Positions 1 to 64,000 of a stretch of 64,000 nt of DNA are shown piece by piece (positions within the stretch are counted from its first letter, which is position 1; every line of letters starts with the position of its first letter). This stretch comes from Flavobacteriales bacterium. Its GTDB lineage: Bacteria > Bacteroidota > Bacteroidia > Flavobacteriales_F > PHOS-HE28. Made by a program: the position numbers and the translations under genes. The notes beneath the pieces were generated by a model that made no database searches, was not told the DNA's origin, and saw only the letters and a list, made by a program, of their open reading frames with translations. Location of the stretch: the NCBI GenBank assembly GCA_020852835.1, contig JADZAC010000038.1, positions 1 through 64,000 on the forward strand, in the 5' to 3' direction.

Positions 1-303
1 GTCATTGAAAAAGTTCATTGGCTTTGACGGATGGTCCTCCGTGGTCAGTTCGGAGGAACCCAACAGCACAATGCTGGAACCGTCGTTCAATGCCTTCCCC
101 AATGCGTCGCACAGGAACGGGTGCCCGTCATAATTGCCCAAGAAGCCGTGCAATGGATAGTCCAAGGTGTCCCTCGGCGGCTGTGTTGGGCTGAAGCTTT
201 CATTCAGCGGGCCTTGTGGGCCAACCAGCAACCAGCACAGCACGGCAGCGATGGGGAGTGCCAAGGCATGATGCCAGGCGATGCCATGCCGCCAGTTGCT
301 CAT
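1..303 (-). CDS. DltD-like protein, N-terminal part (cut by window edge)
   Basis: This partial reading frame gives the first 101 residues of a protein whose 3' part lies outside the window. Residues about 11-27 form a membrane anchor and residues 82-86 read GSSEL. In the DltD family this motif carries the nucleophilic serine, and those proteins act at the membrane in D-alanylation or O-acylation of envelope polymers. The ATG overlaps the stop of the upstream acyl carrier protein gene by four bases (ATGA), so the two are translationally coupled. A carrier protein next to DltD is the classic dlt arrangement. The substrate is unknown here, and it may be an acyl group other than D-alanine, as in many Gram-negative dlt-like clusters. 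Confidence 0.7.
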   Translation of the reverse strand, partial: MSNWRHGIAWHHALALPIAAVLCWLLVGPQGPLNESFSPTQPPRDTLDYPLHGFLGNYDGHPFLCDALGKALNDGSSIVLLGSSELTTEDHPSKPMNFFND

Positions 304-539
304 CCCCGTTTGAGCGCGATGTACGCGGCCAGTGTTTCCACGCTTGCGAATTGCTGCTTGTTGATGTCCACGAAGGGAATGCTGATGCCAAAGGCAGCTT
401 CCAGCGCAACGGCCAAGTCCACTGCTGCCATGCTGTCCAGGATGTGCTGCTCCATGAGCTGGTCCGTATCGCTCACTTGCCTAAAAGCTACCTCCTTGAT
501 CTTGGACCGGATCAACTCCTTGGCCTCCTGTTCGTTCAT
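300..539 (-). CDS. acyl carrier protein (DltC-like)
   Basis: This 79-residue protein has the size and helical character of an acyl or peptidyl carrier protein. The phosphopantetheine site is HILDSM with Ser36 as the attachment residue. It should carry a thioester-bound acyl or aminoacyl group in the cytoplasm. It overlaps the DltD-like gene by four bases and lies 29 bases after the MFS transporter gene, so the three genes probably share a transcript. The genomic partner points to a DltC-type role and not to fatty-acid synthesis, because no fab genes are nearby. Its ligase and MBOAT partners would have to lie beyond the left edge. Confidence 0.8.
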   Translation of the reverse strand: MNEQEAKELIRSKIKEVAFRQVSDTDQLMEQHILDSMAAVDLAVALEAAFGISIPFVDINKQQFASVETLAAYIALKRG

Positions 540-568
540 CCGGCGAATATAGACCGGTCGCAAGTGGA

Positions 569-1981
569 TTATTCCATCGCCCCCGGCCTGCTTCCACTGA
601 ACCCGAACCAAGCCAGATAACAATAGCAGAGCAACGGCAGCACAAAGCTGAGGTGCATCGCGGTTTCGCCGAACCCACCGGCCTGCAGGGCATCGATCAA
701 TGCCCCTTGGGCCACGGGGATCAAGGCCCCGCCCAGGATCATCATCACCAACAGCGAACTGCCCTGGCCCGTATCGCTGCCCAGCCCGTGAATGGCTAAG
801 GTGAAGATGTTGCTCCAAAGGATGGAATTGAACAGGCCCACGGCCAGGATGGCCCACATGGCATAGGCGCCGCCGGTGAACATCGCCAGCAGCACCAGCA
901 CCATCGCGGCGCCCGCGAAGATGCCCGTGACCTTGCCCGTGTGCCGGCCGGCCAGCACGAACACCGCCATGTTGGCCGCGATCAGCACGGCCATGGGCCA
1001 GAGGTGCTGCAAGGCCAGCCCGCCGCTGAGCCGGTTGATGAAGGCGAGCAGCAGGAAGATGGCGGTGCCGATCCCGGCCAGCATGGCCAAGCGCTTGGCC
1101 CCGTGGAAACGGTCGCTGAGGGCCACCGCTCCCAGGAAGCGGCCGCACATGGCCCCGCCCCAGTACAGGCTCAGGAAGTTTTTGGCGGCGTTGTGCTCCA
1201 GGCCCATCACGCCTTTCAGTTCCAGGAAGCCGATGATCAGGCTGCCGATGGCCACTTCCGCGCCCACATAGCAGAAGATGGCGCCCATGCCGTTGCGCAA
1301 CTGCCGGTGGCGCAGCGCGTGCTGCCGCTCACCGGCGGTGGTATGCGCCGGCTCAGGCAGGTTGGTGAAATACACCCACACCGCTTGCAACAGCAGCAAG
1401 GCCGCGAAGAAGGCGTAAGGCCAGCGCACGGCGGCATCGCCCTTGAAGTGGCCGAAGATCAGCGCACCGCCGATGAGCGGCGCCAGCGTGGTGCCTAACG
1501 AGTTAAAGCCTTGGGCCAGGTTGAGGCGGCTGCTGGCGCCTTCCGCCGTGCCGATGATGGCCACGAAGGGATTGGCGGCGATCTGCAGCAGGGTGAAACC
1601 CAAGCCCAGCACGAACAACGCCATCAAGTAAAAGCCATAAGCCTGCACGAACGTGGCCGGGACGAAGAGCGCACTGCCCGCCGCGCTCAGCAGCAGCCCC
1701 GCGATCAACGCCCGCTTGTAGCCCATGCGCTGGATGGGGTCGCCGTTGCTGCTGGAATAGGCGTAGTAGGCCAGCGACCCCAGGAAGTACGCACCGAAAA
1801 AGCAGAACTGCACCAGCATGCTCTGCCACCAACTGAGGGTGAACACGGCCTTGAGGTGGGGGATGAGCACGTCGTTCATCACCGTCATGAAGCCCCACAT
1901 GAAGAAGAGCGTGGTGAGCACGGCCATGGGCCAGGCGGTACTGCGGCTGGCCATTTCGCGGGGTAGGGGTGGAGGTTGCAT
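569..1981 (-). CDS. sugar:proton symporter, FucP/GluP-type MFS transporter
   Basis: The protein of about 470 residues has twelve predicted membrane segments and the family signature [19 protein letters not shown] near its start, typical of the FucP/GluP (fucose, glucose/galactose) branch of the major facilitator superfamily. It would import a sugar with protons across the inner membrane. The ATG at 1981 was chosen because upstream in-frame starts would prepend a basic, alanine/proline-rich stretch without family likeness; ATG 1954 is also possible. A TATCATTG -7-like box lies at 2006-1999, inside a 9-bp inverted repeat. The exact sugar cannot be read from the sequence. Confidence 0.85.
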
Positions 1982-1983
1982 GG

Positions 1984-2024
1984 GCGGTTGCGGTGCAGCA
2001 ATGATAGCGCACCTGCGCAACCGC
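1984..2024. promoter_or_regulatory. inverted repeat around the promoter of the MFS gene
   Basis: Perfect 9-bp arms GCGGTTGCG (1984-1992) and CGCAACCGC (2016-2024) are separated by 23 bases. That spacer contains TATCATTG on the minus strand (2006-1999), one mismatch from TAnnTTTG. The placement suggests an operator, but no regulator gene is adjacent. Confidence 0.35.
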
Positions 2025-2087
2025 AGCCATCAGCAACCCGCGGAACGCCGAGTACGCGCCCCGGCCGGGGCCTCACGCGGAGTTCCG

Positions 2088-2095
2088 TACCTTTG
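2088..2095 (+). promoter_or_regulatory. -7 promoter element before rocD
   Basis: TACCTTTG matches the Bacteroidota TAnnTTTG element exactly and sits 22 bases before the rocD ATG. No convincing TTG -33 element was found at the expected distance. Confidence 0.5.
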
Positions 2096-2117
2096 GGGCT
2101 GTATCCAACTATCCCGC

Positions 2118-3368
2118 ATGCCCATGCCTGCCACACAACATCAAGAAACCCGCAGCCAACGGTCCATCCGCCTGGAAGACCGGTATGGTGCGCACAACTA
2201 CCATCCGTTGCCGGTGGTGCTGGAACGCGGCGAGGGGATTTTTCTGTGGGATGTTGAGGGCAAGCGGTACTACGATTTCCTCAGTGCGTACAGCGCGGTG
2301 AACCAGGGCCATTGCCATCCGAAGATCATTGGGGCGCTCACCGCCCAAGCGGGTAAGCTTACTCTTACCAGCCGGGCATTTTTCAACGATGTGCTGGGCG
2401 AGTACGAGGAATATTTGGCGGGTTATTTTGGTTACCACAAGGTGCTGCCCATGAACACCGGTGCCGAGGCTGTGGAAACCGCGTTGAAGTTGGCGCGCAA
2501 ATGGGGTTACACCAGGAAAGGGATCCCGCGGGACCAAGCCCGGATCATCGTGTGCGGGGGCAATTTCCACGGGCGTACCATCACCATTGTGAGTGCCAGC
2601 ACCGACCCCGATAGCCGCGGAGGATTCGGCCCTTACACCCCGGGCATTGATGTTATTCCGTACAACAACCTGCCGGCGTTGCAGCGGGCTCTGGAGCATC
2701 CGCACGTGGCGGCCTTCATGCTGGAGCCTATCCAGGGGGAGGCAGGGGTCATGGTTCCGGATCCAGGATACCTGCGTGACGCGTTTGAGGCATGCAAGGC
2801 CCGCAACGTCCTGTTCATGGCAGACGAGGTTCAAACGGGCATTGCGCGCACGGGCAAATTGCTTGCATGCGATCACGAAGGTGTGCGCCCGGATGTGCTG
2901 ATCCTTGGCAAAGCCCTCAGCGGGGGGGTGCTGCCGGTGAGCGCGGTGCTGGCCGATGATGAGGTGATGCTCTGCATCAAGCCGGGTGAGCACGGCAGCA
3001 CTTTCGGGGGAAATCCGCTTGCTGGCCGAGTGGCCATTGCAGCCTTGGAAGTAGTGAAGCAGGAGCGGTTGGCCGAAAATGCGGAACGCATGGGCCACTT
3101 GTTCCGGGAGGCCATGCAAACGCTTGTGGATGAATTTGATTTCGTGAAGCTGGTGCGAGGAAAGGGATTGCTCAATGCAGTGGTGATCGAGCCGCGCAAG
3201 GATGGCCGGACGGCTTGGGAACTGTGCCTGTTGATGGCCGAAAACGGCTTGCTGGCCAAACCCACCCATGGCGACATCATCCGCTTCGCGCCGCCGTTGG
3301 TGATCGGGAAGGAAGACCTCAATACGGCCTGCGCCATTATCCGCAGGAGCGTGGAATCTTTTGCCTGA
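2118..3368 (+). CDS. rocD: ornithine--oxo-acid aminotransferase
   Basis: This 416-residue class III aminotransferase matches ornithine aminotransferase over its whole length. It transfers the delta-amino group of ornithine to 2-oxoglutarate, linking arginine and proline metabolism in the cytoplasm. Visible signatures are [20 protein letters not shown] near the start, the cofactor-binding [11 protein letters not shown], the ADEVQTG motif, and the PLP lysine in [10 protein letters not shown]. The ATG at 2118 follows a TACCTTTG promoter box and gives the usual family length; a second ATG six bases on is equally possible. It is divergent from the MFS transporter. OAT is favoured over acetylornithine aminotransferase because no arg genes are nearby and the [10 protein letters not shown] segment is OAT-like. 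Confidence 0.93.
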
Positions 3369-3391
3369 GCGTTGCGCCGCCAGCGCACGTA

Positions 3392-3412
3392 ACGGCAAAC
3401 ACCCATTGCCGT
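3392..3412. terminator. hairpin between convergent genes
   Basis: ACGGCAA (3392-3398) and TTGCCGT (3406-3412) form a 7-bp stem with a 7-base loop between the ends of rocD and the MORN-type lipoprotein gene. There is no T-run on either side, so termination is only a guess. Confidence 0.3.
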
Positions 3413-3428
3413 AGGGGCATCGCGGTGA

Positions 3429-3818
3429 TCAGGGTTGCTTGGAATGGTCCACCGTTCGGACCAGTCGGCCCTTCTCAAAGTACTTCTCCAAATACACTTG
3501 GCCGTCCGGTGCATACTCGATCTGCACGCCATCCTCGAGCCCCTTATCCCAGTGCTCGGTGTATTTACGGGTGCCGTCCTCATGGAAATAATTCCATTCG
3601 CCCTGCTCCACACCATTCTCGAAATGGCCCACATAGTCCAGTTGGCCATTGGGGTAATATACCTTCTCCATCACTTTTACGGCATTGTCCCCCTTGCCTT
3701 TCATGTACAGCACCACCTCGGGCTCGCCGTTCGGATGTTTGCTCGCCACGAACCGGTGCGTGGAACACGCGGTGGCTATCAGGCCGAAACAGGCAACGGT
3801 AACAATGTGCTTATTCAT
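3429..3818 (-). CDS. MORN/YwqK-like repeat lipoprotein
   Basis: This 129-residue protein begins with a lipoprotein signal ending in the lipobox ATAC (Cys18). The rest consists of repeated units of the type YYPNGQLDYVGHFENGVEQG and YFHEDGTRKYTEHWDKG, which are the MORN/YwqK-type repeats common in Bacteroidota. It should be anchored in the periplasm or outer membrane. The repeats usually serve as structural or binding modules, and no enzymatic residues are evident. It is convergent with rocD and has no obvious operon partner, so its function is unknown. Confidence 0.7.
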   Translation of the reverse strand: MNKHIVTVACFGLIATACSTHRFVASKHPNGEPEVVLYMKGKGDNAVKVMEKVYYPNGQLDYVGHFENGVEQGEWNYFHEDGTRKYTEHWDKGLEDGVQIEYAPDGQVYLEKYFEKGRLVRTVDHSKQP

Positions 3819-4257
3819 GCACCGGCCAAGTTAAGTGCAAGCACGTTCGTGCCGCTGTTGGCGGGGAACAAAGTTCAACTTCAAGTTGTTGGTCCGTTCC
3901 TCCCGGTGATTGTCCCAAATGCGCTGCGACAGCCTGCCGAGCTGCGGTGAAAACCATAAGGGTGGTTCGAAGTACCTCGCTCCGGCGGCACGATCGATAG
4001 TGAAGGTTCTTTTGGATGCTCGCCCTCCTTCGCTCATACAGCGTTGCAGATCAGTCGGTTACTTCGTTCCAGTATCCTCCCTTCGCTGCGCCTTGTCTGA
4101 GCGAACGATTGCTTCGCGTGCCATCCGTTCGAAGTACTTCGAGCCATCCATCAGAAACCGGCAAGGCAACACATGGCAGGATGGCAAGTGCAGTTGCGTG
4201 CGTGGGTGCAAACCATCCAGGTCGCCCGCATGCCCCATGAGATATCCATGAAGCATG
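3819..4257. other. gene-less stretch with a 14-bp palindrome
   Basis: No convincing gene is seen. The segment carries a perfect 14-bp palindrome, TCGAAGTACTTCGA, at 4129-4142. A related sequence, TTCGAAGTACCTCG, occurs about 160 bases to the left, and CCTCCTTCGCT/CCTCCCTTCGCT recur. It may hold decayed repeats, and part of it is the upstream region of the lipoprotein gene. Confidence 0.4.
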
Positions 4258-6768
4258 TTAGAACCTGGCGATAAGCTTCAGGTTGATCCGGCGCGGGGTG
4301 AGAAATTCGGGAATGCCGTAATAACGGCCTTGCACATCCTGCACCCAGGTGTAGTCCACCGTGTTATTGAGGTTGATCAGGTTGAAGACCTCCAGGGATA
4401 GCCAGAGGTCCTTTACATGGCGGAGCATGCCGGATTTTTCCTGCCCGGGAGCTCCCAGCAACTGCTTGCTGAAGCCGATGTCCACCCGGCGGTACAAGCT
4501 GGTCCGGAGCGTATCGGCATAGCGTGTTTCATTCGGCGGACCGTAGGGCAGGCTGGTGCCGAACAACAGGTTCACGTGCACTTTAAAGGTAGGCCAGCGC
4601 GGCATTTCGTCCTGGAAGAACAGTGCGAAATTCACCCGCTGGTCGGTGGGCCGTGGAATGTAACCGGCTTCCACCCGGATGCTGTCCGCCGGTGTGCGGT
4701 CCCGGGTATCCATGGCATCCGTTCGCTCCCCGTACTTGTTGTAATAGTGGTAGTAGTAGTCGCCTTCAAGGTCTTCCTCAGTCTGCATCACCGAAAGGGC
4801 CGCCCAGGATTCCACCCCCTTGATGAACTCGCCATTGAGCTTCATGTCGATGCCTGCGGCATAGCCCATGGCCTTGTTGTTGGCATAATAGCGGATGCGG
4901 ACATTGTCCAGCTCGTAGGGGTTGATCCGGCTCAACGCCTTGTAGTAGGCTTCCGTGGTGAACTTGAATGGCCGATCCCACATGTTGAATTGCCGGTCCA
5001 TCCCCAATATGAAGTGGATGCTTTGCTGGGCTTGCACTTCCGGATGCAGCACCCCCCGCAGGTCACGCAGTTCCCGGTAGAACGGAGGCTGCACGTACTG
5101 GCCCGTTGCAAACCAGAAGCTGTAGTCGAGCGCCACGGTGTCTCCGGAGGCCATCACCCTATGCCAGCCTGGATGATAGGCCAAGCGGACGCGGGGGCTA
5201 ACAACCGTTTGCCCGTTGTAGCTCCAGTTCTGTCCGCGTATTCCGGCCACCAATGCCCATTTCCGGTCGCGGCCAGTCTGCCACTCCCACGTATTCTGCA
5301 CGAATGCGGAACTGCGGATGCTCTCCAGATCTATATTCGATTTGACACTGGTGTTCAGGTTCAGCAGGTCCCCTTGGCTCTGGGGGATGCTGTAGCCTGC
5401 GCTGTCCAGCATGTACCACTCGCTGAGGCGGTCGTGGATCTGCTCGCTGCGTACCTCCACGCCCCATTGCAGGTTGCTGCGGTCGCCCCAGCGATATGAT
5501 CCCGTGTGGGTCGCAGCACCTACTGTTGCTTCAAGGCTGTTGCGGGCATGATCCAGATAGGCCCCGATACCCAAGTCGCGCACCACCTCGCCGAATTGCT
5601 CACTGCCCAAATTGCGGTCGAGTTCGCCCAACAGGTATTCACCAAGGATGTCCATCCGCTCGGTCTCATAAGTGTTGAACAGGCTGCCGGTGAAGTTCAA
5701 GAGCAGTTTGCGGGATGGACGCACGTTCAGGCTGAGCGCTCCGGAATACGTTTCATAGGCAGTCCGCTCCTGGCCCTCGAAATAGACCGTGTAGCGCAGG
5801 GCTTGGTTAAAATTGCCCAGTTCCGTTTCCCGATCGCTCGGTACTACATCATAGCGGTTGCGCGAATAGAGGCCCAAAAAGCCGAGCTCCACTTTGTCGC
5901 TCAGATCGTATGTCCAGTAGCTCTGCAAGTCCGTATATGTAGGAATGTAGTCGCCTTGGGTATCAAGCCCCTGTAGCAAGGTGCTGAGCGTGCGGTAGCG
6001 GAACCCGGTGATCTGGCGCAGGCGTTGCCCCGCCATGGCCCCGCCCACGGCCAAGGAACCACCAAGCATGCTTGCCGATGCCGTGGCATCGAACTCGCGG
6101 GGCCGCCGGTAGGTAATGTCCAGCACGCTGCTCAGCTTATCGCCGTACCTGGCTTCCCAACCACCCGCCGTAAAATGGATCCGCTCGATCAGGTCCGGAT
6201 TGGGGAAGCTCAATCCCTCCTGTTGCCCACTGCGCACCAAGAATGGGCGATACACTTCGATACCGTTGACGTAAACCAGGTTCTCATCAAAATTTCCCCC
6301 CCGCACGTTGTATCCGCTGCTCAGCTCATTGCGGCTCATTACACCTAAGCTGCCCTGCAACAAGCTGTTTACATCGCCCAACGATGGTTGGAAATGCGAG
6401 GTGCGGGCGTTCAGCTTGTCGATGCCGGAATCTCGCAACCGATCATCGACAACCGTTACCGGCCCAATGACAGTGGAACGGATCACCACGTCCAACTCTT
6501 TGGTCTCTCCGGGGCCCAGTTCAATGGCTTTCTCGATCGTTTCAGCACCCGGATAGGCGAAGCGGATCACGATGCGTTGTCCAGCAGGCACGCTGATCCG
6601 ATACCCCCCGTTGGCCCCTGAACTGGTGGAGCCATGACCAACGACGGCAATGCTCGCATCCGGCAGGGGGCGGTTCTCATCATCACGTACTGTGCCGATG
6701 ACGGTGGCCAGTTGGGCAGAGAGCCAATAGGGGATGAAAAAGCCGATCAACAGTAGTAGCAACCTCAT
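4258..6768 (-). CDS. TonB-dependent receptor with carboxypeptidase-regulatory-like N-terminal domain
   Basis: The 836-residue protein has a signal peptide (MRLLLLLIGFFIPYWLSAQ). A domain opening with VIGTVRDDENRPLPDASIAV follows, which is the CarboxypepD_reg-like extension common in Bacteroidota receptors. Next come a plug domain (LLQGSLGVMSRNE..SGYNVRGGNFDENLVYVNGIEV) and a long beta-barrel ending in aromatic ARF. It should sit in the outer membrane and take up a substrate using TonB energy. No SusD partner is adjacent, so a siderophore or another small ligand is as likely as a glycan. The ATG at 6768 was chosen because it starts the signal peptide; an upstream in-frame ATG at 6810 would bury it. 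Confidence 0.9.
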   Translation of the reverse strand: MRLLLLLIGFFIPYWLSAQLATVIGTVRDDENRPLPDASIAVVGHGSTSSGANGGYRISVPAGQRIVIRFAYPGAETIEKAIELGPGETKELDVVIRSTVIGPVTVVDDRLRDSGIDKLNARTSHFQPSLGDVNSLLQGSLGVMSRNELSSGYNVRGGNFDENLVYVNGIEVYRPFLVRSGQQEGLSFPNPDLIERIHFTAGGWEARYGDKLSSVLDITYRRPREFDATASASMLGGSLAVGGAMAGQRLRQITGFRYRTLSTLLQGLDTQGDYIPTYTDLQSYWTYDLSDKVELGFLGLYSRNRYDVVPSDRETELGNFNQALRYTVYFEGQERTAYETYSGALSLNVRPSRKLLLNFTGSLFNTYETERMDILGEYLLGELDRNLGSEQFGEVVRDLGIGAYLDHARNSLEATVGAATHTGSYRWGDRSNLQWGVEVRSEQIHDRLSEWYMLDSAGYSIPQSQGDLLNLNTSVKSNIDLESIRSSAFVQNTWEWQTGRDRKWALVAGIRGQNWSYNGQTVVSPRVRLAYHPGWHRVMASGDTVALDYSFWFATGQYVQPPFYRELRDLRGVLHPEVQAQQSIHFILGMDRQFNMWDRPFKFTTEAYYKALSRINPYELDNVRIRYYANNKAMGYAAGIDMKLNGEFIKGVESWAALSVMQTEEDLEGDYYYHYYNKYGERTDAMDTRDRTPADSIRVEAGYIPRPTDQRVNFALFFQDEMPRWPTFKVHVNLLFGTSLPYGPPNETRYADTLRTSLYRRVDIGFSKQLLGAPGQEKSGMLRHVKDLWLSLEVFNLINLNNTVDYTWVQDVQGRYYGIPEFLTPRRINLKLIARF

Positions 6769-6867
6769 GCCGCAAGAAACGGGCTCCGGGATCCAAATCC
6801 GGGTGGCCAAAGTAACGGGGAAGAGAGGGGATTAGTGCGGTGCATCAGGATAGGGCGGCGATTCCGG

Positions 6868-6892
6868 TACATTTCCATGCATGGCCATGCAT
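6868..6892 (+). promoter_or_regulatory. promoter and palindromic operator of the MarR-family gene
   Basis: TACATTTC (6868-6875), one mismatch from TAnnTTTG, is followed directly by the perfect 16-bp palindrome ATGCATGGCCATGCAT (6877-6892), which ends 15 bases before the ATG. A second possible -7 box, TATATTGG, lies just before the ATG. With either box the palindrome overlaps the promoter or start point, as expected for an autorepressor site. Confidence 0.55.
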
Positions 6893-6907
6893 ACGTATAT
6901 TGGCACC

Positions 6908-7348
6908 ATGGCTACGATCAAGGACCTGTTCAATTCGTGCTTGTTCCATTCGTCTGCGGCTTTAGCTCGACAGCTGAACCGGTTGGCCAATGAGCAATTC
7001 TTGGCGTTCGACCTCAGTCCTACCCAAGGATTTATTCTGATCACAGCGCATAAGGCACCGGGGATAAGTGTCACCGACCTGGCCGCTGTTCTTTCACTTG
7101 ACCAGTCTACCGTGACCAAAGCCCTTGAGAAAATGGCGTTGAAAGGACTCATTCAACGTGAACCCATCGGGAAACATGTACGCATCTTCCTCACTGGTGA
7201 AGGTGAGAAAAGGGAAGCGGATGCAAAGGCCGCATGGAAGAAGCTGCGGTCTTTATACAACGCCATGGTGGGGCAGGCCAAGGCTGAGATTCTGACAACG
7301 GAGCTCACGGTAACAAGAACACAGCTGGCCTTGCGGGGTGAGAAGTAG
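6908..7348 (+). CDS. MarR-family transcriptional regulator
   Basis: This 146-residue protein has the MarR winged-helix layout. Its recognition region is VTDLAAVLSLDQSTVTKALEKM, followed by a wing (LIQREPIGKHVRIFLTGEGEK) and flanking dimerisation helices. Such proteins bind palindromic DNA as dimers and usually respond to small aromatic or phenolic ligands or to oxidation. The ATG at 6908 was preferred over an in-frame ATG at 6881, because the earlier one lies inside the ATGCATGGCCATGCAT palindrome. Three more copies of that palindrome lie within about 500 bases downstream, suggesting this protein binds them. The neighbouring FucP-type transporter is a possible target, but its promoter lies at the far end and has no copy. 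Confidence 0.85.
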   Translation: MATIKDLFNSCLFHSSAALARQLNRLANEQFLAFDLSPTQGFILITAHKAPGISVTDLAAVLSLDQSTVTKALEKMALKGLIQREPIGKHVRIFLTGEGEKREADAKAAWKKLRSLYNAMVGQAKAEILTTELTVTRTQLALRGEK

Positions 7349-7461
7349 TGGTGTATGCTGGTTGGATATATCAGAGGGTTCAGTCAACAACCGAACGTAG
7401 GATGGCATGGTTGGGTTGGCACTAAACGAATAAGCTGCTCATTCGGTGCAAGGAAGCTCCC

Positions 7462-7477
7462 ATGCATGGCCATGCAT
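7462..7477. repeat. palindrome copy 2 (ATGCATGGCCATGCAT)
   Basis: Exact copy of the 16-bp palindrome found in front of the MarR gene, 114 bases after that gene's stop codon. Confidence 0.85.
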
Positions 7478-7593
7478 GGCACACCCGATGAACATGAGCG
7501 GTGATTCATGGACATACCCAATCTTTGGGGAACGTGAATGCCGTTGGGGTAGTACTCGCCGTGGTGGTTTTCCGGGACATGGATCAACTGCAT

Positions 7594-7621
7594 GCTCATA
7601 TGCATGGCCATGCATATGAGC
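7594..7621. repeat. palindrome copy 3, extended to 28 bp
   Basis: The 16-bp core (7600-7615) is flanked by GCTCAT and ATGAGC, making a perfect 28-bp palindrome. It could form a long cruciform or hairpin, or bind a larger multimer than the other copies. Confidence 0.85.
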
Positions 7622-7837
7622 GCGTGAAGACCTGACAAAATTGATCACCCTTGAACCAACCAACGGGAAGGAGGGAGGGTATCATTCTTTCGGCGCAGAA
7701 GGAAATGTGGCGGCAGGAATTCCAGCGGTAGGGCGCTATTCCGGACGCCGCGAAACCTTGGAATTGGTTGCACCAGGTCTTCCATTCCGCATTGCACTGA
7801 CCGATCCTTCGGGGGGGGCCATGCAATGCATATGTCA

Positions 7838-7855
7838 CATGCATGGCCATGCATG
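7838..7855. repeat. palindrome copy 4, 18 bp
   Basis: Exact 16-bp core with one extra matching pair at each end. It lies 23 bases beyond the stop codon of the minus-strand transporter gene, so it is in that gene's 3' region and not its promoter. Confidence 0.85.
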
Positions 7856-7877
7856 CATCGGGAAATGTGCAGGTACA

Positions 7878-9134
7878 TCACCACTGCTTCTTCCGGAAAC
7901 CCTTCACTCCATACCACAGAATGAAAAGGTAGCAGGGCACCATCATCCAATAGGCATGTTGGTGTCCGATCCCGGGCTCTTCCGCGAGCTTGCCGTACAG
8001 CAGGGGCAACACCGCTCCTCCCGCGATCGCCATGATCAGCAGTGCGCTCCCTGTTTTGGTATGGCGACCCAATCCGGCGATCGCCAAGGGCCACACCGCA
8101 GGCCATACCAGTGCATTGGCCAAGCCCAGGAGGGCGATGCACAGAATGGATGCTTTGGCCGGAAGCAAGGTGGCGGATATGGTGAGCACCACCCCCAGCA
8201 CGGCCGATGCAGCCAAGGCTTGTGACTGCGAGATGTAACGGGGAATTGCCACGATGCCCACCACATACCCCACCACCATGCCGATCAACGTGTAGCTGGT
8301 GAAGTGTTTGGCTACGCTCAGGGGCAGGCCAAGCGATTGCCCATAAAGTCCGATCGTATCGCCGGCCATAACTTCCACGCCTACGTACAGGAAGAGCGCA
8401 ATGACGCCTAGAACCAAGTTGGGGAAGGAGAAGACACTGCGGCCGTCCGTGGCAACGCCGGGAGCATCCACCTCCGGATCCAGTTCCGGCAGCGGGGAAA
8501 ACCGCACCAGCAGGCCCAGCCCCACCAAGCAGGCGGCCATGATGCCATAGGGCAGTACCACCCGGTGCGCAAGTTCATCCAAGCGCGCCGCAAGCTCGGG
8601 TCCTTGCAATGCTTCCAGATCGGCCTGCAGGCTATCTGCGTCCGCCAAAAGCACAGCCCCGAGCACAAACGGCGCCAGCACGCCGGCCAGCTTGTTGCAG
8701 ATCCCCATCACACTGATGCGTGCGGCAGCGCTTTCGATCGGGCCCACTACGGTGATGTATGGATTGCTTGCCGTTTGAAGCAGTGCCAGGCCCGTGCCAA
8801 TAACGAACAAACCGGCAAGGAACAAACCGTAGGAGCGTGCTTCCGCCGCCGGAATGAACAGCATGGCGCCCAACGCCATGGTGAACAAGCCATACATCAT
8901 GCCCTGCTTCATGCCTGTTCTGCCCAGCACCCACGCCATGGGCAGGGCAGTGACGAAATAGGCGATGTAGAAGGCAAACGTGACATAAAACGGCTCCGCT
9001 CCGGTATCCAGCTCACACACGATCTTCAGATAGCTGATCAGCGGGCCATTGATCCAGGTCACAAATCCGAACAGAAAGAAGAGCAGGCCGATGATGAAAA
9101 CGGCGGATGTGGTGTGTTGGCGGGTAGTGTCCAT
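7878..9134 (-). CDS. sugar MFS transporter, FucP/GluP type
   Basis: This 418-residue inner-membrane protein has about twelve membrane segments and the family start FFLFGFVTWINGPLISYLK, similar to glucose/galactose and fucose proton symporters. It is a second member of the family in the window but is clearly diverged from the one at 569-1981, so the two are not a recent duplication. The ATG at 9134 starts the conserved region; the longer frame to 9218 adds an unrelated stretch. TACTTTCA lies just upstream on the minus strand as a probable -7 box. Sugar specificity cannot be assigned. Confidence 0.85.
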   Translation of the reverse strand: MDTTRQHTTSAVFIIGLLFFLFGFVTWINGPLISYLKIVCELDTGAEPFYVTFAFYIAYFVTALPMAWVLGRTGMKQGMMYGLFTMALGAMLFIPAAEARSYGLFLAGLFVIGTGLALLQTASNPYITVVGPIESAAARISVMGICNKLAGVLAPFVLGAVLLADADSLQADLEALQGPELAARLDELAHRVVLPYGIMAACLVGLGLLVRFSPLPELDPEVDAPGVATDGRSVFSFPNLVLGVIALFLYVGVEVMAGDTIGLYGQSLGLPLSVAKHFTSYTLIGMVVGYVVGIVAIPRYISQSQALAASAVLGVVLTISATLLPAKASILCIALLGLANALVWPAVWPLAIAGLGRHTKTGSALLIMAIAGGAVLPLLYGKLAEEPGIGHQHAYWMMVPCYLFILWYGVKGFRKKQW

Positions 9135-9277
9135 GGGTTGTTGCGGCCGGTGAAAGTACGTGTCCGCCCAAACCCTGCCGACCAGCTCGCCGCAAAATGC
9201 CTGCACGGATACGTTCACAACACGGCAGTTGCATGGTGGCGCATGCCTGCATGGGATCGAACGCCTACACTTGCACC

Positions 9278-10066
9278 ATGGATCCCCGCCTCGAAGCCTT
9301 TCAACGCCTGCTGGGCATCATGGACGATCTGCGAACCCAATGCCCCTGGGACCGCAAACAGACCATGGAATCCCTTCGGCCGCTCACCATCGAAGAAACC
9401 TATGAACTGGGCGATGCGATCTTGGAGAACGACCTCGACGGAGTGCGCGGCGAACTGGGTGACCTACTGCTGCACATGGTCTTCTATGCCAAGATCGGAG
9501 CGGAATTGGGCGCGTTCACCATCACCGATGTGCTCAACGGCATTTGTGAAAAACTCATTCGACGCCATCCGCACATCTATGGGGATGTGAAAGTGGAAGG
9601 GGAAGAGGAGGTTAAGGCTAATTGGGAGCGGATCAAGCTGGCCGAGAAAAAAGCGGGAGGCTCCGATGCGGATGCACCGAAAAGCGTGTTGGAGGGGGTG
9701 CCCCGCGGGTTGCCCAGCTTGGTGAAAGCCATCCGTATCCAGGACAAAGCCCGTGGTGTGGGCTTCGACTGGGAACATGCCGGGCAGGTGTGGGAAAAGG
9801 TGAATGAAGAGTTGGGCGAGCTCAAGCACGAGGTGGATGCCGGCAGCAGCAATCAGGCCGATGAGCTGGGCGACCTGTTGTTCAGTATCGTGAATTATGC
9901 GCGATTCCTGAAGATCGACCCTGATGAGGCCTTGGAACGGACCAACCGCAAATTCATCCGGCGCTTCCGGTTCTTGGAAACGGAATCCCGCAAGGATGGC
10001 AAGCGGTTGGGCGAGATGAGCTTGGCCGAAATGGATAGCTATTGGGAGCGTGCAAAGAACATCTGA
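9278..10066 (+). CDS. mazG: nucleoside triphosphate pyrophosphohydrolase
   Basis: This 262-residue protein carries two MazG domains. The first contains CPWDRKQTMESLRPLTIEE and ETYELGDAI..GELGDLLLHMVF. The second contains EELGELKHEVDAG..DELGDLLFSIVNYARF. Both match the EExxE..ExxD metal-binding pattern. MazG hydrolyses NTPs to NMPs and pyrophosphate and cleans the nucleotide pool in the cytoplasm. The length and double-domain structure match the E. coli type. The ATG at 9278 is preceded by TACACTTG, one mismatch from the -7 consensus, which supports it over the longer frame. Confidence 0.92.
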   Translation: MDPRLEAFQRLLGIMDDLRTQCPWDRKQTMESLRPLTIEETYELGDAILENDLDGVRGELGDLLLHMVFYAKIGAELGAFTITDVLNGICEKLIRRHPHIYGDVKVEGEEEVKANWERIKLAEKKAGGSDADAPKSVLEGVPRGLPSLVKAIRIQDKARGVGFDWEHAGQVWEKVNEELGELKHEVDAGSSNQADELGDLLFSIVNYARFLKIDPDEALERTNRKFIRRFRFLETESRKDGKRLGEMSLAEMDSYWERAKNI

Positions 10067-10133
10067 TCCCGGCCCGGCCAGCACTTGGGGCAAGAGGACG
10101 GCCCCGCCTTCCATGGCCGGTGGTTGATAACAT

Positions 10134-10155
10134 CACCTGGCACGCGTGCCAGGTG
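10134..10155. repeat. perfect 22-bp palindrome
   Basis: CACCTGGCACG (10134-10144) is followed immediately by its reverse complement. It lies 68 bases after mazG and 96 bases before the next gene. No T-run follows, so it is either an unusual terminator stem or a protein-binding site. Confidence 0.6.
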
Positions 10156-10250
10156 CGGGGGCCTCTCGGATAAGTTCGCCCCAACCCTTGACTTGCCTCA
10201 CAGGGAAACCGAAGAACCCCGGGTTACGTAGGGGAGACGATCCAGATCCC

Positions 10251-11975
10251 ATGAGCCACCCACTCAACCCGCTGTCCGCTCTTGCCGCTATTGTCTTCCT
10301 TACATCCGGCTTGAAGGCCCAAGTACCTGCTAAGTGCTTGGAGGTCGAAAGCATTTTGGGGGATGCTTGTGTGTCCGATGCTGACTGCCCGGGCAGCACC
10401 GAGGGCATGAACGAAATGGTGCGGTTCATCACCGGGCCAGCGCCCATTGCCTTGGCCGACCTGCAGTTCGCCTTCTACAGCAGCTCGTTCTTGGGCATCG
10501 TCCAAGATGCCGCAACTGCTGCGATCACCTCCCAGCTTAATGCCTCCGTGGAAGGGTGCGGCCTGTTGGTCGAACCACCAGGGGGCATCATTCCCCCGGG
10601 CAGCAGGGTGATCTTCATCACCTCCACCGCCATGTGCGTGCAGGCCAACCCCTTCACAGCCCTTAACGACACGCTTTTTGTCATATTCCAGTTTGCGGGC
10701 AACAGCCAAGGTCACTTCAAGAACAACGACCTCGTTGGCCAAGCCGTGACCACAACACCCAATGCCCCATTGCCCCGATGGCTACGCGTCGGGGTTGCCG
10801 GGCAATGTGAAGACACAGTAACCTATGATGCCAATTTACTGGTGAACAACATGGGCACTTATGGTGGAACCAGCAGCGAAAACGACGGTGCCACAGTGGA
10901 ATTCTCTTGGCCGGGCACTCCTGCGGCAACCTACCTCAATCATGGCTGCATGGCCGCCTTTGAACCCACCTTGCCCGAGGTGGTATCCGGCCAAGGAGCG
11001 GTGGCCTGCGGCGCTTCCGCCAATTTGGTTGCTACCGTTGCAGGGAACTATGCTTCCGTGGCCTGGCAGGGGGGGGGCGGCGTTTTCAGCAACCCGGATG
11101 CGCTGGCTACCACCTATTCTCCTGGCGCGTTCGATATCGGGCCCGTGCAGCTTTCCTTCTGTGCCATCACCGCGTGTGGAGACAGTGTTTGTACGACAGC
11201 CACGATTACCGTACAGTCACCGGCTCTGGCCGCCACCGCATCCTCCTTGCAAGGTTGTGCACCTGCTTGCATCACATTCACTGCCGCTGCTTCCGGTGCA
11301 GCCTCCCTGCTATGGGACTTCGGTGATGGCGTTACCGGGCAGGGACCTTCCGTAGAACATTGCTTCCAAAACGCAGGCGCCCATGCTGTGTCCGTTACAG
11401 CCGATTTCGGCAACGGCTGCACCGCTTCGGCTTCCCTGGCGGATTCCATCCGCATTGCTGCTGCGCCCGAAGCCGCCTTTACTTGGGCCTTGGATGGGCC
11501 GCAGGCACAATTTGCGGACTGGTCCACCGGAGCGGTGGCCTGGCTTTGGCTCTTCGGTGATACGGCCGGCTCGTCATCCGCGCAACCAGGGCCATTGTTC
11601 AGCTACCCTGGTGAAGGGTGCTATCCGGTGCTCTTGGTGGTGGCAAATGCCGCTGGTTGCCAGGATAGTGCTTCCATGCAGCTTTGCATCCCGGGAATGG
11701 ATTCCCTGATGGTGCCCAACATCTTCACCCCCAACAACGATGGCGTGAATGACCTCTTTCGGATCACCGGCGGCAGGCTTGCCAGCTTGGATGTGCAGGT
11801 GTTCAACCGCTGGGGACAAGAAGTTGCTCGCCTGCAACGCTCGAACCAGGCATGGGATGGCCGTACCATGGCGGGTGAAGAACTCAGCTCCGGCACCTAC
11901 TTCTACACCCTGCAGGCATTGGGGCACGATGGCCGGGTTTACGAGCAGAACGGTACGGTTACCTTGGTGCGCTAA
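10251..11975 (+). CDS. secreted PKD-domain protein with T9SS type B sorting domain
   Basis: This 574-residue protein has a signal peptide ending in LKAQ, an N-terminal region of unknown fold (about residues 20-240), and immunoglobulin-like and PKD-like modules (for example LLWDFGDGVTGQGPSVEHCFQNAG and AWLWLFGDTAG). It ends in a CHU_C/gliding-motility C-terminal domain beginning MVPNIFTPNNDGVNDLFRI and ending GTVTLVR. That domain directs export by the type IX secretion system and attachment to or release from the cell surface. The likely role is adhesion or a surface matrix; no catalytic motif is visible. The ATG at 10251 begins the signal peptide. Confidence 0.88.
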   Translation: MSHPLNPLSALAAIVFLTSGLKAQVPAKCLEVESILGDACVSDADCPGSTEGMNEMVRFITGPAPIALADLQFAFYSSSFLGIVQDAATAAITSQLNASVEGCGLLVEPPGGIIPPGSRVIFITSTAMCVQANPFTALNDTLFVIFQFAGNSQGHFKNNDLVGQAVTTTPNAPLPRWLRVGVAGQCEDTVTYDANLLVNNMGTYGGTSSENDGATVEFSWPGTPAATYLNHGCMAAFEPTLPEVVSGQGAVACGASANLVATVAGNYASVAWQGGGGVFSNPDALATTYSPGAFDIGPVQLSFCAITACGDSVCTTATITVQSPALAATASSLQGCAPACITFTAAASGAASLLWDFGDGVTGQGPSVEHCFQNAGAHAVSVTADFGNGCTASASLADSIRIAAAPEAAFTWALDGPQAQFADWSTGAVAWLWLFGDTAGSSSAQPGPLFSYPGEGCYPVLLVVANAAGCQDSASMQLCIPGMDSLMVPNIFTPNNDGVNDLFRITGGRLASLDVQVFNRWGQEVARLQRSNQAWDGRTMAGEELSSGTYFYTLQALGHDGRVYEQNGTVTLVR

Positions 11976-11984
11976 GCTGTTGGT

Positions 11985-12593
11985 TCAATGGCCGCCGCCA
12001 AGAACCACCCCCAAGGTGGCGTACCAAGTGAAGTACTTGCTGTCGGACAAGAACTTGCCTTGGTCCTTGTAAGCATTGCCCAGTCCGTAACTGAGGCCGG
12101 TTTCCAACGTGACAAAGGCCAGGTCGAAGCCTAGGCCGGCGTCCATGTTGAACGATCCTCCATTATAGTCGTCTTTGTTGAAGGCGATCTCATCGTTCTT
12201 GCTGTCCACGCTCAACAACGCCTCGTACGTGGGGCCGGCGTTCACCCGTAGCCGGAACGCATCGCCGTGGATGAGGTTGTAGCCGAGCAGGGCCTTCACC
12301 TTGGCGGTGGTTCGGATCATGTTATCCTCCATGACCACCGTGTCCAGCAAGGTGGATCTTACAAAGGTGGCACTACGGCCGAAAAATGCACCCGGTTGGA
12401 AATACAGGCGGTCACCCAAGCGGAAGTCCACCCCCAACTGGAACCCCGCTGCGGCAGAAGAGGTCGTTCCGTCCGGAGTCCTGGTCAGCTTGGTGAAGTT
12501 CAAGCCCACTTGCGGATTGGCCGCGAACTGGCCCACGGCCCAGTTGCTGATGGCGGCCACGGCTGTCAATAGGAACAAACGGCGGAATTTCAT
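11985..12593 (-). CDS. outer-membrane beta-barrel protein
   Basis: This 202-residue protein has a signal peptide (MKFRRLFLLTAVAAISNWAVGQ). It then alternates short hydrophobic and polar strands (GLNFTKL, GFQLGVDFRLG, LYFQPGAFFG, VKALLGYNLI, FRLRVNAGPTYEAL, FNMDAGLGFDLA, VTLETGLSYGLG) and ends WYATLGVVLGGGH. This is the pattern of the small PorT/OmpA-like barrels of Bacteroidota. It is convergent with the type B secreted protein (nine bases between stops) and divergent from a second one. Its function is unknown, but its position between two T9SS substrates suggests envelope biogenesis or adhesion. Confidence 0.75.
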   Translation of the reverse strand: MKFRRLFLLTAVAAISNWAVGQFAANPQVGLNFTKLTRTPDGTTSSAAAGFQLGVDFRLGDRLYFQPGAFFGRSATFVRSTLLDTVVMEDNMIRTTAKVKALLGYNLIHGDAFRLRVNAGPTYEALLSVDSKNDEIAFNKDDYNGGSFNMDAGLGFDLAFVTLETGLSYGLGNAYKDQGKFLSDSKYFTWYATLGVVLGGGH

Positions 12594-12782
12594 GGTGTTG
12601 TAGCTTGGGTTGGCGGCGCAGGCCGTCAGTGGCCTGGCTGCCTTTAGCAACGCAAAACACGGGCCGATCATATGCCTGCCGACCATAATGGCCGGTTGCG
12701 AGGCATGATCGGGCAATGTTATTTCACGGTGAACTTCGGGCTGCGCATGGTGCCATGCCCGAAATTTGCGCCCGACCCCAGC

Positions 12783-15176
12783 ATGCTCCGGTTGCCCAAT
12801 TTTACCTTCCGCCTCGGGTTGCCGATGATCCTCGGTTTTATCGTCGCGATGGCCGGGGATGTGCGCGGCCAATGCGGCGCTGTGATCAACACCTTTCCGT
12901 ACGGCGAAGGGTTTGAATCCGGGCCGGCATGGGCCAGCGGCGGTGTTGGAAACGATTGGGCCTGGGGAACCCCGGCGCATCCGTTGATCAATACCGCCGG
13001 CGCTGGCACGAAGGCCTGGTGCGTGGGCGGGCTTTCGGGCACCTATTACAACAGCAACGAACGTTCCTGGCTGGAAAGCCCGTGCTTCGACTTTTCGGCC
13101 TTGGCGGCCCCGCGCATCTCGTTCCAGATATTCTGGGAAGTGGAACGGCAATATGACGGCCTCGTGCTTCAATATTCCACCGACGGCGGCGCCACATACA
13201 GCAACGTTGGCTCGTTCGGCGAACCGCCCGATTGCAATACGGAGAATTGGTTCAACTCCGCCAATATCACCAACTTGCCCGCTTCCATCAACCCCAAGCA
13301 CGGTTGGAGCGGGAGAGTGGGCATCACCCAAGGCAGCTGCATGGGCGGCAGCGGCAGCCAGAACTGGGTGACCGCCAAGCACTGCTTGGCTTGGTTGGCC
13401 TATGAACCCAGCGTTCGCTTCCGCTTTTTCTTCGGGGCGGGCAGTACCTGCAACAACTACGATGGCGTGGCCATTGATGATATCCTTATCGATGAGGGGA
13501 CGCCGGTAACGGCGGCATTTACCGCAGATTGCACCGGAACCACGCTGGATTTCATCAACGCTGCCTCGCCTTGCCCCAACAGCTTTTCATGGGATTTCGG
13601 CGAAAACGGATCCCCGCTGAACACCTCCAACTTGGAACATCCTTCTCATACCTATGCCGCGCCAGGCACCTACACCGTGTCGCTTACCGCCACGGATGCC
13701 TGCGGGATGTCGGCAACCGTCTCTCAGACGATCAGCGTATTGGCAGTGGAGATAGCGGCGATCCAACCCACCTGCGGACTGCCCAATGGCAGCTTGGAAG
13801 CGGAGGTATCCGGTGCCAATGGGCCGGTCAACTTTTACTGGTCACCGGGCGGTGCCACCACAGCTACGTTGGCCAATGCAGGCCCCGGAGACTATACGGT
13901 AACGGTCACGGCCGCCAACAGCTGTGCGGCTGCGGCCACGGCCACGCTCAATGCCTCCACCGGCAGTTTGGCCGTGGAAGTTGCGCACACGGATATCAGC
14001 TGCCATAGCTTCACCGATGGGACGGCAACAGCCGTGGTGACGGGAGGAATTGCACCCACGGTGCTGGCCTGGTCACAGGGGGGGAGCCAAGCCCCTGCGA
14101 TCAACGGCTTGGGGCCGGGATGGATCCTGTGCACCGTGACCGACGCGGAAGGTTGCACCGCGCTGGACAGCGCCCTGGTCCAAGATCCACCGCTGTTGGT
14201 TGCGGACGCCGGACCGGACACCGCCATTTGCGCAGGCAGCACCCTGCTGCTGGAAGCTGCTTCCACAGGCGGCACCGGCCCCCCTGCCTATGTGTGGTCT
14301 CCGCAAGGTCCCCTCATCTCACCCGCCGCCACAAGCTACTTTACGGTGGTGGCCACCGATGCTGCGGGATGTGCCTCCGCTCCGGATTCGGTACGGGTTG
14401 AAGTGCTGGCGGCCTTCCAGCCGTCGGTAGCGGTTTCAGACAGCTTGGGTTGCACCCCGCTTTGTGTTTCCTTCAGTGCCCAACCTGGTGATGCGGCGGC
14501 CTACGCATGGGATTTCGGGGATGGCGGGACGGCTGATTCCGTAGCACCGCTCCATTGTTTCACCAGCGGAGGATCATTCACCGTCAGCCTCACCGTCACG
14601 GACAGCGCAGGCTGTTCCGGCAACGCCATGCTCCCGGGCCTTGTACAAGCCTGGGCTTCCCCAGTGGTTCTCTTCAGTGCCTCGCCTACGGTGACCACTA
14701 CGGATGAACCTTTGGTCCAATTTCTGAACCACAGTACCGGCGCGGTGCATTACCACTGGCTGTTCGGCAATGCGGGCCAGAGCAGTTCCAGTGAGGAATC
14801 GCCTGCTTTTGCTTTTGATTCCGTGGCCTGCTACACGGTGACGCTTGAAGCCACCGGGCCGGAAGGCTGCACTGCCGCGGATTCAGCCCAACTATGCGTG
14901 GAGGACCCTTTTGCGATCTATGTGCCCAACACATTCACGCCCAACGGTGATGGCATCAACGATGTGTTGCGGCCGTTCACCACCGTGCGCGACCCCGCCA
15001 ACTATCAGTTATTGGTGCACGATCGCTGGGGTAGGCCGTTCTTTTCAACTAACGAGCTGCACACCGGCTGGAGCGGCCAGGATGCCGCCGATGGCTTGTA
15101 CATCTGGACCGTGTGGATCACCGACTCCATGGGAGACCGGCAGGAGCGCCGCGGCCATGTGCTGCTATTGAGGTAG
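12783..15176 (+). CDS. large secreted adhesin-like protein, PKD and SprB repeats, T9SS type B sorting domain
   Basis: The 797-residue product starts with a signal peptide ending VRGQ. An N-terminal lectin/MAM-like beta-sandwich follows (FESGPAWASGG..SFQIFWEVERQYDGLVLQYSTDGG..DGVAIDDILI). Next are a PKD domain (FSWDFGENGSP), two SprB-type repeats (PTCGLPNGSLEAEVSG; ISCHSFTDGTATAVVTGG), further PKD modules (AYAWDFGDGGTADS) and a terminal CHU_C domain (IYVPNTFTPNGDGINDVLRP to HVLLLR). SprB-type repeats are known from the gliding adhesin of Flavobacterium. It is probably exported by T9SS and displayed on the surface. Of the in-frame ATGs, 12783 gives the best signal peptide. A GAAATTTG box lies just upstream. 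Confidence 0.88.
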   Translation: MLRLPNFTFRLGLPMILGFIVAMAGDVRGQCGAVINTFPYGEGFESGPAWASGGVGNDWAWGTPAHPLINTAGAGTKAWCVGGLSGTYYNSNERSWLESPCFDFSALAAPRISFQIFWEVERQYDGLVLQYSTDGGATYSNVGSFGEPPDCNTENWFNSANITNLPASINPKHGWSGRVGITQGSCMGGSGSQNWVTAKHCLAWLAYEPSVRFRFFFGAGSTCNNYDGVAIDDILIDEGTPVTAAFTADCTGTTLDFINAASPCPNSFSWDFGENGSPLNTSNLEHPSHTYAAPGTYTVSLTATDACGMSATVSQTISVLAVEIAAIQPTCGLPNGSLEAEVSGANGPVNFYWSPGGATTATLANAGPGDYTVTVTAANSCAAAATATLNASTGSLAVEVAHTDISCHSFTDGTATAVVTGGIAPTVLAWSQGGSQAPAINGLGPGWILCTVTDAEGCTALDSALVQDPPLLVADAGPDTAICAGSTLLLEAASTGGTGPPAYVWSPQGPLISPAATSYFTVVATDAAGCASAPDSVRVEVLAAFQPSVAVSDSLGCTPLCVSFSAQPGDAAAYAWDFGDGGTADSVAPLHCFTSGGSFTVSLTVTDSAGCSGNAMLPGLVQAWASPVVLFSASPTVTTTDEPLVQFLNHSTGAVHYHWLFGNAGQSSSSEESPAFAFDSVACYTVTLEATGPEGCTAADSAQLCVEDPFAIYVPNTFTPNGDGINDVLRPFTTVRDPANYQLLVHDRWGRPFFSTNELHTGWSGQDAADGLYIWTVWITDSMGDRQERRGHVLLLR

Positions 15177-15182
15177 CCGCGG

Positions 15183-15785
15183 CTAAGGTGCTGGCGGACT
15201 TCCGAGCGCTTTCAGTGCGGCATATACCCGGTGCATCGGCAAGCCCATCACCGTGTAAAAGCTTCCTTCGATCCGCTCCACGCCCGTGTATCCGATCCAA
15301 TCTTGTACCCCGTAGGCCCCGGCCTTGTCCAACGGTGCATGCTTTTCCACATAATACGCGATCTCCTCCGCGCTGAGCTGCCGGAAGCGAACTACTGCGG
15401 TATCGCTGAAACTGAGAATGGTCCCGGAGGTCCGCAGGCACACGCCGGTGACCACCACGTGGTCCTGTCCCGAAAGCAGGCTGAGCATCCGGCGCGCATC
15501 CGCCTCATCCACCGGTTTGTTGAGCAGCAAATTGCCCAAGAGCACCGTGGTATCTGCAGTGATCAGCACTTGGTCGTTGGCCAAGTTGCCCGTCCAAGCT
15601 TCCGCCTTTTTCCGCGCCAAATGTTCGGCCACATGCGCAACCGGCATTCTTTCCGGTGGCGTTTCATCCACATCCACCCGGGTGATCTCCACGGGGAGGT
15701 CCAAGCCATGCAACAGGTGCCTGCGGCGCGGGGAGGCGGACGCCAGCACCACCCGCCAGTGCAAGGGGTTGGCCATGGTGCTCAT
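15183..15785 (-). CDS. Maf-family nucleotide pyrophosphatase
   Basis: This 200-residue protein has the Maf signature VVLASASPRRRHLLHGLDLP at the start, VDVDETPPERMPV after it, and the catalytic-site region ITADTTVLLGNLLLNKP. It ends with DKAGAYGVQDW. Maf proteins hydrolyse non-canonical or modified NTPs to monophosphates. It overlaps the upstream UbiA gene by four bases (ATGA), making it the last gene of a four-gene string. It is convergent with the adhesin gene, with only six bases between stops. The YhdE/YceF subtype cannot be chosen with confidence. Confidence 0.92.
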   Translation of the reverse strand: MSTMANPLHWRVVLASASPRRRHLLHGLDLPVEITRVDVDETPPERMPVAHVAEHLARKKAEAWTGNLANDQVLITADTTVLLGNLLLNKPVDEADARRMLSLLSGQDHVVVTGVCLRTSGTILSFSDTAVVRFRQLSAEEIAYYVEKHAPLDKAGAYGVQDWIGYTGVERIEGSFYTVMGLPMHRVYAALKALGSPPAP

Positions 15786-16813
15786 AGGGTCTTTTCAGTG
15801 AAGAAGGCAAAGGCAACTGCAATGGCCATGGCCACCTTCAGCACATTGCCGGCCAAGGTGAATCCTTGCCGCGAAGTGGCATTGTAAGTGAATCCGGCCG
15901 ATAGCAACAAGGGAAGCACCAGGCCCGCTCCGATGTACCAATAAGAGAATTGGTCGGTCAGCAGGGTGGAGCGCACCAACAAAAGCGCTGCAATGGCAAT
16001 GCCCAGGTACAAGAGTGTGATGGCCTTCGCCCACTTGGTGCCCATGACAATTGGGATGGTGCGGCAACCATTGGCGGCATCGCCCGGCATGTCCGCCAGG
16101 TCTTTTTGCAGTTCGCGTACCAAGGTTGTGAGAAAGGCGAAGCCGGAAAAGCCGGCGATCCAGGCCCAGAGGCCGTGGAAGCCGAATACGATCTCCACTT
16201 CCTCGCCGCCCATACCGGTGCCGCGTGCACTGCTGCCGTACAGGTTGAACAGACCGGGAATTTCATAGAGGCCCACCGATAACGGCACCAGTGCCACCAG
16301 TATGGCCACCAGGCCATTGCCCAGCAGGAAGGTGCGCTTGAGCTTGGTGCTGTACAGCCACAACGCCGTGGCAGAGAACAGTGGAAGTGCGACCAGGTGC
16401 CATTGCCCGCACAGCAATGCCACGGCACAGCCTGTCAATACACCGGCCGTGGTAAGCATCAAGTGGCCCATCATGGCTGTGCGCCGCTTCACGGACCGGC
16501 CCACGATCACTTGGCCCGGCCGGTTTACCCGGTCGATCCGCGTATCAAAATAGTCATTGATCACATTGCCGCCGGCGGCTATGAGCACCGTGCTCAGCAC
16601 CAGGAGCCAGAATGGCACTTCGCCAAAACCGTGGCCGAAGGTGTTGCCCGGCACCTTCTGGAAGATCGTGGCCCCAGGCGCCACGGCCAAGGATTGCAGT
16701 TCCGCGCTGCTCACCGCAAGGAATCCGCTGATCACCCCATGACGCATGGCCACCATGGTAAAGGCGATGATCAGCAAGTTGATCGGGCGGGTGAGCCTCA
16801 AAAAATCCAGCAT
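15782..16813 (-). CDS. UbiA-family prenyltransferase
   Basis: This 343-residue polytopic membrane protein carries the two aspartate-rich motifs of the UbiA superfamily: NVINDYFDTRIDRVNRPGQ and a second region, LQKDLADMPGDAANGCRTIP. These bind the magnesium-diphosphate of a prenyl donor. In Bacteroidota such genes are often annotated as geranylgeranylglycerol-phosphate geranylgeranyltransferase, but the acceptor cannot be read from the sequence. It starts one base after the stop of the KdsC-like gene and overlaps Maf, a gene order often seen in Bacteroidota. Confidence 0.85.
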   Translation of the reverse strand: MLDFLRLTRPINLLIIAFTMVAMRHGVISGFLAVSSAELQSLAVAPGATIFQKVPGNTFGHGFGEVPFWLLVLSTVLIAAGGNVINDYFDTRIDRVNRPGQVIVGRSVKRRTAMMGHLMLTTAGVLTGCAVALLCGQWHLVALPLFSATALWLYSTKLKRTFLLGNGLVAILVALVPLSVGLYEIPGLFNLYGSSARGTGMGGEEVEIVFGFHGLWAWIAGFSGFAFLTTLVRELQKDLADMPGDAANGCRTIPIVMGTKWAKAITLLYLGIAIAALLLVRSTLLTDQFSYWYIGAGLVLPLLLSAGFTYNATSRQGFTLAGNVLKVAMAIAVAFAFFTEKTL

Positions 16814-17338
16814 CTACCAATGGTGTGCTTGTTCGGTCAGCCACTTTTCCTGCACCTTCATGGCCTGCTCCAACACGTCGCGCACGCAGCCCCGCCCTCC
16901 GGGGAACCGCGATACGTAGCGGCTGATGGCCTTTACTTCCTCGGCGGCATCGGCCGGGCAGCAGGGGAGGCCTACGCGCATCATTGCCCGCAGGTCGGGG
17001 ATATCGTCCCCGAGATAGGCTGTGCCTGCCAGCTCGAGGCCTTGGGCCTTCAATTCATCCAGCTTCGCACTTTTGTTCGCAACCGAAGCATGGAACTCGG
17101 TGACCCCTAGCCGGGTGAAGCTTTCCGAAACACCGGCCGATACGCCCCCGGAGATCACGATGATCCGCAAGCCTTCCTTCAGGGCGTGCTGCACCGCGTA
17201 AGCATCACGCGTGTAAAAGCTGCGTACCGGATCGAGCCCGGGGTGCAACAGTACTTGGCCGTCGGTAAATACACCGTCCACATCAAACATGAAGGTGTGT
17301 ATGCCGGCGAGCAGTTCCTTATAGGTCTTGTGGGTCAC
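16814..17338 (-). CDS. KdsC-like HAD phosphatase
   Basis: This 174-residue protein contains the HAD catalytic motif FMFDVDGVFTDG, with aspartates as nucleophile and acid/base, and the later metal-binding motif YLGDDIPDL. This is the family of 3-deoxy-D-manno-octulosonate 8-phosphate phosphatases, which remove phosphate from KDO8P in lipopolysaccharide core synthesis. The reading frame begins with GTG and overlaps the DUF2520 gene by 20 bases. The size matches the C0-type tetrameric family (about 170-190 residues). Substrate is inferred from the family, as no other KDO genes lie in the window. Confidence 0.85.
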   Translation of the reverse strand: MTHKTYKELLAGIHTFMFDVDGVFTDGQVLLHPGLDPVRSFYTRDAYAVQHALKEGLRIIVISGGVSAGVSESFTRLGVTEFHASVANKSAKLDELKAQGLELAGTAYLGDDIPDLRAMMRVGLPCCPADAAEEVKAISRYVSRFPGGRGCVRDVLEQAMKVQEKWLTEQAHHW

Positions 17339-18104
17339 GTGGCTGGGGGTGGTAGGTGTGTAGGATCAGATCGCTGATGGCGGCATACGCGCGGCGAAGT
17401 TCGGGTTCGTCCTCCAATAGCCGCAGATGCGCTGCCATGGTGCCTGTGTCGCCGCGCCGGGCCGGGCCCGTAACCGACAGGTCCGCATGCTGGGCGGCCT
17501 TTTGTGCAGTCGCCCTCCAAAGGGGCAACAGCAGTTGCGGGTCCATGCCGTGCGTGGTCAGCAGCCGCTGGGCTTCGCGCAGCAGGAAGGCGGGAAAGTT
17601 GGAGGTAAGTACGGCGCACAGGTGCAATCGTTGCCTTTGTTCCGCGTCCACGCGCACTATGGTGCCGGAGAGGCTGGCGGCCAAGCGCTCCAGCTGGTTG
17701 AGCGTTGCGGCGTCCGCCGCATCGATCACCACGGGCACTTCGGCAAAGTCCACCGGAGTGCCAGGGCTGAAGCTCTGGACCGGCCACATCACCCCGCGGC
17801 GGGCATGGGGCAAAAGCAGGTCCAGCGGACGGGTACCGCTCAAGTGCACCACCGGTGTGCCATCATCGGGAAGGGCGGCGGCCACGGCCCCGATGGCATC
17901 ATCGCTGACGGCCAGCACCCGCAGGTCGGCCGATGGCAAGGGACCGTTCAGGGCATAGCCTTGACAACCCAAGCGCTCCGCCAGCTGCCGGGCGTGTCCG
18001 AGGTTGCGTCCGGCCACCCCTGCCAAACACCGGCCGGAGCCGTGCAAGGCTCGGCCCAAGTGTTGGGCCATTCGTCCGGTGCCGATGATCAGCACAGTTT
18101 CCAT
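17319..18104 (-). CDS. Rossmann-fold and DUF2520 domain protein
   Basis: The 261-residue protein opens with a dinucleotide-binding fold (METVLIIGTGRMAQHLGRAL). It continues with a C-terminal helical DUF2520 region (HLCAVLTSNFPAFLLREAQRLL..GPARRGDTGTMAAHL). The combination resembles ketopantoate-reductase or 6-phosphogluconate-dehydrogenase-like oxidoreductases, but no substrate is known for this branch. It leads a compact string with KdsC-like, UbiA and Maf genes and overlaps the next gene by 20 bases. The ATG at 18104 begins the nucleotide-binding strand; the longer frame adds ten residues without likeness. An NAD(P)-dependent reductase role is an inference. Confidence 0.8.
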   Translation of the reverse strand: METVLIIGTGRMAQHLGRALHGSGRCLAGVAGRNLGHARQLAERLGCQGYALNGPLPSADLRVLAVSDDAIGAVAAALPDDGTPVVHLSGTRPLDLLLPHARRGVMWPVQSFSPGTPVDFAEVPVVIDAADAATLNQLERLAASLSGTIVRVDAEQRQRLHLCAVLTSNFPAFLLREAQRLLTTHGMDPQLLLPLWRATAQKAAQHADLSVTGPARRGDTGTMAAHLRLLEDEPELRRAYAAISDLILHTYHPQPRDPQDL

Positions 18105-18146
18105 GGGTGCGAAGTTCGGCAGGATCGGTGCCAAGCGGTCCCGGCC

Positions 18147-20948
18147 TCACGACTTGTTGCCGGTACGCCCCTTGGTGGCCAGCACCCGTTGCCGTACTGA
18201 ATGGAAGGTGCCCAGCGTCATCAGAATGATCCCGATCCACAGGATGTTGATGCCCGGGAACAGGATGGCCTGCATGATCACGAACTCCCGTTCGTACATG
18301 TTCAAGCCGATGCGGTTGCCCTTCACGGTGGCGAGGTCGAACTTCACGTCCAGGTCAGGCAGTTCAAAACCCTTGTTGCCGACCGGTTCATTGTTGTGAT
18401 AGATCACTACCGGGTGTGCTTCGAACCAGCGGTGCTCATCATACAGGTCGCGCACGCGCATATCCAGCACATACACCGTGAAATCCGGCCCCAGCCGAGT
18501 GATGGTGACGCTGTCGCGAACGGCACGCACGCTGTCCAGCAGTACGATGCACGTGGGGGTGACGATGGTGTCCCCGATGTTCTTCTCGTAGAGCCGTGAA
18601 GGCATGTAACCGTCGGAGGCACTGTCCAACTTGGCATAGCGGATGTGCGTGTAGAGGTCGCGGTGCACCCAATGTTTGGTGCTGGGCTCGGCAACGTTGC
18701 CGAACCGCGGGTTGAGCTGCACCATGGGTTCAAGGGCGAATTCCTTCGGCCCGGGCCGCCGCGGATCCCAATGTGGTGCCCGCCACAGCTGGCTGCGGGT
18801 AAAGGTCTCCAGTGCTGCCCAGTGGGCAGGCTGGTCCACCAGGAAGACGTTGCCTGCGATATGATCATCTTTGGCCACGAACAGCGAATTGCGCACCCGC
18901 ACGGTATCACCCCCGCGATAGTGCCGGGGCACCGCCGCGAAGTAGTCCATGTCATAGTGCAGGTTCACTCCCTGTTGGTGCTTGCCCTTGAAGACTACGA
19001 AGAACTCGCCCACGGGCACCGTGTCGCCCATGTAGAGCAGCATGTCCTGCCCGTCATTGAAGTCCTCGTTCAAATAGCTCAGCACCGGGCCGGAGGTGTT
19101 GCGGCTGATCTTTTGTTCGCGGCTCATGCTGATCACCGCCCCCAACAGGAGCAGACCGAAGCCGACGTGTGCAATGGATGGGCCAGCCTTGGCCATGTTG
19201 CCCTTGAGCATGCGCGGTACATAGAGCGCATTGGCCAATATGGCGAACAGCGTGGCGAACAGCAGGGCGATCAGGTTGAGCTCGGCCAGCTTGTACCTGA
19301 GCAACCAAACACAGAGCCCGGTGATCAGCAACGCACCGAAGAAGGAGATGGCGAGCCGGTTCAAGAAGGTGCGGCGGTCCGTCTTCTTGTACAGCAGGTA
19401 TTGACCGATTGCCACAAGCATGGCCACAATGAAGGCGAAAGGGATCTGCCATTTGTTGAAGTGCGTCTTGGCTTCCACCGGCGGTGCCAGCTTGGCCCCG
19501 GCCAGGTCATGCGCCCAACCCCAGCCCGTGGCTTGGTGCAGGCCTTCCAAAACGCTCTGGAACGGCCCCAGCAGCAGGTTGAACACCGGCACGGAGGTGC
19601 TGAACGTGATCTGCGCCGCACTGAGCATAAGCACCAGTGAACCGATGAAGAGCCAAAACTCCCGGCTCATCAGCTCTTCTTCCGCGTGTTGGTGGAACGG
19701 CCCTTTGCGATAGGCCACCAGCATCATGGCCAGGCTCACCATCAGGAAGAGGATCACGGCGGGCACCTCCACGGCCAGCACAAAGCCCAGCACCATGATC
19801 ACACCGGAGATCCCCAAGTAGAACCACCGGTCCATGCGATCGCGGTTCAAGGCGGCCACTGCCAAGGCCACGAAGGAGAGCATGAAGAGCACCAGGCCCG
19901 TCATCATACCGTCACCAGTGAAGCTGTGCACGCTCGTATCACCCAGCACGCCGCTGCGTGTGAGGAAGGTGCTGTAGAGCACCAGCAGGAAGGTGATGAG
20001 CGTGAGCAGCAACGTGGTGAAGAGCGAGGTGTCTTTGCGCTTGTTGATCAGCATCAGGTGGCCGGCGCCCACCAAGGTGATCCATGGAACCAAGGACGCG
20101 TTCTCCACGGGATCCCATGCCCAAAAACCGCCGAAGCTCAGCGCCTCGTACGCCCAAGCCCCGCCCATCAGGATGCCCAGCCCCAGGATGCCGATCCCAA
20201 AGAAGGTCCATGGCAGGGCAGGGGCCATCCACTCCTTGAGCCGGCCCGTGGCAAGCCCGGCGATGGCGAATGCGAACGGAACCAGTGTGGCGGAAAAACC
20301 CAGGAACAGGGTGGGGGGATGGATCACCATCCAGTAGTTCTGCAGCAAGGGGTTCAGACCCCGGCCGTCCTTGAACTGGGGGATGATGCTGAGGTAGTTG
20401 GGCAAGGTGGTCCATGGCAGGCCGATGTTCTCCGGCAGCTCACGGATCAGCATGAACGGGCTGTTGCCCACGCGCACGTCAAACACATAAACCCCAAGGA
20501 TCATGGAGACCAAGAAGACCTGGACCAACGCGAACACGGCAACCACCGGACCTTCCCAGTCCCTGGCCTTCCAGATCAGCAGGTTGCCCAGCATCATGGT
20601 CCAAAAGGTCCACAGCAGGAAGGAGCCCTCCTGGCCTTCCCAAAAGCAGCTTGCGATGTAACGCAGCGGCATCTCCGTGTTGCTGTGCTTCCACACGTAA
20701 TCATACTCGAACCAGTGGTTCAGCAGCATGATGAACAAGGTGGCAACAATGCCCACCACCGAAAGGGAATGCAAGCGGAAGGCGGCACGGCCCACGGTGC
20801 GCCATCCTCCATCGTTCGTACGCGTGTACAGCACGTATGCCGTGAGCGACAACAGCGCCCCGGTAAAGGCAACAAGGGTAAGCAGGTGCCCGAGCTGGCC
20901 TGCCCAAGCATGTTCTCCGGCGTAGGAAATGGGATTGTCCACGTTCAA
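18147..20948 (-). CDS. ccmF: cytochrome c heme lyase subunit CcmF-like
   Basis: This 933-residue polytopic inner-membrane protein has about 15 membrane segments and the heme-handling WWD-type signature AYEALSFGGFWAWDPVENAS. The conserved histidine context WMVIHPPTLFLGFS is also present. It is longer than proteobacterial CcmF (about 650), with an extra periplasmic C-terminal part (about residues 630-890) before a last membrane helix. CcmF ligates heme from CcmE to apocytochrome c. The start is not ATG: the frame opens at TTG 20948 or GTG 20942, with no ATG until well into the first conserved helices. It follows ccmE by about 40 bases and ends the ccmB-C-D-E-F string. Confidence 0.88.
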   Translation of the reverse strand: MNVDNPISYAGEHAWAGQLGHLLTLVAFTGALLSLTAYVLYTRTNDGGWRTVGRAAFRLHSLSVVGIVATLFIMLLNHWFEYDYVWKHSNTEMPLRYIASCFWEGQEGSFLLWTFWTMMLGNLLIWKARDWEGPVVAVFALVQVFLVSMILGVYVFDVRVGNSPFMLIRELPENIGLPWTTLPNYLSIIPQFKDGRGLNPLLQNYWMVIHPPTLFLGFSATLVPFAFAIAGLATGRLKEWMAPALPWTFFGIGILGLGILMGGAWAYEALSFGGFWAWDPVENASLVPWITLVGAGHLMLINKRKDTSLFTTLLLTLITFLLVLYSTFLTRSGVLGDTSVHSFTGDGMMTGLVLFMLSFVALAVAALNRDRMDRWFYLGISGVIMVLGFVLAVEVPAVILFLMVSLAMMLVAYRKGPFHQHAEEELMSREFWLFIGSLVLMLSAAQITFSTSVPVFNLLLGPFQSVLEGLHQATGWGWAHDLAGAKLAPPVEAKTHFNKWQIPFAFIVAMLVAIGQYLLYKKTDRRTFLNRLAISFFGALLITGLCVWLLRYKLAELNLIALLFATLFAILANALYVPRMLKGNMAKAGPSIAHVGFGLLLLGAVISMSREQKISRNTSGPVLSYLNEDFNDGQDMLLYMGDTVPVGEFFVVFKGKHQQGVNLHYDMDYFAAVPRHYRGGDTVRVRNSLFVAKDDHIAGNVFLVDQPAHWAALETFTRSQLWRAPHWDPRRPGPKEFALEPMVQLNPRFGNVAEPSTKHWVHRDLYTHIRYAKLDSASDGYMPSRLYEKNIGDTIVTPTCIVLLDSVRAVRDSVTITRLGPDFTVYVLDMRVRDLYDEHRWFEAHPVVIYHNNEPVGNKGFELPDLDVKFDLATVKGNRIGLNMYEREFVIMQAILFPGINILWIGIILMTLGTFHSVRQRVLATKGRTGNKS

Positions 20949-20990
20949 GCGATCGATCGATCGGGTTAGGGGGCGGGGCGCGATCCGGCC

Positions 20991-21386
20991 CTACAGTCCG
21001 GCCGTTACCTGGTTCTCCTCGTTGTACTTGCTGGGGCACTTCAGCAGCATGTCCTTGGCGTGGAACTCGCCGTTGGCATCCGCTTCGCCGATCAACACCA
21101 GGCGCTCACTGCGCTCCAGGTCCTGCGGTTTGGCCATGGCCAGGTTCACCTTGCACTTCTTGCCGTTCAGGTCCACCATGGAAAACTGGGTCAGGCTGGC
21201 ATTCACGCTGGGCTCGTACACAATGGGCTGGGAGCGGTCCAGCGTGCCCACCACGTGGAACTCCTTGCCTGGTTTCGCAAAAGCTTCTGAAAGACTGGCG
21301 TAGCTGCTGCTGTCGCTCAGCGACCCCACCAACGCCGCGATCGCCACGGCGATGATCACCAGCGCAATGATGTGTGAACGTTTCAT
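20991..21386 (-). CDS. ccmE: heme chaperone CcmE, Cys-type (CxxxY)
   Basis: This 131-residue protein has an N-terminal membrane anchor and an OB-fold-like periplasmic domain. Canonical CcmE binds heme covalently through a histidine in an HxxxY motif. Here the aligned segment reads AKDMLLKCPSKYNEE, so Cys117 replaces histidine and Tyr121 is kept (CxxxY). The CxxxY form is known from some bacteria and archaea with variant system I. The protein should carry heme from CcmC to CcmF in the periplasm. It lies between ccmD and ccmF in the same orientation. Confidence 0.88.
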   Translation of the reverse strand: MKRSHIIALVIIAVAIAALVGSLSDSSSYASLSEAFAKPGKEFHVVGTLDRSQPIVYEPSVNASLTQFSMVDLNGKKCKVNLAMAKPQDLERSERLVLIGEADANGEFHAKDMLLKCPSKYNEENQVTAGL

Positions 21387-21427
21387 CTGTTGATTTTGTC
21401 TTTACTGCTCCCCGCCAACTGCCTCCT

Positions 21428-21658
21428 TCACTTTCTTTCCCGCTTCTCCAACTTCCCGATCCGCCGGTCCAGGGCGAACATCCATACTGCGATCCCGACG
21501 AGCACCACGCTCACCACGAGAACCACGGTATTGATCTTGCCGGATGCGAACATCCGCTCTTGCAACCAGGCCGGGGTTTCCGATTGCGCGAAGATACTCA
21601 CGGGCCATGCCGCCCATGCGCTGACGGCCATGAGGCCCTTAACGATCATTTGCTTCAT
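21428..21658 (-). CDS. ccmD: CcmD-family small membrane protein
   Basis: This 76-residue protein has a signal-like N-terminal hydrophobic segment and a second helix (INTVVLVVSVVLVGIAVWMF) followed by the basic tail ALDRRIGKLEKRERK, as in CcmD-family proteins of Bacteroidota. CcmD helps release heme-loaded CcmE from the CcmABC complex. The ATG at 21658 was chosen; an in-frame TTG two codons earlier is unlikely. It overlaps the end of ccmC by 20 bases, so it is translationally coupled. Confidence 0.75.
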   Translation of the reverse strand: MKQMIVKGLMAVSAWAAWPVSIFAQSETPAWLQERMFASGKINTVVLVVSVVLVGIAVWMFALDRRIGKLEKRERK

Positions 21659-22658
21659 CGGCAATGGAATTGAGGCGCGCAGTGCGCAGGTGCAAGGTGT
21701 AGGCCCACACGCCGAGCAGGATCCAGCCTAGCACGGCCGGGTAGAACACGGCTCGCAGACTGCTGTCCAGGTCGTACTGGCTGAAGGCGGGGTTGCCGCC
21801 GTTGCCGGGGTGCAGGGAATCGGTGAGTCGCGGCAGCACCATCAGGAACACCATCATCAGCACGTAGGCGAAGATGTTGTAGATGGCCGCCAGCCGTGCG
21901 CGCTTGTGGGGGTCGGGCACCGATCCGCGCAGGATCAGGTAGGCCGCGTAGATCAAGACGGATACGGCGGCGCCGTTGAGCTTCGGGTCGCTGGTCCACC
22001 AGTCGCCCCAGGTGGCACGCGCCCAAATGCTGCCCGTGGCCAGGCCGAGCACCGCGAACAAGAGGCTCACGTCCACGGCGGAAAGCGCCATTTGGTCCTT
22101 GTCCAGGTTGCCCGTGCGCAACACCATCAGGCTCTGCCAGAAGGCGATGGTCATCAGCACCATCATGGTGAACCACATGGGCACGTGGAAGAAGAGGTTG
22201 CGGATGGTCTCGTTCAGGATGGTGCGGTTGGGGAAGGAAAAGCCGGTGCGTTCGGCGGTGCCCACCGCGCAACCTTCCCCTTGCATCCCTTGCCCCAGCC
22301 CCTCGGTGAAAAAGGCATCGCGCAGCACGATCGGGCCGTCCACCGAACTCCAGGCCCAAAGGCTGGTGAGGTTGGCCTGCATTCCGGAAGGCACTTGGAA
22401 CTGCGCGCTGAACGCCACGTCCGAGTTCACTGTTACAGCGGTGGCGCAAACCCGGTAGCCGTCGTTCTCCAGCCACACCTGTGGGCTTTCCTTGGCGAAA
22501 TGCGTGTTGTAGCCGGTGGCTTCCACCGTTACCGGGCCGGGGGCGATGCGATCAATGGAGGTATGCACCAAGGCCGGGCCCAGCGGGGTGTGCAGGCCCA
22601 TGAACACCACATAGAGCAAAAGCAACACCGAAAGTCCCTTCCACCACCAGCCTTTCAT
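21639..22658 (-). CDS. ccmC: heme exporter protein CcmC/CcsA-family
   Basis: This 339-residue membrane protein ends with the CcmC core, including the tryptophan-rich heme-binding motif ATWGDWWTSDPKLNGAA and conserved histidines. An additional periplasmic domain precedes it (about residues 25-135, beginning after the first helix), which proteobacterial CcmC lacks. CcmC delivers heme to CcmE. Its ATG overlaps the ccmB stop (TGATG), and ccmD begins before its own stop. The extra N-terminal domain is unassigned. Confidence 0.85.
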   Translation of the reverse strand: MKGWWWKGLSVLLLLYVVFMGLHTPLGPALVHTSIDRIAPGPVTVEATGYNTHFAKESPQVWLENDGYRVCATAVTVNSDVAFSAQFQVPSGMQANLTSLWAWSSVDGPIVLRDAFFTEGLGQGMQGEGCAVGTAERTGFSFPNRTILNETIRNLFFHVPMWFTMMVLMTIAFWQSLMVLRTGNLDKDQMALSAVDVSLLFAVLGLATGSIWARATWGDWWTSDPKLNGAAVSVLIYAAYLILRGSVPDPHKRARLAAIYNIFAYVLMMVFLMVLPRLTDSLHPGNGGNPAFSQYDLDSSLRAVFYPAVLGWILLGVWAYTLHLRTARLNSIADEANDR

Positions 22659-23326
22659 CAGTCGCGCCAAAGGTAGGGGAAGAGCAGCCATGCCAAGCCC
22701 ACGGTGATCAGGTCGATCAGCACTAACCACAGTACATATTGGCCCGTGACATTCCATCCCAAGCCGTCCAGGGCGAGCTTGCTGGCTTTCATCAGGCTCA
22801 GCAGCATGGGCAGCACAATGGGGAAGCCCAGGATGGCCATCAGGCCGATGCCGTTGCCGGCACGGGCGGCCAGCGCTGAAAGCAAGGTGAGCACCAGGGC
22901 GAAGCCCACGCCGCCCACCACCACCACCGGCACGAAAATGTCCAATCGTGCTTCCTCCATCGGCGTTCCGCCGATGAACAGCGCGTACGCCGCCAGGCTC
23001 AGCAGGCTCAGCACGGCCATCACCAGCGCGTTGTACAGGGTGCGCGCCAGCACCACGCTGCGCGGGGAAGCCAAGGTGTACAGGTAGAGCTGGCGGCCGG
23101 CATCCTCCCGCTGGAAGGAGCGCCCCAGCGCGTTGAAGGCCGCGAACAGCAGGATGATCCAGAACAGCGCGTTCCAGATGGGCACGTCCGTGAGGTGGCG
23201 CACCCCGTGGTAACACACATAGATCGTGCTCACCACATACAGCGCCATGCTGCCCCACACGTGCTTTTGCCGGCGGTCCAGCTGCCATTCCAGCCGCAAC
23301 AGCTGGGCGATCTCGGCGGTGTGCAT
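22658..23326 (-). CDS. ccmB: heme exporter protein CcmB
   Basis: This 222-residue protein has six predicted membrane segments and matches CcmB over its length, with the family-typical FNALGRSFQREDAGRQLYLY loop and GNGIGLMAILGFPIVLPMLL region. CcmB is the membrane part of the CcmABCD heme-release ABC complex. It is the first gene of the ccm string. The ATPase gene ccmA is not adjacent and not in the window. TACCTTCG lies eight bases before its ATG on the minus strand as a probable -7 box. Confidence 0.9.
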   Translation of the reverse strand: MHTAEIAQLLRLEWQLDRRQKHVWGSMALYVVSTIYVCYHGVRHLTDVPIWNALFWIILLFAAFNALGRSFQREDAGRQLYLYTLASPRSVVLARTLYNALVMAVLSLLSLAAYALFIGGTPMEEARLDIFVPVVVVGGVGFALVLTLLSALAARAGNGIGLMAILGFPIVLPMLLSLMKASKLALDGLGWNVTGQYVLWLVLIDLITVGLAWLLFPYLWRD

Positions 23327-23333
23327 GGGGCCG

Positions 23334-23347
23334 CGAAGGTAGCTTTG
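23334..23347. promoter_or_regulatory. overlapping divergent -7 boxes, ccm operon and epimerase side
   Basis: On the minus strand TACCTTCG (23341-23334) faces ccmB. On the plus strand TAGCTTTG (23340-23347) matches TAnnTTTG exactly and faces the epimerase gene. The two share a base pair, so the promoters may exclude each other. The plus-strand gene also has a closer candidate, GACTTTTG, just before its ATG. Confidence 0.45.
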
Positions 23348-23451
23348 GCTACATCCATACCATCACGCCGGGGCTTTCTCCACCAACGGATCGTGTACAT
23401 TCCGGGAAGTGGCCCGTGGCATGTCGTTGCCCCTCATTCGACTTTTGTGCC

Positions 23452-24498
23452 ATGTCCCTGCGCATCAGTTACGCGCCGTACCGGCTGCTCTTCAAGCACC
23501 CGTTCGAAACTTCGCACGGCGTGCGCGACGGCACGGACAGCATCTTCGTCCGCATCGAGGAAAATGGGGTGACGGGATATGGTGAAGTGACCCTGCCGCC
23601 GTACTTGAAAGAGAAACCGGTGCAGGTGGTGGAGCGCCTGAAGCAAGTTGCGGCGAGGTCACCTGCCTCAATTCCAGCGTTACTGCGCTTGCTGGACGAC
23701 AACGTGCTGTTCGGCCCAGAGGCCATGGGGTGTAGAAATGGGCTATTTGCAGCTTCGATTGACGTGTTAGGTAAAGCAGTTAGTAAACCTGTGCATCAGT
23801 TGATTGAAGTGAATAACTTAAAGCCATCTGTCACGCTAGTCACGTTGGGAATTACGCCGGTGGAAGACCTCCAAGCCAAGCTTACGGAACTTCCGCCAAG
23901 CGGAGGCTTGAAGCTTAAAGTGGGGCACTCGGGATCAAAGGCGATGATCTTGGCCGTGAAGCAGTTGGATCCAAGGCCTATTTTCTTGGATGCCAACCAG
24001 GGCTTGCAAACAGTAGCACAAGCCGTGGATTTGGCGGAAGCCGTTGATGATCGGTTAATTGGCATTGAGCAGCCATATGCAGTTAATGACATCCTGACGC
24101 AGAGGGATTTACAGCGGAGGCTTGAAGCTTGTATTTATGGTGATGAGTCTATCCAGAACTTGATTCAACTTGAGCAGGTAGCAGGAATATTTAATGGCGT
24201 GAACATCAAATTGATAAAGTGCGGTGGACTGGACCGGGCCAAAGCGATGGCCGACCGAGCGGTGGAATTGGGCATGAAGGTGATGCTCGGCAGCATGAGC
24301 GAAAGTTCCCTGGGCTGCACCGCCATGGCGCACTTGGCCGGGCAGGCGGACATCTTGGATTTGGACGGACCTTGGCTGATCAGGAACGATCCATTTGAGG
24401 GGATGGACATGCGGAACGGCCAGTTGATCATGCCGGACAAACCGGGTATTGGAGCTGTGCTCAAGGCGGAGCTGAATTTCATTCCTATTTGCGCATAA
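23452..24498 (+). CDS. dipeptide epimerase (enolase superfamily)
   Basis: This 348-residue protein shows the muconate-lactonising-type enolase active site. The general base is in GGLKLKVGH, the metal ligands are in FLDANQG, IEQPY and YGDES, and the second base lysine is in IKLIKCGG. This set fits L-Ala-D/L-Glu epimerases and related dipeptide epimerases, which act on murein peptides in the cytoplasm. The ATG at 23452 matches the family start. The middle of the gene (about 23720-24225) is much more AT-rich than both ends (one 60-base line is 37% GC, another near the end is 65%), although the frame is intact. Confidence 0.85.
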   Translation: MSLRISYAPYRLLFKHPFETSHGVRDGTDSIFVRIEENGVTGYGEVTLPPYLKEKPVQVVERLKQVAARSPASIPALLRLLDDNVLFGPEAMGCRNGLFAASIDVLGKAVSKPVHQLIEVNNLKPSVTLVTLGITPVEDLQAKLTELPPSGGLKLKVGHSGSKAMILAVKQLDPRPIFLDANQGLQTVAQAVDLAEAVDDRLIGIEQPYAVNDILTQRDLQRRLEACIYGDESIQNLIQLEQVAGIFNGVNIKLIKCGGLDRAKAMADRAVELGMKVMLGSMSESSLGCTAMAHLAGQADILDLDGPWLIRNDPFEGMDMRNGQLIMPDKPGIGAVLKAELNFIPICA

Positions 24499-24574
24499 TT
24501 TATATTATGTTAACTTGAATTTATCACGACTATTCCCTCTCAATCAATCCGTTACGAGTTCCGACCATGTGCCA

Positions 24575-24620
24575 ACTTCCATCTGCCCACTGCCATCTGC
24601 CAATTGCCATCTATCCACTG
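24575..24620. repeat. degenerate direct repeats (CCATCTGCC family)
   Basis: Four imperfect copies of CCATCTGCC/CCATCTAT separated by ACTG or AATTG follow one another. They are too short and too variable for a CRISPR array. Their role is unknown. Confidence 0.5.
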
Positions 24621-24715
24621 CTTCCCGCAACCCGCAACAGTTCGTTGAGCGTAGTTCGTAGGTGGTCGGAGTAGTTCACCAAAGACCAACTACTGTTCAC
24701 CTTTCGTAAAAGCCC

Positions 24716-24723
24716 TACATTTG
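24716..24723 (+). promoter_or_regulatory. -7 promoter element of the rhlE-like gene
   Basis: TACATTTG matches TAnnTTTG exactly. It lies about 157 bases before the ATG, so the transcript would carry a long 5' leader. Such leaders are common for DEAD-box helicase genes under cold-dependent control. Confidence 0.5.
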
Positions 24724-24880
24724 CCCCGCCCAAAGCGCCCAGCTTCACCCTTCCGGGTATCGTCCAGGCGCCATCCCCAGCGGATTCATTGCTCGCCGGA
24801 CCAGATCGAGGGCTTTCTTCCAAACTAAACCGCGTTCCGTGGTGCAGTGACCCGGACCGCTTATTCCTGAATTCGCCATA

Positions 24881-26386
24881 ATGGCACAACCTTCCTTTGA
24901 CCAGCTCGGTCTCATCGAGCCCATCCTCAAGGCCCTCCAACAAGAAGGCTATTCCACGCCCACGCCCATCCAGGCCCAAAGCATTCCCTACCTGTTGGAA
25001 GGCCGCGATCTGCTCGGCGTGGCGCAGACCGGCACCGGCAAAACGGCCGCCTTTGCCATTCCCATCATCCAGCATCTGGCCGTGGACGGCGGCGGCACCG
25101 GGCGCGGCGGCAAGCGCATCATCCAGGCGCTGATCCTCACGCCCACCCGCGAGCTCGCCATCCAGATCGATGAGAGCTTCCGTTCCTACGCCCGCCACAC
25201 CCGCCTGCGCACCACGGTGATCTTCGGCGGCGTGGGACAAAAGCCCCAGACCGACGCCCTGCGCAGCGGCGTGGACATCTTGGTGGCCACCCCCGGCCGT
25301 TTGCTGGACCTGATGCACCAAGGCTACGTCCACCTGAACGACCTGCGCTTTTTCGTGTTGGACGAGGCCGACCGCATGCTGGACATGGGCTTCATCCACG
25401 ATGTGCGCAAGGTGATCGCCGCACTGCCCAAGCAACGCCAAACGCTCTTCTTCAGTGCCACCATGCCGCCGGAGGTTCAAAAGCTTTCGGCTTCCCTGCT
25501 CACCAACCCCGTGAAGGTGGAGGTCACCCCGGTTTCCTCCACTGCGGAAACCGTGCAGCAGGAAGTATACTTCGTGGACAAGCCCAACAAGCCCAAGTTG
25601 TTGATCCACCTGCTCCAGACCCGCGACATCCCGGTGGCGCTGGTCTTCAGCCGCACCAAGCACGGCGCTGACAAGCTGGCCCGCCTGATCGACAAGGCCG
25701 GCATCCGTGCCGAGGCCATCCACGGCAACAAGGCCCAGAACGCCCGCCAACGCGCCCTGAACAACTTCAAGGAGCGCAAGACCCGCGTGCTGGTGGCCAC
25801 CGACATCGCCGCGCGCGGCATCGACATCGACTCCCTGAGCCACGTGGTGAACTACGACATCCCCAACGTGCCTGAGACCTACGTTCACCGCATCGGCCGC
25901 ACGGGCCGTGCCGGGGCCAGCGGCATTGCCATTTCCCTGTGCGACGCCGAGGAACGCCCCTATTTGCGCGACATCACCAAGCTGATCGCCCGGCAGATCC
26001 CCGTGGTGGAGGAACACCCCTTCCCCGCCAGCGGTGAACATGCCGGCCCCATCGAGGTGCCCAAGCCCCAGCAGCGGGGCCGCCCCAACGGTCAGCCCCA
26101 ACAGCAGCGCAATGAACCGCGCCGCGAACCGCACAACGACCGCCCGCGCGGAGGCCGCCGTCCGGAAGCCCGTCCCGAGCAACGCGGGCAGCACGCCAAT
26201 GGACATGATCGCCAAGAACACGCCCCGGCCAGCAAAGGCGCTGGTGCCGATTATGCCGCGCTGACCGCCGAATTGATGAAGGACTTGGACGTGGCGGCGG
26301 GTAACGCCAAGCCGCAACACGGCCAAGGAGGCGGGCGCGGCAACAACCGCCGGTGGCGGGGGCCGCGCAGGAACGGTGGGCGGTAA
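24881..26386 (+). CDS. DEAD-box ATP-dependent RNA helicase, RhlE type
   Basis: This 501-residue protein has the Q motif ([10 protein letters not shown]), Walker [19 protein letters not shown] within [12 protein letters not shown] (FFSATMP), and the helicase C motifs [13 protein letters not shown] and [11 protein letters not shown] low-complexity basic tail (about residues 385-501, rich in Arg, Gly, Gln and Pro) should bind RNA. It probably unwinds RNA in ribosome assembly or at low temperature. Its last nine codons are part of a 118-bp duplicated block that recurs 200 bp further on. Confidence 0.92.
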
Positions 26387-26476
26387 CAGATACTGCCGTC
26401 CTGCACGCCCTCAATTCGCCCGCACGTAATCGTGCTTGGGCGCTTCCATGCCCGCAGCCTTGGCCTGCGCCATTTC
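26359..26476. repeat. 118-bp direct repeat, copy A
   Basis: It covers the last codons of the helicase gene and a second copy of the last 19 codons of the fatty-acid hydroxylase gene (minus strand). It differs from copy B at only a few positions and is exactly 200 bases away. Confidence 0.85.
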
Positions 26477-26479
26477 TGT

Positions 26480-26547
26480 CGCGAGCGTCCACGCTCGTGA
26501 CCGGGGTGCGTTCGGAAGGATGACCACACGAGCGTGGACGCTCGCGT
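26480..26547. repeat. REP-like inverted repeat between two direct repeats
   Basis: GCGAGCGTCCACGCTCGTG near 26481 is perfectly complementary to the arm ending near 26546, with about 30 bases between. Each arm is itself nearly palindromic (CGAGCGT CC ACGCTCG). The insert lies between direct-repeat copies A and B. Confidence 0.75.
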
Positions 26548-26558
26548 GAGAGTTTGAG

Positions 26559-26676
26559 GGGGCCGAGGAGGAACGGCGGGCGGTAACAGATACTACCGTC
26601 CTGCACGCGCTCAATTCGCCCGCACGTAATCGTGCTTGGGCGCTCCCATGCCCGCAGCCTTGGCCTGCGCCAGTTC
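26559..26676. repeat. 118-bp direct repeat, copy B
   Basis: It covers the true 3' end of the hydroxylase gene (last codons encoding AAGMGAPKHDYVRAN) and a partial copy of the helicase 3' end. Copy A encodes the same tail with Gly changed to Glu. Confidence 0.85.
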
Positions 26677-27606
26677 CTTCTGCAGCTGCTTGCTGGTCAT
26701 GCTGCTGCCGTCGTGGCTCCAGCCCGGGGGGCCGAAGATGTACATGAACTTGTTCTTCAGGCCGGGGGCCTTCTTCACGTCCTTCCAGATCTCCTGGAAC
26801 TCGAAGATGTTGTGCGCAAGCGCATTGCCATGCTCCGGGTAATGGGTGATGCCGAACTTGGCATCCACACCCTTGATGGGCGCCTGCCAGGTGCCGTAGA
26901 GCCGGTCCCAGATGGTGAGGATGCCGCCGTGGTTGCGATCTAAGTATTCCACGTTGCTGCTGTGGTGCACCACATGCACGAACGGGGTGTTGAACAGCTT
27001 TTCATACAGCGGCAAGGAGGGTACCAACTGGCTGTGCAGGAAGAACTGGTAGAAGGAATTCACGATCAGGCAGGTGGCGATCATGATGGGTTCAAAACCC
27101 ACCAGCGGCATCCACAACCAGAAGAGGGGTTTGTAGAGGGTGACGAACCAACCGTTGCGCACGCTCACGGTGAGGTTGAACGTTTTGGCGGAATGGTGCG
27201 GCAGGTGCGCGGCCCAGAGCAGTCGGATGTTGTGGCTGAAGCGGTGGTGCCAGTAAAAGTTGTGGTCGTCCGCGATGGCGCAAATGATCCAGATGTACCA
27301 GGCGAATCCCAAGGTACTGTAGCCCAAGTACTGTTCCCGCAGGGGTTCGGCCAGTTGGAAGAGAAAGAAATAGAGGGTGATCTCGAACACTTGGGTGATC
27401 ACGCGCATTACCGTGGCCCCGGCGGCGATCGCAAAGCTGGCCCAGGTCTCCTTCAGGTTGTACAAGTGTTTGGCCTGCACGTATTCCAGGACCACCAAGG
27501 CGATCAGCACGGGATAGAGGTACTTGAGGCCGATGTCCTGGACCTGCAATACGGGCAGCTGGGATTTCATTTCCAGCCAGGCACTGATCGGGTTGAATGA
27601 CGCCAT
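26611..27606 (-). CDS. sterol desaturase / fatty-acid hydroxylase family protein
   Basis: This 331-residue membrane protein carries the eight-histidine di-iron signature: HHRFSH, AAHLPHHSAKTFN and VHVVHHSSN. Such enzymes hydroxylate or desaturate lipids at the membrane with oxygen. The ATG at 27606 follows TACATTTG (27643-27636, minus strand), which supports it over longer frames. It is convergent with the helicase gene, and their shared 3' region has been duplicated. The substrate (fatty acid, sterol-like lipid or alkylglycerol) cannot be assigned. Confidence 0.85.
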   Translation of the reverse strand: MASFNPISAWLEMKSQLPVLQVQDIGLKYLYPVLIALVVLEYVQAKHLYNLKETWASFAIAAGATVMRVITQVFEITLYFFLFQLAEPLREQYLGYSTLGFAWYIWIICAIADDHNFYWHHRFSHNIRLLWAAHLPHHSAKTFNLTVSVRNGWFVTLYKPLFWLWMPLVGFEPIMIATCLIVNSFYQFFLHSQLVPSLPLYEKLFNTPFVHVVHHSSNVEYLDRNHGGILTIWDRLYGTWQAPIKGVDAKFGITHYPEHGNALAHNIFEFQEIWKDVKKAPGLKNKFMYIFGPPGWSHDGSSMTSKQLQKELAQAKAAGMGAPKHDYVRAN

Positions 27607-27635
27607 TGCACAAGGGTATGGGGTGGAATTCCGGC

Positions 27636-27643
27636 CAAATGTA
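27636..27643 (-). promoter_or_regulatory. -7 promoter element of the hydroxylase gene
   Basis: TACATTTG on the minus strand matches TAnnTTTG exactly, 29 bases before the ATG. Confidence 0.55.
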
Positions 27644-27667
27644 TCCGGCGGCTTTATGCAAGCCACG

Positions 27668-27705
27668 GAAAAATGAAAGCCCCCGGCGTGTGTATTCCGG
27701 GGGCT
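27668..27705 (-). terminator. rho-independent terminator after the TPR gene
   Basis: On the minus strand AGCCCCCGG pairs with CCGGGGGCT around a 10-base loop and is followed by TTTCATTTTT. It ends the gyrA-TPR transcription unit. Confidence 0.8.
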
Positions 27706-27732
27706 CTCAGGAGCGATGTGCGGCAACACCGG

Positions 27733-28911
27733 TTATTCGCCGAGTTCCTTCTTGATGGCGTTGTACTTTTCCGTGTTGCCCGCCTTGGCATACAGCTTTT
27801 TCAACTGCTGCATGGACGCATTGTCATCGGGCTTCAGCTCATGTGCCTTTTCGAAGAATGGGATGGTTTGCAGGTAGATCTGGTCGGCCTTTTCCTTGCA
27901 GGCTGCGTATTTGGCATCGTCCTTGATCTGGTTGCATTTTTCGTATTCAAAGGCTGCGCGGTTGTTGTACAGCACGCCGATGTTGTAGTAGCTGTCGAAG
28001 AAGCTCGGGTCCACCTCGATGCTCTTCTTGTAGGCCTGCTCCGCCAGGTCGTACCACTTCACCATTTCCACTTCCGCCACGGTGCCTTCCTTGGGATTTG
28101 CCTTCCCGTCATACAGGCTGCCCAGCACCGAATAGAGCACCGGGTTCGCGGGGTCTTTTCCGATGGCTGCTTTCACGCTGGTCTCCGCTTCTTCCATCTT
28201 GCCGGATTCCAGCAGGAAGGCCACTTGGTCCAGCATCAGGTCCTTGTTTTCGGGGTATTTGGCCAAACCTTGTTTGGTGGTTCCGATGGCTGCATCCATG
28301 TTGCCCGAGCGCTTTTGCATGCTGGCCAGGTAGCGGAAGACTTCAGGTTTGTCGTAGCCGATCTTGATGCACTCCGCGTAGCGCTGGATCGCCATGGCCG
28401 TGTCGCCCTTTGATTCATATGCCAATGCGCTGTTGAACACGGCGTTGCTGTCCACCCTGCCCATGGCCTTGGAGATGCGTTCGCTCTGCAAGTACCCCTC
28501 GATGGCCTTGTCGTATTGTTTCTGGTTGAAGGCCTCGTTGCCGCCGTTGAGGGCGGTGATCTGCAGGTTCATCAACGCCCGGTCATTTTCCTCCTTGTAG
28601 CTGCCTTTGGGATCCAGCTCGTTGGCCTTGATGTAGCTTTCCACGGCTTTTTCCAGTGCCTTGGGGTATTTGGCCTTGAGCTCCTGGTTCTTGCCGATGG
28701 CGATCTGGGCGTAGATGGACCCGCGGTAGCGCCAAGTTTTCTCCTTGCCGGCCGTGGCCTCATTGGTGGTGGCCGGTTCAATGAACTCCGCCGCCTTGTC
28801 GTAGTCGCCGTCGTTCATATAGTTGTAGGCGCTCACTACCCGGCTGTTTTGGGCGCTGGCACCCATGCAGGCCAGCAACGCAGCCCCCAGGATAAGGTGT
28901 TTCTTGCTCAT
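27733..28911 (-). CDS. secreted tetratricopeptide-repeat protein
   Basis: This 392-residue protein has a signal peptide (MSKKHLILGAALLACMGASAQ) and a series of TPR units, for example NQKQYDKAIEGYLQSERISK, SALAYESKGDTAMAIQRYAEC, and EQAYKKSIEVDPSFFDSYYNIGVLY. It is probably periplasmic and may act as a scaffold. It begins six bases after the gyrA stop and is followed by a strong terminator, so it is probably co-transcribed with gyrA. No enzymatic motif is present. Confidence 0.82.
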   Translation of the reverse strand: MSKKHLILGAALLACMGASAQNSRVVSAYNYMNDGDYDKAAEFIEPATTNEATAGKEKTWRYRGSIYAQIAIGKNQELKAKYPKALEKAVESYIKANELDPKGSYKEENDRALMNLQITALNGGNEAFNQKQYDKAIEGYLQSERISKAMGRVDSNAVFNSALAYESKGDTAMAIQRYAECIKIGYDKPEVFRYLASMQKRSGNMDAAIGTTKQGLAKYPENKDLMLDQVAFLLESGKMEEAETSVKAAIGKDPANPVLYSVLGSLYDGKANPKEGTVAEVEMVKWYDLAEQAYKKSIEVDPSFFDSYYNIGVLYNNRAAFEYEKCNQIKDDAKYAACKEKADQIYLQTIPFFEKAHELKPDDNASMQQLKKLYAKAGNTEKYNAIKKELGE

Positions 28912-28917
28912 TGTTGA

Positions 28918-31470
28918 TCAGGCTTCGTTATCGGTATCAATTTCGGTGCCATTCCCGTCGGGCCCGTTCCGGCCTTCTTCACCGGTACCGTTCTCCTCAT
29001 CTTCCTCCTTCAAGGACCCGTCCACCTTCGCCACGGCGGCGATCTCATCGTTCTTGCCCAGTTCGATCAGGCGAACCCCCTGGGTGGCCCTGCCCAATAC
29101 GCGCATTTCGCTCAGGTCCATGCGGATGGTGAGGCCACTGCGGTTGATGATCATCAGCTGGTCATCTTCCTTCACCGCCTTGATGGCGATCAACGGGCCG
29201 GTTTTCTCGGTCACTTGGATGGTTTTTACACCCTTGCCGCCGCGGTTGGTGATCCGGTAGTCGTCCACCGGGCTGCGTTTGCCGTAGCCTTTTTCGCTCA
29301 CCACCAGCACCTGCGTGTTCTCCGTTTCGTCCGAACCCACGGTGACCATGCCCACCACTTCGTCCTTCGCGTCCGCCAACAGCATTCCCCGTACACCGCT
29401 GGCACCGCGGCCCATGGCCCGTACGCGGTCTTCCTGGAAGTGCACCGCCTTGCCGGCGCGGCTGGCGATGATCACATGGCTTTTGCCGTTGGTCAACTTG
29501 GCTTCCAGGAGCTCATCGCCTTCGCGGATGCCCACGGCAATGATGCCGTTGGCCCGTGGGCGGCTGTAGGCCTCCAGGGTGGTCTTCTTGATCACGCCCT
29601 GCTTGGTGACCAGCACCACGAAGTGGTTGTCCAAATATTCCTCAGACTTCAGGTCGGTGACGTTGATGTAGGCCAGCACCTTGTCATCGCCTTCGAGCTG
29701 GATCATGTTCTGGATGGCGCGGCCCTTGCTTTGGCGGCTGCCTTCGGGGATGTCGAACACCCGCATCCAGTAGCAACGGCCCTTGCGGGTGAAGATGAGC
29801 AGGTAATTGTGGTTGGTGGCCACGAAAAGCTGCTCCAGGAAGTCCTCATCACGGGCCGATCCCCCCCGGCGCCCCTTGCCGCCCCGGCTTTGGGTGCGGA
29901 ACTCCGCCAAGGGCGTGCGCTTGATGTAGCCCAAATGGCTGATGGTGACCACCATCGCATTGTCCGCAATGAGGTCTTCAATGCTCATGTCGCCGCTGGC
30001 GTGCACGATCTGGGTGCGGCGCTCATCGCCGTACTTGTCGCGCACCTCCAGGGTTTCCGTCTTGATGATGCCGTAGCGCAGGTCTTCGTTGGCCAGCACC
30101 GCACGCAAGTGGTCGATGAGCTTCATGAGCTCGGCATGCTCCTCGCGGATCTTGTCGCGCTCCAGCCCGGTGAGGCGTTGCAGGCGCATGTCCAATATGG
30201 CCCGGGCTTGGATCTCGCTCAAGCCGAACTGGCCCATCAGGCCGTCCCTTGCGTCGTCAGGAGTGCGGCTGGCGCGGATCAAGGCGATCACCTCGTCCAG
30301 GTGGTCCAAGGCGATCAGCAGGCCCTCCAAGATGTGCGCCCTTTCCTCGGCCTTGCGCAAGTCGAACTGCGTGCGGCGGATCACCACGTCCATGCGGTGC
30401 TCCACGAAGTGCTGGATCATGGCTTTCAGCCCCAACAGCACCGGGCGGCCTTTCACCAGGGCAATGTTGTTGACGCTGAAGCTGGTTTGCAGGGCGCTGA
30501 ATTTGTACAACTGGTTGAGCACCACGGTGCCCATGGCCTCCCGCTTCACGTCGTAGGCCAAGCGAATGCCGGTGCGGTCGCTGTAGTCGTTCACCTCGCT
30601 GATGCCCTCGATGCGGCCTTCGCTGGCCAGGTCGGCCACGCCCTTGTACAGCTGTACGGCTTTGTTGACCTGGAAGGGGATTTCGGTAACGATGATGGTT
30701 TCCCGGCCGCTCTTGGGGTCTTCTTCGATATGGCTCTTGCCGCGCAGCACCACCCGCCCGCGGCCTGTCTCATAGGCATCGCGGATGCCGTCGGTGCCGT
30801 AGATCACGCCGCCCGTGGGGAAATCGGGGCCCTTGATGTGCTCCATCAGGCCCGCCGTGTCGATGTCCTTATTGTCGATATAGGCCACAATGCCGTTGCA
30901 GACCTCGGTGAGGTTGTGCGGAGGCATGTTGGTGGCCATGCCCACGGCAATGCCTGCGGCGCCGTTCACCAGCAGGTTCGGGATGCGGGTGGGCATCACG
31001 GTGGGCTCTTCCAACGTATCATCGAAGTTGGGCCGCATGTCCACCGTTTCCTTGTCCAGGTCGGCCATTACCTCTTCGGCCAGCCTGCGCATGCGCACCT
31101 CGGTGTAGCGCATGGCCGCCGGGCTGTCACCGTCGATGCTGCCAAAATTGCCTTGACCGTCCACCAACGGGTAGCGCATGCTCCACTCCTGGGCCATGCG
31201 CACCATGGCATCGTACACGCTCTGGTCACCGTGGGGGTGGAATTTGCCCAGCACCTCCCCTACCACCCTGGCGCTTTTCTTGTACGGCCGGGTACTGCTC
31301 ATGCCCAGCCCTTCCATGCCGAAGAGCACGCGCCGATGCACGGGTTTCAGGCCGTCGCGCACATCGGGCAGGGCCCGGCTCACGATCACCGACATCGAAT
31401 AATCGATGTAGGCGGTCTTCATCTCGTTCTCGATGTTGATCGGGATGATCTTTTCTCCTCCTTCTGCCAT
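28918..31470 (-). CDS. gyrA: DNA gyrase subunit A
   Basis: This 850-residue protein is a full-length type IIA topoisomerase A subunit. The catalytic tyrosine is Tyr122 in [10 protein letters not shown]. The breakage-reunion domain and six-bladed C-terminal domain are complete ([13 protein letters not shown] and later [13 protein letters not shown] repeats), and an acidic tail closes the protein. It introduces negative supercoils with GyrB, which is not in the window. The quinolone-determining region reads [17 protein letters not shown], so the position equivalent to E. coli Ser83 is Gln while Asp87 is kept. A TACTTTCG box lies upstream at 31533-31526. Confidence 0.97.
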
Positions 31471-31525
31471 TCTGTTCTGTTCAGGATTCTCGCACGGGAT
31501 CTGCTATGCCCCGGGAAAGCGGCCC

Positions 31526-31533
31526 CGAAAGTA
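31526..31533 (-). promoter_or_regulatory. -7 promoter element of gyrA
   Basis: TACTTTCG on the minus strand, a common variant of TAnnTTTG, lies about 56 bases before the ATG. Confidence 0.45.
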
Positions 31534-31638
31534 CCCTGAAAGGTGGTTGCGGGACTGGGGATTTTTACACAACCCCACAGCCGTATGTGAATAAAACCGA
31601 ACAAAGTTGGAAGCCTTGCAGTTGAACGCATCGATAGC

Positions 31639-31667
31639 TTGGCCCCGGATCGAAGCACGTAACTTGC
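31639..31667 (+). promoter_or_regulatory. promoter of clpC
   Basis: TTG (31639-31641) and TAACTTGC (31660-31667) are spaced 18 bases apart, close to the TTG/TAnnTTTG spacing of Bacteroidota promoters. The gene starts 63 bases downstream. Confidence 0.45.
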
Positions 31668-31730
31668 ACCGGGTCTTCACAGGCCCGGCCAGTTTGCCAA
31701 AACCGGCGCCAACGCTTGAATACACAGATC

Positions 31731-34331
31731 ATGGACGCTAAATTCTCACCCCGGGTCAGGGAAGTCATCGGCTTCAGCCGCGAAGAGGCCCTGCGCCTGG
31801 GGCATGACCATATCGGCATCGAGCATATCCTGCTGGGCCTGATCCGCGAAGGCGAAGGCAACGCGGTGAAGATCCTCCATCACCTGGGGGTAAACCTGGA
31901 AGACCTCCGCAAATTGGTGGAGGCCGGCATGGAACCCGCCAGCACCATCCGCCCGCCCGACAAGGACAAGATCATGCTCGTGAAGCAGGCCGAAAAGATG
32001 CTGAAGATCACCTTCCTCGAGGCCAAGCTTTTCAAAAGCCCCCACATCGACACCGAGCACCTGCTGCTGAGCATGTTGAAGGACCAGGATAACTTGGCCA
32101 CCCGGGCGCTCCATAAGTTCAAAGTAGACTATGAGCAGGTGAAGCATGAGGTGGAAACCATCCTCGCGGGAGATACCCCGCCCAGCATGGGCACCCGGCC
32201 CGCACCCAAAGCACAGGGGCCGCAGAGCACCGATGATGACGATGACGACAGCGGCAGTGCCAGCTATGGCCAGGGCGCCAAAAAATCCGGCGACAGCAAA
32301 AGCAAAACACCCGTGTTGGACAACTTCGGCCGGGACCTCACCAAAATGGCCGAGGATGGCAAGCTGGACCCCATCGTGGGCCGTGAAAAAGAGATCGAGC
32401 GCGTAAGCCAGGTGCTGAGCCGCCGCAAGAAGAACAACCCTGTGCTGATCGGCGAACCCGGCGTGGGCAAAAGCGCCATTGCCGAAGGCTTGGCCTTGCG
32501 CATCATCCAGCGCAAAGTGAGCCGGGTGCTTTTTGGCAAGCGCATCGTGGCCTTGGACATCGCCAGCCTGGTGGCCGGCACCAAATACCGCGGCCAGTTC
32601 GAGGAGCGTATGAAGGCCGTGATGCACGAGCTGGAGAACAGCCCCGACGTGATCCTGTTCATCGACGAGATCCACACCATCGTGGGTGCCGGCGGCGCTT
32701 CGGGATCGCTGGACGCCAGCAACATGTTCAAACCGGCCTTGGCCCGGGGCGAGATCCAATGCATCGGCGCCACCACCCTGGACGAATACCGCCAGTACAT
32801 TGAAAAGGACGGGGCCTTGGAGCGCCGCTTCCAGAAAGTGATCGTGGAGCCCACCAGTGTGGAGGAAACCATCCAGATCCTCAACAACATCAAGGAAAAG
32901 TACGAGGAGCACCACAATGTGGACTTCACCGATGAGGCGGTCGAAGCCTGCGTGAAACTGACCGCCCGCTACATCACCGACCGGCACCTGCCCGACAAGG
33001 CCATTGATGCGCTGGACGAAGCCGGCAGCCGCGTGCACATCAGCAACATCGTGGTACCCCAATCCATCCTCGACGTGGAGAAGAAGATCGAGGAGGTGAA
33101 AGAGGAGAAAAACAAGGTGGTGCGCAGCCAGCGCTACGAGGAGGCAGCCAAGCTCCGCGACCGCGAACGCACCCTGCTGGAAGAGCTGGAGGCGGCCAAG
33201 AAGAAGTGGGAAGAAGAAAGCCGCACGCACCGCACGGTGGTCACCGAGGACAATGTGGCCGAGGTGGTGGCCATGATGAGCGGCATCCCCGTGCAGCGCA
33301 TTGCCGAGAAGGAAAGCGGCAAGCTGCGCCGCATGAAGGAAGAAATGGAGGGCAAAGTGATCGGCCAGGAAGAGGCCGTGACCAAGGTGGTAAAGGCCAT
33401 CCGCCGCAACCGCGCCGGCCTAAAGGCCCCCGACCGCCCCATTGGCAGCTTCATCTTCCTGGGGCCCACCGGTGTGGGTAAAACCCAACTGGCCAAGGAA
33501 CTCGCCCGATACATGTTCGACACGGAAGATGCCCTGATCCGCATCGACATGAGCGAATACATGGAGAAGTTCTCCGTAAGCCGCCTGATCGGCGCCCCTC
33601 CGGGCTATGTCGGCTATGAAGAAGGCGGACAGCTCACCGAGAAGGTCCGTCGCAGACCGTATGCCATTGTGCTGCTCGACGAGATCGAGAAGGCGCACCC
33701 CGATGTGTTCAACCTGCTGCTGCAAGCGCTGGACGACGGGCAAATGACCGATAGCCTGGGCCGGAAGATCGACTTCCGCAACAGCATCATCATCATGACC
33801 TCCAACATCGGCGCCCGCGACCTGCAGGAGTACGGCAGCGGAGTGGGCTTCGGCACCAAGGCCAAGACCGAAGGCACCGCCGATGCCAACCGGGGCATCG
33901 TGGAGAAAGCCCTCAAAAAGGCCTTCGCTCCCGAGTTCCTCAACCGCATCGATGACATCATCATGTTCAATACGCTCAAGCGCGAGGACATCCACAAGAT
34001 CATCGACATTGAACTGAACTACGTGTACAAGCGGATCAACGAACTGGGTTACGAGATCAAGCTTACCGACGAGGCCAAGGATTTCCTGGGTGAAAAGGGC
34101 TACGACGAGAAGTTCGGCGCACGACCGCTCAAGCGGGCCATCCAGAAGTACATCGAAGATCCCATGGCCGAGGAGATCATCAACCAGAACGTGGAGGAAG
34201 GTGACAAGATCACCATCGGCCTCAACAAGGAAAAAACCGATGTGACCATCAAGGTGACCAAGGCCAAGAAGAAACTGGCCAAGGGCGGCGAAGATGGTTC
34301 CGAAGATGGTGGAACGGACGTAGGAGCCTGA
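31731..34331 (+). CDS. clpC: ATP-dependent Clp protease ATP-binding subunit ClpC
   Basis: This 866-residue AAA+ unfoldase has two Clp N repeats (FSPRVREVIGFSREEALRLG), a first ATPase domain with GEPGVGKSAIAEGLALR and VILFIDEIHTIVGAGG, a UVR-type middle motif (YEEAAKLRDRERTLLEELE), and a second ATPase domain with GPTGVGKTQLAKELAR. It hands unfolded substrates to ClpP and takes part in stress response. The presence of the N domain and UVR motif separates it from ClpB and ClpA. ClpP is not in the window. Confidence 0.96.
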   Translation: MDAKFSPRVREVIGFSREEALRLGHDHIGIEHILLGLIREGEGNAVKILHHLGVNLEDLRKLVEAGMEPASTIRPPDKDKIMLVKQAEKMLKITFLEAKLFKSPHIDTEHLLLSMLKDQDNLATRALHKFKVDYEQVKHEVETILAGDTPPSMGTRPAPKAQGPQSTDDDDDDSGSASYGQGAKKSGDSKSKTPVLDNFGRDLTKMAEDGKLDPIVGREKEIERVSQVLSRRKKNNPVLIGEPGVGKSAIAEGLALRIIQRKVSRVLFGKRIVALDIASLVAGTKYRGQFEERMKAVMHELENSPDVILFIDEIHTIVGAGGASGSLDASNMFKPALARGEIQCIGATTLDEYRQYIEKDGALERRFQKVIVEPTSVEETIQILNNIKEKYEEHHNVDFTDEAVEACVKLTARYITDRHLPDKAIDALDEAGSRVHISNIVVPQSILDVEKKIEEVKEEKNKVVRSQRYEEAAKLRDRERTLLEELEAAKKKWEEESRTHRTVVTEDNVAEVVAMMSGIPVQRIAEKESGKLRRMKEEMEGKVIGQEEAVTKVVKAIRRNRAGLKAPDRPIGSFIFLGPTGVGKTQLAKELARYMFDTEDALIRIDMSEYMEKFSVSRLIGAPPGYVGYEEGGQLTEKVRRRPYAIVLLDEIEKAHPDVFNLLLQALDDGQMTDSLGRKIDFRNSIIIMTSNIGARDLQEYGSGVGFGTKAKTEGTADANRGIVEKALKKAFAPEFLNRIDDIIMFNTLKREDIHKIIDIELNYVYKRINELGYEIKLTDEAKDFLGEKGYDEKFGARPLKRAIQKYIEDPMAEEIINQNVEEGDKITIGLNKEKTDVTIKVTKAKKKLAKGGEDGSEDGGTDVGA

Positions 34332-34358
34332 CCACCGTGCTCCACAGCTTTTGTTCAC

Positions 34359-34382
34359 GCGGCCCCGCATCCCCGGGGCCGC
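34359..34382 (+). terminator. GC-rich hairpin after clpC
   Basis: GCGGCCCC (34359-34366) pairs with GGGGCCGC (34375-34382). There is no T-run after it, but it stands alone between convergent genes, so it may block transcription from both sides. Confidence 0.5.
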
Positions 34383-34407
34383 GCGGCGTTCCGCACCTGC
34401 GGATGCC

Positions 34408-35052
34408 TCACCAAACCCCTTCCTGCGTACTTCTGAAACCCGTGCTGAAGAGCAGGCCCACCGTGAAGAACCGGTAGCGTGCGCCCATATCCGTGCGCCC
34501 CGGGAATTGCTCCAGACCTATCACCCGGGGCCCGAACTCCGCGGCATCCTCCTGGTAGCCCACAGTAAGCCCGAACGAGAGGTTTTCCGAGGTATGGACA
34601 AAATAGGCGGCGTTCACCGCCCAGTGCGTGCTTGCCTGCCGTTCATTTTCCGTGCACGTGCGGCAATTCCAGTTCCACGTGCCTTGGCCCAGTTTGGCGT
34701 TCACTTCGTAAAAAGTACGCGGCCCCGTGTAGTGCGCCCACCACAGTTTGCCATGGAAGAGCACCCTGTTCAAGGTGCCTTCGGTAAGCAGCGGGGCCAG
34801 CGCATTGCCGTTGAGCTCATACCAGGTGGCATTTCCGCCCACCCCCACGCCCAGCCCCTTGTACACGGGCAGGTTGAAGGTGCCGTCCACTTGCCCCATG
34901 GTCGAGGTCAGGTTGTTGAAAACGGTGTTGTCCAGTGCCAAAGGCAACACGAAGGCGCCCTGCACGGTGGGCATGAAAGCGGGCACCGATTGGCACGGGG
35001 CAGCCAATGTTACCAGGCAGCACCACGCACCGATGGCATGTCTCATCCTCAT
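34408..35052 (-). CDS. putative outer-membrane or secreted protein, unknown
   Basis: This 214-residue protein has a signal peptide (MRMRHAIGAWCCLVTLAAPCQS) and alternating strands with aromatic ends (LWWAHYTGPRTFYEVNAKLG, LSFGLTVGYQ, RYRFFTVGLLFSTGF), suggesting a small beta-barrel. Two cysteines (CRTC) lie mid-protein. The ATG at 35052 overlaps the stop of the upstream gene by four bases (ATGA). It is the last of three coupled genes that begin with DUF493. No family is recognised. Confidence 0.6.
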   Translation of the reverse strand: MRMRHAIGAWCCLVTLAAPCQSVPAFMPTVQGAFVLPLALDNTVFNNLTSTMGQVDGTFNLPVYKGLGVGVGGNATWYELNGNALAPLLTEGTLNRVLFHGKLWWAHYTGPRTFYEVNAKLGQGTWNWNCRTCTENERQASTHWAVNAAYFVHTSENLSFGLTVGYQEDAAEFGPRVIGLEQFPGRTDMGARYRFFTVGLLFSTGFRSTQEGVW

Positions 35053-35438
35053 GCCGGCCGTACCATGAACCGCCGCTCGGTGCGCTGCGTGCCCGTGGCA
35101 AACTCGAATACATAGGAACCGTTCAAGCCCGGCAGCAGCCCAAGTTCCAGCACGTGGTCGCCTTGTTCCAGCTGAACGGCGGGCCAGGCATGCAGGCGCT
35201 CGTGTTCGGCGCTGAGCAGTACCGGGTACATTTCCACCGGTGCCGGAACCGCCACCGCAATACGCAACAGGGTTGGATGATAGACCACTTCCAGCGACAA
35301 CAATTCCAGATGCCTGGGCACCGGCATGTGGTTCTGCCGCCATTGTTTTTTGATGCGCCGGAACAGGATCACCACCACCAGCAAGCTCAAGGTGATCAAC
35401 AACGCGGTTCGGAAGGTTTCCAACATCGGCCAGGTCAC
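35049..35438 (-). CDS. single-pass membrane protein, unknown
   Basis: This 129-residue protein has one N-terminal membrane helix (TALLITLSLLVVVILF), a basic linker, and a small C-terminal domain with Ig-like alternation (LLSLEVVYHPTLLRIAVAVPAP, VLELGLLPGLNGSYVFEFATG). It opens with GTG in a GTGA overlap with DUF493. No family is recognised. The string DUF493, this gene and a barrel protein may work together at the envelope. Confidence 0.55.
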   Translation of the reverse strand: MTWPMLETFRTALLITLSLLVVVILFRRIKKQWRQNHMPVPRHLELLSLEVVYHPTLLRIAVAVPAPVEMYPVLLSAEHERLHAWPAVQLEQGDHVLELGLLPGLNGSYVFEFATGTQRTERRFMVRPA

Positions 35439-35710
35439 AGGACGATCACGCCCGAAACGTTGGAGGTTTGATCATAGCGGCGCACCACCTCCTCGGCGCT
35501 CAGCATCACTTCGCGCACCGTCAGGCTCAGGTATTTGCCTCCGGTGCTGTACTTGCGCAGCACTTCAGCCTCCGCCGGGAAATGGGCGAGGAGTGCATCG
35601 ATCTTCTCCTGTTCGGGCTCCAAAATGAATTTGAACATGTACACCGCAGGCCACTTGTGCACCTGGTCCAGCGCTTTGCGCATCCGGTCGCGCGCCTCAT
35701 CATGTTCCAT
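35435..35710 (-). CDS. DUF493 family protein
   Basis: This 91-residue protein matches the DUF493/YbeD family: WPAVYMFKFILEPEQEKID, followed by a ferredoxin-like fold and VREVMLSAEEVVRRYDQTSNVSGVIVL. YbeD-type proteins resemble the regulatory domain of allosteric enzymes, but their role is not settled. It is first in an overlapping three-gene string. An ATG start gives the family length. Confidence 0.85.
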   Translation of the reverse strand: MEHDEARDRMRKALDQVHKWPAVYMFKFILEPEQEKIDALLAHFPAEAEVLRKYSTGGKYLSLTVREVMLSAEEVVRRYDQTSNVSGVIVL

Positions 35711-36275
35711 ACGGCAAAGGTACGGGCAGCCCCGTGCTGCCGCGATGGTGCATCAGGGCAAACGCATCGAATAATTCTTCCTCATGGGCCATTGCGGGTC
35801 CATGGATCGTTTTGTTGATCCTTGGATCCGTCTTTGCAAATTGCGCTGGATGGCAAGGCCAATGACCTGCCTGGTGGGGCTGCTCCGCGGGCATCACTTC
35901 AAATGACCAAAGGCCCGCAACATACAAGTCCATGGCGGTGCCATGGGCTTGTAGCACGGGTTCGGGCGGGGCTGAAGGCCGCGTACATAGGCCAAGTAGA
36001 CCGCTGCAACGAAGAAAAGGCCCATGATGTCTCGGGCCTGCAGCCTTCTGCCCCATTCACGCACATTCCAGCACGGCATCGGGCATGGTACAGAGCGGGA
36101 TCGGCCCGGAACCAGGCCACTAAGGCACGCTCATTCAGTTCCAGGCCAAGACATAATTGAGCAAACCTGAATTGTGGCAAGCCCGAAGCCTGGGTGCGTT
36201 TGCCCTGGAAGGTGCCTGCACTGCGTGATCGAACTTTGTGCCATCTTGCGTGTACGGTACGCCAGCCCCCTGTCC
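35711..36275. other. gene-less stretch with a 13-bp hairpin
   Basis: No convincing gene is seen. An inverted repeat at 35924-35952 pairs ACAAGTCCATGGC with GCCATGGGCTTGT (one mismatch or G-U) around a 3-base loop. The right end holds the promoter region of the next gene, including GAACTTTG at 36231-36238. Confidence 0.45.
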
Positions 36276-37382
36276 ATGGACCGCGTTATCATCCTGCTAG
36301 CCGCGCTGCTGTTTCCCGTGCTCTGCCTGCCCCAAGGCATCCCGGAAACGGTGGCACCCCCGCCCCCGCCGGCCAATGCCCTGCAAGGCGGCTGGGACCG
36401 GCAATTGAACCAGGCCAATGCCGCGCAATGGCAACTGGCCAACACCCATGCACCCGGCGATGCTGCCGCCCAATGGAACTGGTTCCAGAGCGCCTACCTG
36501 GCTTCCAATAGCCGCAACAACGGCACACTGCCCCAGCAGGACCGCCAGGCGCTCATTTCCATAGCCGACAATATCCGCACCCTGGCGCCCAACAGCTTCG
36601 AGCACCACATGGCGGAATACTACCTGCAGTTCCCTGCGCCGTCCGCCTTTGACCAGTTGGAGGCGGCATACCGCTTGGCACCGGGGCGTGCGGAACTGCT
36701 CTCCCCTATGCTCACCAAGGCATTGATGGAAGGGGATCGGCCCGCCATGGTGACCTGGAGCCGGGAACTGGCACAAAGCGGGAAGGTGGCGCCCGGCCTT
36801 GCCCGGGCCGCGCAAGACCTGTTCTTCTGCCTGCCCCCGCAGGCGGTAGTCTTCACCAACGGGGAGATGGACATGCAACCGGCGCTGGTGCGGCAACTGC
36901 AATACCAAGACAAGCCCGGCGTGCTCCTGGTGGACCGGCGCCTGCTCACCCATCCGCCCTATCGCGCCCGTGTATGGCAACTTGCGGGCGCCACCGGTCC
37001 GGTCCCCGGTGCGGGTCCTGCCTTTGCTGCGGCGCTGCTCTCGGCCGGCACCCGCCCGGTGTATTTCGCGCTGGGCATGGAGCGCAGCTGGTTGGAACAC
37101 TTCCCCGGGCAGCTTCACGCTGTGGGTGCCGCGTTCCGTGTTGGCATGGCTTCTCCGCAAGATGCCACCGAACTCTCCAACAACTGGCACGCCATGCACA
37201 AGCCCATGGACGCCGGGCCCCTCAGTCGCAACTACCTCTTGCCCGGCGCCATGCTACTGGAGCAAGCCCGGGCTGCGGGCCAGCAGGCCCGGGCCCGGCA
37301 GCTCGAACAGGAGCTCCGCCGCATGGCCTCAGCTACCGGCGCCCTGAGCCAGCTTCAACAACTGGGCATCATCACCCGCTGA
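36276..37382 (+). CDS. secreted protein, TPR-like helical
   Basis: This 368-residue protein has a signal peptide (MDRVIILLAALLFPVLCLPQG) and a proline-rich segment, then a helical region with tetratricopeptide-like spacing (EHHMAEYYLQFPAPSAFDQLEAAYRLAPG). A later part reads AVVFTNGEMDMQPALVRQLQ..VLLVDRRLL, resembling the C-terminal soluble part of Bacteroidota DUF2723-type proteins. It begins an operon with a sigma factor five bases downstream. It may be the envelope component that signals to, or is controlled by, the sigma/anti-sigma pair, but that is inferred only from position. Confidence 0.7.
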   Translation: MDRVIILLAALLFPVLCLPQGIPETVAPPPPPANALQGGWDRQLNQANAAQWQLANTHAPGDAAAQWNWFQSAYLASNSRNNGTLPQQDRQALISIADNIRTLAPNSFEHHMAEYYLQFPAPSAFDQLEAAYRLAPGRAELLSPMLTKALMEGDRPAMVTWSRELAQSGKVAPGLARAAQDLFFCLPPQAVVFTNGEMDMQPALVRQLQYQDKPGVLLVDRRLLTHPPYRARVWQLAGATGPVPGAGPAFAAALLSAGTRPVYFALGMERSWLEHFPGQLHAVGAAFRVGMASPQDATELSNNWHAMHKPMDAGPLSRNYLLPGAMLLEQARAAGQQARARQLEQELRRMASATGALSQLQQLGIITR

Positions 37383-37387
37383 GCACC

Positions 37388-37999
37388 ATGGCCCTGTTCC
37401 GTACCGACCACGCGGCCTTGGGCGACGAGCGCCTGATGGAGCTGGTGCTGCGCGGCAACGAGCGTGCCTTCGCCACCCTCTACGACCGGTACCAGCGCAG
37501 GCTACTCTCCTACTTCCGCCGCATGCTGTGGAACAACGGCGAACTGGCGCAGGACCTCCTCCAGGACCTCTTCACCAAGCTGGCGCACCACCCGGCCAGC
37601 TTCGACCCGCAGCGCCCGTTCAGCACCTGGTTGTACAGCGTGGCCAACAACATGTGCAAGAATGAATACCGGCGGCAGGCCGTGCGTAACGCTGCGGCAC
37701 CGTTGCTGAAGGCATCTGCGAACCACACCGCCCAGGCCGTGGAAGGCACTGCTTTGGACCATGAACTCTTCAACCGGCGCTTGGAAGAAGAGCTCGACAA
37801 ACTGGAGCCCGACCAGAAGGCCACCTTCGTGATGCGCCATTACGAGGACATGGCCATCAAGGAGATCGCCGCCGTGTTCGGCATTTCCGAAGGCACGGTG
37901 AAAAGCCGCTTGTTCTACACCGTGAAGAAGCTCGCCGCCAGCTTGCCCGAATTCAACCCCGCTCCCGCCGATGCCCCGCGCGCCGCGCGTAACCGATGA
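37388..37999 (+). CDS. ECF-type RNA polymerase sigma factor
   Basis: This 203-residue protein has region 2 (ALYDRYQRRLLSYFRRMLW..DLLQDLFTKLAHH) and region 4 (LEPDQKATFVMRHYEDMAIKEIAAVFGISEGTVKSRL) of sigma-70, with the short linker of ECF sigma factors. It directs RNA polymerase to envelope or stress promoters. The ATG at 37388 gives the correct start of region 2. Its stop overlaps the ATG of a membrane protein that is the likely anti-sigma factor. Confidence 0.92.
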   Translation: MALFRTDHAALGDERLMELVLRGNERAFATLYDRYQRRLLSYFRRMLWNNGELAQDLLQDLFTKLAHHPASFDPQRPFSTWLYSVANNMCKNEYRRQAVRNAAAPLLKASANHTAQAVEGTALDHELFNRRLEEELDKLEPDQKATFVMRHYEDMAIKEIAAVFGISEGTVKSRLFYTVKKLAASLPEFNPAPADAPRAARNR

Positions 38000-38874
38000 A
38001 CCCCGCCATGGAACGCCCCGAACGATACGATCCCGAAGACCTCGAGCACCTGATGCTTGAACGCTCCTTCGATGAACTGCTGGCCGAGGAACAGGCTTTC
38101 GCCCTGCGCCACCTGCGGGACCGTGCCGAATACGAGCGCATGCGGGCACTGCTCCACCAGGTCCAGCAACAGCGCCAGGTGCCGCAAAACCGGGATGCCG
38201 ACCCGGCCGTGCGCGAGCGGGTGTTGGCCGCTTTCCGCGCCAAGCAGCAGCCCCATTGGCGCATTTGGCTGAACAGCGTGGGCGCCTTTCTATTTCCCGA
38301 GCGGCCCGCCGCATACTGGCGCCCAGTATTGGCCATGGGCCTGGTGGCCGTGGTGGCCATTGCCGTGCTGCGCCTTTCCACCCGGCCCGATCAGGCCAAG
38401 GTACTCGCGGAAGCCAAGTCTGCCGCCACGAACCAACACCAGGAAACCCCGGGACCGGCAGTAGGATCGCCGGAAAGCGTCGCTCCTCCCGTAGAAACAC
38501 CTGCCGCCGGCACCAATGCCCCTTCGCAACACCCGACCACCGCACAAGAAGAAGCGGTCGATAGCAATGTGCCCATGAACGGCGCCGATGCAACTGAACT
38601 TCCCGGCTCCCCGGTGCAGACCAGCTTGGCCGAAGCCTCGACGATCCCGGATACCTTTAGGGCCATGGATGGGATCGACGCCGATCGTGCACATGAGGAC
38701 CTGGCCGTCGCCAAGCAGGCCGCTGCCAAACGGGCGGAAGTCGCGGTAGGAGCCGTAACGATATCGGAAACTGCTGCAGCCCCGACCAATGCTAAGCTCG
38801 ACAGAGCGCACGCCCAAGAGCATGCCAGCTACACCGAAGACGACTTGTTGGGCTTGCTTCAGGCCGTGTGGTAG
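37996..38874 (+). CDS. putative membrane anti-sigma factor
   Basis: This 292-residue protein has a cytoplasmic helical N-terminal domain (residues 1-100), one membrane helix at about 112-126 (VLAMGLVAVVAIAVL), and a long low-complexity periplasmic part rich in Ala, Thr and Pro. The architecture and the ATGA overlap with the ECF sigma gene suggest an anti-sigma factor. No zinc-binding HxxxCxxC motif is present, so the call is positional. It ends the three-gene operon. Confidence 0.65.
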   Translation: MNPAMERPERYDPEDLEHLMLERSFDELLAEEQAFALRHLRDRAEYERMRALLHQVQQQRQVPQNRDADPAVRERVLAAFRAKQQPHWRIWLNSVGAFLFPERPAAYWRPVLAMGLVAVVAIAVLRLSTRPDQAKVLAEAKSAATNQHQETPGPAVGSPESVAPPVETPAAGTNAPSQHPTTAQEEAVDSNVPMNGADATELPGSPVQTSLAEASTIPDTFRAMDGIDADRAHEDLAVAKQAAAKRAEVAVGAVTISETAAAPTNAKLDRAHAQEHASYTEDDLLGLLQAVW

Positions 38875-38969
38875 CCTAACATCCGGCGCGCTGCAGAGAA
38901 TGTTGCAGGGAAAGAGGACTTGGGCCGGTTGAAAAATTACTCTTCATTTACCCAGGCCCCCGCGAAGCA

Positions 38970-38996
38970 AAGCCCCCCATAATGCTTGGAGGGCTT
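38970..38996 (-). terminator. hairpin downstream of tRNA-Thr
   Basis: On the minus strand AAGCCCTCC pairs with GGGGGGCTT (one mismatch) around a short loop, followed by TGCTT. It is suitably placed to end the tRNA transcript, but the T-run is poor. Confidence 0.45.
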
Positions 38997-39009
38997 GATG
39001 CTCGATGAG

Positions 39010-39081
39010 AGCCTCCTGTCAGAATTGAACTGACGACCTGCTCATTACGAATGAGCTGCTCTACCGCTGAGCTAAGGAGGC
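39010..39081 (-). tRNA. tRNA-Thr (anticodon CGT)
   Basis: The minus strand folds into a full cloverleaf: acceptor stem GCCTCCT/AGGAGGC, D arm GCTC-AGCGGTA-GAGC, anticodon stem GCTCA/TGAGC with loop TTCGTAA, and T arm GTCAG-TTCAATT-CTGAC. The anticodon CGT reads the threonine codon ACG. The discriminator base is T, and no CCA is encoded. Confidence 0.95.
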
Positions 39082-39115
39082 AAGAAATAGAGATCACCCA
39101 CAGGTGAACGGGCGG

Positions 39116-39123
39116 CAAATGTA
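39116..39123 (-). promoter_or_regulatory. -7 promoter element of tRNA-Thr
   Basis: TACATTTG on the minus strand matches TAnnTTTG exactly, about 35 bases before the mature tRNA 5' end. Confidence 0.55.
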
Positions 39124-39165
39124 ACCGCCTGTGCGATATGGCGGATGCCGTTTCACCACCTGAGC

Positions 39166-39810
39166 TCAGAGTTTCACCAACAAGCCGGCCTGGAGAACCG
39201 CGCCCGATGTTCGCAAGGAGGCGGAATAATTCACCCGGTCCAGCGCCGGGTCTTCGGGGTCGCGGCTGGTCCAGTTCAAGCTGTGGGCGGCGTAACTGAG
39301 GCCGACGCCCAAACCGATGGTCTCGCCCAAGTACCATTGCACCGTTGCACCAGGGCGCAGAAAGCCTCCGGAATAGCGGTCTTCAAACAGTCTGTTACCG
39401 CTGCGCACCTCTGCTATCCGCAGGGTGTTGACACCCAGGTCAATTTCAAAAAGCAGTGTGAAGCGGTCATAGTTGATCGCATGGAAGCGGGGAGAAACAG
39501 CAAACAAGACCAAGCTATTGGGTTGTGTGCCGGCCGAATCGAGATAGCGGCCTGGCTCCACGCAAAGCCCCAGGCTCAGGCGGTCGCTGAGGCCATAGTG
39601 CACCTCCAGGGGATAAGTGGTCGTCACGGCCGCATCGCGGTCGGAATACTTCACCGAAAAGCTGCCCGCATTCACTTCGCTGCGGTAGTGCGTGGCATGT
39701 ACGCCGAAGGCTGCACCTAAGGCGAACTGGATGGTGCCGGCCTGGTTCACCTGAGCGGAGGTGTGCGCCACGTAGCCTGCCATGGCCAGCAGCGCGAAGA
39801 TGAATTTCAT
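39166..39810 (-). CDS. outer-membrane beta-barrel protein
   Basis: This 214-residue protein has a signal peptide (MKFIFALLAMAGYVAHTSAQ) and eight or more amphipathic strands ending in aromatics (IQFALGAAFGVHATHYRS, YPLEVHYGLSDRLSLGLCVE, FTLLFEIDLGVNTLR, ATVQWYLGETIGLGVGLSYA, AVLQAGLLVKL). This fits a small outer-membrane barrel. TACTTTTG (39838-39831) is a good -7 element. It is divergent from the GNAT gene. No specific family was recognised. Confidence 0.72.
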   Translation of the reverse strand: MKFIFALLAMAGYVAHTSAQVNQAGTIQFALGAAFGVHATHYRSEVNAGSFSVKYSDRDAAVTTTYPLEVHYGLSDRLSLGLCVEPGRYLDSAGTQPNSLVLFAVSPRFHAINYDRFTLLFEIDLGVNTLRIAEVRSGNRLFEDRYSGGFLRPGATVQWYLGETIGLGVGLSYAAHSLNWTSRDPEDPALDRVNYSASLRTSGAVLQAGLLVKL

Positions 39811-39830
39811 GCAATGGTTATCCAAGGCCG

Positions 39831-39861
39831 CAAAAGTACCATGGCCCCCCAGCTATCTTGG
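39831..39861. promoter_or_regulatory. divergent promoter pair, beta-barrel and GNAT genes
   Basis: TACTTTTG on the minus strand (39838-39831) matches TAnnTTTG exactly. TATCTTGG on the plus strand (39854-39861), one mismatch from it, sits five bases before the GNAT ATG. Confidence 0.5.
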
Positions 39862-39865
39862 CGCC

Positions 39866-40723
39866 ATGGATGGATATGACCTGTTGCCGGTGGAACTCGG
39901 GCCGGAACAGCTGAACCCCGTGGCAACCCTGCTGCAAACAGCGTTTCCCGATGCCCTGCATTTCACGCAACGAGTGCTGCAGTGGCAGTACACGGAGAAT
40001 CCGGCAGGTTTCGCAGTGGGCACCAATGCATGGAGTGCCGGTGAACTGGCAGGGCACTACGTAGCCTTGCCCATGCGGGCACGTGTGCACGGCATCCCCG
40101 AGCGGGGTTTGCTATCGCTGAACACCGCCACGCATTCCGCCCATCAAGGCAAGGGGCTGTTCACCCGGTTGGCCATGGCCACGTTTGAGCGCGCCGCCAA
40201 CGAAGGCTATGGCTTTGTAGTGGGCGTGGCCAATGCCAACAGCACGCCGGGTTTCCTGAAAAAACTCGGATTCAGCCTGGTGTCGCCCCTGAAGGCCATG
40301 ATCGGTGGTGGCCCCGTGCCCGCAAGGACAGGCACCGGGCCTGTACATTTTGAACAGGCATGGGAAGCGGATACCTTGGCGTGGCGCTTGCACCACCCGG
40401 CCTTCACCTATTCGGCGAAGCACGTGCGCAGGGGCACGCTGATCCTCTCCAACCGTACCCAGTTCGGTGCGCGGTACATCTTGAGCATGCGCAACATGGC
40501 AGAGATCCCTGCGGGGTTGCCTACCGAAACGCGTGCCGTATGGCGGAAAGTGTGGATCGGCCTGGATCCCGCCTTGCAATGGCGCGGCCACGCATACATC
40601 AACATTCCCATGCGCCTCCGGCCGGCGCCGCTCAACCTCATCTTCAAGGACCTCACCGGAGCCAACAGGAGCTTGGATCCCGCCACGGTACGGTTTGATT
40701 GCATGGACTTCGACATCCTCTGA
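39866..40723 (+). CDS. GNAT-family acetyltransferase
   Basis: This 285-residue protein has GNAT motif A (THSAHQGKGLFTRLAMATFERA, with QGKGL as the pyrophosphate-binding loop) and a following strand-turn-helix (YGFVVGVANANSTPGFLKKLGFSLV). It should acetylate an unknown substrate in the cytoplasm using acetyl-CoA. The C-terminal third (about 170-285) is an extra domain of unknown role. The ATG at 39866 gives a normal GNAT start. Confidence 0.75.
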   Translation: MDGYDLLPVELGPEQLNPVATLLQTAFPDALHFTQRVLQWQYTENPAGFAVGTNAWSAGELAGHYVALPMRARVHGIPERGLLSLNTATHSAHQGKGLFTRLAMATFERAANEGYGFVVGVANANSTPGFLKKLGFSLVSPLKAMIGGGPVPARTGTGPVHFEQAWEADTLAWRLHHPAFTYSAKHVRRGTLILSNRTQFGARYILSMRNMAEIPAGLPTETRAVWRKVWIGLDPALQWRGHAYINIPMRLRPAPLNLIFKDLTGANRSLDPATVRFDCMDFDIL

Positions 40724-40794
40724 GCATCCAACGATCCACACCATGCTGGTTGCAGTTCGCGCCAGCGAAACCTCGATGCGCTCCAGTTCAACCA

Positions 40795-40802
40795 TAACTT
40801 TG
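40795..40802 (+). promoter_or_regulatory. -7 promoter element of a small gene
   Basis: TAACTTTG matches TAnnTTTG exactly, 31 bases before the ATG of the 56-residue gene. An AAGAAGG stretch lies between. Confidence 0.5.
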
Positions 40803-40833
40803 GTGCTCTTCCTGCAAGAAGAAGGTGTGGAAC

Positions 40834-41004
40834 ATGGAACCGAACGAATTGGCCGGGGTGGAACGGTCTTATGCGGAATACAAGGAAGTGGAACACCTTT
40901 CCTTTGATCCGCTCATTGCCCTGAACCTGCCGGCCACGTATGAAGAAGTGGTGCAGCGCTACAAAAGGCTGCGCGGGGAATCCCGGCCGCCCAGCCTGAA
41001 CTGA
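40834..41004 (+). CDS. 56-residue hypothetical protein
   Basis: The small product MEPNELAGVERSYAEYKEVE continues with HLSFDPLIALNLPATYEEVV and ends in a basic tail. It lies between the GNAT and EF-G genes, with an exact TAnnTTTG promoter box and a possible ribosome-binding stretch in front. The amphipathic helical character suggests a protein-binding or regulatory role, but no family is recognised. Confidence 0.55.
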   Translation: MEPNELAGVERSYAEYKEVEHLSFDPLIALNLPATYEEVVQRYKRLRGESRPPSLN

Positions 41005-41491
41005 GCAGCCTGGTACACCGGTAATTGCCATGCCCGGCTTTGCGCCGGCGTGCTGTGCCGTGGTAGCGAAGCGCGGCCTTTCGGGCCCTCTTTCCTGTTC
41101 CTTTCCCCGTTGAAGCCCATGAGGGCTGAGGCTCTCGCGGCATACCGGGCAGGCAGGGCAAGCTTATCTTAGTTCAACCATCAATGGAAGCTGCTGATAT
41201 TACTGAGGTTTGGAATGGCCCTTCAGCTCCGCTCCGGGCAGCTTAGGCCATATCAACGAGAACTGCCCTAAGCGGAGCCGAAGGGCTTACATTGGACAAC
41301 ATCGGCGGTGGCTCTGCATGTTGCACATTTCCATCAAGCCAGCTCAGTTGCGGTCATCATTGATGCATTTGCCCTGACCGGGCAGGGTTCCACCCCGGGA
41401 AAATAACTTACCTTCCAGCCTGCATTGGGCGGCACGCACTCCCCCAGTTGCGCTCCGTTCTTTTCCCTGTTCCCACCCAAAACCTTGACAC
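41005..41491. other. gene-less stretch with a long imperfect hairpin
   Basis: No gene is seen between the 56-residue gene and EF-G. The inverted repeat at 41218-41286 is its main feature. The 5' region of the EF-G gene fills the right end. Confidence 0.45.
41218..41286. repeat. 24-bp imperfect inverted repeat
   Basis: Arms at 41218-41241 and 41263-41286 contain GCTCCGCT/AGCGGAGC, GCCCTTC/GAAGGGC and GGGCAG/CTGCCC with short mismatches, enclosing a 21-base loop. It resembles a MITE-like or REP-like hairpin; a transcript through it could fold strongly. Confidence 0.6.
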
Positions 41492-43621
41492 ATGAAGAGC
41501 TATGATGAGAAACACATCAAGAATATCGTGCTGCTGGGATCGCATGGAAGCGGCAAGACCACCTTGGCCGAGACCATGCTGTATGAGGCGGGCCTGCTCA
41601 CGCGCAGAGGCCGTGTTGAAGATGGGACCACGGTAAGCGACCACAGTGCACAGGAACGCGAACGGGGCTACAGCACGCAATGTGCATGCTTGCACACCGA
41701 GTGGCGCAACTACAAGATCAACATCATCGATACACCGGGGCTGGATGAGTTCTCTGCGGAAACCGTGCCGGCCATCCAGGTTGCGGACACCTGTATTCTG
41801 GTGCTGAATGCACGCCAAGGAGTGGAAGTGGGCACTGAGCTGGTATGGGAACATGTCCAGCCCGCAGAAAAGCCCGTGATCCTGGCCATCAACCAACTGG
41901 ACCATCCCGGGGCGGATTTTGACGCCACCCTCGCCCAGGCCCGCGACCTGTTGGGCCCGGCGGTGACCGTGATGCAGTACCCTCTGGAGCAGGGTGAAGG
42001 ATTCCACCGGATCATCGACCTGCTGCGCATGACCATGTATGTCTTCAAGGATGAAGGGAGCAAGCCCGAAAAGCAGCCCATACCGGAAGCGGAACGGGAA
42101 CGCGCCGATCGGCTGCACAAGGAGCTGGTGGAAAAGGCCGCCGAGAATGATGAGCGGCTCATGGAACACTACTTTGACAAGGGCGAGCTGGATGAGGATG
42201 AAATGAGCCAGGGCCTGCGTGCGGGCATGATGCAGCGCAGCTGCTACCCGGTGTTCTGCCTCAGTGCCCTGCGCAACATGGGCAGCGGGCGCCTGATGGG
42301 ATTCATCGACAATGTGGCCCCCAGCGCGATGGACATGCCTCCTGCTTGTTCCGATGCCGGCGGGGAGGTGCTTTGCGCCAGCAGCGGCCCGGCGGTGGTT
42401 TACGTTTTCAAAACCGCCACTGAAGCCCATACCGGCAGGGTGAACTACTTCAAGGTGATGCGGGGGGAGCTGCGCGAGGGCCAGGAGCTGGTGAACGCAG
42501 AAACGGGCACGGTGGAGCGCATCGGCCAGTTGTTCATTCCCGAAGGCAAGGAGCGCAAGCCCGTGGACCGGTTGGTGGCGGGTGACATCGGCACGGTGAT
42601 CAAACTGAAGGACGCGGCCACCGGCAGCACCTTGCATGCCAAAGGCAGCGGGGTACGTTTGCCTGCCATCGCTTTTCCCGCACCGCGCCTCCAACGTACC
42701 ATGCGTGCAGCCGACACCAAGGAGGAGGAAAAACTGCACAGTGCCCTGCTGGAGATCCAGCAGGAAGATCCTTCCATCCAATTGCGCTACAACCGGGAAA
42801 CCGGCGAACGGGTCATCGGCATCATGGGCGAGATCCACTTGGGCATGGTGGAATGGAAGCTGGCCAACCGGTACAAGCTGGAGGTGGAAACGGGAAGCCC
42901 CAAGGTGGCCTACCGCGAAACGATCCGCAAGCCTGCGGCGGCCATGCACCGGCACAAGAAACAGACCGGGGGCAGCGGCCAATTCGCCGAGGTTCACCTG
43001 CGTATCGAACCATGGCACGAGGGCATGCCTGCACCTGCGGGGCTTCCGGTGCGCCACACCGAACAGGTGGACCTGCCCACCGGGGGCAAACTGGTGTTCC
43101 TCAACTGCATCACCGGGGGGGTCATCGATAACCGCTTCATGCCCAGCATCCTCAAAGGAGTGATGGAAAAAATGGAGCAAGGCCCGTTGACGGGATCGCC
43201 TGCACGTGATATCCGGGTGGCGGTGCACGACGGCAAGATGCACACGGTGGACAGCAATGACATCAGCTTCCGCATCGCCGGGCTCATGGCGTTCCGCGAG
43301 GCGTTCAACCAGGCGGACCCGTTGCTGATGGAACCGATACACGAGGTGGTGGTGCGGGTGCCGGAAGACCTGCTGGGCGATGTGATGACCGACCTTCAGG
43401 GGCGCCGCAGCATTATCCTGGGCATCGATGGCACCGGGCGCGTGCAAACGATCAAGGCCCAGGTGCCTGCCGCAGAACTCGACCGCTACAGCACCCGGCT
43501 GCGGAGCCTTACACAAGGCCGGGGCACCCACACTGAAGTTTTCCTGGAATACCGGCCCGTCCCTGCCGAACTTCAACAACGGTTGGTGCAGGACCACCAG
43601 CGGCAAGAGGTGCCGGCTTGA
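41492..43621 (+). CDS. divergent elongation factor G (EF-G2-like)
   Basis: This 709-residue protein has all five EF-G domains, but its GTPase centre is altered. The P-loop reads GSHGSGKT (residues 16-23; usually AHIDAGKT). Switch II reads DTPGLDEF, with Leu84 replacing the catalytic histidine of DTPGHVDF. The NKxD motif is NQLD (134-137). Bacteroides carries an EF-G2 paralog reported to lack GTPase activity and to act in starvation. These changes fit such a factor, so it may promote translocation without normal GTP hydrolysis. The C-terminal domains IV and V look complete. Confidence 0.88.
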   Translation: MKSYDEKHIKNIVLLGSHGSGKTTLAETMLYEAGLLTRRGRVEDGTTVSDHSAQERERGYSTQCACLHTEWRNYKINIIDTPGLDEFSAETVPAIQVADTCILVLNARQGVEVGTELVWEHVQPAEKPVILAINQLDHPGADFDATLAQARDLLGPAVTVMQYPLEQGEGFHRIIDLLRMTMYVFKDEGSKPEKQPIPEAERERADRLHKELVEKAAENDERLMEHYFDKGELDEDEMSQGLRAGMMQRSCYPVFCLSALRNMGSGRLMGFIDNVAPSAMDMPPACSDAGGEVLCASSGPAVVYVFKTATEAHTGRVNYFKVMRGELREGQELVNAETGTVERIGQLFIPEGKERKPVDRLVAGDIGTVIKLKDAATGSTLHAKGSGVRLPAIAFPAPRLQRTMRAADTKEEEKLHSALLEIQQEDPSIQLRYNRETGERVIGIMGEIHLGMVEWKLANRYKLEVETGSPKVAYRETIRKPAAAMHRHKKQTGGSGQFAEVHLRIEPWHEGMPAPAGLPVRHTEQVDLPTGGKLVFLNCITGGVIDNRFMPSILKGVMEKMEQGPLTGSPARDIRVAVHDGKMHTVDSNDISFRIAGLMAFREAFNQADPLLMEPIHEVVVRVPEDLLGDVMTDLQGRRSIILGIDGTGRVQTIKAQVPAAELDRYSTRLRSLTQGRGTHTEVFLEYRPVPAELQQRLVQDHQRQEVPA

Positions 43622-43624
43622 GCT

Positions 43625-45481
43625 TTAGTGGTCCATGTCCTCCCGGGGGTCTGGTGATGCCACTTGAAGGTCGTTATCGCGATCGGCATCGCCCGATCTG
43701 CCGTAGGGATCCAATTCCACGTGCACGGGCAACCCGCCAGGCGTGTAAATACGGAAGGTATAGAACGGGTGGGTCCAGGGCCAAGGGGGCAAGGTGCTCC
43801 AAAGCGACCCTTCCGGTTGCTCGGTTCGCGCGCCCAGCATCAGTGACAGCGGTATGTTGAAGCAGCTGGTGGAGCCGTCGCGCTCTTTTACCGCCACGTC
43901 CACGGGCATCAGCATCGATCCTTTGCGCTCCAGTGTGATCATCGTGGTGTCACCCCGGCTTTCAACCGCGTGAACCGCATAGTCCAGCGTGCGCGTGGTG
44001 TTGATCCACTCGTTGAAGTACCAGCCCAATTCCAGGCCGCTTTCCTTTTCCATGGCGCGTTGCACATCGATGGGCTCCGGGTGTTTGAAGGCGCAAGCCT
44101 TGAAATAGCGGCGCAGGCCCCGGTGCAAGGTGCTGTCACCGATCACCGCGCCCAACTGGTCCAGAAAAAACTCACCCTTGCTGTAGGCCGTGCCACTATA
44201 CCCGCGGTTGGTGGCGAAATGGTCGGCTTCCACCGACATGGGCTCGTGGAACTCCGAGGAGGCCAGGTCAAGATAGGCTTTCACGGCGTCCGCATGGGCG
44301 CGGTCCTTGGCCAGCTGCGGAAACAGCGTGCGCATGACCTCGGTGCCGGCATACTCGGTGAAGCCTTCGTCCATCCAAGGGTAGCTGAGCTCATCGCTGG
44401 CCAAAGCGCCGTAGTACCAGCTGTGCACCAGCTCATGCACACTCACGCCCACCAAGCTGCCCAGCCGGCGCTGACCGGTGATCAGGGTAAGCAGGAGGTA
44501 CTCCATGCCGCCATCGCCGCCCTGCACAAAACTGTACTCGGGCCATGGGTATTGGCCGAAGTGTTGGTTCATATGCTCCACGGCACGCACCATGTAGCCG
44601 GGCAGCTGGCTCCAAGCTTCCGCCGTGGAGGGGTCGTCCTTGCGGAAAAAACGGAGCAACGGGCCAATGGGCACTTGGGCCGTGGTCTGCACGTACGCAG
44701 GATCTGCGGCCCAGGCGAAGTCGTGCACTTTCGGCGCCTTGAAATGCCAGGTCAGCTTGCCGTCGTTGCGCTTTTGCTGCCGGGTTTTCCGGGCATAGCC
44801 GTGGCCCACTTCCCGGGCATTGGCCAGTACGCCGGTGGCCGCCACCGTAAAGGTGCTGTCGAGGGTGATGCGCACATCATAGTCGCCCCATTCCCCATAG
44901 AATTCACGGCCTACATAGGGGTCGGCGTGCCATCCGCGGCGATCGTAGGCTGCTACTTTGGGGTACCATTGCGTCATGCTGTAGGCCACGCCTTCGGCGT
45001 TGTTCCGTCCGCTGCGGCGGATCTGCAGCGGCACTTGGCCTTGAAAGGCCAGGTCCAAGACAGTGGATCTGCCCGGTGGGAGGGGCTGGCCCAGCCATAC
45101 CCGCAACACGGTGCCCAGCGGTTCCATTTTCAGGCTTCTCCCCTGTTGGCGGACGGACGTGCAGCTCAGGTCGCCCATTTCTTCGGGGCTGAGCTTTGCT
45201 ATTCGATCCATCACCCGTGGATCGGGATCGTCGATGGTGCGCGACCGCACATCCATCTCGCTGCCCGGTTTGAAGGCGTTGAAATACAGGTGGAAGAACA
45301 TTTCCCTCAGCGTATCCGGGCTGTTGTTCCAATAGTGAAGCCGTTCCGTGCCCGTGATCCGGTGCGTGCGCACGTCCAGCTCTACATCGAGATCGCAGCG
45401 GATCCGTTGCTGCCATCCATCACATTGGGCCGATATCAAGCTTGCTGCAAGAGCCGCAGGCAAGGTGAGCAGGGTTCGCAT
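43625..45481 (-). CDS. M1-family metallopeptidase
   Basis: This 618-residue protein has a signal peptide (MRTLLTLPAALAASLISAQ), an N-terminal aminopeptidase-N-like saddle domain, the GGMEY exopeptidase motif, and the zinc site HELVHSWYYGALASDELSYPWMDEGF (HExxH plus the downstream Glu). It likely trims peptides in the periplasm or at the cell surface. The ATG at 45481 begins the signal peptide. It converges on the EF-G-like gene with only three bases between stops. The C-terminal half is less conserved than in typical aminopeptidase N. Confidence 0.88.
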   Translation of the reverse strand: MRTLLTLPAALAASLISAQCDGWQQRIRCDLDVELDVRTHRITGTERLHYWNNSPDTLREMFFHLYFNAFKPGSEMDVRSRTIDDPDPRVMDRIAKLSPEEMGDLSCTSVRQQGRSLKMEPLGTVLRVWLGQPLPPGRSTVLDLAFQGQVPLQIRRSGRNNAEGVAYSMTQWYPKVAAYDRRGWHADPYVGREFYGEWGDYDVRITLDSTFTVAATGVLANAREVGHGYARKTRQQKRNDGKLTWHFKAPKVHDFAWAADPAYVQTTAQVPIGPLLRFFRKDDPSTAEAWSQLPGYMVRAVEHMNQHFGQYPWPEYSFVQGGDGGMEYLLLTLITGQRRLGSLVGVSVHELVHSWYYGALASDELSYPWMDEGFTEYAGTEVMRTLFPQLAKDRAHADAVKAYLDLASSEFHEPMSVEADHFATNRGYSGTAYSKGEFFLDQLGAVIGDSTLHRGLRRYFKACAFKHPEPIDVQRAMEKESGLELGWYFNEWINTTRTLDYAVHAVESRGDTTMITLERKGSMLMPVDVAVKERDGSTSCFNIPLSLMLGARTEQPEGSLWSTLPPWPWTHPFYTFRIYTPGGLPVHVELDPYGRSGDADRDNDLQVASPDPREDMDH

Positions 45482-46059
45482 GGAGCCAAAGATGATCGCT
45501 GTGCAACCGGTGCGAAATTGCCTGCTTGTTAAGAGATCCAATTCGGGCAGGCAGGGGTGGCCTCCCAGGAATTGTTCGAAATGGATCCACTGTGGAAGAC
45601 CCCTTAAAAAGGACCTTCAGCAGCGGGGCCCGGAACCAGGGGAAAGACGATGTCCACACCTACCCTGCGGGCAACGTAGATAACCTGTTGGGACAGTGTG
45701 GAAAAGCTGTTCACGGAGGTAAGTCGGCTGTTCATGACCTGTGCATTGCTGGTGTAAATAACCAACAATGGCACGCGTAGTGATCAGCGGTCCTAGATGG
45801 GCCCAGCTCACCGGCACGGTGAAAAGAGTGTTGGCAACCGGAGGAAGACCTGTTCAGATGCTGTGTAAAACGTGCTGAAAGATGGTGGATGGGACCTATC
45901 GACGCAGGACGGAGATCAACAGGATGCCAACATGGCCATCCACCGCAGTTGTGGACGAGACAGGATTGTTTGGAATGCTGGAGCCATGCCATTCGGTGCG
46001 ATCGCAGCACAAGGCATTGCATGCAACTTGGCCCTCAGGAAGGGCTTGGAGAACACCGC
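45482..46059. other. gene-less stretch with DnaA-box-like sequences
   Basis: No convincing gene is present between the start of the M1 gene and the end of the receiver gene. TTTTCCACA (45697-45705, minus) and TTTTACACA (45862-45870, minus) match TTWTNCACA exactly. TTATTTACA (near 45752, minus) differs by one base, and several weaker TGTGGA/TGTTCA repeats occur. The stretch is not strikingly AT-rich. Confidence 0.4.
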
Positions 46060-46542
46060 CTAGGAGAGCAAGCTCTGGCGTAGTGCAAACTCCAGCTGCC
46101 GGTTCGATTCGAGCAGCTTTTCCGTAAACGCCTTACGTTCCATTTCCGCTTGGTGCCGGGCCCATGCCTGGGCTACGGCACGGCGCACATCATCCACCTC
46201 CCAAGGTTTCTGGATATAGTGGCACACGCCACCTTCATTCAGGGCATCAACAAGCGCCTGCAGGTCTGCATGGGCGGTTATCAACATGCGGTGAACCTGT
46301 GGATAACGCTCCCGGATCCGGCGCAAGGCCTCACTGCCGGCCACTCCGGGCATGCGCTGGTCGCAGATCACCACATGCACCCGGGCAACTTCGAGCACTT
46401 TCCAGGCTTCGTTCAGATCGGCGGCCAACACTACGTTGAAATCCTTGCGGAACGTGGCCTTGAACGTGATGCGGTTCTCCTCTTCATCATCGATGTAGAG
46501 CACGGTGGGCACCGTTGGGCAGTGTTGCGGCATGGCGATCAT
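46060..46542 (-). CDS. single-domain response regulator
   Basis: This protein of about 160 residues has a complete receiver domain: acidic pair in VLYIDDEEEN, phosphoacceptor Asp in VVICDQRMPG, Thr/Ser switch in MLITAHAD, and Lys in IQKPWE. A C-terminal coiled helix (ARHQAEMERKAFTEKLLESNRQL) follows; no DNA-binding domain is present. The receiver is closely related to the one in the REC-PAS-kinase at 51959, suggesting a paralog. The start is uncertain between ATG 46542 and ATG 46533; the long frame to 46629 lacks likeness. Confidence 0.85.
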   Translation of the reverse strand: MIAMPQHCPTVPTVLYIDDEEENRITFKATFRKDFNVVLAADLNEAWKVLEVARVHVVICDQRMPGVAGSEALRRIRERYPQVHRMLITAHADLQALVDALNEGGVCHYIQKPWEVDDVRRAVAQAWARHQAEMERKAFTEKLLESNRQLEFALRQSLLS

Positions 46543-46670
46543 CGGAGGGAGGTTGTTCGGGGCGCTGTACGCAGCCCGCGCAAAAAGGTTATGAACAAAT
46601 CCTCCGTCCGTTGTTAATAACTTATTCAAGGTTACATTCGGCGCCGAACCGTGTTTCGCTCACTTTCGCA

Positions 46671-48989
46671 ATGATGGCCTTGGATCCCGTCCTGCATCGG
46701 TTATTGGCAAGGGAACAACCTGTTGCTCAGGCATACCGCCCAAGTTTCTTCAAGTTGCCCGCAGATCAGCAGGCGCTGCGCCAGCTGTTGGAACAGGAGC
46801 CCGCGATACACGTGCACGATCGCATGCACGCCCAGTTGCAGGAGTTGCTGAAATCACTCCATCCCAGCGTAAAATTCACTTCTGAAGAACTTGAACTCGC
46901 GATTGCTGACCACCTGAGCGGCAAAACGATGACGGAATATGGCCAGTGGGTGTTTTACCCTTGGTCGAAAACACTGGTGCACCTGTTGGAAGCCGAAGAA
47001 TTTGCACAGGTGCGCACCGATCGCAACCGGAACAAGATCACCCGCGAGGAGCAGTTGGTGTTGGCCGGAAAGAAGATCGGCGTAATCGGATTGTCGGTGG
47101 GCCAGTCCGTTAGCCTCACCATGGCCTTGGAGCGTTGCTTCGGCGAGATCCGTTTGGCCGACTTTGACACCTTGGACCTGAGCAACCTGAACCGCATCCG
47201 CACCGGGGTGGCCAACTTGGGCGTCAACAAGGCCGTAGTGACCGCGCGGGAAATTGCCGAGATCGATCCCTATCTGAACGTGGTCTGCTTCACGGACGGC
47301 CTGACCCGGGCAAACTTGGACGACTACTTCACCAGTGGTGGCAAGTTGGACATCCTGGTGGAAGAATGCGACAGTGTGGACATCAAGATCCTAGCCCGCC
47401 AAAAGGCCAAGGAGCTGGGCATACCCGTGGTGATGGACATGAGCGACCGCGGCTGCTTGGACGTGGAGCGTTTCGACCTAGAGCCGGAGCGGCCCATCCT
47501 GCATGGCTGGATCGACCATTTGGACTTGGAGGCGGCCAAGCGGCCCATGAGCGCTGAAGAAAAGGTGCCTTACATGCTGCCCATCACCGGGGTGGAAACG
47601 CTGAGCCCGCGGATGAAAGCCTCGGTGATCGAACTGGGGCAAACCATCAGCACATGGCCGCAATTGGCCACTTCGGTGGTGCTCGGCGGCGCCTTGGCCG
47701 GTGATGCGGTGCGGCGGATCGCCTTGGACCAGTTCCGAAGCTCGGGCCGTTGGCATGTGGACCTTGAGCAACAGATAGCCGATATACCGGAGGTGGTACC
47801 ACCTGTCCCCCTGCCTGGTGATCATTCCGCTCTCGGGCTATTGCCGGATGTGCTGGAGCCGTTGTTGGGGGCCGTCCCCGGGGAAGCCTTGGCCTTGGAT
47901 GCCCCAGCCATGAACGCCTTGGAGCAAGCGGCAACCTTGGCTCCGAGCGAAGGCAACCTGCGGCCATGGAAGTTGCATTGGCACGGTCGGCGGTTGCTGC
48001 TCCTGCACGACAGTGAGCGGTCGCGCAGCGTGTGGGACCCGGACCATCGCCTGGCGCAACTGGCCTTGGGCGCCTGTTTGGAGAACATTGTGCTCAAAGC
48101 ACATGAACTCGGACTGGAAGCAATTCCGGGCCCGGAGGTTCTTGAGCTGCCGCAGCTTGCGGCCAGCCTGGTCTTTGCTGCATCCGGCACGCCAGGGGGC
48201 GCAGCGGGCGACTGGGACCATTTGGCCGATGCCATTGCCCAGCACCACACCTATCGGGGGCCTGGCACCAAACAGGAGTTGCCCGTTGCGGACAGGCAAC
48301 GGCTCGAACATGCCGCAGGCTCGTTTCATGCCCGCGTGCATTGGCTGGAGGGGGAGCAACACATGCAGCTTCTTGCCGGCCTGCTGGCCCAAACGGAGCG
48401 CATCCGCATGATGCATCCCGAGGGGCACCGGGAATTCTTCACGCAATGGCTGAGTTGGAATGATCCGGATCATGTTGCGGAAAACAGCGGGGTGCCGCTC
48501 CGCGATCTGGCCTTGCCCCCCATGGCCGAAGCGGCCTTGAAGGTGATGGCAGACCCCAAGGCCATGGACCTGTTGCGGCAGTGGGATGGCGGCAAAACCA
48601 TCGGCATGCTGCCCATCCTGCACCTGGGCTCCTCCTCGGCCGTCGCCTTGATCACCCTTGCCCCCGGTGTTGAACAGCCCGGCAGTTTGGCCGCAGGCAG
48701 GGCCGTGCAGCGGCTATGGCTCAGTGCCCGGCAGTTGGGCTGGGGGGTTCAACCCATTGTATCGCCGATCTTGCTGCCGGTTGCCGTGGCGGCGTCGCCC
48801 GGCCGGTTCAGCAGGCAAGTGCATGAAACCGCAGCCTTGGTGCAGACGGGCCTCCAGGATCTTTTCGGAACCGGCCCAGGTACCCCGCTGTGCCTGCTGC
48901 GGATCAGCAAACCCGTGGGCCGCGCCGCGCACGCGCAACCTGCGATCAGACAACTTCTTCAGCAACCCGCCCAAACCTTGCATGCATGA
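46671..48989 (+). CDS. ThiF/E1-like and nitroreductase-like fusion (Rv1355c family)
   Basis: This 772-residue protein joins two enzyme folds. The N-terminal half has the E1/ThiF nucleotide-binding region (GVIGLSVGQSV, about 137-147) and FDTLDLSNLNR (about 165-175), which activates a carboxylate by adenylation in known homologs. The C-terminal half (about 400-740) resembles an FMN-binding nitroreductase-like fold. Such fusions are named Rv1355c family. No CxxC zinc pair was seen. It is coupled to a GNAT-like gene by an ATGA overlap, and together they may make a modified small molecule. The ATG at 46671 is preceded by CACTTTCG. Confidence 0.8.
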   Translation: MMALDPVLHRLLAREQPVAQAYRPSFFKLPADQQALRQLLEQEPAIHVHDRMHAQLQELLKSLHPSVKFTSEELELAIADHLSGKTMTEYGQWVFYPWSKTLVHLLEAEEFAQVRTDRNRNKITREEQLVLAGKKIGVIGLSVGQSVSLTMALERCFGEIRLADFDTLDLSNLNRIRTGVANLGVNKAVVTAREIAEIDPYLNVVCFTDGLTRANLDDYFTSGGKLDILVEECDSVDIKILARQKAKELGIPVVMDMSDRGCLDVERFDLEPERPILHGWIDHLDLEAAKRPMSAEEKVPYMLPITGVETLSPRMKASVIELGQTISTWPQLATSVVLGGALAGDAVRRIALDQFRSSGRWHVDLEQQIADIPEVVPPVPLPGDHSALGLLPDVLEPLLGAVPGEALALDAPAMNALEQAATLAPSEGNLRPWKLHWHGRRLLLLHDSERSRSVWDPDHRLAQLALGACLENIVLKAHELGLEAIPGPEVLELPQLAASLVFAASGTPGGAAGDWDHLADAIAQHHTYRGPGTKQELPVADRQRLEHAAGSFHARVHWLEGEQHMQLLAGLLAQTERIRMMHPEGHREFFTQWLSWNDPDHVAENSGVPLRDLALPPMAEAALKVMADPKAMDLLRQWDGGKTIGMLPILHLGSSSAVALITLAPGVEQPGSLAAGRAVQRLWLSARQLGWGVQPIVSPILLPVAVAASPGRFSRQVHETAALVQTGLQDLFGTGPGTPLCLLRISKPVGRAAHAQPAIRQLLQQPAQTLHA

Positions 48990-49777
48990 AGGCAATCTAC
49001 CCAACCCCGCAGCCGGAAGGAAAATTGGACCGCATTACGCTCAGGGCTTTTCGGGCCCCCGATGATCCGGGCCTTTGCCAAGAGTTCATCGAGGAACACC
49101 AAAAGGTGCTTACGGACATCGGCGTGAACCAACTGATAGCCCGGGATCATGCATGGGTGAACGACCCGAATTGCTGCGTGATCGTGGCGCGCCATGCCGA
49201 ACATGGCATGGTCGGGGGCATTCGCCTGCAACTTGCGGAACCCGGTGTGAATTTGCCCATGGTGGATTCCATTGAGAAGAGCGACCCCCGCGTGCACCTG
49301 GCCATGGAGGAGCTGCTGCCCTGGGGCAATGGCGAGGTATGCGGCCTGTGGGCAGCGCACCGCTATTTGGGGAAAGGCGTGCCCGGGCTGCTCAGCAAGG
49401 CGGTCACCACCATTTCGGTAGCAGCTGGTGCCGGCCGCATGGTGTGCTTTGTGGCACACTACACGCAGAAATACCCTGCAAAGAACGGATTCATTGTGCT
49501 GGACAGCGTTGGCGAGAACGGATTCTTCCCTTCCTATCCCATTCCGCGCATCACCACCATTGCCATGGTGAACCCGGACACGCGCCTGCTGGAGCATGCC
49601 AGCCTGGAGCACCGGCTGTCCATCTACAGCCTGCGGCTCCGGCCGGAGCAAACACGCATCGAGACCTTCGGTGATACCTCCTTGGAGGTGAAGTACGAAC
49701 TGTGCATCAATGCCCAGGTGAAGGACCTGCACGCCTACCGGCAGATCGAGGAACAATGGCGGGCCGCATGTGCCTGA
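48986..49777 (+). CDS. GNAT-like acyltransferase
   Basis: This 263-residue protein shows an acyltransferase fold like GNAT enzymes, with conserved stretches such as AHRYLGKGVPGLLSKAV and GRMVCFVAHYTQKYPAKNGF. Its length and layout recall N-acyl amino acid or homoserine-lactone synthases. The substrate is unknown. It overlaps the ThiF-nitroreductase gene by four bases and is followed after 39 bases by a sensor kinase, so the three genes may form one unit. Confidence 0.6.
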   Translation: MKAIYPTPQPEGKLDRITLRAFRAPDDPGLCQEFIEEHQKVLTDIGVNQLIARDHAWVNDPNCCVIVARHAEHGMVGGIRLQLAEPGVNLPMVDSIEKSDPRVHLAMEELLPWGNGEVCGLWAAHRYLGKGVPGLLSKAVTTISVAAGAGRMVCFVAHYTQKYPAKNGFIVLDSVGENGFFPSYPIPRITTIAMVNPDTRLLEHASLEHRLSIYSLRLRPEQTRIETFGDTSLEVKYELCINAQVKDLHAYRQIEEQWRAACA

Positions 49778-49816
49778 TACCGCAACCCGGGGCCTTGGCA
49801 TACGTATAACGCGGCC

Positions 49817-51952
49817 GTGGCACGCTTCCTCCTCCTCCTCGCGCTATTGATTCCCGCCTGGGCATCCGGCTCTTCGGACCGGCAGCACTGGGTTGTTTTC
49901 GGCAAGGACCCATCGGCCCGGCCGGTAGGAACCAAACTGGAACTGTTCAGTGACCCTACGGCCGCCTTGGGCATGCAGGAGGTGGCCGCCAGTGGCGGCT
50001 TCAAGACCAGCCAAGAACTGGTGCCCAACTTGGGGGTGAGCAGTGCGGCCCAGTGGGCCATGTTCACCGTGTTGAACGTGAATGTGGACGAAGTTCCCTA
50101 TGTATTGGTGGATTACCCGGAGATCGAGGAGTTGGACCTGTACCTGGTGGACCCGCAAGGCATTCGCCACTTGATCTCCGCCGGTCAGGCCAGGCCTTTT
50201 TCAGATGGCGCTCAAAGCTCGCCTTCCTTCAGCACCCGGCTTGACATTCCTTTCGGCGGAACGGCCCAGGTGTTTATACGGGCCAAAGGCGATAAGCAGC
50301 TGCAGTTGCCCGTCTATGTGATCTCCAGATCCGAGGAATCCACCATTGCCATGAACAGGAGCCTGTTCATCGGCGGGTACATCGGCCTGATGCTGGTGAT
50401 GATCTTGTACAATTTGTTCGTGTTCACCTCCACCAAGGATTCCAGCTACATCTACTATGTGGTGGCACTGATCTTTTCACTCTTCACCCAGTTGTCCTTC
50501 ACCGGATATTTGGGCTACTACCTGTTCAGCGATGTTCCCTGGATCAAGCAACACGCCTCGCTGATCCTCACAGCCTTCACCGCGGTCAGTTCCAATTTGT
50601 TCATGGACCGGTTCATCCACGCCCGCAAACATGTACGCCATTTCACGCGGGTCTTGTACACCTTCTTTGCGTTGATGGGCGTGGGCGTGTTGCTGGACCT
50701 GGTGGGCATGCGGGTGCAAGCCTATGGCCTGATGCAGCTCCTGTCCATGGCCTTGGCCTTGTACACCTTGGCCGTGGCGATCATCAGCTACAGGCAGGGG
50801 GAGCGCTCTGCCAAATTCTTTTTGATCGCTTGGTGCATATTCCTCACCGGCATCGTGGTATTTGTGGCCAAGGACTGGGGTTTGGTGCCCTACAACGACT
50901 TCACCAAGTACATGATGACCATCGGCTCATCCGTGGAAGTGGTACTGCTGTCGCTGGGTTTGGCTGACCGGATCAATGTGCTGCGCAGGGAGAAGGACCG
51001 CTCGCAAGCCGAGGCGTTGCGCACGGCGCAGGAAAAAGCCACCTTGATCCGGGAGCAGAATGCCGTGCTGGAGATGAAGGTGGCCGAGCGCACCCACGCG
51101 CTTCAGGAAAGCAACGACCACCTTAAGCAAACCCAGAGCCAGCTGGTGAGCGCGGAGAAGATGGCCTCTCTGGGCCAGCTTACCGCCGGTATCGCCCACG
51201 AGATCAACAACCCGATCAACTACATCAGCAGCAGCATACCTCCGTTGAAGCGCGACCTGGGCGAACTGAAAGAGGTGCTGGAGGCCTATCGGGAAGCATC
51301 AAAAGGGCAAGCGGCCTTGGCTCCCGTGCACGCCTTGGAGCAGCGGATCGGCGTGGAGGATACGGTGCGGGAAGTGGAGGAGATCCTGCTGGCCCTGGAG
51401 CATGGTGCCGCCCGCACCTCGGAGATCGTTCGCGGCCTGCGCACCTTCAGCCGCCTGGATGAAGATGACCTGAAGGAAGCCGACATCAACGAGTGCCTGC
51501 GCAGCACGGTCGTTGTGCTCGGTCCGCAGTTCCGCGATGGCGTCCGCGTGGTATATGACCTGCAGGACTTGCCCCAAGTGGAATGCTACCCGGGCAAGCT
51601 GAACCAGTTGTTCATGAACCTGCTGAACAATGCGGCGCACGCCGTAAAAAAGAGGCACGGATCCACTGGCGGTGAGGTACGCATCGCCACCCGCCTGCAC
51701 AACGGTGCCGTGCAGGTGGCCGTGGGCGATAACGGCACGGGCATGGATGACCAGGTGATGTCCCACCTTTTTGAACCCTTTTACACTACCAAGGAAGTGG
51801 GTGAAGGCACGGGCCTGGGGCTGTCCATTGCCAAAGGCATCATTGACAAGCATCATGGCCAGGTGGAAGTTCATAGCGAACTTGGCACCGGCACCACCTT
51901 TACCATCAACCTGCCCTTGGCCCAACCCCGGCAGCTGGCCAAAAGTGCCTGA
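49817..51952 (+). CDS. 7TM-DISM sensor histidine kinase
   Basis: This 711-residue protein starts with GTG and a signal peptide (VARFLLLLALLIPAWASG). A periplasmic 7TMR-DISM extracellular domain and seven membrane helices follow (about 185-390). Then come a coiled-coil linker and a kinase with H box GIAHEINNPINYISSS, N box MNLLNNAAHAV, G1 DNGTGM and G2 GTGLGLSIAKG. It likely senses a periplasmic ligand and phosphorylates a receiver. No ATG fits the signal peptide, so GTG is the real start. Its closest receivers are in the next gene and at 46060. Confidence 0.9.
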   Translation: MARFLLLLALLIPAWASGSSDRQHWVVFGKDPSARPVGTKLELFSDPTAALGMQEVAASGGFKTSQELVPNLGVSSAAQWAMFTVLNVNVDEVPYVLVDYPEIEELDLYLVDPQGIRHLISAGQARPFSDGAQSSPSFSTRLDIPFGGTAQVFIRAKGDKQLQLPVYVISRSEESTIAMNRSLFIGGYIGLMLVMILYNLFVFTSTKDSSYIYYVVALIFSLFTQLSFTGYLGYYLFSDVPWIKQHASLILTAFTAVSSNLFMDRFIHARKHVRHFTRVLYTFFALMGVGVLLDLVGMRVQAYGLMQLLSMALALYTLAVAIISYRQGERSAKFFLIAWCIFLTGIVVFVAKDWGLVPYNDFTKYMMTIGSSVEVVLLSLGLADRINVLRREKDRSQAEALRTAQEKATLIREQNAVLEMKVAERTHALQESNDHLKQTQSQLVSAEKMASLGQLTAGIAHEINNPINYISSSIPPLKRDLGELKEVLEAYREASKGQAALAPVHALEQRIGVEDTVREVEEILLALEHGAARTSEIVRGLRTFSRLDEDDLKEADINECLRSTVVVLGPQFRDGVRVVYDLQDLPQVECYPGKLNQLFMNLLNNAAHAVKKRHGSTGGEVRIATRLHNGAVQVAVGDNGTGMDDQVMSHLFEPFYTTKEVGEGTGLGLSIAKGIIDKHHGQVEVHSELGTGTTFTINLPLAQPRQLAKSA

Positions 51953-51958
51953 ACCCCC

Positions 51959-53485
51959 ATGGACCGACCCGCCGAGAAGATCAACGTGCTCTATGTGGAC
52001 GACGAGGAAGGCAACTTGTTGGCCTTTCGCGCCAGTTTCCGCCGTGATTTCGACGTGCATGTCTGCACCAGTGGAGCAGACGCTCTGGCTTGGCTGGAAC
52101 AGCACACGGCCCATGTGGTGATCAGTGACCAGCGCATGCCGGGCATGACCGGCGCGGAATTCCTGGCTGCTGTGCGCCATCGGTGGCCCAACAGCGTGCG
52201 GCTGCTGCTGACGGGCTATTCAGACATCAAGGCCGTGGTGGAAGCCATCAACCTCGGCGGCATCCATGCCTACATCACCAAGCCTTGGGACCCCACGGAC
52301 CTCAAGTTGCGGATCGAACAAGCCTACGAGGTGCACTTCCTGCGGGCCCAGCGCGACCGGTTGTTTGAGCGGTACCGCCAAGTATTTGATGCCTCGGGCG
52401 ATCCCATTGCCATTCTGGACGACAAGGGCGTGTTCCGCGAACTGAACCCTGCCGCGGAACAACTGTTCCAACTGGAACACGTCCCTTCAGGTTCCGTGCC
52501 GTACAGCGACTTTATCGTGGACCTGCCCGCCGTGCTGCGCCGGTTCCTGGCCAAGCGCCAAGGAACCACCTTCAAGAACGTGGACCTGACCTTGGCGATC
52601 CCCGGGGGAGCAATGGTGGATTGTTTGGTGACCGTCTCCTTCATTGGCCGGGACAATGACGGCACCCGCCTGTACCAGGCCATGATCAAGGACATCACCG
52701 ACCGCAAGCAGGAGGAGGACCAATTGCGCCGGCTGAACAGGGATTTGGACCGCAGGGTGGCCGTGCGCACCAAACAATTGATGGAGGCACTGGACGATCT
52801 GGGGGCTTTTTCCTATTCCGTTGCGCATGATCTCCGTTCCCCATTGAAAAACATCAAGGTGATGAGCGACCACCTGGGGAACTTGGCGGGGATGCGCGGG
52901 GATGAAGAGGAACGGGACCTGAGCGAACGGATCCACAAGGGAGCCGCCCGCCTGCTGAACCTGGTGGATGACCTGCTCCGTTTTTCGCGCACCGATGCAA
53001 AACAGGCGGAACTGGCACCGCTCGATGCAGCGGAGCTGATGCAGGAATGCATCCGGGAGATCTGCGTGCCCGTGGACCATGTCCGCTTTATCCTGCCCGA
53101 ACACGGCATGGCCATGATCCACGCCGATCGGGCCATGGTAAAGGTGGCGCTGAACAACCTGCTGGCCAACGCGGTGAAGTTCACCCGGATGAAGGCGGAG
53201 GCCATCATTGAACTGGGCCATGCCCACGGGGAGGATGGTGACCTGCTCTGGGTGAAGGACAACGGGGTAGGTTTCGACAGCCAGAAAAAGGACCAGGTAT
53301 TCGGCGTGTTCAAGCGGCTGCATTCTGCCACCCAGTTCGAGGGCACCGGCATCGGGCTGGCATTGGTGGACCGGATCATGAAGAAGCACCAGGGCAGTTG
53401 CTGGGCCGAAGGGGCGCAAGACCAGGGTGCCACCATTTACTTGCGGTTCCCGGCCGGGGGATCGGCCATGCGCCAAGCGGGCTGA
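51959..53485 (+). CDS. REC-PAS-histidine kinase hybrid
   Basis: This 508-residue cytoplasmic protein has an N-terminal receiver (YVDDEEGN, phosphoacceptor VVISDQRMPG, KPWD), a PAS domain (FDASGDPIAILDDKGVFRELNPAAEQLFQLE), a HisKA H box (SYSVAHDLRSPLKNIK) and an HATPase domain (NNLLANAVKFTRM, DNGVGFD, GTGIGLALVDRIM). It may relay phosphate from the 7TM-DISM kinase, from which it is separated by six bases. Its receiver is very similar to the orphan receiver at 46060. Confidence 0.9.
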   Translation: MDRPAEKINVLYVDDEEGNLLAFRASFRRDFDVHVCTSGADALAWLEQHTAHVVISDQRMPGMTGAEFLAAVRHRWPNSVRLLLTGYSDIKAVVEAINLGGIHAYITKPWDPTDLKLRIEQAYEVHFLRAQRDRLFERYRQVFDASGDPIAILDDKGVFRELNPAAEQLFQLEHVPSGSVPYSDFIVDLPAVLRRFLAKRQGTTFKNVDLTLAIPGGAMVDCLVTVSFIGRDNDGTRLYQAMIKDITDRKQEEDQLRRLNRDLDRRVAVRTKQLMEALDDLGAFSYSVAHDLRSPLKNIKVMSDHLGNLAGMRGDEEERDLSERIHKGAARLLNLVDDLLRFSRTDAKQAELAPLDAAELMQECIREICVPVDHVRFILPEHGMAMIHADRAMVKVALNNLLANAVKFTRMKAEAIIELGHAHGEDGDLLWVKDNGVGFDSQKKDQVFGVFKRLHSATQFEGTGIGLALVDRIMKKHQGSCWAEGAQDQGATIYLRFPAGGSAMRQAG

Positions 53486-53548
53486 TCGTAACCTGCACAG
53501 CCTTGGTGTGCGTATGAGGTGCATGGGCATACATGCCTGATAAGCACC

Positions 53549-54070
53549 ATGAACCTCAAAGCCATTTCCATTTTCGCGGCACTTTCCTATCTACCCCTCT
53601 TGGTCCATGCCCAAAAGTTGGTGGACAGCCGGGACCAGGCCACCGGATGGTATGTACCGGTGAAAGTGATGGTGACCGCGCAAGGCAGCCCGGCAGAGCA
53701 GGTGGATGTGCAGGTGTACAAGGAGAACACCTTGATCCATGAGATCCCGGGCTCCAAGCACAAGTTCACCGTGAACATGGACCTGGAGAACACCTACACG
53801 CTGGTGCTGCGCAAGGAAGGCTACCGCACCAAGTCGGTCATGATCAACACCCACGTGCCCAACGACCAAGTGGAATACCCGGAGTACGCCTGCAACCTGG
53901 ACATGGAACCGGAAGAATGGTTCGCCCATGCCGACCCATTTTACCTGGATTTTCCGGGTGCGGTGGTGCACTGGGATGACAAGACGGAATCCTTTATGCC
54001 GCAGATGAACTACTTGGCCGACATACAATCCAAGGTGGCCATGTTGCGCGCGCAAATGGATACGCATTGA
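53549..54070 (+). CDS. secreted protein, unknown
   Basis: This 173-residue protein has a signal peptide (MNLKAISIFAALSYLPLLVHAQ) and a carboxypeptidase-regulatory-like beta-sandwich (QVDVQVYKENTLIHEIPGSKHKFTVNMDLENTYTLVLRKEGYRTK), as seen in many surface proteins of Bacteroidota. No catalytic residues are evident. It is followed by two hairpins, the second a good terminator. The ATG at 53549 was chosen for the signal peptide. Confidence 0.65.
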   Translation: MNLKAISIFAALSYLPLLVHAQKLVDSRDQATGWYVPVKVMVTAQGSPAEQVDVQVYKENTLIHEIPGSKHKFTVNMDLENTYTLVLRKEGYRTKSVMINTHVPNDQVEYPEYACNLDMEPEEWFAHADPFYLDFPGAVVHWDDKTESFMPQMNYLADIQSKVAMLRAQMDTH

Positions 54071-54086
54071 ACACGGATCCCACCCG

Positions 54087-54115
54087 CCTGCCAAGCACCA
54101 ATGCACCTTGGCAGG
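54087..54115 (+). terminator. first hairpin after the secreted protein
   Basis: CCTGCCAAG (54087-54095) pairs with CTTGGCAGG (54107-54115). There is no T-run directly after it. Confidence 0.5.
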
Positions 54116-54126
54116 GGCTTCGATCA

Positions 54127-54151
54127 ACGCCTGGCCATGCCGGGCGTTTTT
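54127..54151 (+). terminator. rho-independent terminator
   Basis: ACGCCTGG pairs with CCGGGCGT around the loop CCATG, followed by TTTTT. It ends the plus-strand secreted-protein transcript just before the paaE stop. Confidence 0.75.
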
Positions 54152-54160
54152 CGTTGTGCC

Positions 54161-55276
54161 TCAGTGCTGGTCGTAGTCCACCACCACACGGGCGGTCAGC
54201 GGGTGGCTTTGGCAGGTGAGCACATAACCGTCCGCCACTTCTTCATCGGTGAGGGCGTAGTTCATGTCCATGGAGACCTTGCCTTCCACAATGCGGGCTT
54301 TGCACGTGCAGCATACTGCTCCTTTGCACGCGTAGGGCACGTCGAGCCCGGCTTTTTCGGCGGTATCCAATATGCTGTCGCCTTTGCCGGGCACTTCGAT
54401 CTCGGTTTCCCGGCCGTCCAGGATGACCTTCACCCGGGCCTTGCCGGTAAAAGGCGCATCGGTGCTTGCCGGTGCTCCAGTGTCGGTATCCTGTTTGAAC
54501 TCAGTTGTTACCGGTGTGGTGAACAGTTCAATGTGCACCCGTTTTTTATCCACCCCCAGCTTGTCCAGTGATTCGCTCACATTCACCATCATCGGCTCGG
54601 GGCCGCAAATGAAGTACTCCGTATCGGCATTGTCCTGCACAAAGCGGCGGGTCAATGCCGTGGCCTTTTCCACGGTGATCAGGCCGTTGAACAGGACGTC
54701 CTCATCCATGCCGAAAGTGAGGATGTGGTGCACATGGATGCGCTCGCCGTACTTGGCCTTGATCTCTTCCAACTTGGAGCGGAAGATGATCCGGTTCTCA
54801 TCGGTATTGCCGTAGAACAGGGTAAGCCTGCTTTGAGGTTCCGATCGAAGCACCGTTTTAATGATGCTGAGTATGGGCGTGATGCCGCTACCACCGGCAA
54901 AGCAGACGTAGTGCTTGCGGTTGGCCGCATCCAACAACGTGTAGAAACTGCCCATGGGTGTCATCACCTCCAACTGCATGCCCGCCTGCAGCTTGCCCAC
55001 CAGTTCGCCGGAGGCCCGGCCCCCTTCCACGCGCTTTACGGCAATGCGCACCTCCCCGGGATCCAACGGGCTGCTGCAAATGCTGTAGCTGCGCCGTAGC
55101 TCCTGCCCGCCGACCTTCACCTTGAGCGTGAGGTATTGGCCTTGGATGAAGCTGTAATCGGCCCGGAGCTCCGGCGGGATGTTGAAGCCGATCACTATGC
55201 TGTCCTCTGTTTCTCGGTGCACACTGGTTACAACAAGCGTATGGAATCGGGCCATGCGTGGTGGGGTAATGGACAT
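54161..55276 (-). CDS. paaE: phenylacetyl-CoA epoxidase reductase subunit
   Basis: This 371-residue protein has a ferredoxin-NADP reductase-type FAD domain (QELRRSYSICSSP), an NAD-binding domain (YVCFAGGSGITPILSIIK; FICGPEPMM), and a C-terminal plant-type 2Fe-2S domain (ACKGAVCCTCKARIVEG plus Cys near the end). It passes electrons from NADPH to the PaaAC oxygenase. It is divergent from paaABCD, unlike operons with all subunits in one strand. The ATG at 55276 gives a normal family start; TACTTTTG (55324-55317) is the likely -7 box. Confidence 0.9.
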   Translation of the reverse strand: MSITPPRMARFHTLVVTSVHRETEDSIVIGFNIPPELRADYSFIQGQYLTLKVKVGGQELRRSYSICSSPLDPGEVRIAVKRVEGGRASGELVGKLQAGMQLEVMTPMGSFYTLLDAANRKHYVCFAGGSGITPILSIIKTVLRSEPQSRLTLFYGNTDENRIIFRSKLEEIKAKYGERIHVHHILTFGMDEDVLFNGLITVEKATALTRRFVQDNADTEYFICGPEPMMVNVSESLDKLGVDKKRVHIELFTTPVTTEFKQDTDTGAPASTDAPFTGKARVKVILDGRETEIEVPGKGDSILDTAEKAGLDVPYACKGAVCCTCKARIVEGKVSMDMNYALTDEEVADGYVLTCQSHPLTARVVVDYDQH

Positions 55277-55316
55277 GATCGAACGGTTGCGCCGCATGGG
55301 GGCCGGCGGCGGTCGG

Positions 55317-55324
55317 CAAAAGTA
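55317..55324 (-). promoter_or_regulatory. -7 promoter element of paaE
   Basis: TACTTTTG on the minus strand matches TAnnTTTG exactly, 40 bases before the chosen ATG. Confidence 0.55.
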
Positions 55325-55409
55325 GGCTGTGCCGCCATCACTGGTGCGTTCGGCCGGTTCGGTGGCACATCACTACCTTAGCCACCTTCAACCCGATACT
55401 CGAAACCAG

Positions 55410-56348
55410 ATGCCCGAAAGCCAACAAGCAGCGCAGTTCCAGGCAAAAGTGGATGCTGAGCAGAAGATCGAGCCGCGCGATTGGATGCCTGCGGAATACC
55501 GGCAGAACCTGGTGCGGCAGATCAGCCAGCACGCCCACAGCGAGATCGTGGGCATGTTGCCCGAAGGCAACTGGATCGGCCGGGCACCCAGCCTGCGGCG
55601 CAAAGCCATCCTGCTGGCCAAGGTGCAGGATGAGGCCGGCCATGGCCTCTACTTGTACAGCGCGGCGGAAACCTTGGGCGTGGGGCGCGATGAAATGGTC
55701 TCCCAGCTGCTCAGCGGCAAAGCCAAATACAGCAGCATCTTCAACTACCCCACCCTCACTTGGGCCGATATCGGCGCCATCGGCTGGTTGGTGGACGGGG
55801 CCGCCATCATGAACCAGGTGATGCTCTGCCGCACGAGCTACGGCCCGTATGCACGCGCCATGGTACGCATCTGCAAGGAGGAAAGCTTCCATCAGCGGCA
55901 GGGCTACGACATCCTGGTGACCCTGAGCAAGGGCACCCCGGAGCAGAAAGCCATGGCACAGGATGCCTTAAACCGCTGGTGGTGGCCCAGCCTGATGATG
56001 TTCGGGCCCAGCGACAAGGACAGCCCGCACAGTGCCCAAAGCATGAAATGGAAGATCAAGCGCCAGAGCAACGACGAACTGCGCCAAACCTTCATCGACC
56101 GTACCGTGCCACAGGCTGAATTCATCGGCCTGCAAGTGCCCGACCCGAAGTTGAAGTGGAACGAGACCATCCAGCACTACGACTGGGGCGAGATCGATTG
56201 GGAGGAGTTCAACCAGGTGATCCGCGGCAACGGGCCATGCAACGCCGAGCGCATGGCAGCCCGGCGGAAAGCCCACGCCGATGGGGCGTGGGTGCGGGAG
56301 GCGGCGTTGGCCCATGCAGGGAAGAAAGCGAAGCGGAGCGCAGCTTAG
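55410..56348 (+). CDS. paaA: 1,2-phenylacetyl-CoA epoxidase subunit A
   Basis: This 312-residue ferritin-like diiron protein matches PaaA over its length, with ligand motifs [16 protein letters not shown] and [13 protein letters not shown] (E..DExxH..E..ExxxH pattern). With PaaC it epoxidises the ring of phenylacetyl-CoA. It is the first gene of paaABCD. The ATG at 55410 gives the right length; TACCTTAG lies upstream. A catabolic pathway for phenylacetate is inferred, but paaF, paaG, paaZ and paaK are not in the window. Confidence 0.94.
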
Positions 56349-56429
56349 TGCATAGTTCAAAGGGCGTAGAGCGTAGTTGTCAGTTGTCAGAAAAAGAAGA
56401 ACAAGCACATTTGGAACCACCAGAAAACC

Positions 56430-56726
56430 ATGAGCACCACCAACGAAAAAGATTGGCCCCTGTGGGAGATCTTCATCCAAAGCAAGCGCGGCCTGGACCA
56501 CAAGCATGTGGGCAGCCTGCATGCCGCCGATGCCCGGATGGCCATTGAGAACGCCCGTGACGTGTATACCCGCCGGGGCGAGGGCAACAGCATATGGGCG
56601 GTGCAAGCGGCGGACATCCACGCCAGCAAGCCGGAAGATCAAGGGGCTTTCTTCGACCCCGCCGACGACAAGGTGTACCGCCATCCCACCTTCTACCCCA
56701 TGCCCGAAGGCGTGAAGTACATGTGA
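56430..56726 (+). CDS. paaB: phenylacetyl-CoA epoxidase subunit B
   Basis: This 98-residue protein matches PaaB: WPLWEIFIQSKRGLDHKHVGSLHAADARMA, and a closing DPADDKVYRHPTFYP. PaaB is a small bridging subunit needed for the PaaABCE complex. It lies between paaA and paaC with a 3-base gap to the latter. A short TTGTCAGTTGTCAG repeat lies in the gap after paaA. Confidence 0.93.
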   Translation: MSTTNEKDWPLWEIFIQSKRGLDHKHVGSLHAADARMAIENARDVYTRRGEGNSIWAVQAADIHASKPEDQGAFFDPADDKVYRHPTFYPMPEGVKYM

Positions 56727-56728
56727 GC

Positions 56729-57505
56729 ATGAACCAGCAAGAAGCATTGTTCCGCTTCGCCCTGCGCATGGGCGACAACAGCGTGGTGCTGGGCCACCGC
56801 ACCAGTGAATGGTGCGGGCATGGCCCCGTGCTGGAGGAAGACATCGCCCTGGCCAATATCGCGCTGGACCTCATTGGCCAAGCCCGCAACTACCTCACGT
56901 ATGCCGGTGAAGTGGAAGCGAAGTTCCGTGCTTCGGCTCCGCTCAGGACGGAAGATGATCTGGCCTATTTGCGCGGCGAACGTGAATACCTCAACGTACA
57001 CTTGGTGGAGCTGCCCAAGGGCGACTATGCCCACACCATCGTGCGCAGCTTCCTTTTCGATGCCTTTCACCTGCCATTGCAACAGGCGCTCACTACCAGC
57101 AAAGACGACCGATTGAAGGGAATTGCCGAAAAAGCCGTGAAGGAAGTGGCCTACCACCTGCGCCACAGCAGCGAATGGCTGGTGCGCTTCGGGGATGGTA
57201 CGCAGGAGAGCCACCAGCGCGCGCAAAACGCGTTGGAGGACCTCTGGCGCTACACCGGTGAACTGTTCGCCGCGGATGAAGCCGAGGAGTTGCTGGCCAA
57301 GGCGGGCATCGCACCCAAGCTGGCCGATGTGAAGCAGGAATGGAGTGCCACCGTGGACCGCGTGCTGAAGGAAGCCACCCTGAAGCGCCCTGCGGACGGC
57401 TGGATGGCCAGCGGCGGAAAGAAGGGCATCCACACCGAGCACCTTGGCCCCATGCTGGCCGAGATGCAAACGTTGCAGCGGAGTTATCCCGGAGTGGAGT
57501 GGTAA
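56729..57505 (+). CDS. paaC: phenylacetyl-CoA epoxidase subunit C
   Basis: This 258-residue protein matches PaaC, the structural partner of PaaA: NQQEALFRFALRMGDNSVVLGHRTSEWCGHGPVLEEDIALANIALDLIGQARNYL. It starts three bases after paaB. As usual for PaaC, the diiron ligand set is degenerate, and the subunit stabilises PaaA. Confidence 0.92.
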   Translation: MNQQEALFRFALRMGDNSVVLGHRTSEWCGHGPVLEEDIALANIALDLIGQARNYLTYAGEVEAKFRASAPLRTEDDLAYLRGEREYLNVHLVELPKGDYAHTIVRSFLFDAFHLPLQQALTTSKDDRLKGIAEKAVKEVAYHLRHSSEWLVRFGDGTQESHQRAQNALEDLWRYTGELFAADEAEELLAKAGIAPKLADVKQEWSATVDRVLKEATLKRPADGWMASGGKKGIHTEHLGPMLAEMQTLQRSYPGVEW

Positions 57506-57523
57506 TTTGGTGCCGCGGGATTC

Positions 57524-57587
57524 GTTGTTAGTTGTCAGTTGTTAGTTGTTAGTAGCTGAGGATCCCGAGCAACTGACAACGAACAAC
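57524..57587. repeat. REP-like hairpin between paaC and paaD
   Basis: GTTGTTAGTTGTCAGTTGTT (57524-57543) pairs with AGCAACTGACAACGAACAAC (57568-57587) with two mismatches. A related inverted repeat lies at 58687-58742, and TTGTCAGTTGTCAG lies near 56370. Confidence 0.75.
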
Positions 57588-57610
57588 CGACAACACTGGA
57601 CCAAGGAACC

Positions 57611-58129
57611 ATGAAGGCATCCGCTCCATCAGAGCATTCCGTGGGCAGCGTTAACGCAGCGGAGATCGAGCGTCTGCTGGAGTCCGTGAAAGACCCGGAG
57701 ATCCCGGTGATCAGCATCCGGGAACTCGGGGTACTGCGCGACGTGAAGGTGGAGAACGGCGCGGTGGAAGTGACCATCACGCCCACGTACAGCGGTTGCC
57801 CGGCCATGGACTTCATGCACCTGGAAGTGGAGAAAACGTTGAAGCAGGCTGGCATCAGCAATTTCAGGGTGAAGCAAGTGCTCTCCCCGGCCTGGACCAC
57901 GGATTGGATCAGCGAAAGCGGGAGGAAAAAGCTGCTTGAATTCGGCATTGCCCCGCCGCCGCACTCGGCGGACATCCGGGCATTGAAGGGCCGATCACCC
58001 GCCGTGGCCTGCCCGCTCTGCGGCAGCACGGACACTGAGTTGCTCAGCCAGTTCGGCTCCACGGCCTGCAAAGCGCTCTACCGCTGCAAGGCGTGCAAGG
58101 AGCCGTTCGACCTGTTCAAGTGCCATTGA
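57611..58129 (+). CDS. paaD: phenylacetate-CoA oxygenase assembly protein PaaD
   Basis: This 172-residue protein combines a MIP18/DUF59-type domain (VKDPEIPVISIRELGVLRDV; ITPTYSGCPAMDF) with a C-terminal zinc-ribbon (CPLCGSTDTELLSQFGSTACKALYRCKAC). PaaD is needed for activity of the PaaABCE epoxidase, probably in iron-centre maturation. It lies about 105 bases after paaC with a REP-like hairpin between. AAGGA precedes the ATG as a possible ribosome-binding site. Confidence 0.92.
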   Translation: MKASAPSEHSVGSVNAAEIERLLESVKDPEIPVISIRELGVLRDVKVENGAVEVTITPTYSGCPAMDFMHLEVEKTLKQAGISNFRVKQVLSPAWTTDWISESGRKKLLEFGIAPPPHSADIRALKGRSPAVACPLCGSTDTELLSQFGSTACKALYRCKACKEPFDLFKCH

Positions 58130-58186
58130 GGACCCATCAACGGACGACCATTAAACCCTTTGAATTCCTCCCTCACTTATTCACTT

Positions 58187-58564
58187 ATGAAGAGCTGGAG
58201 GCAATCAACTATTGCAGTCGCATGCATTGCATGCATGACTACTTTGAAACCTGATGCGGTACGAGCACAAGCCGATACAAGCAACTTGAATGGAAATCGA
58301 TTTCCTTCAATCATGCTTAGGCGGAGTAACTATCCAGACAAGGCCGTCGACGCACAAATTGAAGGCGTCGTCATCGTCGGATTCACCGTGGACACCCTTT
58401 GTCAGATCAGTAACAAGCACGTTATAAAAGGTATTGGATACGGTTGCGATGAAGAAGCTATAAAGGTCATTGATCGGAAATTCGAAGAAATTCTGATGAA
58501 GGAGAATCATTTTCATTGCCACCCAGGTGAAATGTCATTTCCAGTCACCTTCAAGCTGAATTGA
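58187..58564 (+). CDS. TonB C-terminal-domain protein
   Basis: This 125-residue protein has a signal-like N-terminus and a TonB C-terminal domain: YPDKAVDAQIEGVVIVGFTV, then ISNKHVIKGIGYGCDEEAIKVI, then MSFPVTFKLN. No proline-rich spacer or long anchor is seen, so it is not a classical TonB. It is clearly less GC-rich than its neighbours (about 40% in one 60-base line), a possible sign of transfer. The ATG at 58187 is preferred over 58160. Confidence 0.7.
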   Translation: MKSWRQSTIAVACIACMTTLKPDAVRAQADTSNLNGNRFPSIMLRRSNYPDKAVDAQIEGVVIVGFTVDTLCQISNKHVIKGIGYGCDEEAIKVIDRKFEEILMKENHFHCHPGEMSFPVTFKLN

Positions 58565-58686
58565 CCAAGCCCTCCAACGTAGGGTTCGACACACAAGACC
58601 TTGCGGAGGGCCATCTGGTAAAATGCAATTGAATAAATCCGCTCCTACAGCGGTTTCCAGAAGAGGATCCTGAGGTAAAGCGATGG

Positions 58687-58742
58687 GTTGTCCGTTGTTG
58701 GACTGCCATCACGGCCAAGGCTAACAACCAACAACGAACAAC
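58687..58742. repeat. REP-like hairpin, second locus
   Basis: GTTGTCCGTTGTTGG (58687-58701) pairs with CCAACAACGAACAAC (58728-58742), one mismatch. It is of the same family as the element between paaC and paaD. Confidence 0.7.
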
Positions 58743-58794
58743 CCGTTTCCGATCCGCAGCGCCATCCAGCGGTTTCCGAAAGCCCCTTCCCCCC

Positions 58795-58802
58795 TACTTT
58801 CG
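58795..58802 (+). promoter_or_regulatory. -7 promoter element of the GT2 gene
   Basis: TACTTTCG lies six bases before the ATG, so the leader would be very short. Confidence 0.45.
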
Positions 58803-58808
58803 CCGCGC

Positions 58809-59762
58809 ATGGACATTTCCGTGGTCATCCCCCTGCTGAACGAGCGGGAATCGCTGCCCGAATTGGCGGCCAAGCTGCACCAAGTGCTTGGCGGCATGGG
58901 AAAGCGCTATGAAGTACTGTTTGTTGACGATGGCAGCCGCGATGGTTCGTGGGAGGAGATCGTGCGGCTGCACCAGGCGGATGGCCGTGTGAAGGGCATC
59001 AAGCTGGGCCGCAATTATGGCAAAAGCCCTGCGCTGAACGAGGGTTTTCTTGCGGCACAAGGCCAGGTGGTGATCACCATGGACGCCGACCTGCAGGACG
59101 ACCCGGAGGAGATCCCCGGACTGTACCGCATGATCACCGCGGAAGGCTACGACCTGGTGAGCGGCTGGAAAAAAAAGCGGCATGATCCCCTGAGCAAGAC
59201 CTTGCCCACCAAGCTGTTCAATGCCACCACGCGCTGGGCAAGCGGGGTGCAGCTGCACGACTTCAACTGCGGGCTGAAAGCCTACGACGGCAAGGTGGTG
59301 AAGGCCATTGAGGTGTACGGCGAGATGCACCGCTACATCCCCTTCATCGCAAAGAAGGAGGGCTTCCACAAGATCGGCGAGAAGGTGGTGCAGCACCACG
59401 CGCGCAAGTACGGCAAGACCAAGTTCGGGCTGGACCGCTTCATCAACGGCTTCCTGGACCTGCTCACCATCACCTTCGTGTTCCGCTTCGGCAAGAAGCC
59501 GATGCACTTCTTCGGCGCCATGGGCACGTTGGTGTTCTTCCTCGGCTTTTTGGCCACGCTTTGGGTGCTGGGCAGCAAGTTGTTCAGCCTGCTCACCCAT
59601 GTCCGTGCACCGTTGGTAACGGACCAACCCCTGTTCTACATTGCGCTCACGAGCATGATCATCGGGGCGCAACTGTTCCTGGCCGGCTTCGTGGCCGAGC
59701 TCGTGGCGCGCAACTCCAGCGAACGGAACAACTACCGGGTGGGCGAACGGCTCGGCCTGTAA
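58809..59762 (+). CDS. family 2 glycosyltransferase (DPM1/GtrB-like)
   Basis: This 317-residue protein has a GT-A domain with VVIPLLNERESLPEL, the nucleotide-binding FVDDGSRDGS, and the DxD-like MDADLQDDPEE. Two C-terminal membrane helices follow (about 230-300). Such enzymes move a sugar from a nucleotide donor to polyprenyl phosphate at the inner membrane. The following gene encodes a polytopic membrane protein, fitting a flippase or transferase partner. The sugar is unknown. Confidence 0.88.
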   Translation: MDISVVIPLLNERESLPELAAKLHQVLGGMGKRYEVLFVDDGSRDGSWEEIVRLHQADGRVKGIKLGRNYGKSPALNEGFLAAQGQVVITMDADLQDDPEEIPGLYRMITAEGYDLVSGWKKKRHDPLSKTLPTKLFNATTRWASGVQLHDFNCGLKAYDGKVVKAIEVYGEMHRYIPFIAKKEGFHKIGEKVVQHHARKYGKTKFGLDRFINGFLDLLTITFVFRFGKKPMHFFGAMGTLVFFLGFLATLWVLGSKLFSLLTHVRAPLVTDQPLFYIALTSMIIGAQLFLAGFVAELVARNSSERNNYRVGERLGL

Positions 59763-59769
59763 ACAGGGC

Positions 59770-61203
59770 ATGCCGCCCCATCGTGCACCCATGGGCAACC
59801 GCAGGCTTTGGCGCTCCTTCTGCCTGCTGCTGGTGGCCAGCGTGACGAGCTACCTGTGGCTGGGCGGCTATGCCCATCCAGTTGCGGATGACTACTGCTA
59901 TGCGGCCAAATCGCGCGGCATGGGGCTGTGGGAATGGAGCTTTTCGGAATGGTTGACCTGGAATGGGCGCTACGCCAGCAACCTGCTGATGATCCATGGT
60001 CCGCTTACCTGGTGGAGCGACCCGTTGATCGGCTACCGGCTGATGCCGCCGTTGTTGCTGGGGCTCACCTTCCTGAGCATGTGGTTCCTGCTTCGCCGCG
60101 CGTCGCGCCGAGCGCTTTCCACTGCCCAGGAGCTGCTGGGGGCCTTGGTCTTCCTGCTGCTCTACCTCGTGTTGATGCCCGACCTGGGCGAGGGGTTTTA
60201 TTGGTACACCGGGGCGGTTACTTACCAACTGGGCAGCATCCTGTTGCTGGTCCATTTGGGGTTGTTGGCCCACGGCCAGGGAAGGCCCCTGCCGCGCATG
60301 GCCGCCATGTTGCTCAACCTGCTATTGGCCTTCGTGATCACGGGCATGAACGAGATCCACATGGTGTTGATGTTGTGCCTGCACACGGTGCTTACGGTTT
60401 GGCAGCTGGGCAAAAAGAAGCCCGTGGCGCCCGCTTTGTTGTTCCTGTCGGCGAGCTTGGCTGGGGCATTGCTGATGTACTTGGCGCCGGGCAATGCCGT
60501 GCGTGCTTCCATGTTTGCCGATACCCACCGGCTGGGATATTCTTTGGGCATGAGCTTGTTGCAGGCCGTGCGCTTCACGGGCACCTGGCTGCTCTCCCCT
60601 GCCCTGCTGGCCTTCGGGGTGCTGTACATCCCGATCCACAAAACCTTGCGTGAGCGGATCCCCGGGTACGTGGCGCTGCTTCAGTTGCCACCATGGGCCG
60701 CAGTCCTCTTGCCGTTCCTGCTGGTGGGGGCCACCACCTTTCCGGCCTACTGGAACACGGGGTTGCTGGGCCAGCACCGCACGGTGAACGTGGCCTGCCT
60801 GTTCTTCATACCCTTGTTCTTCTTGAACGTGGCCATTTGGCTGGAGCGCGGTGTGCTTCAGCCTACGGCCGCATGGGATCCAACCAGGACACAACTGGGC
60901 TTGGCAATGGCCTTGGCCTTGACGGCGCTGCACCTCACAGGCAATGGGATCGCCGTGCATGCCGACCTGTTGGGCGGGCGCGCAGGTGCATATGACCGGG
61001 TGATGACCCAACGGGAGAACCAGCTGCGCGCGTCTGCGGCAAACCCGGAGGCCATGGTTCTGTTTACCCCGCAAACGCAGCCTCCGCGCAGCTTGCCCAG
61101 TTATGAAGGCCAGTACTTGCTGCGCGAGTGGATGATGCACTGCCAGGCACGCTTCTTCGGCGCAGCGGAGCACCAGGTACGGCTGAAGGGCCAGACCCCC
61201 TGA
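59770..61203 (+). CDS. polytopic membrane protein, DUF6056-like
   Basis: This 477-residue protein has about ten membrane segments. Its N-terminal part (PVADDYCYAAKSRGMGLWEWSFSEWLTWNGRYAS) has an acidic pair (ADD) after the first helix like C-type glycosyltransferases, which use polyprenyl-phosphate sugars. It follows the GT2 gene by seven bases, so it probably uses the lipid-linked sugar made by that enzyme. DUF6056 is the best fit; the acceptor is unknown. Confidence 0.75.
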   Translation: MPPHRAPMGNRRLWRSFCLLLVASVTSYLWLGGYAHPVADDYCYAAKSRGMGLWEWSFSEWLTWNGRYASNLLMIHGPLTWWSDPLIGYRLMPPLLLGLTFLSMWFLLRRASRRALSTAQELLGALVFLLLYLVLMPDLGEGFYWYTGAVTYQLGSILLLVHLGLLAHGQGRPLPRMAAMLLNLLLAFVITGMNEIHMVLMLCLHTVLTVWQLGKKKPVAPALLFLSASLAGALLMYLAPGNAVRASMFADTHRLGYSLGMSLLQAVRFTGTWLLSPALLAFGVLYIPIHKTLRERIPGYVALLQLPPWAAVLLPFLLVGATTFPAYWNTGLLGQHRTVNVACLFFIPLFFLNVAIWLERGVLQPTAAWDPTRTQLGLAMALALTALHLTGNGIAVHADLLGGRAGAYDRVMTQRENQLRASAANPEAMVLFTPQTQPPRSLPSYEGQYLLREWMMHCQARFFGAAEHQVRLKGQTP

Positions 61204-61207
61204 ACGT

Positions 61208-62320
61208 TCAAAGGGAAACGGCGAAATCCACCAGGCCGGCTGCGAAACGCTTCCACGAGCGCGCATCGCGCAGGGCTGCAATGTTCTCCCGGAACGGGCC
61301 GGTCCCTTGGTCGAAGAGTTGCCGGATGCCCGTGGCAATGGCATGCGCCCCCGGCACGGGTACCAGCACCCCTGTGCGCCCATCGCCCAGTGCTTCCCTG
61401 AGCCCGCCCACATCCGTAGCCACTACAGGTACTCCGAAATGGTGGGCAATGGCCGTGATGCCGCTTTGTGTGGCACTGCGGTAGGGCAGCACCACGGCAT
61501 CGGCCGCGCTGAAGAAACAGGGTACTTCGGCATCGGCGATGAACCGGGCATTTACATGGATGTTGTCCTTGAGCGGGCTCGCCTCGATCAGCCTTTGGTA
61601 GCGGCTGAAATCACCGTAAGGTTCCCCGGCGATCAACAGGTGGTAACGCGGGTCCAGGCGGCCGAAGGCCTCGATCAGCAAGTCCAACCCCTTGTAGTTG
61701 CGGATAAGGCCGAAGAAGAGCAGCACCCGTGCCTCTTGGGGCAAGTGCAATTTGTGCCTGGCCTCCGCTTGTGCCACAACTGTACCGAAGTGGTCATAAA
61801 GCGGATGTGGCATCAGCTTCACCCGTGCTGCGGGATGCAGGCGGAGGATATCTTGCCGTACCGCTTCCGTCATGGCCACTGATCCCCCTTGCTGCCGCAA
61901 GAACCACCGGGTGAGCGGCTTGTCGTAGAAGTGCCGCTCATGCGGCAAGGCATTGTCCACGATGGAAATGACTTTGATCCCCCGCCTGCGGAGCTTTGCC
62001 GCCACCGTGCCCATGGCCGGTGCGAAGAAGGGCATCCAGTAGCGCAGCACGGCTACATCCGGCATGGTGCTTTGCATGCGGCTGGCGGTGCGGCCCCAAC
62101 TTAGCGGGTTGATGCTGTCCAACACCCTAACGGCCCCGATGTCGTCAGCCACATCGCGGTCGAACTGGCTGGTGCCGGGAAAAAGGAGATCAGGGTATTG
62201 CCGGGTGAAGGTGAACGGGTGCACTTGGTGCGCCATGCGCAATTCGCGCACCAGGGCGGTACTGAACTGGGCAATGCCGCCACGGTATGGCGGCAAGGCG
62301 GAAAGCAGGGCGATGCGCAT
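61208..62320 (-). CDS. family 4 glycosyltransferase
   Basis: This 370-residue GT-B enzyme begins MRIALLSALPPYRGGIAQFS and has a C-terminal donor-binding domain (LLFFGLIRNYKGLDLLIEAF; PYRSATQSGITAIAHHFGVPVVATDVGGLREAL). It transfers a sugar from a nucleotide donor, probably in polysaccharide or glycan synthesis. It is convergent with the DUF6056-like gene. The ATG at 62320 is at the family start. Confidence 0.9.
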   Translation of the reverse strand: MRIALLSALPPYRGGIAQFSTALVRELRMAHQVHPFTFTRQYPDLLFPGTSQFDRDVADDIGAVRVLDSINPLSWGRTASRMQSTMPDVAVLRYWMPFFAPAMGTVAAKLRRRGIKVISIVDNALPHERHFYDKPLTRWFLRQQGGSVAMTEAVRQDILRLHPAARVKLMPHPLYDHFGTVVAQAEARHKLHLPQEARVLLFFGLIRNYKGLDLLIEAFGRLDPRYHLLIAGEPYGDFSRYQRLIEASPLKDNIHVNARFIADAEVPCFFSAADAVVLPYRSATQSGITAIAHHFGVPVVATDVGGLREALGDGRTGVLVPVPGAHAIATGIRQLFDQGTGPFRENIAALRDARSWKRFAAGLVDFAVSL

Positions 62321-62520
62321 GCGATATCGGGGCGAAGATGGGCACGCTCCTCGAACCGTGGGCCAAATGGCCTGGTCGGAGATGAACGGCCATGAGCTCA
62401 AATCCGGGATGCGTTCCGCCACGATCGTTCCATTCACAGTTGGTTGGTGGCATTTCCCTGCTGCCCCGTGTGTGATCCAAGCGGGCCAGTGGGTTATTTT
62501 GCAGCAAATCGATCCAAGAC

Positions 62521-64000
62521 ATGAGCTTTTTTCGAACGCAGTTCGCGGCCCTTCTATTTGGCCTGACCATGGCCAGTGGCACGGAGGCGGTGGCCGGTGG
62601 ACCGCCGACCAATGACCTGTGCAGTGCAGTTGCACCCGAGGCGTTGGCCGTGGGCAGCACCCTCACCTTCACCGGCGACAACACCAACGCCACCTACGCC
62701 GGCGATGCCGAACCGGGCACCCTGCTGGACCAATACCCCTCCCCCAACACTTGGCATGCCTTCACCACCACCGCCTGTGCCGATGTGACCGTGAGCTACT
62801 GCGGCACCGCCAGCGGCTGGAGCAACGTGTGGAAGCTGCTCACCACGGACTGCCCGGCACAAACACTGGTGAACCCGACCACCTCGGAGACCACCACGTG
62901 CGGCAACGGGAACTGGACCTTCAGCTTCAGCAGCCTGCCCGCAGGCACTTACTACCTGCCGGTTCCCAATGTGGGCTTCGGCCAAGGCGGCGGGCCCTAC
63001 AGCGTGGACGTGTCGGCAGCGACCTGCGCAAACGCCGCCCCGGAGAATGACCTGTGCTCGGCTGTCACGCCGGAAGCACTGGCCGTGGGCCAAACCCTCA
63101 CCTTCACCGGCGACAACACCAACGCCACCTACGCCGGCGATGCTGAACCGGGCACCCTGCTGGACCAATACCCCTCGCCCAACACTTGGCATGCCTTCAC
63201 CACCAGCACATGCGCCGATGTAACGGTGAGCTACTGCAGCACCGCGAGCGGTTGGAGCAACGTATGGAAATTGCTCACCACGGACTGCCCGGCGCAAACC
63301 TTGGTGAACCCGAGCACCTCGGAGACCACCACGTGCGGCAACGGGAACTGGACCTTCAGCTTCAGCAGCCTGCCCGCAGGCACCTACTACCTGCCGGTGC
63401 CCAATGTGGGCTTCGGCCAAGGCGGCGGGCCGTACAGCGTGGACGTGTCGGCAGCGACCTGCGCAAACGCCGCCCCGGAGAATGACCTGTGCTCGGCGAT
63501 CACGCCGGAAGCACTGGCCGTGGGCCAAACCCTCACCTTCACCGGCGACAATACCAACGCCACCTACACCGGCGATGCCGAACCGGGCACCCTGCTGGAC
63601 CAATACCCCTCCCCCAACACCTGGCATGCCTTCACCACCACCGCCTGTGCCGATGTAACGGTAAGCTACTGCGCCACGGACAGCGGCTGGAGCAACGTGT
63701 GGAAGCTGCTCACCACGGACTGCCCGGCGCAAACCCTGGTGAACCCGAGCACCATGGACACCACCACGTGCAGCAACGGGAACTGGACCTTCAGCTTCGG
63801 CAACCTGCCGGCGGGCACCTACTACCTGCCGGTGCCCAATGTGGGCTTCGGCCAAGGTGGGGGAGCGTATTCCGTGAACGTGGACGCGGTAGCCTGCTTG
63901 CCCACCGGGGAACAGGAAAGTACAAGCCGCATCTCATGGACGGTATTCCCCAATCCGTCCTCCGGGCGGGTGCAGCTGTCTTTTGGAAATATGTCGGGCC
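62521..64000 (+). CDS. secreted tandem-repeat protein with T9SS type A signal (cut by window edge)
   Basis: The open frame runs to the window edge. After a signal peptide it holds three 145-residue repeats (each beginning DLCSAV/I.PEALAVG and containing DQYPSPNTWHAFTT and LPAGTYYLPVPNVGFGQGGG). It then begins a type A sorting domain (SWTVFPNPSSGRVQLSFGN). The repeats resemble the PPC-like or beta-sandwich modules of extracellular proteins. The DNA of the three units is nearly identical over long stretches, showing recent duplication or homogenisation. Surface adhesion is likely. Confidence 0.85.
   Translation, partial: MSFFRTQFAALLFGLTMASGTEAVAGGPPTNDLCSAVAPEALAVGSTLTFTGDNTNATYAGDAEPGTLLDQYPSPNTWHAFTTTACADVTVSYCGTASGWSNVWKLLTTDCPAQTLVNPTTSETTTCGNGNWTFSFSSLPAGTYYLPVPNVGFGQGGGPYSVDVSAATCANAAPENDLCSAVTPEALAVGQTLTFTGDNTNATYAGDAEPGTLLDQYPSPNTWHAFTTSTCADVTVSYCSTASGWSNVWKLLTTDCPAQTLVNPSTSETTTCGNGNWTFSFSSLPAGTYYLPVPNVGFGQGGGPYSVDVSAATCANAAPENDLCSAITPEALAVGQTLTFTGDNTNATYTGDAEPGTLLDQYPSPNTWHAFTTTACADVTVSYCATDSGWSNVWKLLTTDCPAQTLVNPSTMDTTTCSNGNWTFSFGNLPAGTYYLPVPNVGFGQGGGAYSVNVDAVACLPTGEQESTSRISWTVFPNPSSGRVQLSFGNMSG
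62614..63918 (+). repeat. three tandem 435-bp units within the secreted gene
   Basis: Units begin at 62614, 63049 and 63484, spaced exactly 435 bases (145 codons). Units 1 and 2 share long identical stretches. The last unit is somewhat diverged toward the sorting domain. Confidence 0.85.

Follow-up and report, generated by a model that had tools for sequence, protein, structure and literature searches.

An oxazolone-type enzyme pair linked to a membrane sensor kinase and receivers in Bacteroidia: a candidate autoinducer circuit

What is made, and what is sensed, at a locus where an E1-like adenylating enzyme fused to a nitroreductase and an acyltransferase-like protein are encoded next to a receiver and two sensor kinases? 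The question is raised by positions 46060-53485 of the window (i.e. the whole stretch of 64,000 nucleotides that was analysed), which belongs to the 3.4 Mb genome of a Flavobacteriales-like member of the Bacteroidota. All five genes that an earlier, sequence-only reading had listed were recovered in the same order with Pfam, NCBIfam and a structure model of the acyltransferase-like protein. Gene A encodes a lone receiver of 160 aa on the minus strand (46060-46542, with a likely ATG at 46542 and the stop at 46060; PF00072, 1.8e-21) and is divergent from the other four genes, from which it is separated by 128 bp. On the plus strand lie B (46671-48989), a ThiF-nitroreductase fusion (PF00899, 1.2e-16, then PF00881, 3e-8); C (48986-49777), a GNAT-fold N-acyltransferase according to its AlphaFold model; D (49817-51952), a 7TMR-DISM sensor histidine kinase (7TMR-DISMED2, PF07696; 7TMR-DISM_7TM, PF07695; HisKA and HATPase); and E (51959-53485), a REC-PAS-histidine kinase (PF00072, PAS, HisKA and HATPase). 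The stop of B and the start of C share an ATGA, a 4-bp overlap that makes translational coupling of the two plausible, and with gaps of only 39 bp between C and D and 6 bp between D and E, B-C-D-E looks like one operon.

B scored 690.8 bits against the NCBIfam model NF005901 ('Rv1355c family'; cut-off 476) and combines PF00899 with PF00881, the latter a nitroreductase-fold flavin oxidase (FDO), as a member of the family of the TrzS oxazolone synthetases. Rv1355c is TrzS itself: TrzA acylates tryptophan, after which TrzS uses ATP for cyclisation and O2 for desaturation, the two together yielding N-acyl tryptazolones (PMC12856293), and TyzACB and OxzAB arrive at tyrazolones through like steps (PMC10404671). 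Mutation of D217, R540 and Q651 impairs the activity of TrzS (PMC12856293), and all three residues are kept in B, as D234, R577 and Q694. They were assigned by motif and spacing via a Mycolicibacterium homologue, which is supported by the agreement between the motif spacing in that homologue (323 and 113 residues) and that in the published TrzS numbering (323 and 111). An E1-like enzyme could also act on a protein or carrier, i.e. in ubiquitin-like conjugation, in thiamine or molybdopterin synthesis, or in anti-phage defence, and B does contain a ThiF/E1 domain with a weak likeness to E1-E2 defence models. These models, however, gave at most 24.8 bits, far below the Rv1355c/TrzS score; moreover, the block holds no E2, JAB or ubiquitin-like partner for B, and the partner that is present (C) is an acyltransferase with the AHL-synthase fold, so that we consider such a role very improbable. 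Anti-phage defence and ubiquitin-like conjugation were rejected, PADLOC having returned only weak generic E1 and REC/kinase matches.

For C neither Pfam nor NCBIfam gave a match, which leaves it outside the LuxI-type autoinducer-synthase sequence family, and there was no convincing match among PDB sequences or plasmids. Because the sequence searches gave no family, its fold is known only from the AlphaFold model (pLDDT 82, pTM 0.83), which has the GNAT/AHL-synthase fold and in that respect bears out the earlier description of C as acyltransferase-like. With this model Foldseek placed the (CoA-dependent) AHL synthases MesI, BjaI and RpaI first, with the N-acyl amino acid synthase FeeM following at rank 10, and VIA-align gave a Z of 15.7 over 175 residues for C and FeeM, a value equal to that of ordinary GNATs. 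TyzA is in turn closest to FeeM and BjaI (PMC10404671). A profile of C detected the gene in the position of TrzA on a Rhodococcus plasmid only barely, at 11 bits. As modelled, C is a predicted N-acyl amino acid synthase (TrzA/FeeM-like), and would then be the amino acid N-acyltransferase gene that adjoins an oxazolone synthetase. Judged by homology, acyl oxazolone synthesis by B and C is likely. The enzymes are of a known kind, that of the published oxazolone pathways OxzAB, TyzACB and TrzAS (PMC12856293, PMC10404671), and the earlier suggestion of an undescribed unit could therefore not be upheld for the enzyme pair, whereas it does stand for the linkage to kinases. A Streptomyces plasmid (L180, 5179-8093) carries an apparent GNAT-like N-terminal region, assigned by eye, directly before a ThiF cyclase domain, without FDO; such a fusion would support a shared pathway for both enzymes. 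The fusion gene overlaps a beta-ketoacyl-ACP synthase 3 gene and looks like another variant of the pathway.

How closely the enzymes are tied to the kinases was examined in an even draw of 295 Bacteroidia genomes. A homologue of C was present in 55 (roughly a fifth), spread over 21 families with 11 genomes from the window's own genus, and in 53 of these a D-type kinase adjoins C on the same strand, within 1.4 kb. Of the two loci without D, one is a contig end (G625) and the other has a weak, remote match to C (G599). The reverse situation, kinases conserved at this place without the enzymes, had been named as evidence against a joint unit; it was looked for and not found, since with a profile of the D sensor (built from linked kinases, and so biased toward linked matches) the 52 highest-scoring D-type sensors in these genomes were all C-linked, unlinked 7TM-DISM kinases starting at 296.5 bits. 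The forward count of 53 is independent of that profile and is thus unaffected by its bias. A REC-histidine kinase was found at 45 and a lone REC at 47 of the 55 C loci, several of the misses being contig ends. The other observation named beforehand as contrary, an enzyme pair that occurs widely without kinases, was made outside the Bacteroidota, where plasmid loci of Actinomycetota have the pair without these kinases, but not inside the Bacteroidia. One large Bacteroidia genome (G599, locus L177) has ThiF and a remote homologue of the N-acyltransferase (NAT) with no kinases nearby; it is the one clear exception among the sampled genomes of the class. A MAG contig labelled Blastocatellia (L093, 2829-5153) has a homologue of B but neither C nor kinases, for which mis-binning or horizontal transfer is possible. 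In a phylum-wide draw, ThiF of the B type was present in only 11 of 395 genomes, a prevalence that depends on sampling.

A separate scan of 80 named loci showed the same block in most of them, with carriers in Pedobacter, Mucilaginibacter, Daejeonella, Parapedobacter, Arachidicoccus, Chitinophagaceae and Cytophagales. Beyond the window's genus the flanks differ and the gene order varies (in Mucilaginibacter, Arcticibacter and others NAT precedes ThiF, and the lone REC sits at the opposite end), and the set nevertheless remains together; about 20 families of the class retain the block. Among members of the genus itself the entire chromosomal neighbourhood is shared, so that adjacency by chance, or by conserved chromosomal order alone, might be suspected from these genomes. 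However, the block is kept among flanks that are all different outside the genus, and a genome of the same genus lacks exactly the block; given its retention in about 20 families, chance is excluded for practical purposes.

In that genome (G011, 95% complete) the genes paaA-paaE-F-M1 peptidase-EFG are ordered as they are in the window, but A-E, and only A-E, are absent, and no D was found elsewhere in it. The empty site sets the boundaries of the unit at A-E, and shows that enzymes and kinases are gained or lost together. Gene F (53519-54070), which had been considered as a sixth member, remains at the empty site and was rejected; it was not found at sampled loci outside the window's genus. 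Absence of the block in two other genomes (G001 and G003) was only apparent and due to contig breaks. Further downstream, the window contains phenylacetyl-CoA epoxidase genes (54161-58129, with a PaaE-like gene at 54161-55297, a PaaA-like gene at about 55407-56348 and more paa-like ORFs), and in almost every same-genus locus that is long enough to show them, paa genes come after the block.

The signalling proteins of the block appear equipped for phosphotransfer. The phospho-His of D is kept in 123 of 123 homologues, the phospho-acceptor Asp of A in 100 of 101 and the REC Asp of E in 118 of 118; the His of E is present in 109 of 118, and the homologues lacking it are probably HisKA_3-type variants such as L156. 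With DISMED2, 7TM and HisKA/HATPase domains D qualifies as a 7TMR-DISM kinase, and the model of its sensor matches the periplasmic domain of RetS. RetS-like domains resemble carbohydrate-binding folds, and D could thus sense a glycan. In most other genera the E-type gene encodes a REC-HK without PAS. Neither A nor the receiver of E has a DNA-binding domain, and among its paralogues in the same genome A is closest to the REC of E (111.7 bits, versus 43.4 for the next). A ends in a conserved C-terminal tail, QLEFALRQSLLS, of which the near-invariant form is QLEFxLRQxLLS; in one family A is degenerate and Pfam does not recognise it as a receiver any more (L142, 10412-10903, and a matching ORF in L176), and since the degenerate L142 receiver keeps LRHSLLS, the tail may be a working part. 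Those proteobacterial plasmid relatives of A that were examined lie in other contexts. At L156 (4237-6604) the gene after a HisKA_3-type REC-PAS-kinase encodes a NarL-type receiver that carries a GerE DNA-binding domain, through which this variant could plausibly act on transcription. An extra receiver of ~130 aa directly after E, without a match to the profile of A, occurs at many non-genus loci (L066 16131-16568, L073 9382-9780, L107 16197-16592 and similar).

Which of these proteins change together was assessed with partial Mantel correlations of distances over 75 loci. The sensor domain of D tracks C (0.15) and ThiF (0.21) and not its own kinase domain (0.05), although these sensor-side correlations are small (0.15-0.21) and the pairs non-independent; nor does it track A or the REC of E. 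The kinase domain of D, on the other hand, tracks A (0.50) and E-REC (0.51). The direction of this co-variation fits a partnership of ligand with sensor on one side and of kinase with receiver on the other. C tracks A (partial r 0.42) above any other part, for which the signalling model gives no explanation.

The reading that we prefer, with a probability of roughly 0.55, is that the block forms a self-contained autoinducer circuit, in which a carboxylate-capped N-acyl amino acid (here an oxazolone) is made and subsequently sensed by D. In this circuit, for which we infer substrate, product, export, the identity of the ligand, the direction of phosphotransfer and the output genes, B would activate the carboxylate with ATP, close the ring to the oxazolone and desaturate it with FMN and O2. 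The N-acyl oxazolone would then leave the cell and bind to the RetS-like periplasmic/7TM sensor of D, which would transfer phosphate to A and to the receiver of E, and these would act as relays. From the linkage, it is somewhat more likely than not that the acyl oxazolone is what D senses. Counted against the circuit are the enzyme pairs without kinases in Actinomycetota and at the L177 locus of G599 (where the match to C is weak). Furthermore, tryptazolones are found mainly in the cell pellet of their actinobacterial hosts (PMC12856293), which makes a secreted signal awkward.

In the main alternative, D would sense an environmental or envelope cue (e.g. a glycan or stress), upon which the kinases and receivers would switch on the production of an acyl-oxazolone that serves as an antimicrobial, membrane or redox compound and is not the ligand of D. 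This would agree with the likeness of the periplasmic domain of D to RetS and to carbohydrate-binding modules, and with the induction of proteobacterial oxazolones by antibiotics, for which a role in stress has been proposed (PMC12856293). It would also agree with the conserved element in the promoter of the enzyme operon. This promoter-like element, TTGTTAATAA-N12-TACATTCG (i.e. TTGTTNATAA then TAnnTTYG; 46611-46640, plus strand), reads into B and has one match in the window, where 0 are expected, and in 29 same-genus loci, with 497 kb of sequence, every match is located immediately upstream of B. Its spacing resembles that of the Bacteroidota promoter consensus. Operons of other genera did not show the element in their upstream region; being confined to the genus, it is uninformative on the wider family. 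Control of the pathway need not tie gain and loss of the kinase to that of the enzymes, yet the linkage between NAT and D is near-universal both ways, and the sensor domain of D co-varies more closely with the enzymes than with the kinase domain to which it is joined. We therefore regard an environmental cue as less probable than the preferred circuit, though as its strongest competitor.

The enzyme beside NAT proved to be the variable part of the block. Of the 55 loci, 28 have ThiF-FDO in this place, 18 have ThiF without FDO and 6 have a methyltransferase, and either ThiF, a methyltransferase or (at a contig end) an FDO gene accompanies NAT in 53. The methyltransferases, which occur in L054, L145, L154, L156, L172 and L175 only, belong to three unrelated families, i.e. 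class I SAM (L145 type), O-methyltransferase PF00891 (L156) and ICMT (L172), the last being a carboxyl methyltransferase. In trees built for C and for the D sensor the capping states switch many times, with at least 12 changes of FDO forced by starred branches of the C tree, while NAT and kinase remain constant. Since the free carboxylate of an N-acyl amino acid is the target of a cyclase and of a carboxyl methyltransferase alike, the two may be alternatives for the same step, namely the capping of that carboxylate.

This variability could also mean that the uncapped N-acyl amino acid is the signal and that ThiF/FDO or the methyltransferase tunes its stability or inactivates it: NAT is constant, the tailoring step varies or is absent (L170), and oxazolones are easily hydrolysed and alcoholysed (PMC12856293). 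Against this, a capping or FDO gene is almost always found beside NAT, as counted above, and the sensor of D tracks ThiF as well as C, which makes an uncapped signal improbable. With respect to the preferred circuit, the earlier idea that an acylated molecule is made here and sensed by the adjacent kinases has gained strong genomic support, from the near-perfect reciprocal linkage, the gain and loss as a unit and the swapping of tailoring enzymes beside constant kinases, with sensing itself as its predicted half. A wider reading, to which we give slightly less than even odds, is that the Bacteroidia harbour a modular family of autoinducers with a NAT core, interchangeable carboxylate caps (an oxazolone with or without desaturation, or a methyl ester) and, to read the product, a RetS-like 7TM kinase plus a Phc-like relay; oxazolones would then be quorum signals.

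Of the known systems, TrzAS of Mycobacterium and Rhodococcus (Rv1356c-Rv1355c) resembles the block in having a ThiF cyclase-FMN oxidase fusion beside a GNAT-type acyltransferase (PMC12856293). TrzS and B share their NCBIfam family and conserved catalytic residues, although B is only 35-36% identical to its actinobacterial homologues. In contrast to the block, no sensor kinases have been reported for trzAS, whose neighbours are cyclic di-GMP genes; from these the authors considered possible signalling, with kinases not mentioned (PMC12856293). On a Rhodococcus plasmid (L181, 3859-8007) a GGDEF gene overlaps the neighbour of an Rv1355c-family gene, which is reminiscent of the cyclic di-GMP genes reported nearby in M. 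tuberculosis. OxzAB of Pseudoalteromonas rubra and TyzACB of M. tuberculosis, which make tyrazolones, have acyltransferase, cyclase and desaturase as the block does, but the papers covered do not describe a receiver/kinase set beside these genes. Clusters for stieleriacine, thalassotalic acid and kyonggic acid have ThiF and nitroreductase genes together with that of an N-acyl amino acid synthase, and some include a methyltransferase as well; kinases are not mentioned for them, and the producers are from other phyla (PMC12479983).

The signalling half of the block has its own parallels. LuxI and FeeM are acyltransferases and LuxM/LuxN and CqsA/CqsS are synthase-kinase pairs; the block shares with these the placing of a (predicted) acyl-transfer signal synthase beside a membrane histidine kinase. 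C has no Pfam autoinducer-synthase match, however, and the predicted product is an oxazolone instead of a homoserine lactone or ketone. In layout the block is similar to PhcB-PhcS-PhcR-PhcQ of Ralstonia, which comprises a synthase, a sensor kinase, a protein with receiver and histidine kinase, and a lone receiver (PMC8578825). Both lone receivers (that of Phc and A) lack a DNA-binding domain, and several Bacteroidia variants of the block use methyltransferases, as Phc does. However, PhcB is a methyltransferase that produces a fatty-acid methyl ester and there is no NAT, whereas the window has ThiF-FDO and NAT and no PhcB-like synthase; D has a RetS-like 7TM-DISM sensor, unlike the Phc kinase, and the block contains no PhcA-like regulator. 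Literature searches, with most subscription journals outside their scope, gave no description of such a circuit, whether under oxazolones and kinases, under N-acyl amino acid signalling or under 7TMR-DISM quorum sensing in Bacteroidetes. The new part is the linkage between enzymes and kinases, for which priority is not proven, and the block represents a predicted case of synthase-sensor-kinase signalling with a new predicted chemistry in a new host group.

The physiological role of acyl oxazolones has been called a major unresolved question by their mycobacterial discoverers (PMC12856293). In the Bacteroidia, enzymes of the oxazolone type almost always share an operon with a membrane sensor kinase and relays, including in cultured Pedobacter and Mucilaginibacter, which makes this role directly testable. 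If the product is indeed the ligand, it would constitute a new chemical class of two-component-sensed signal, in a phylum for which the literature covered here describes no such circuit.
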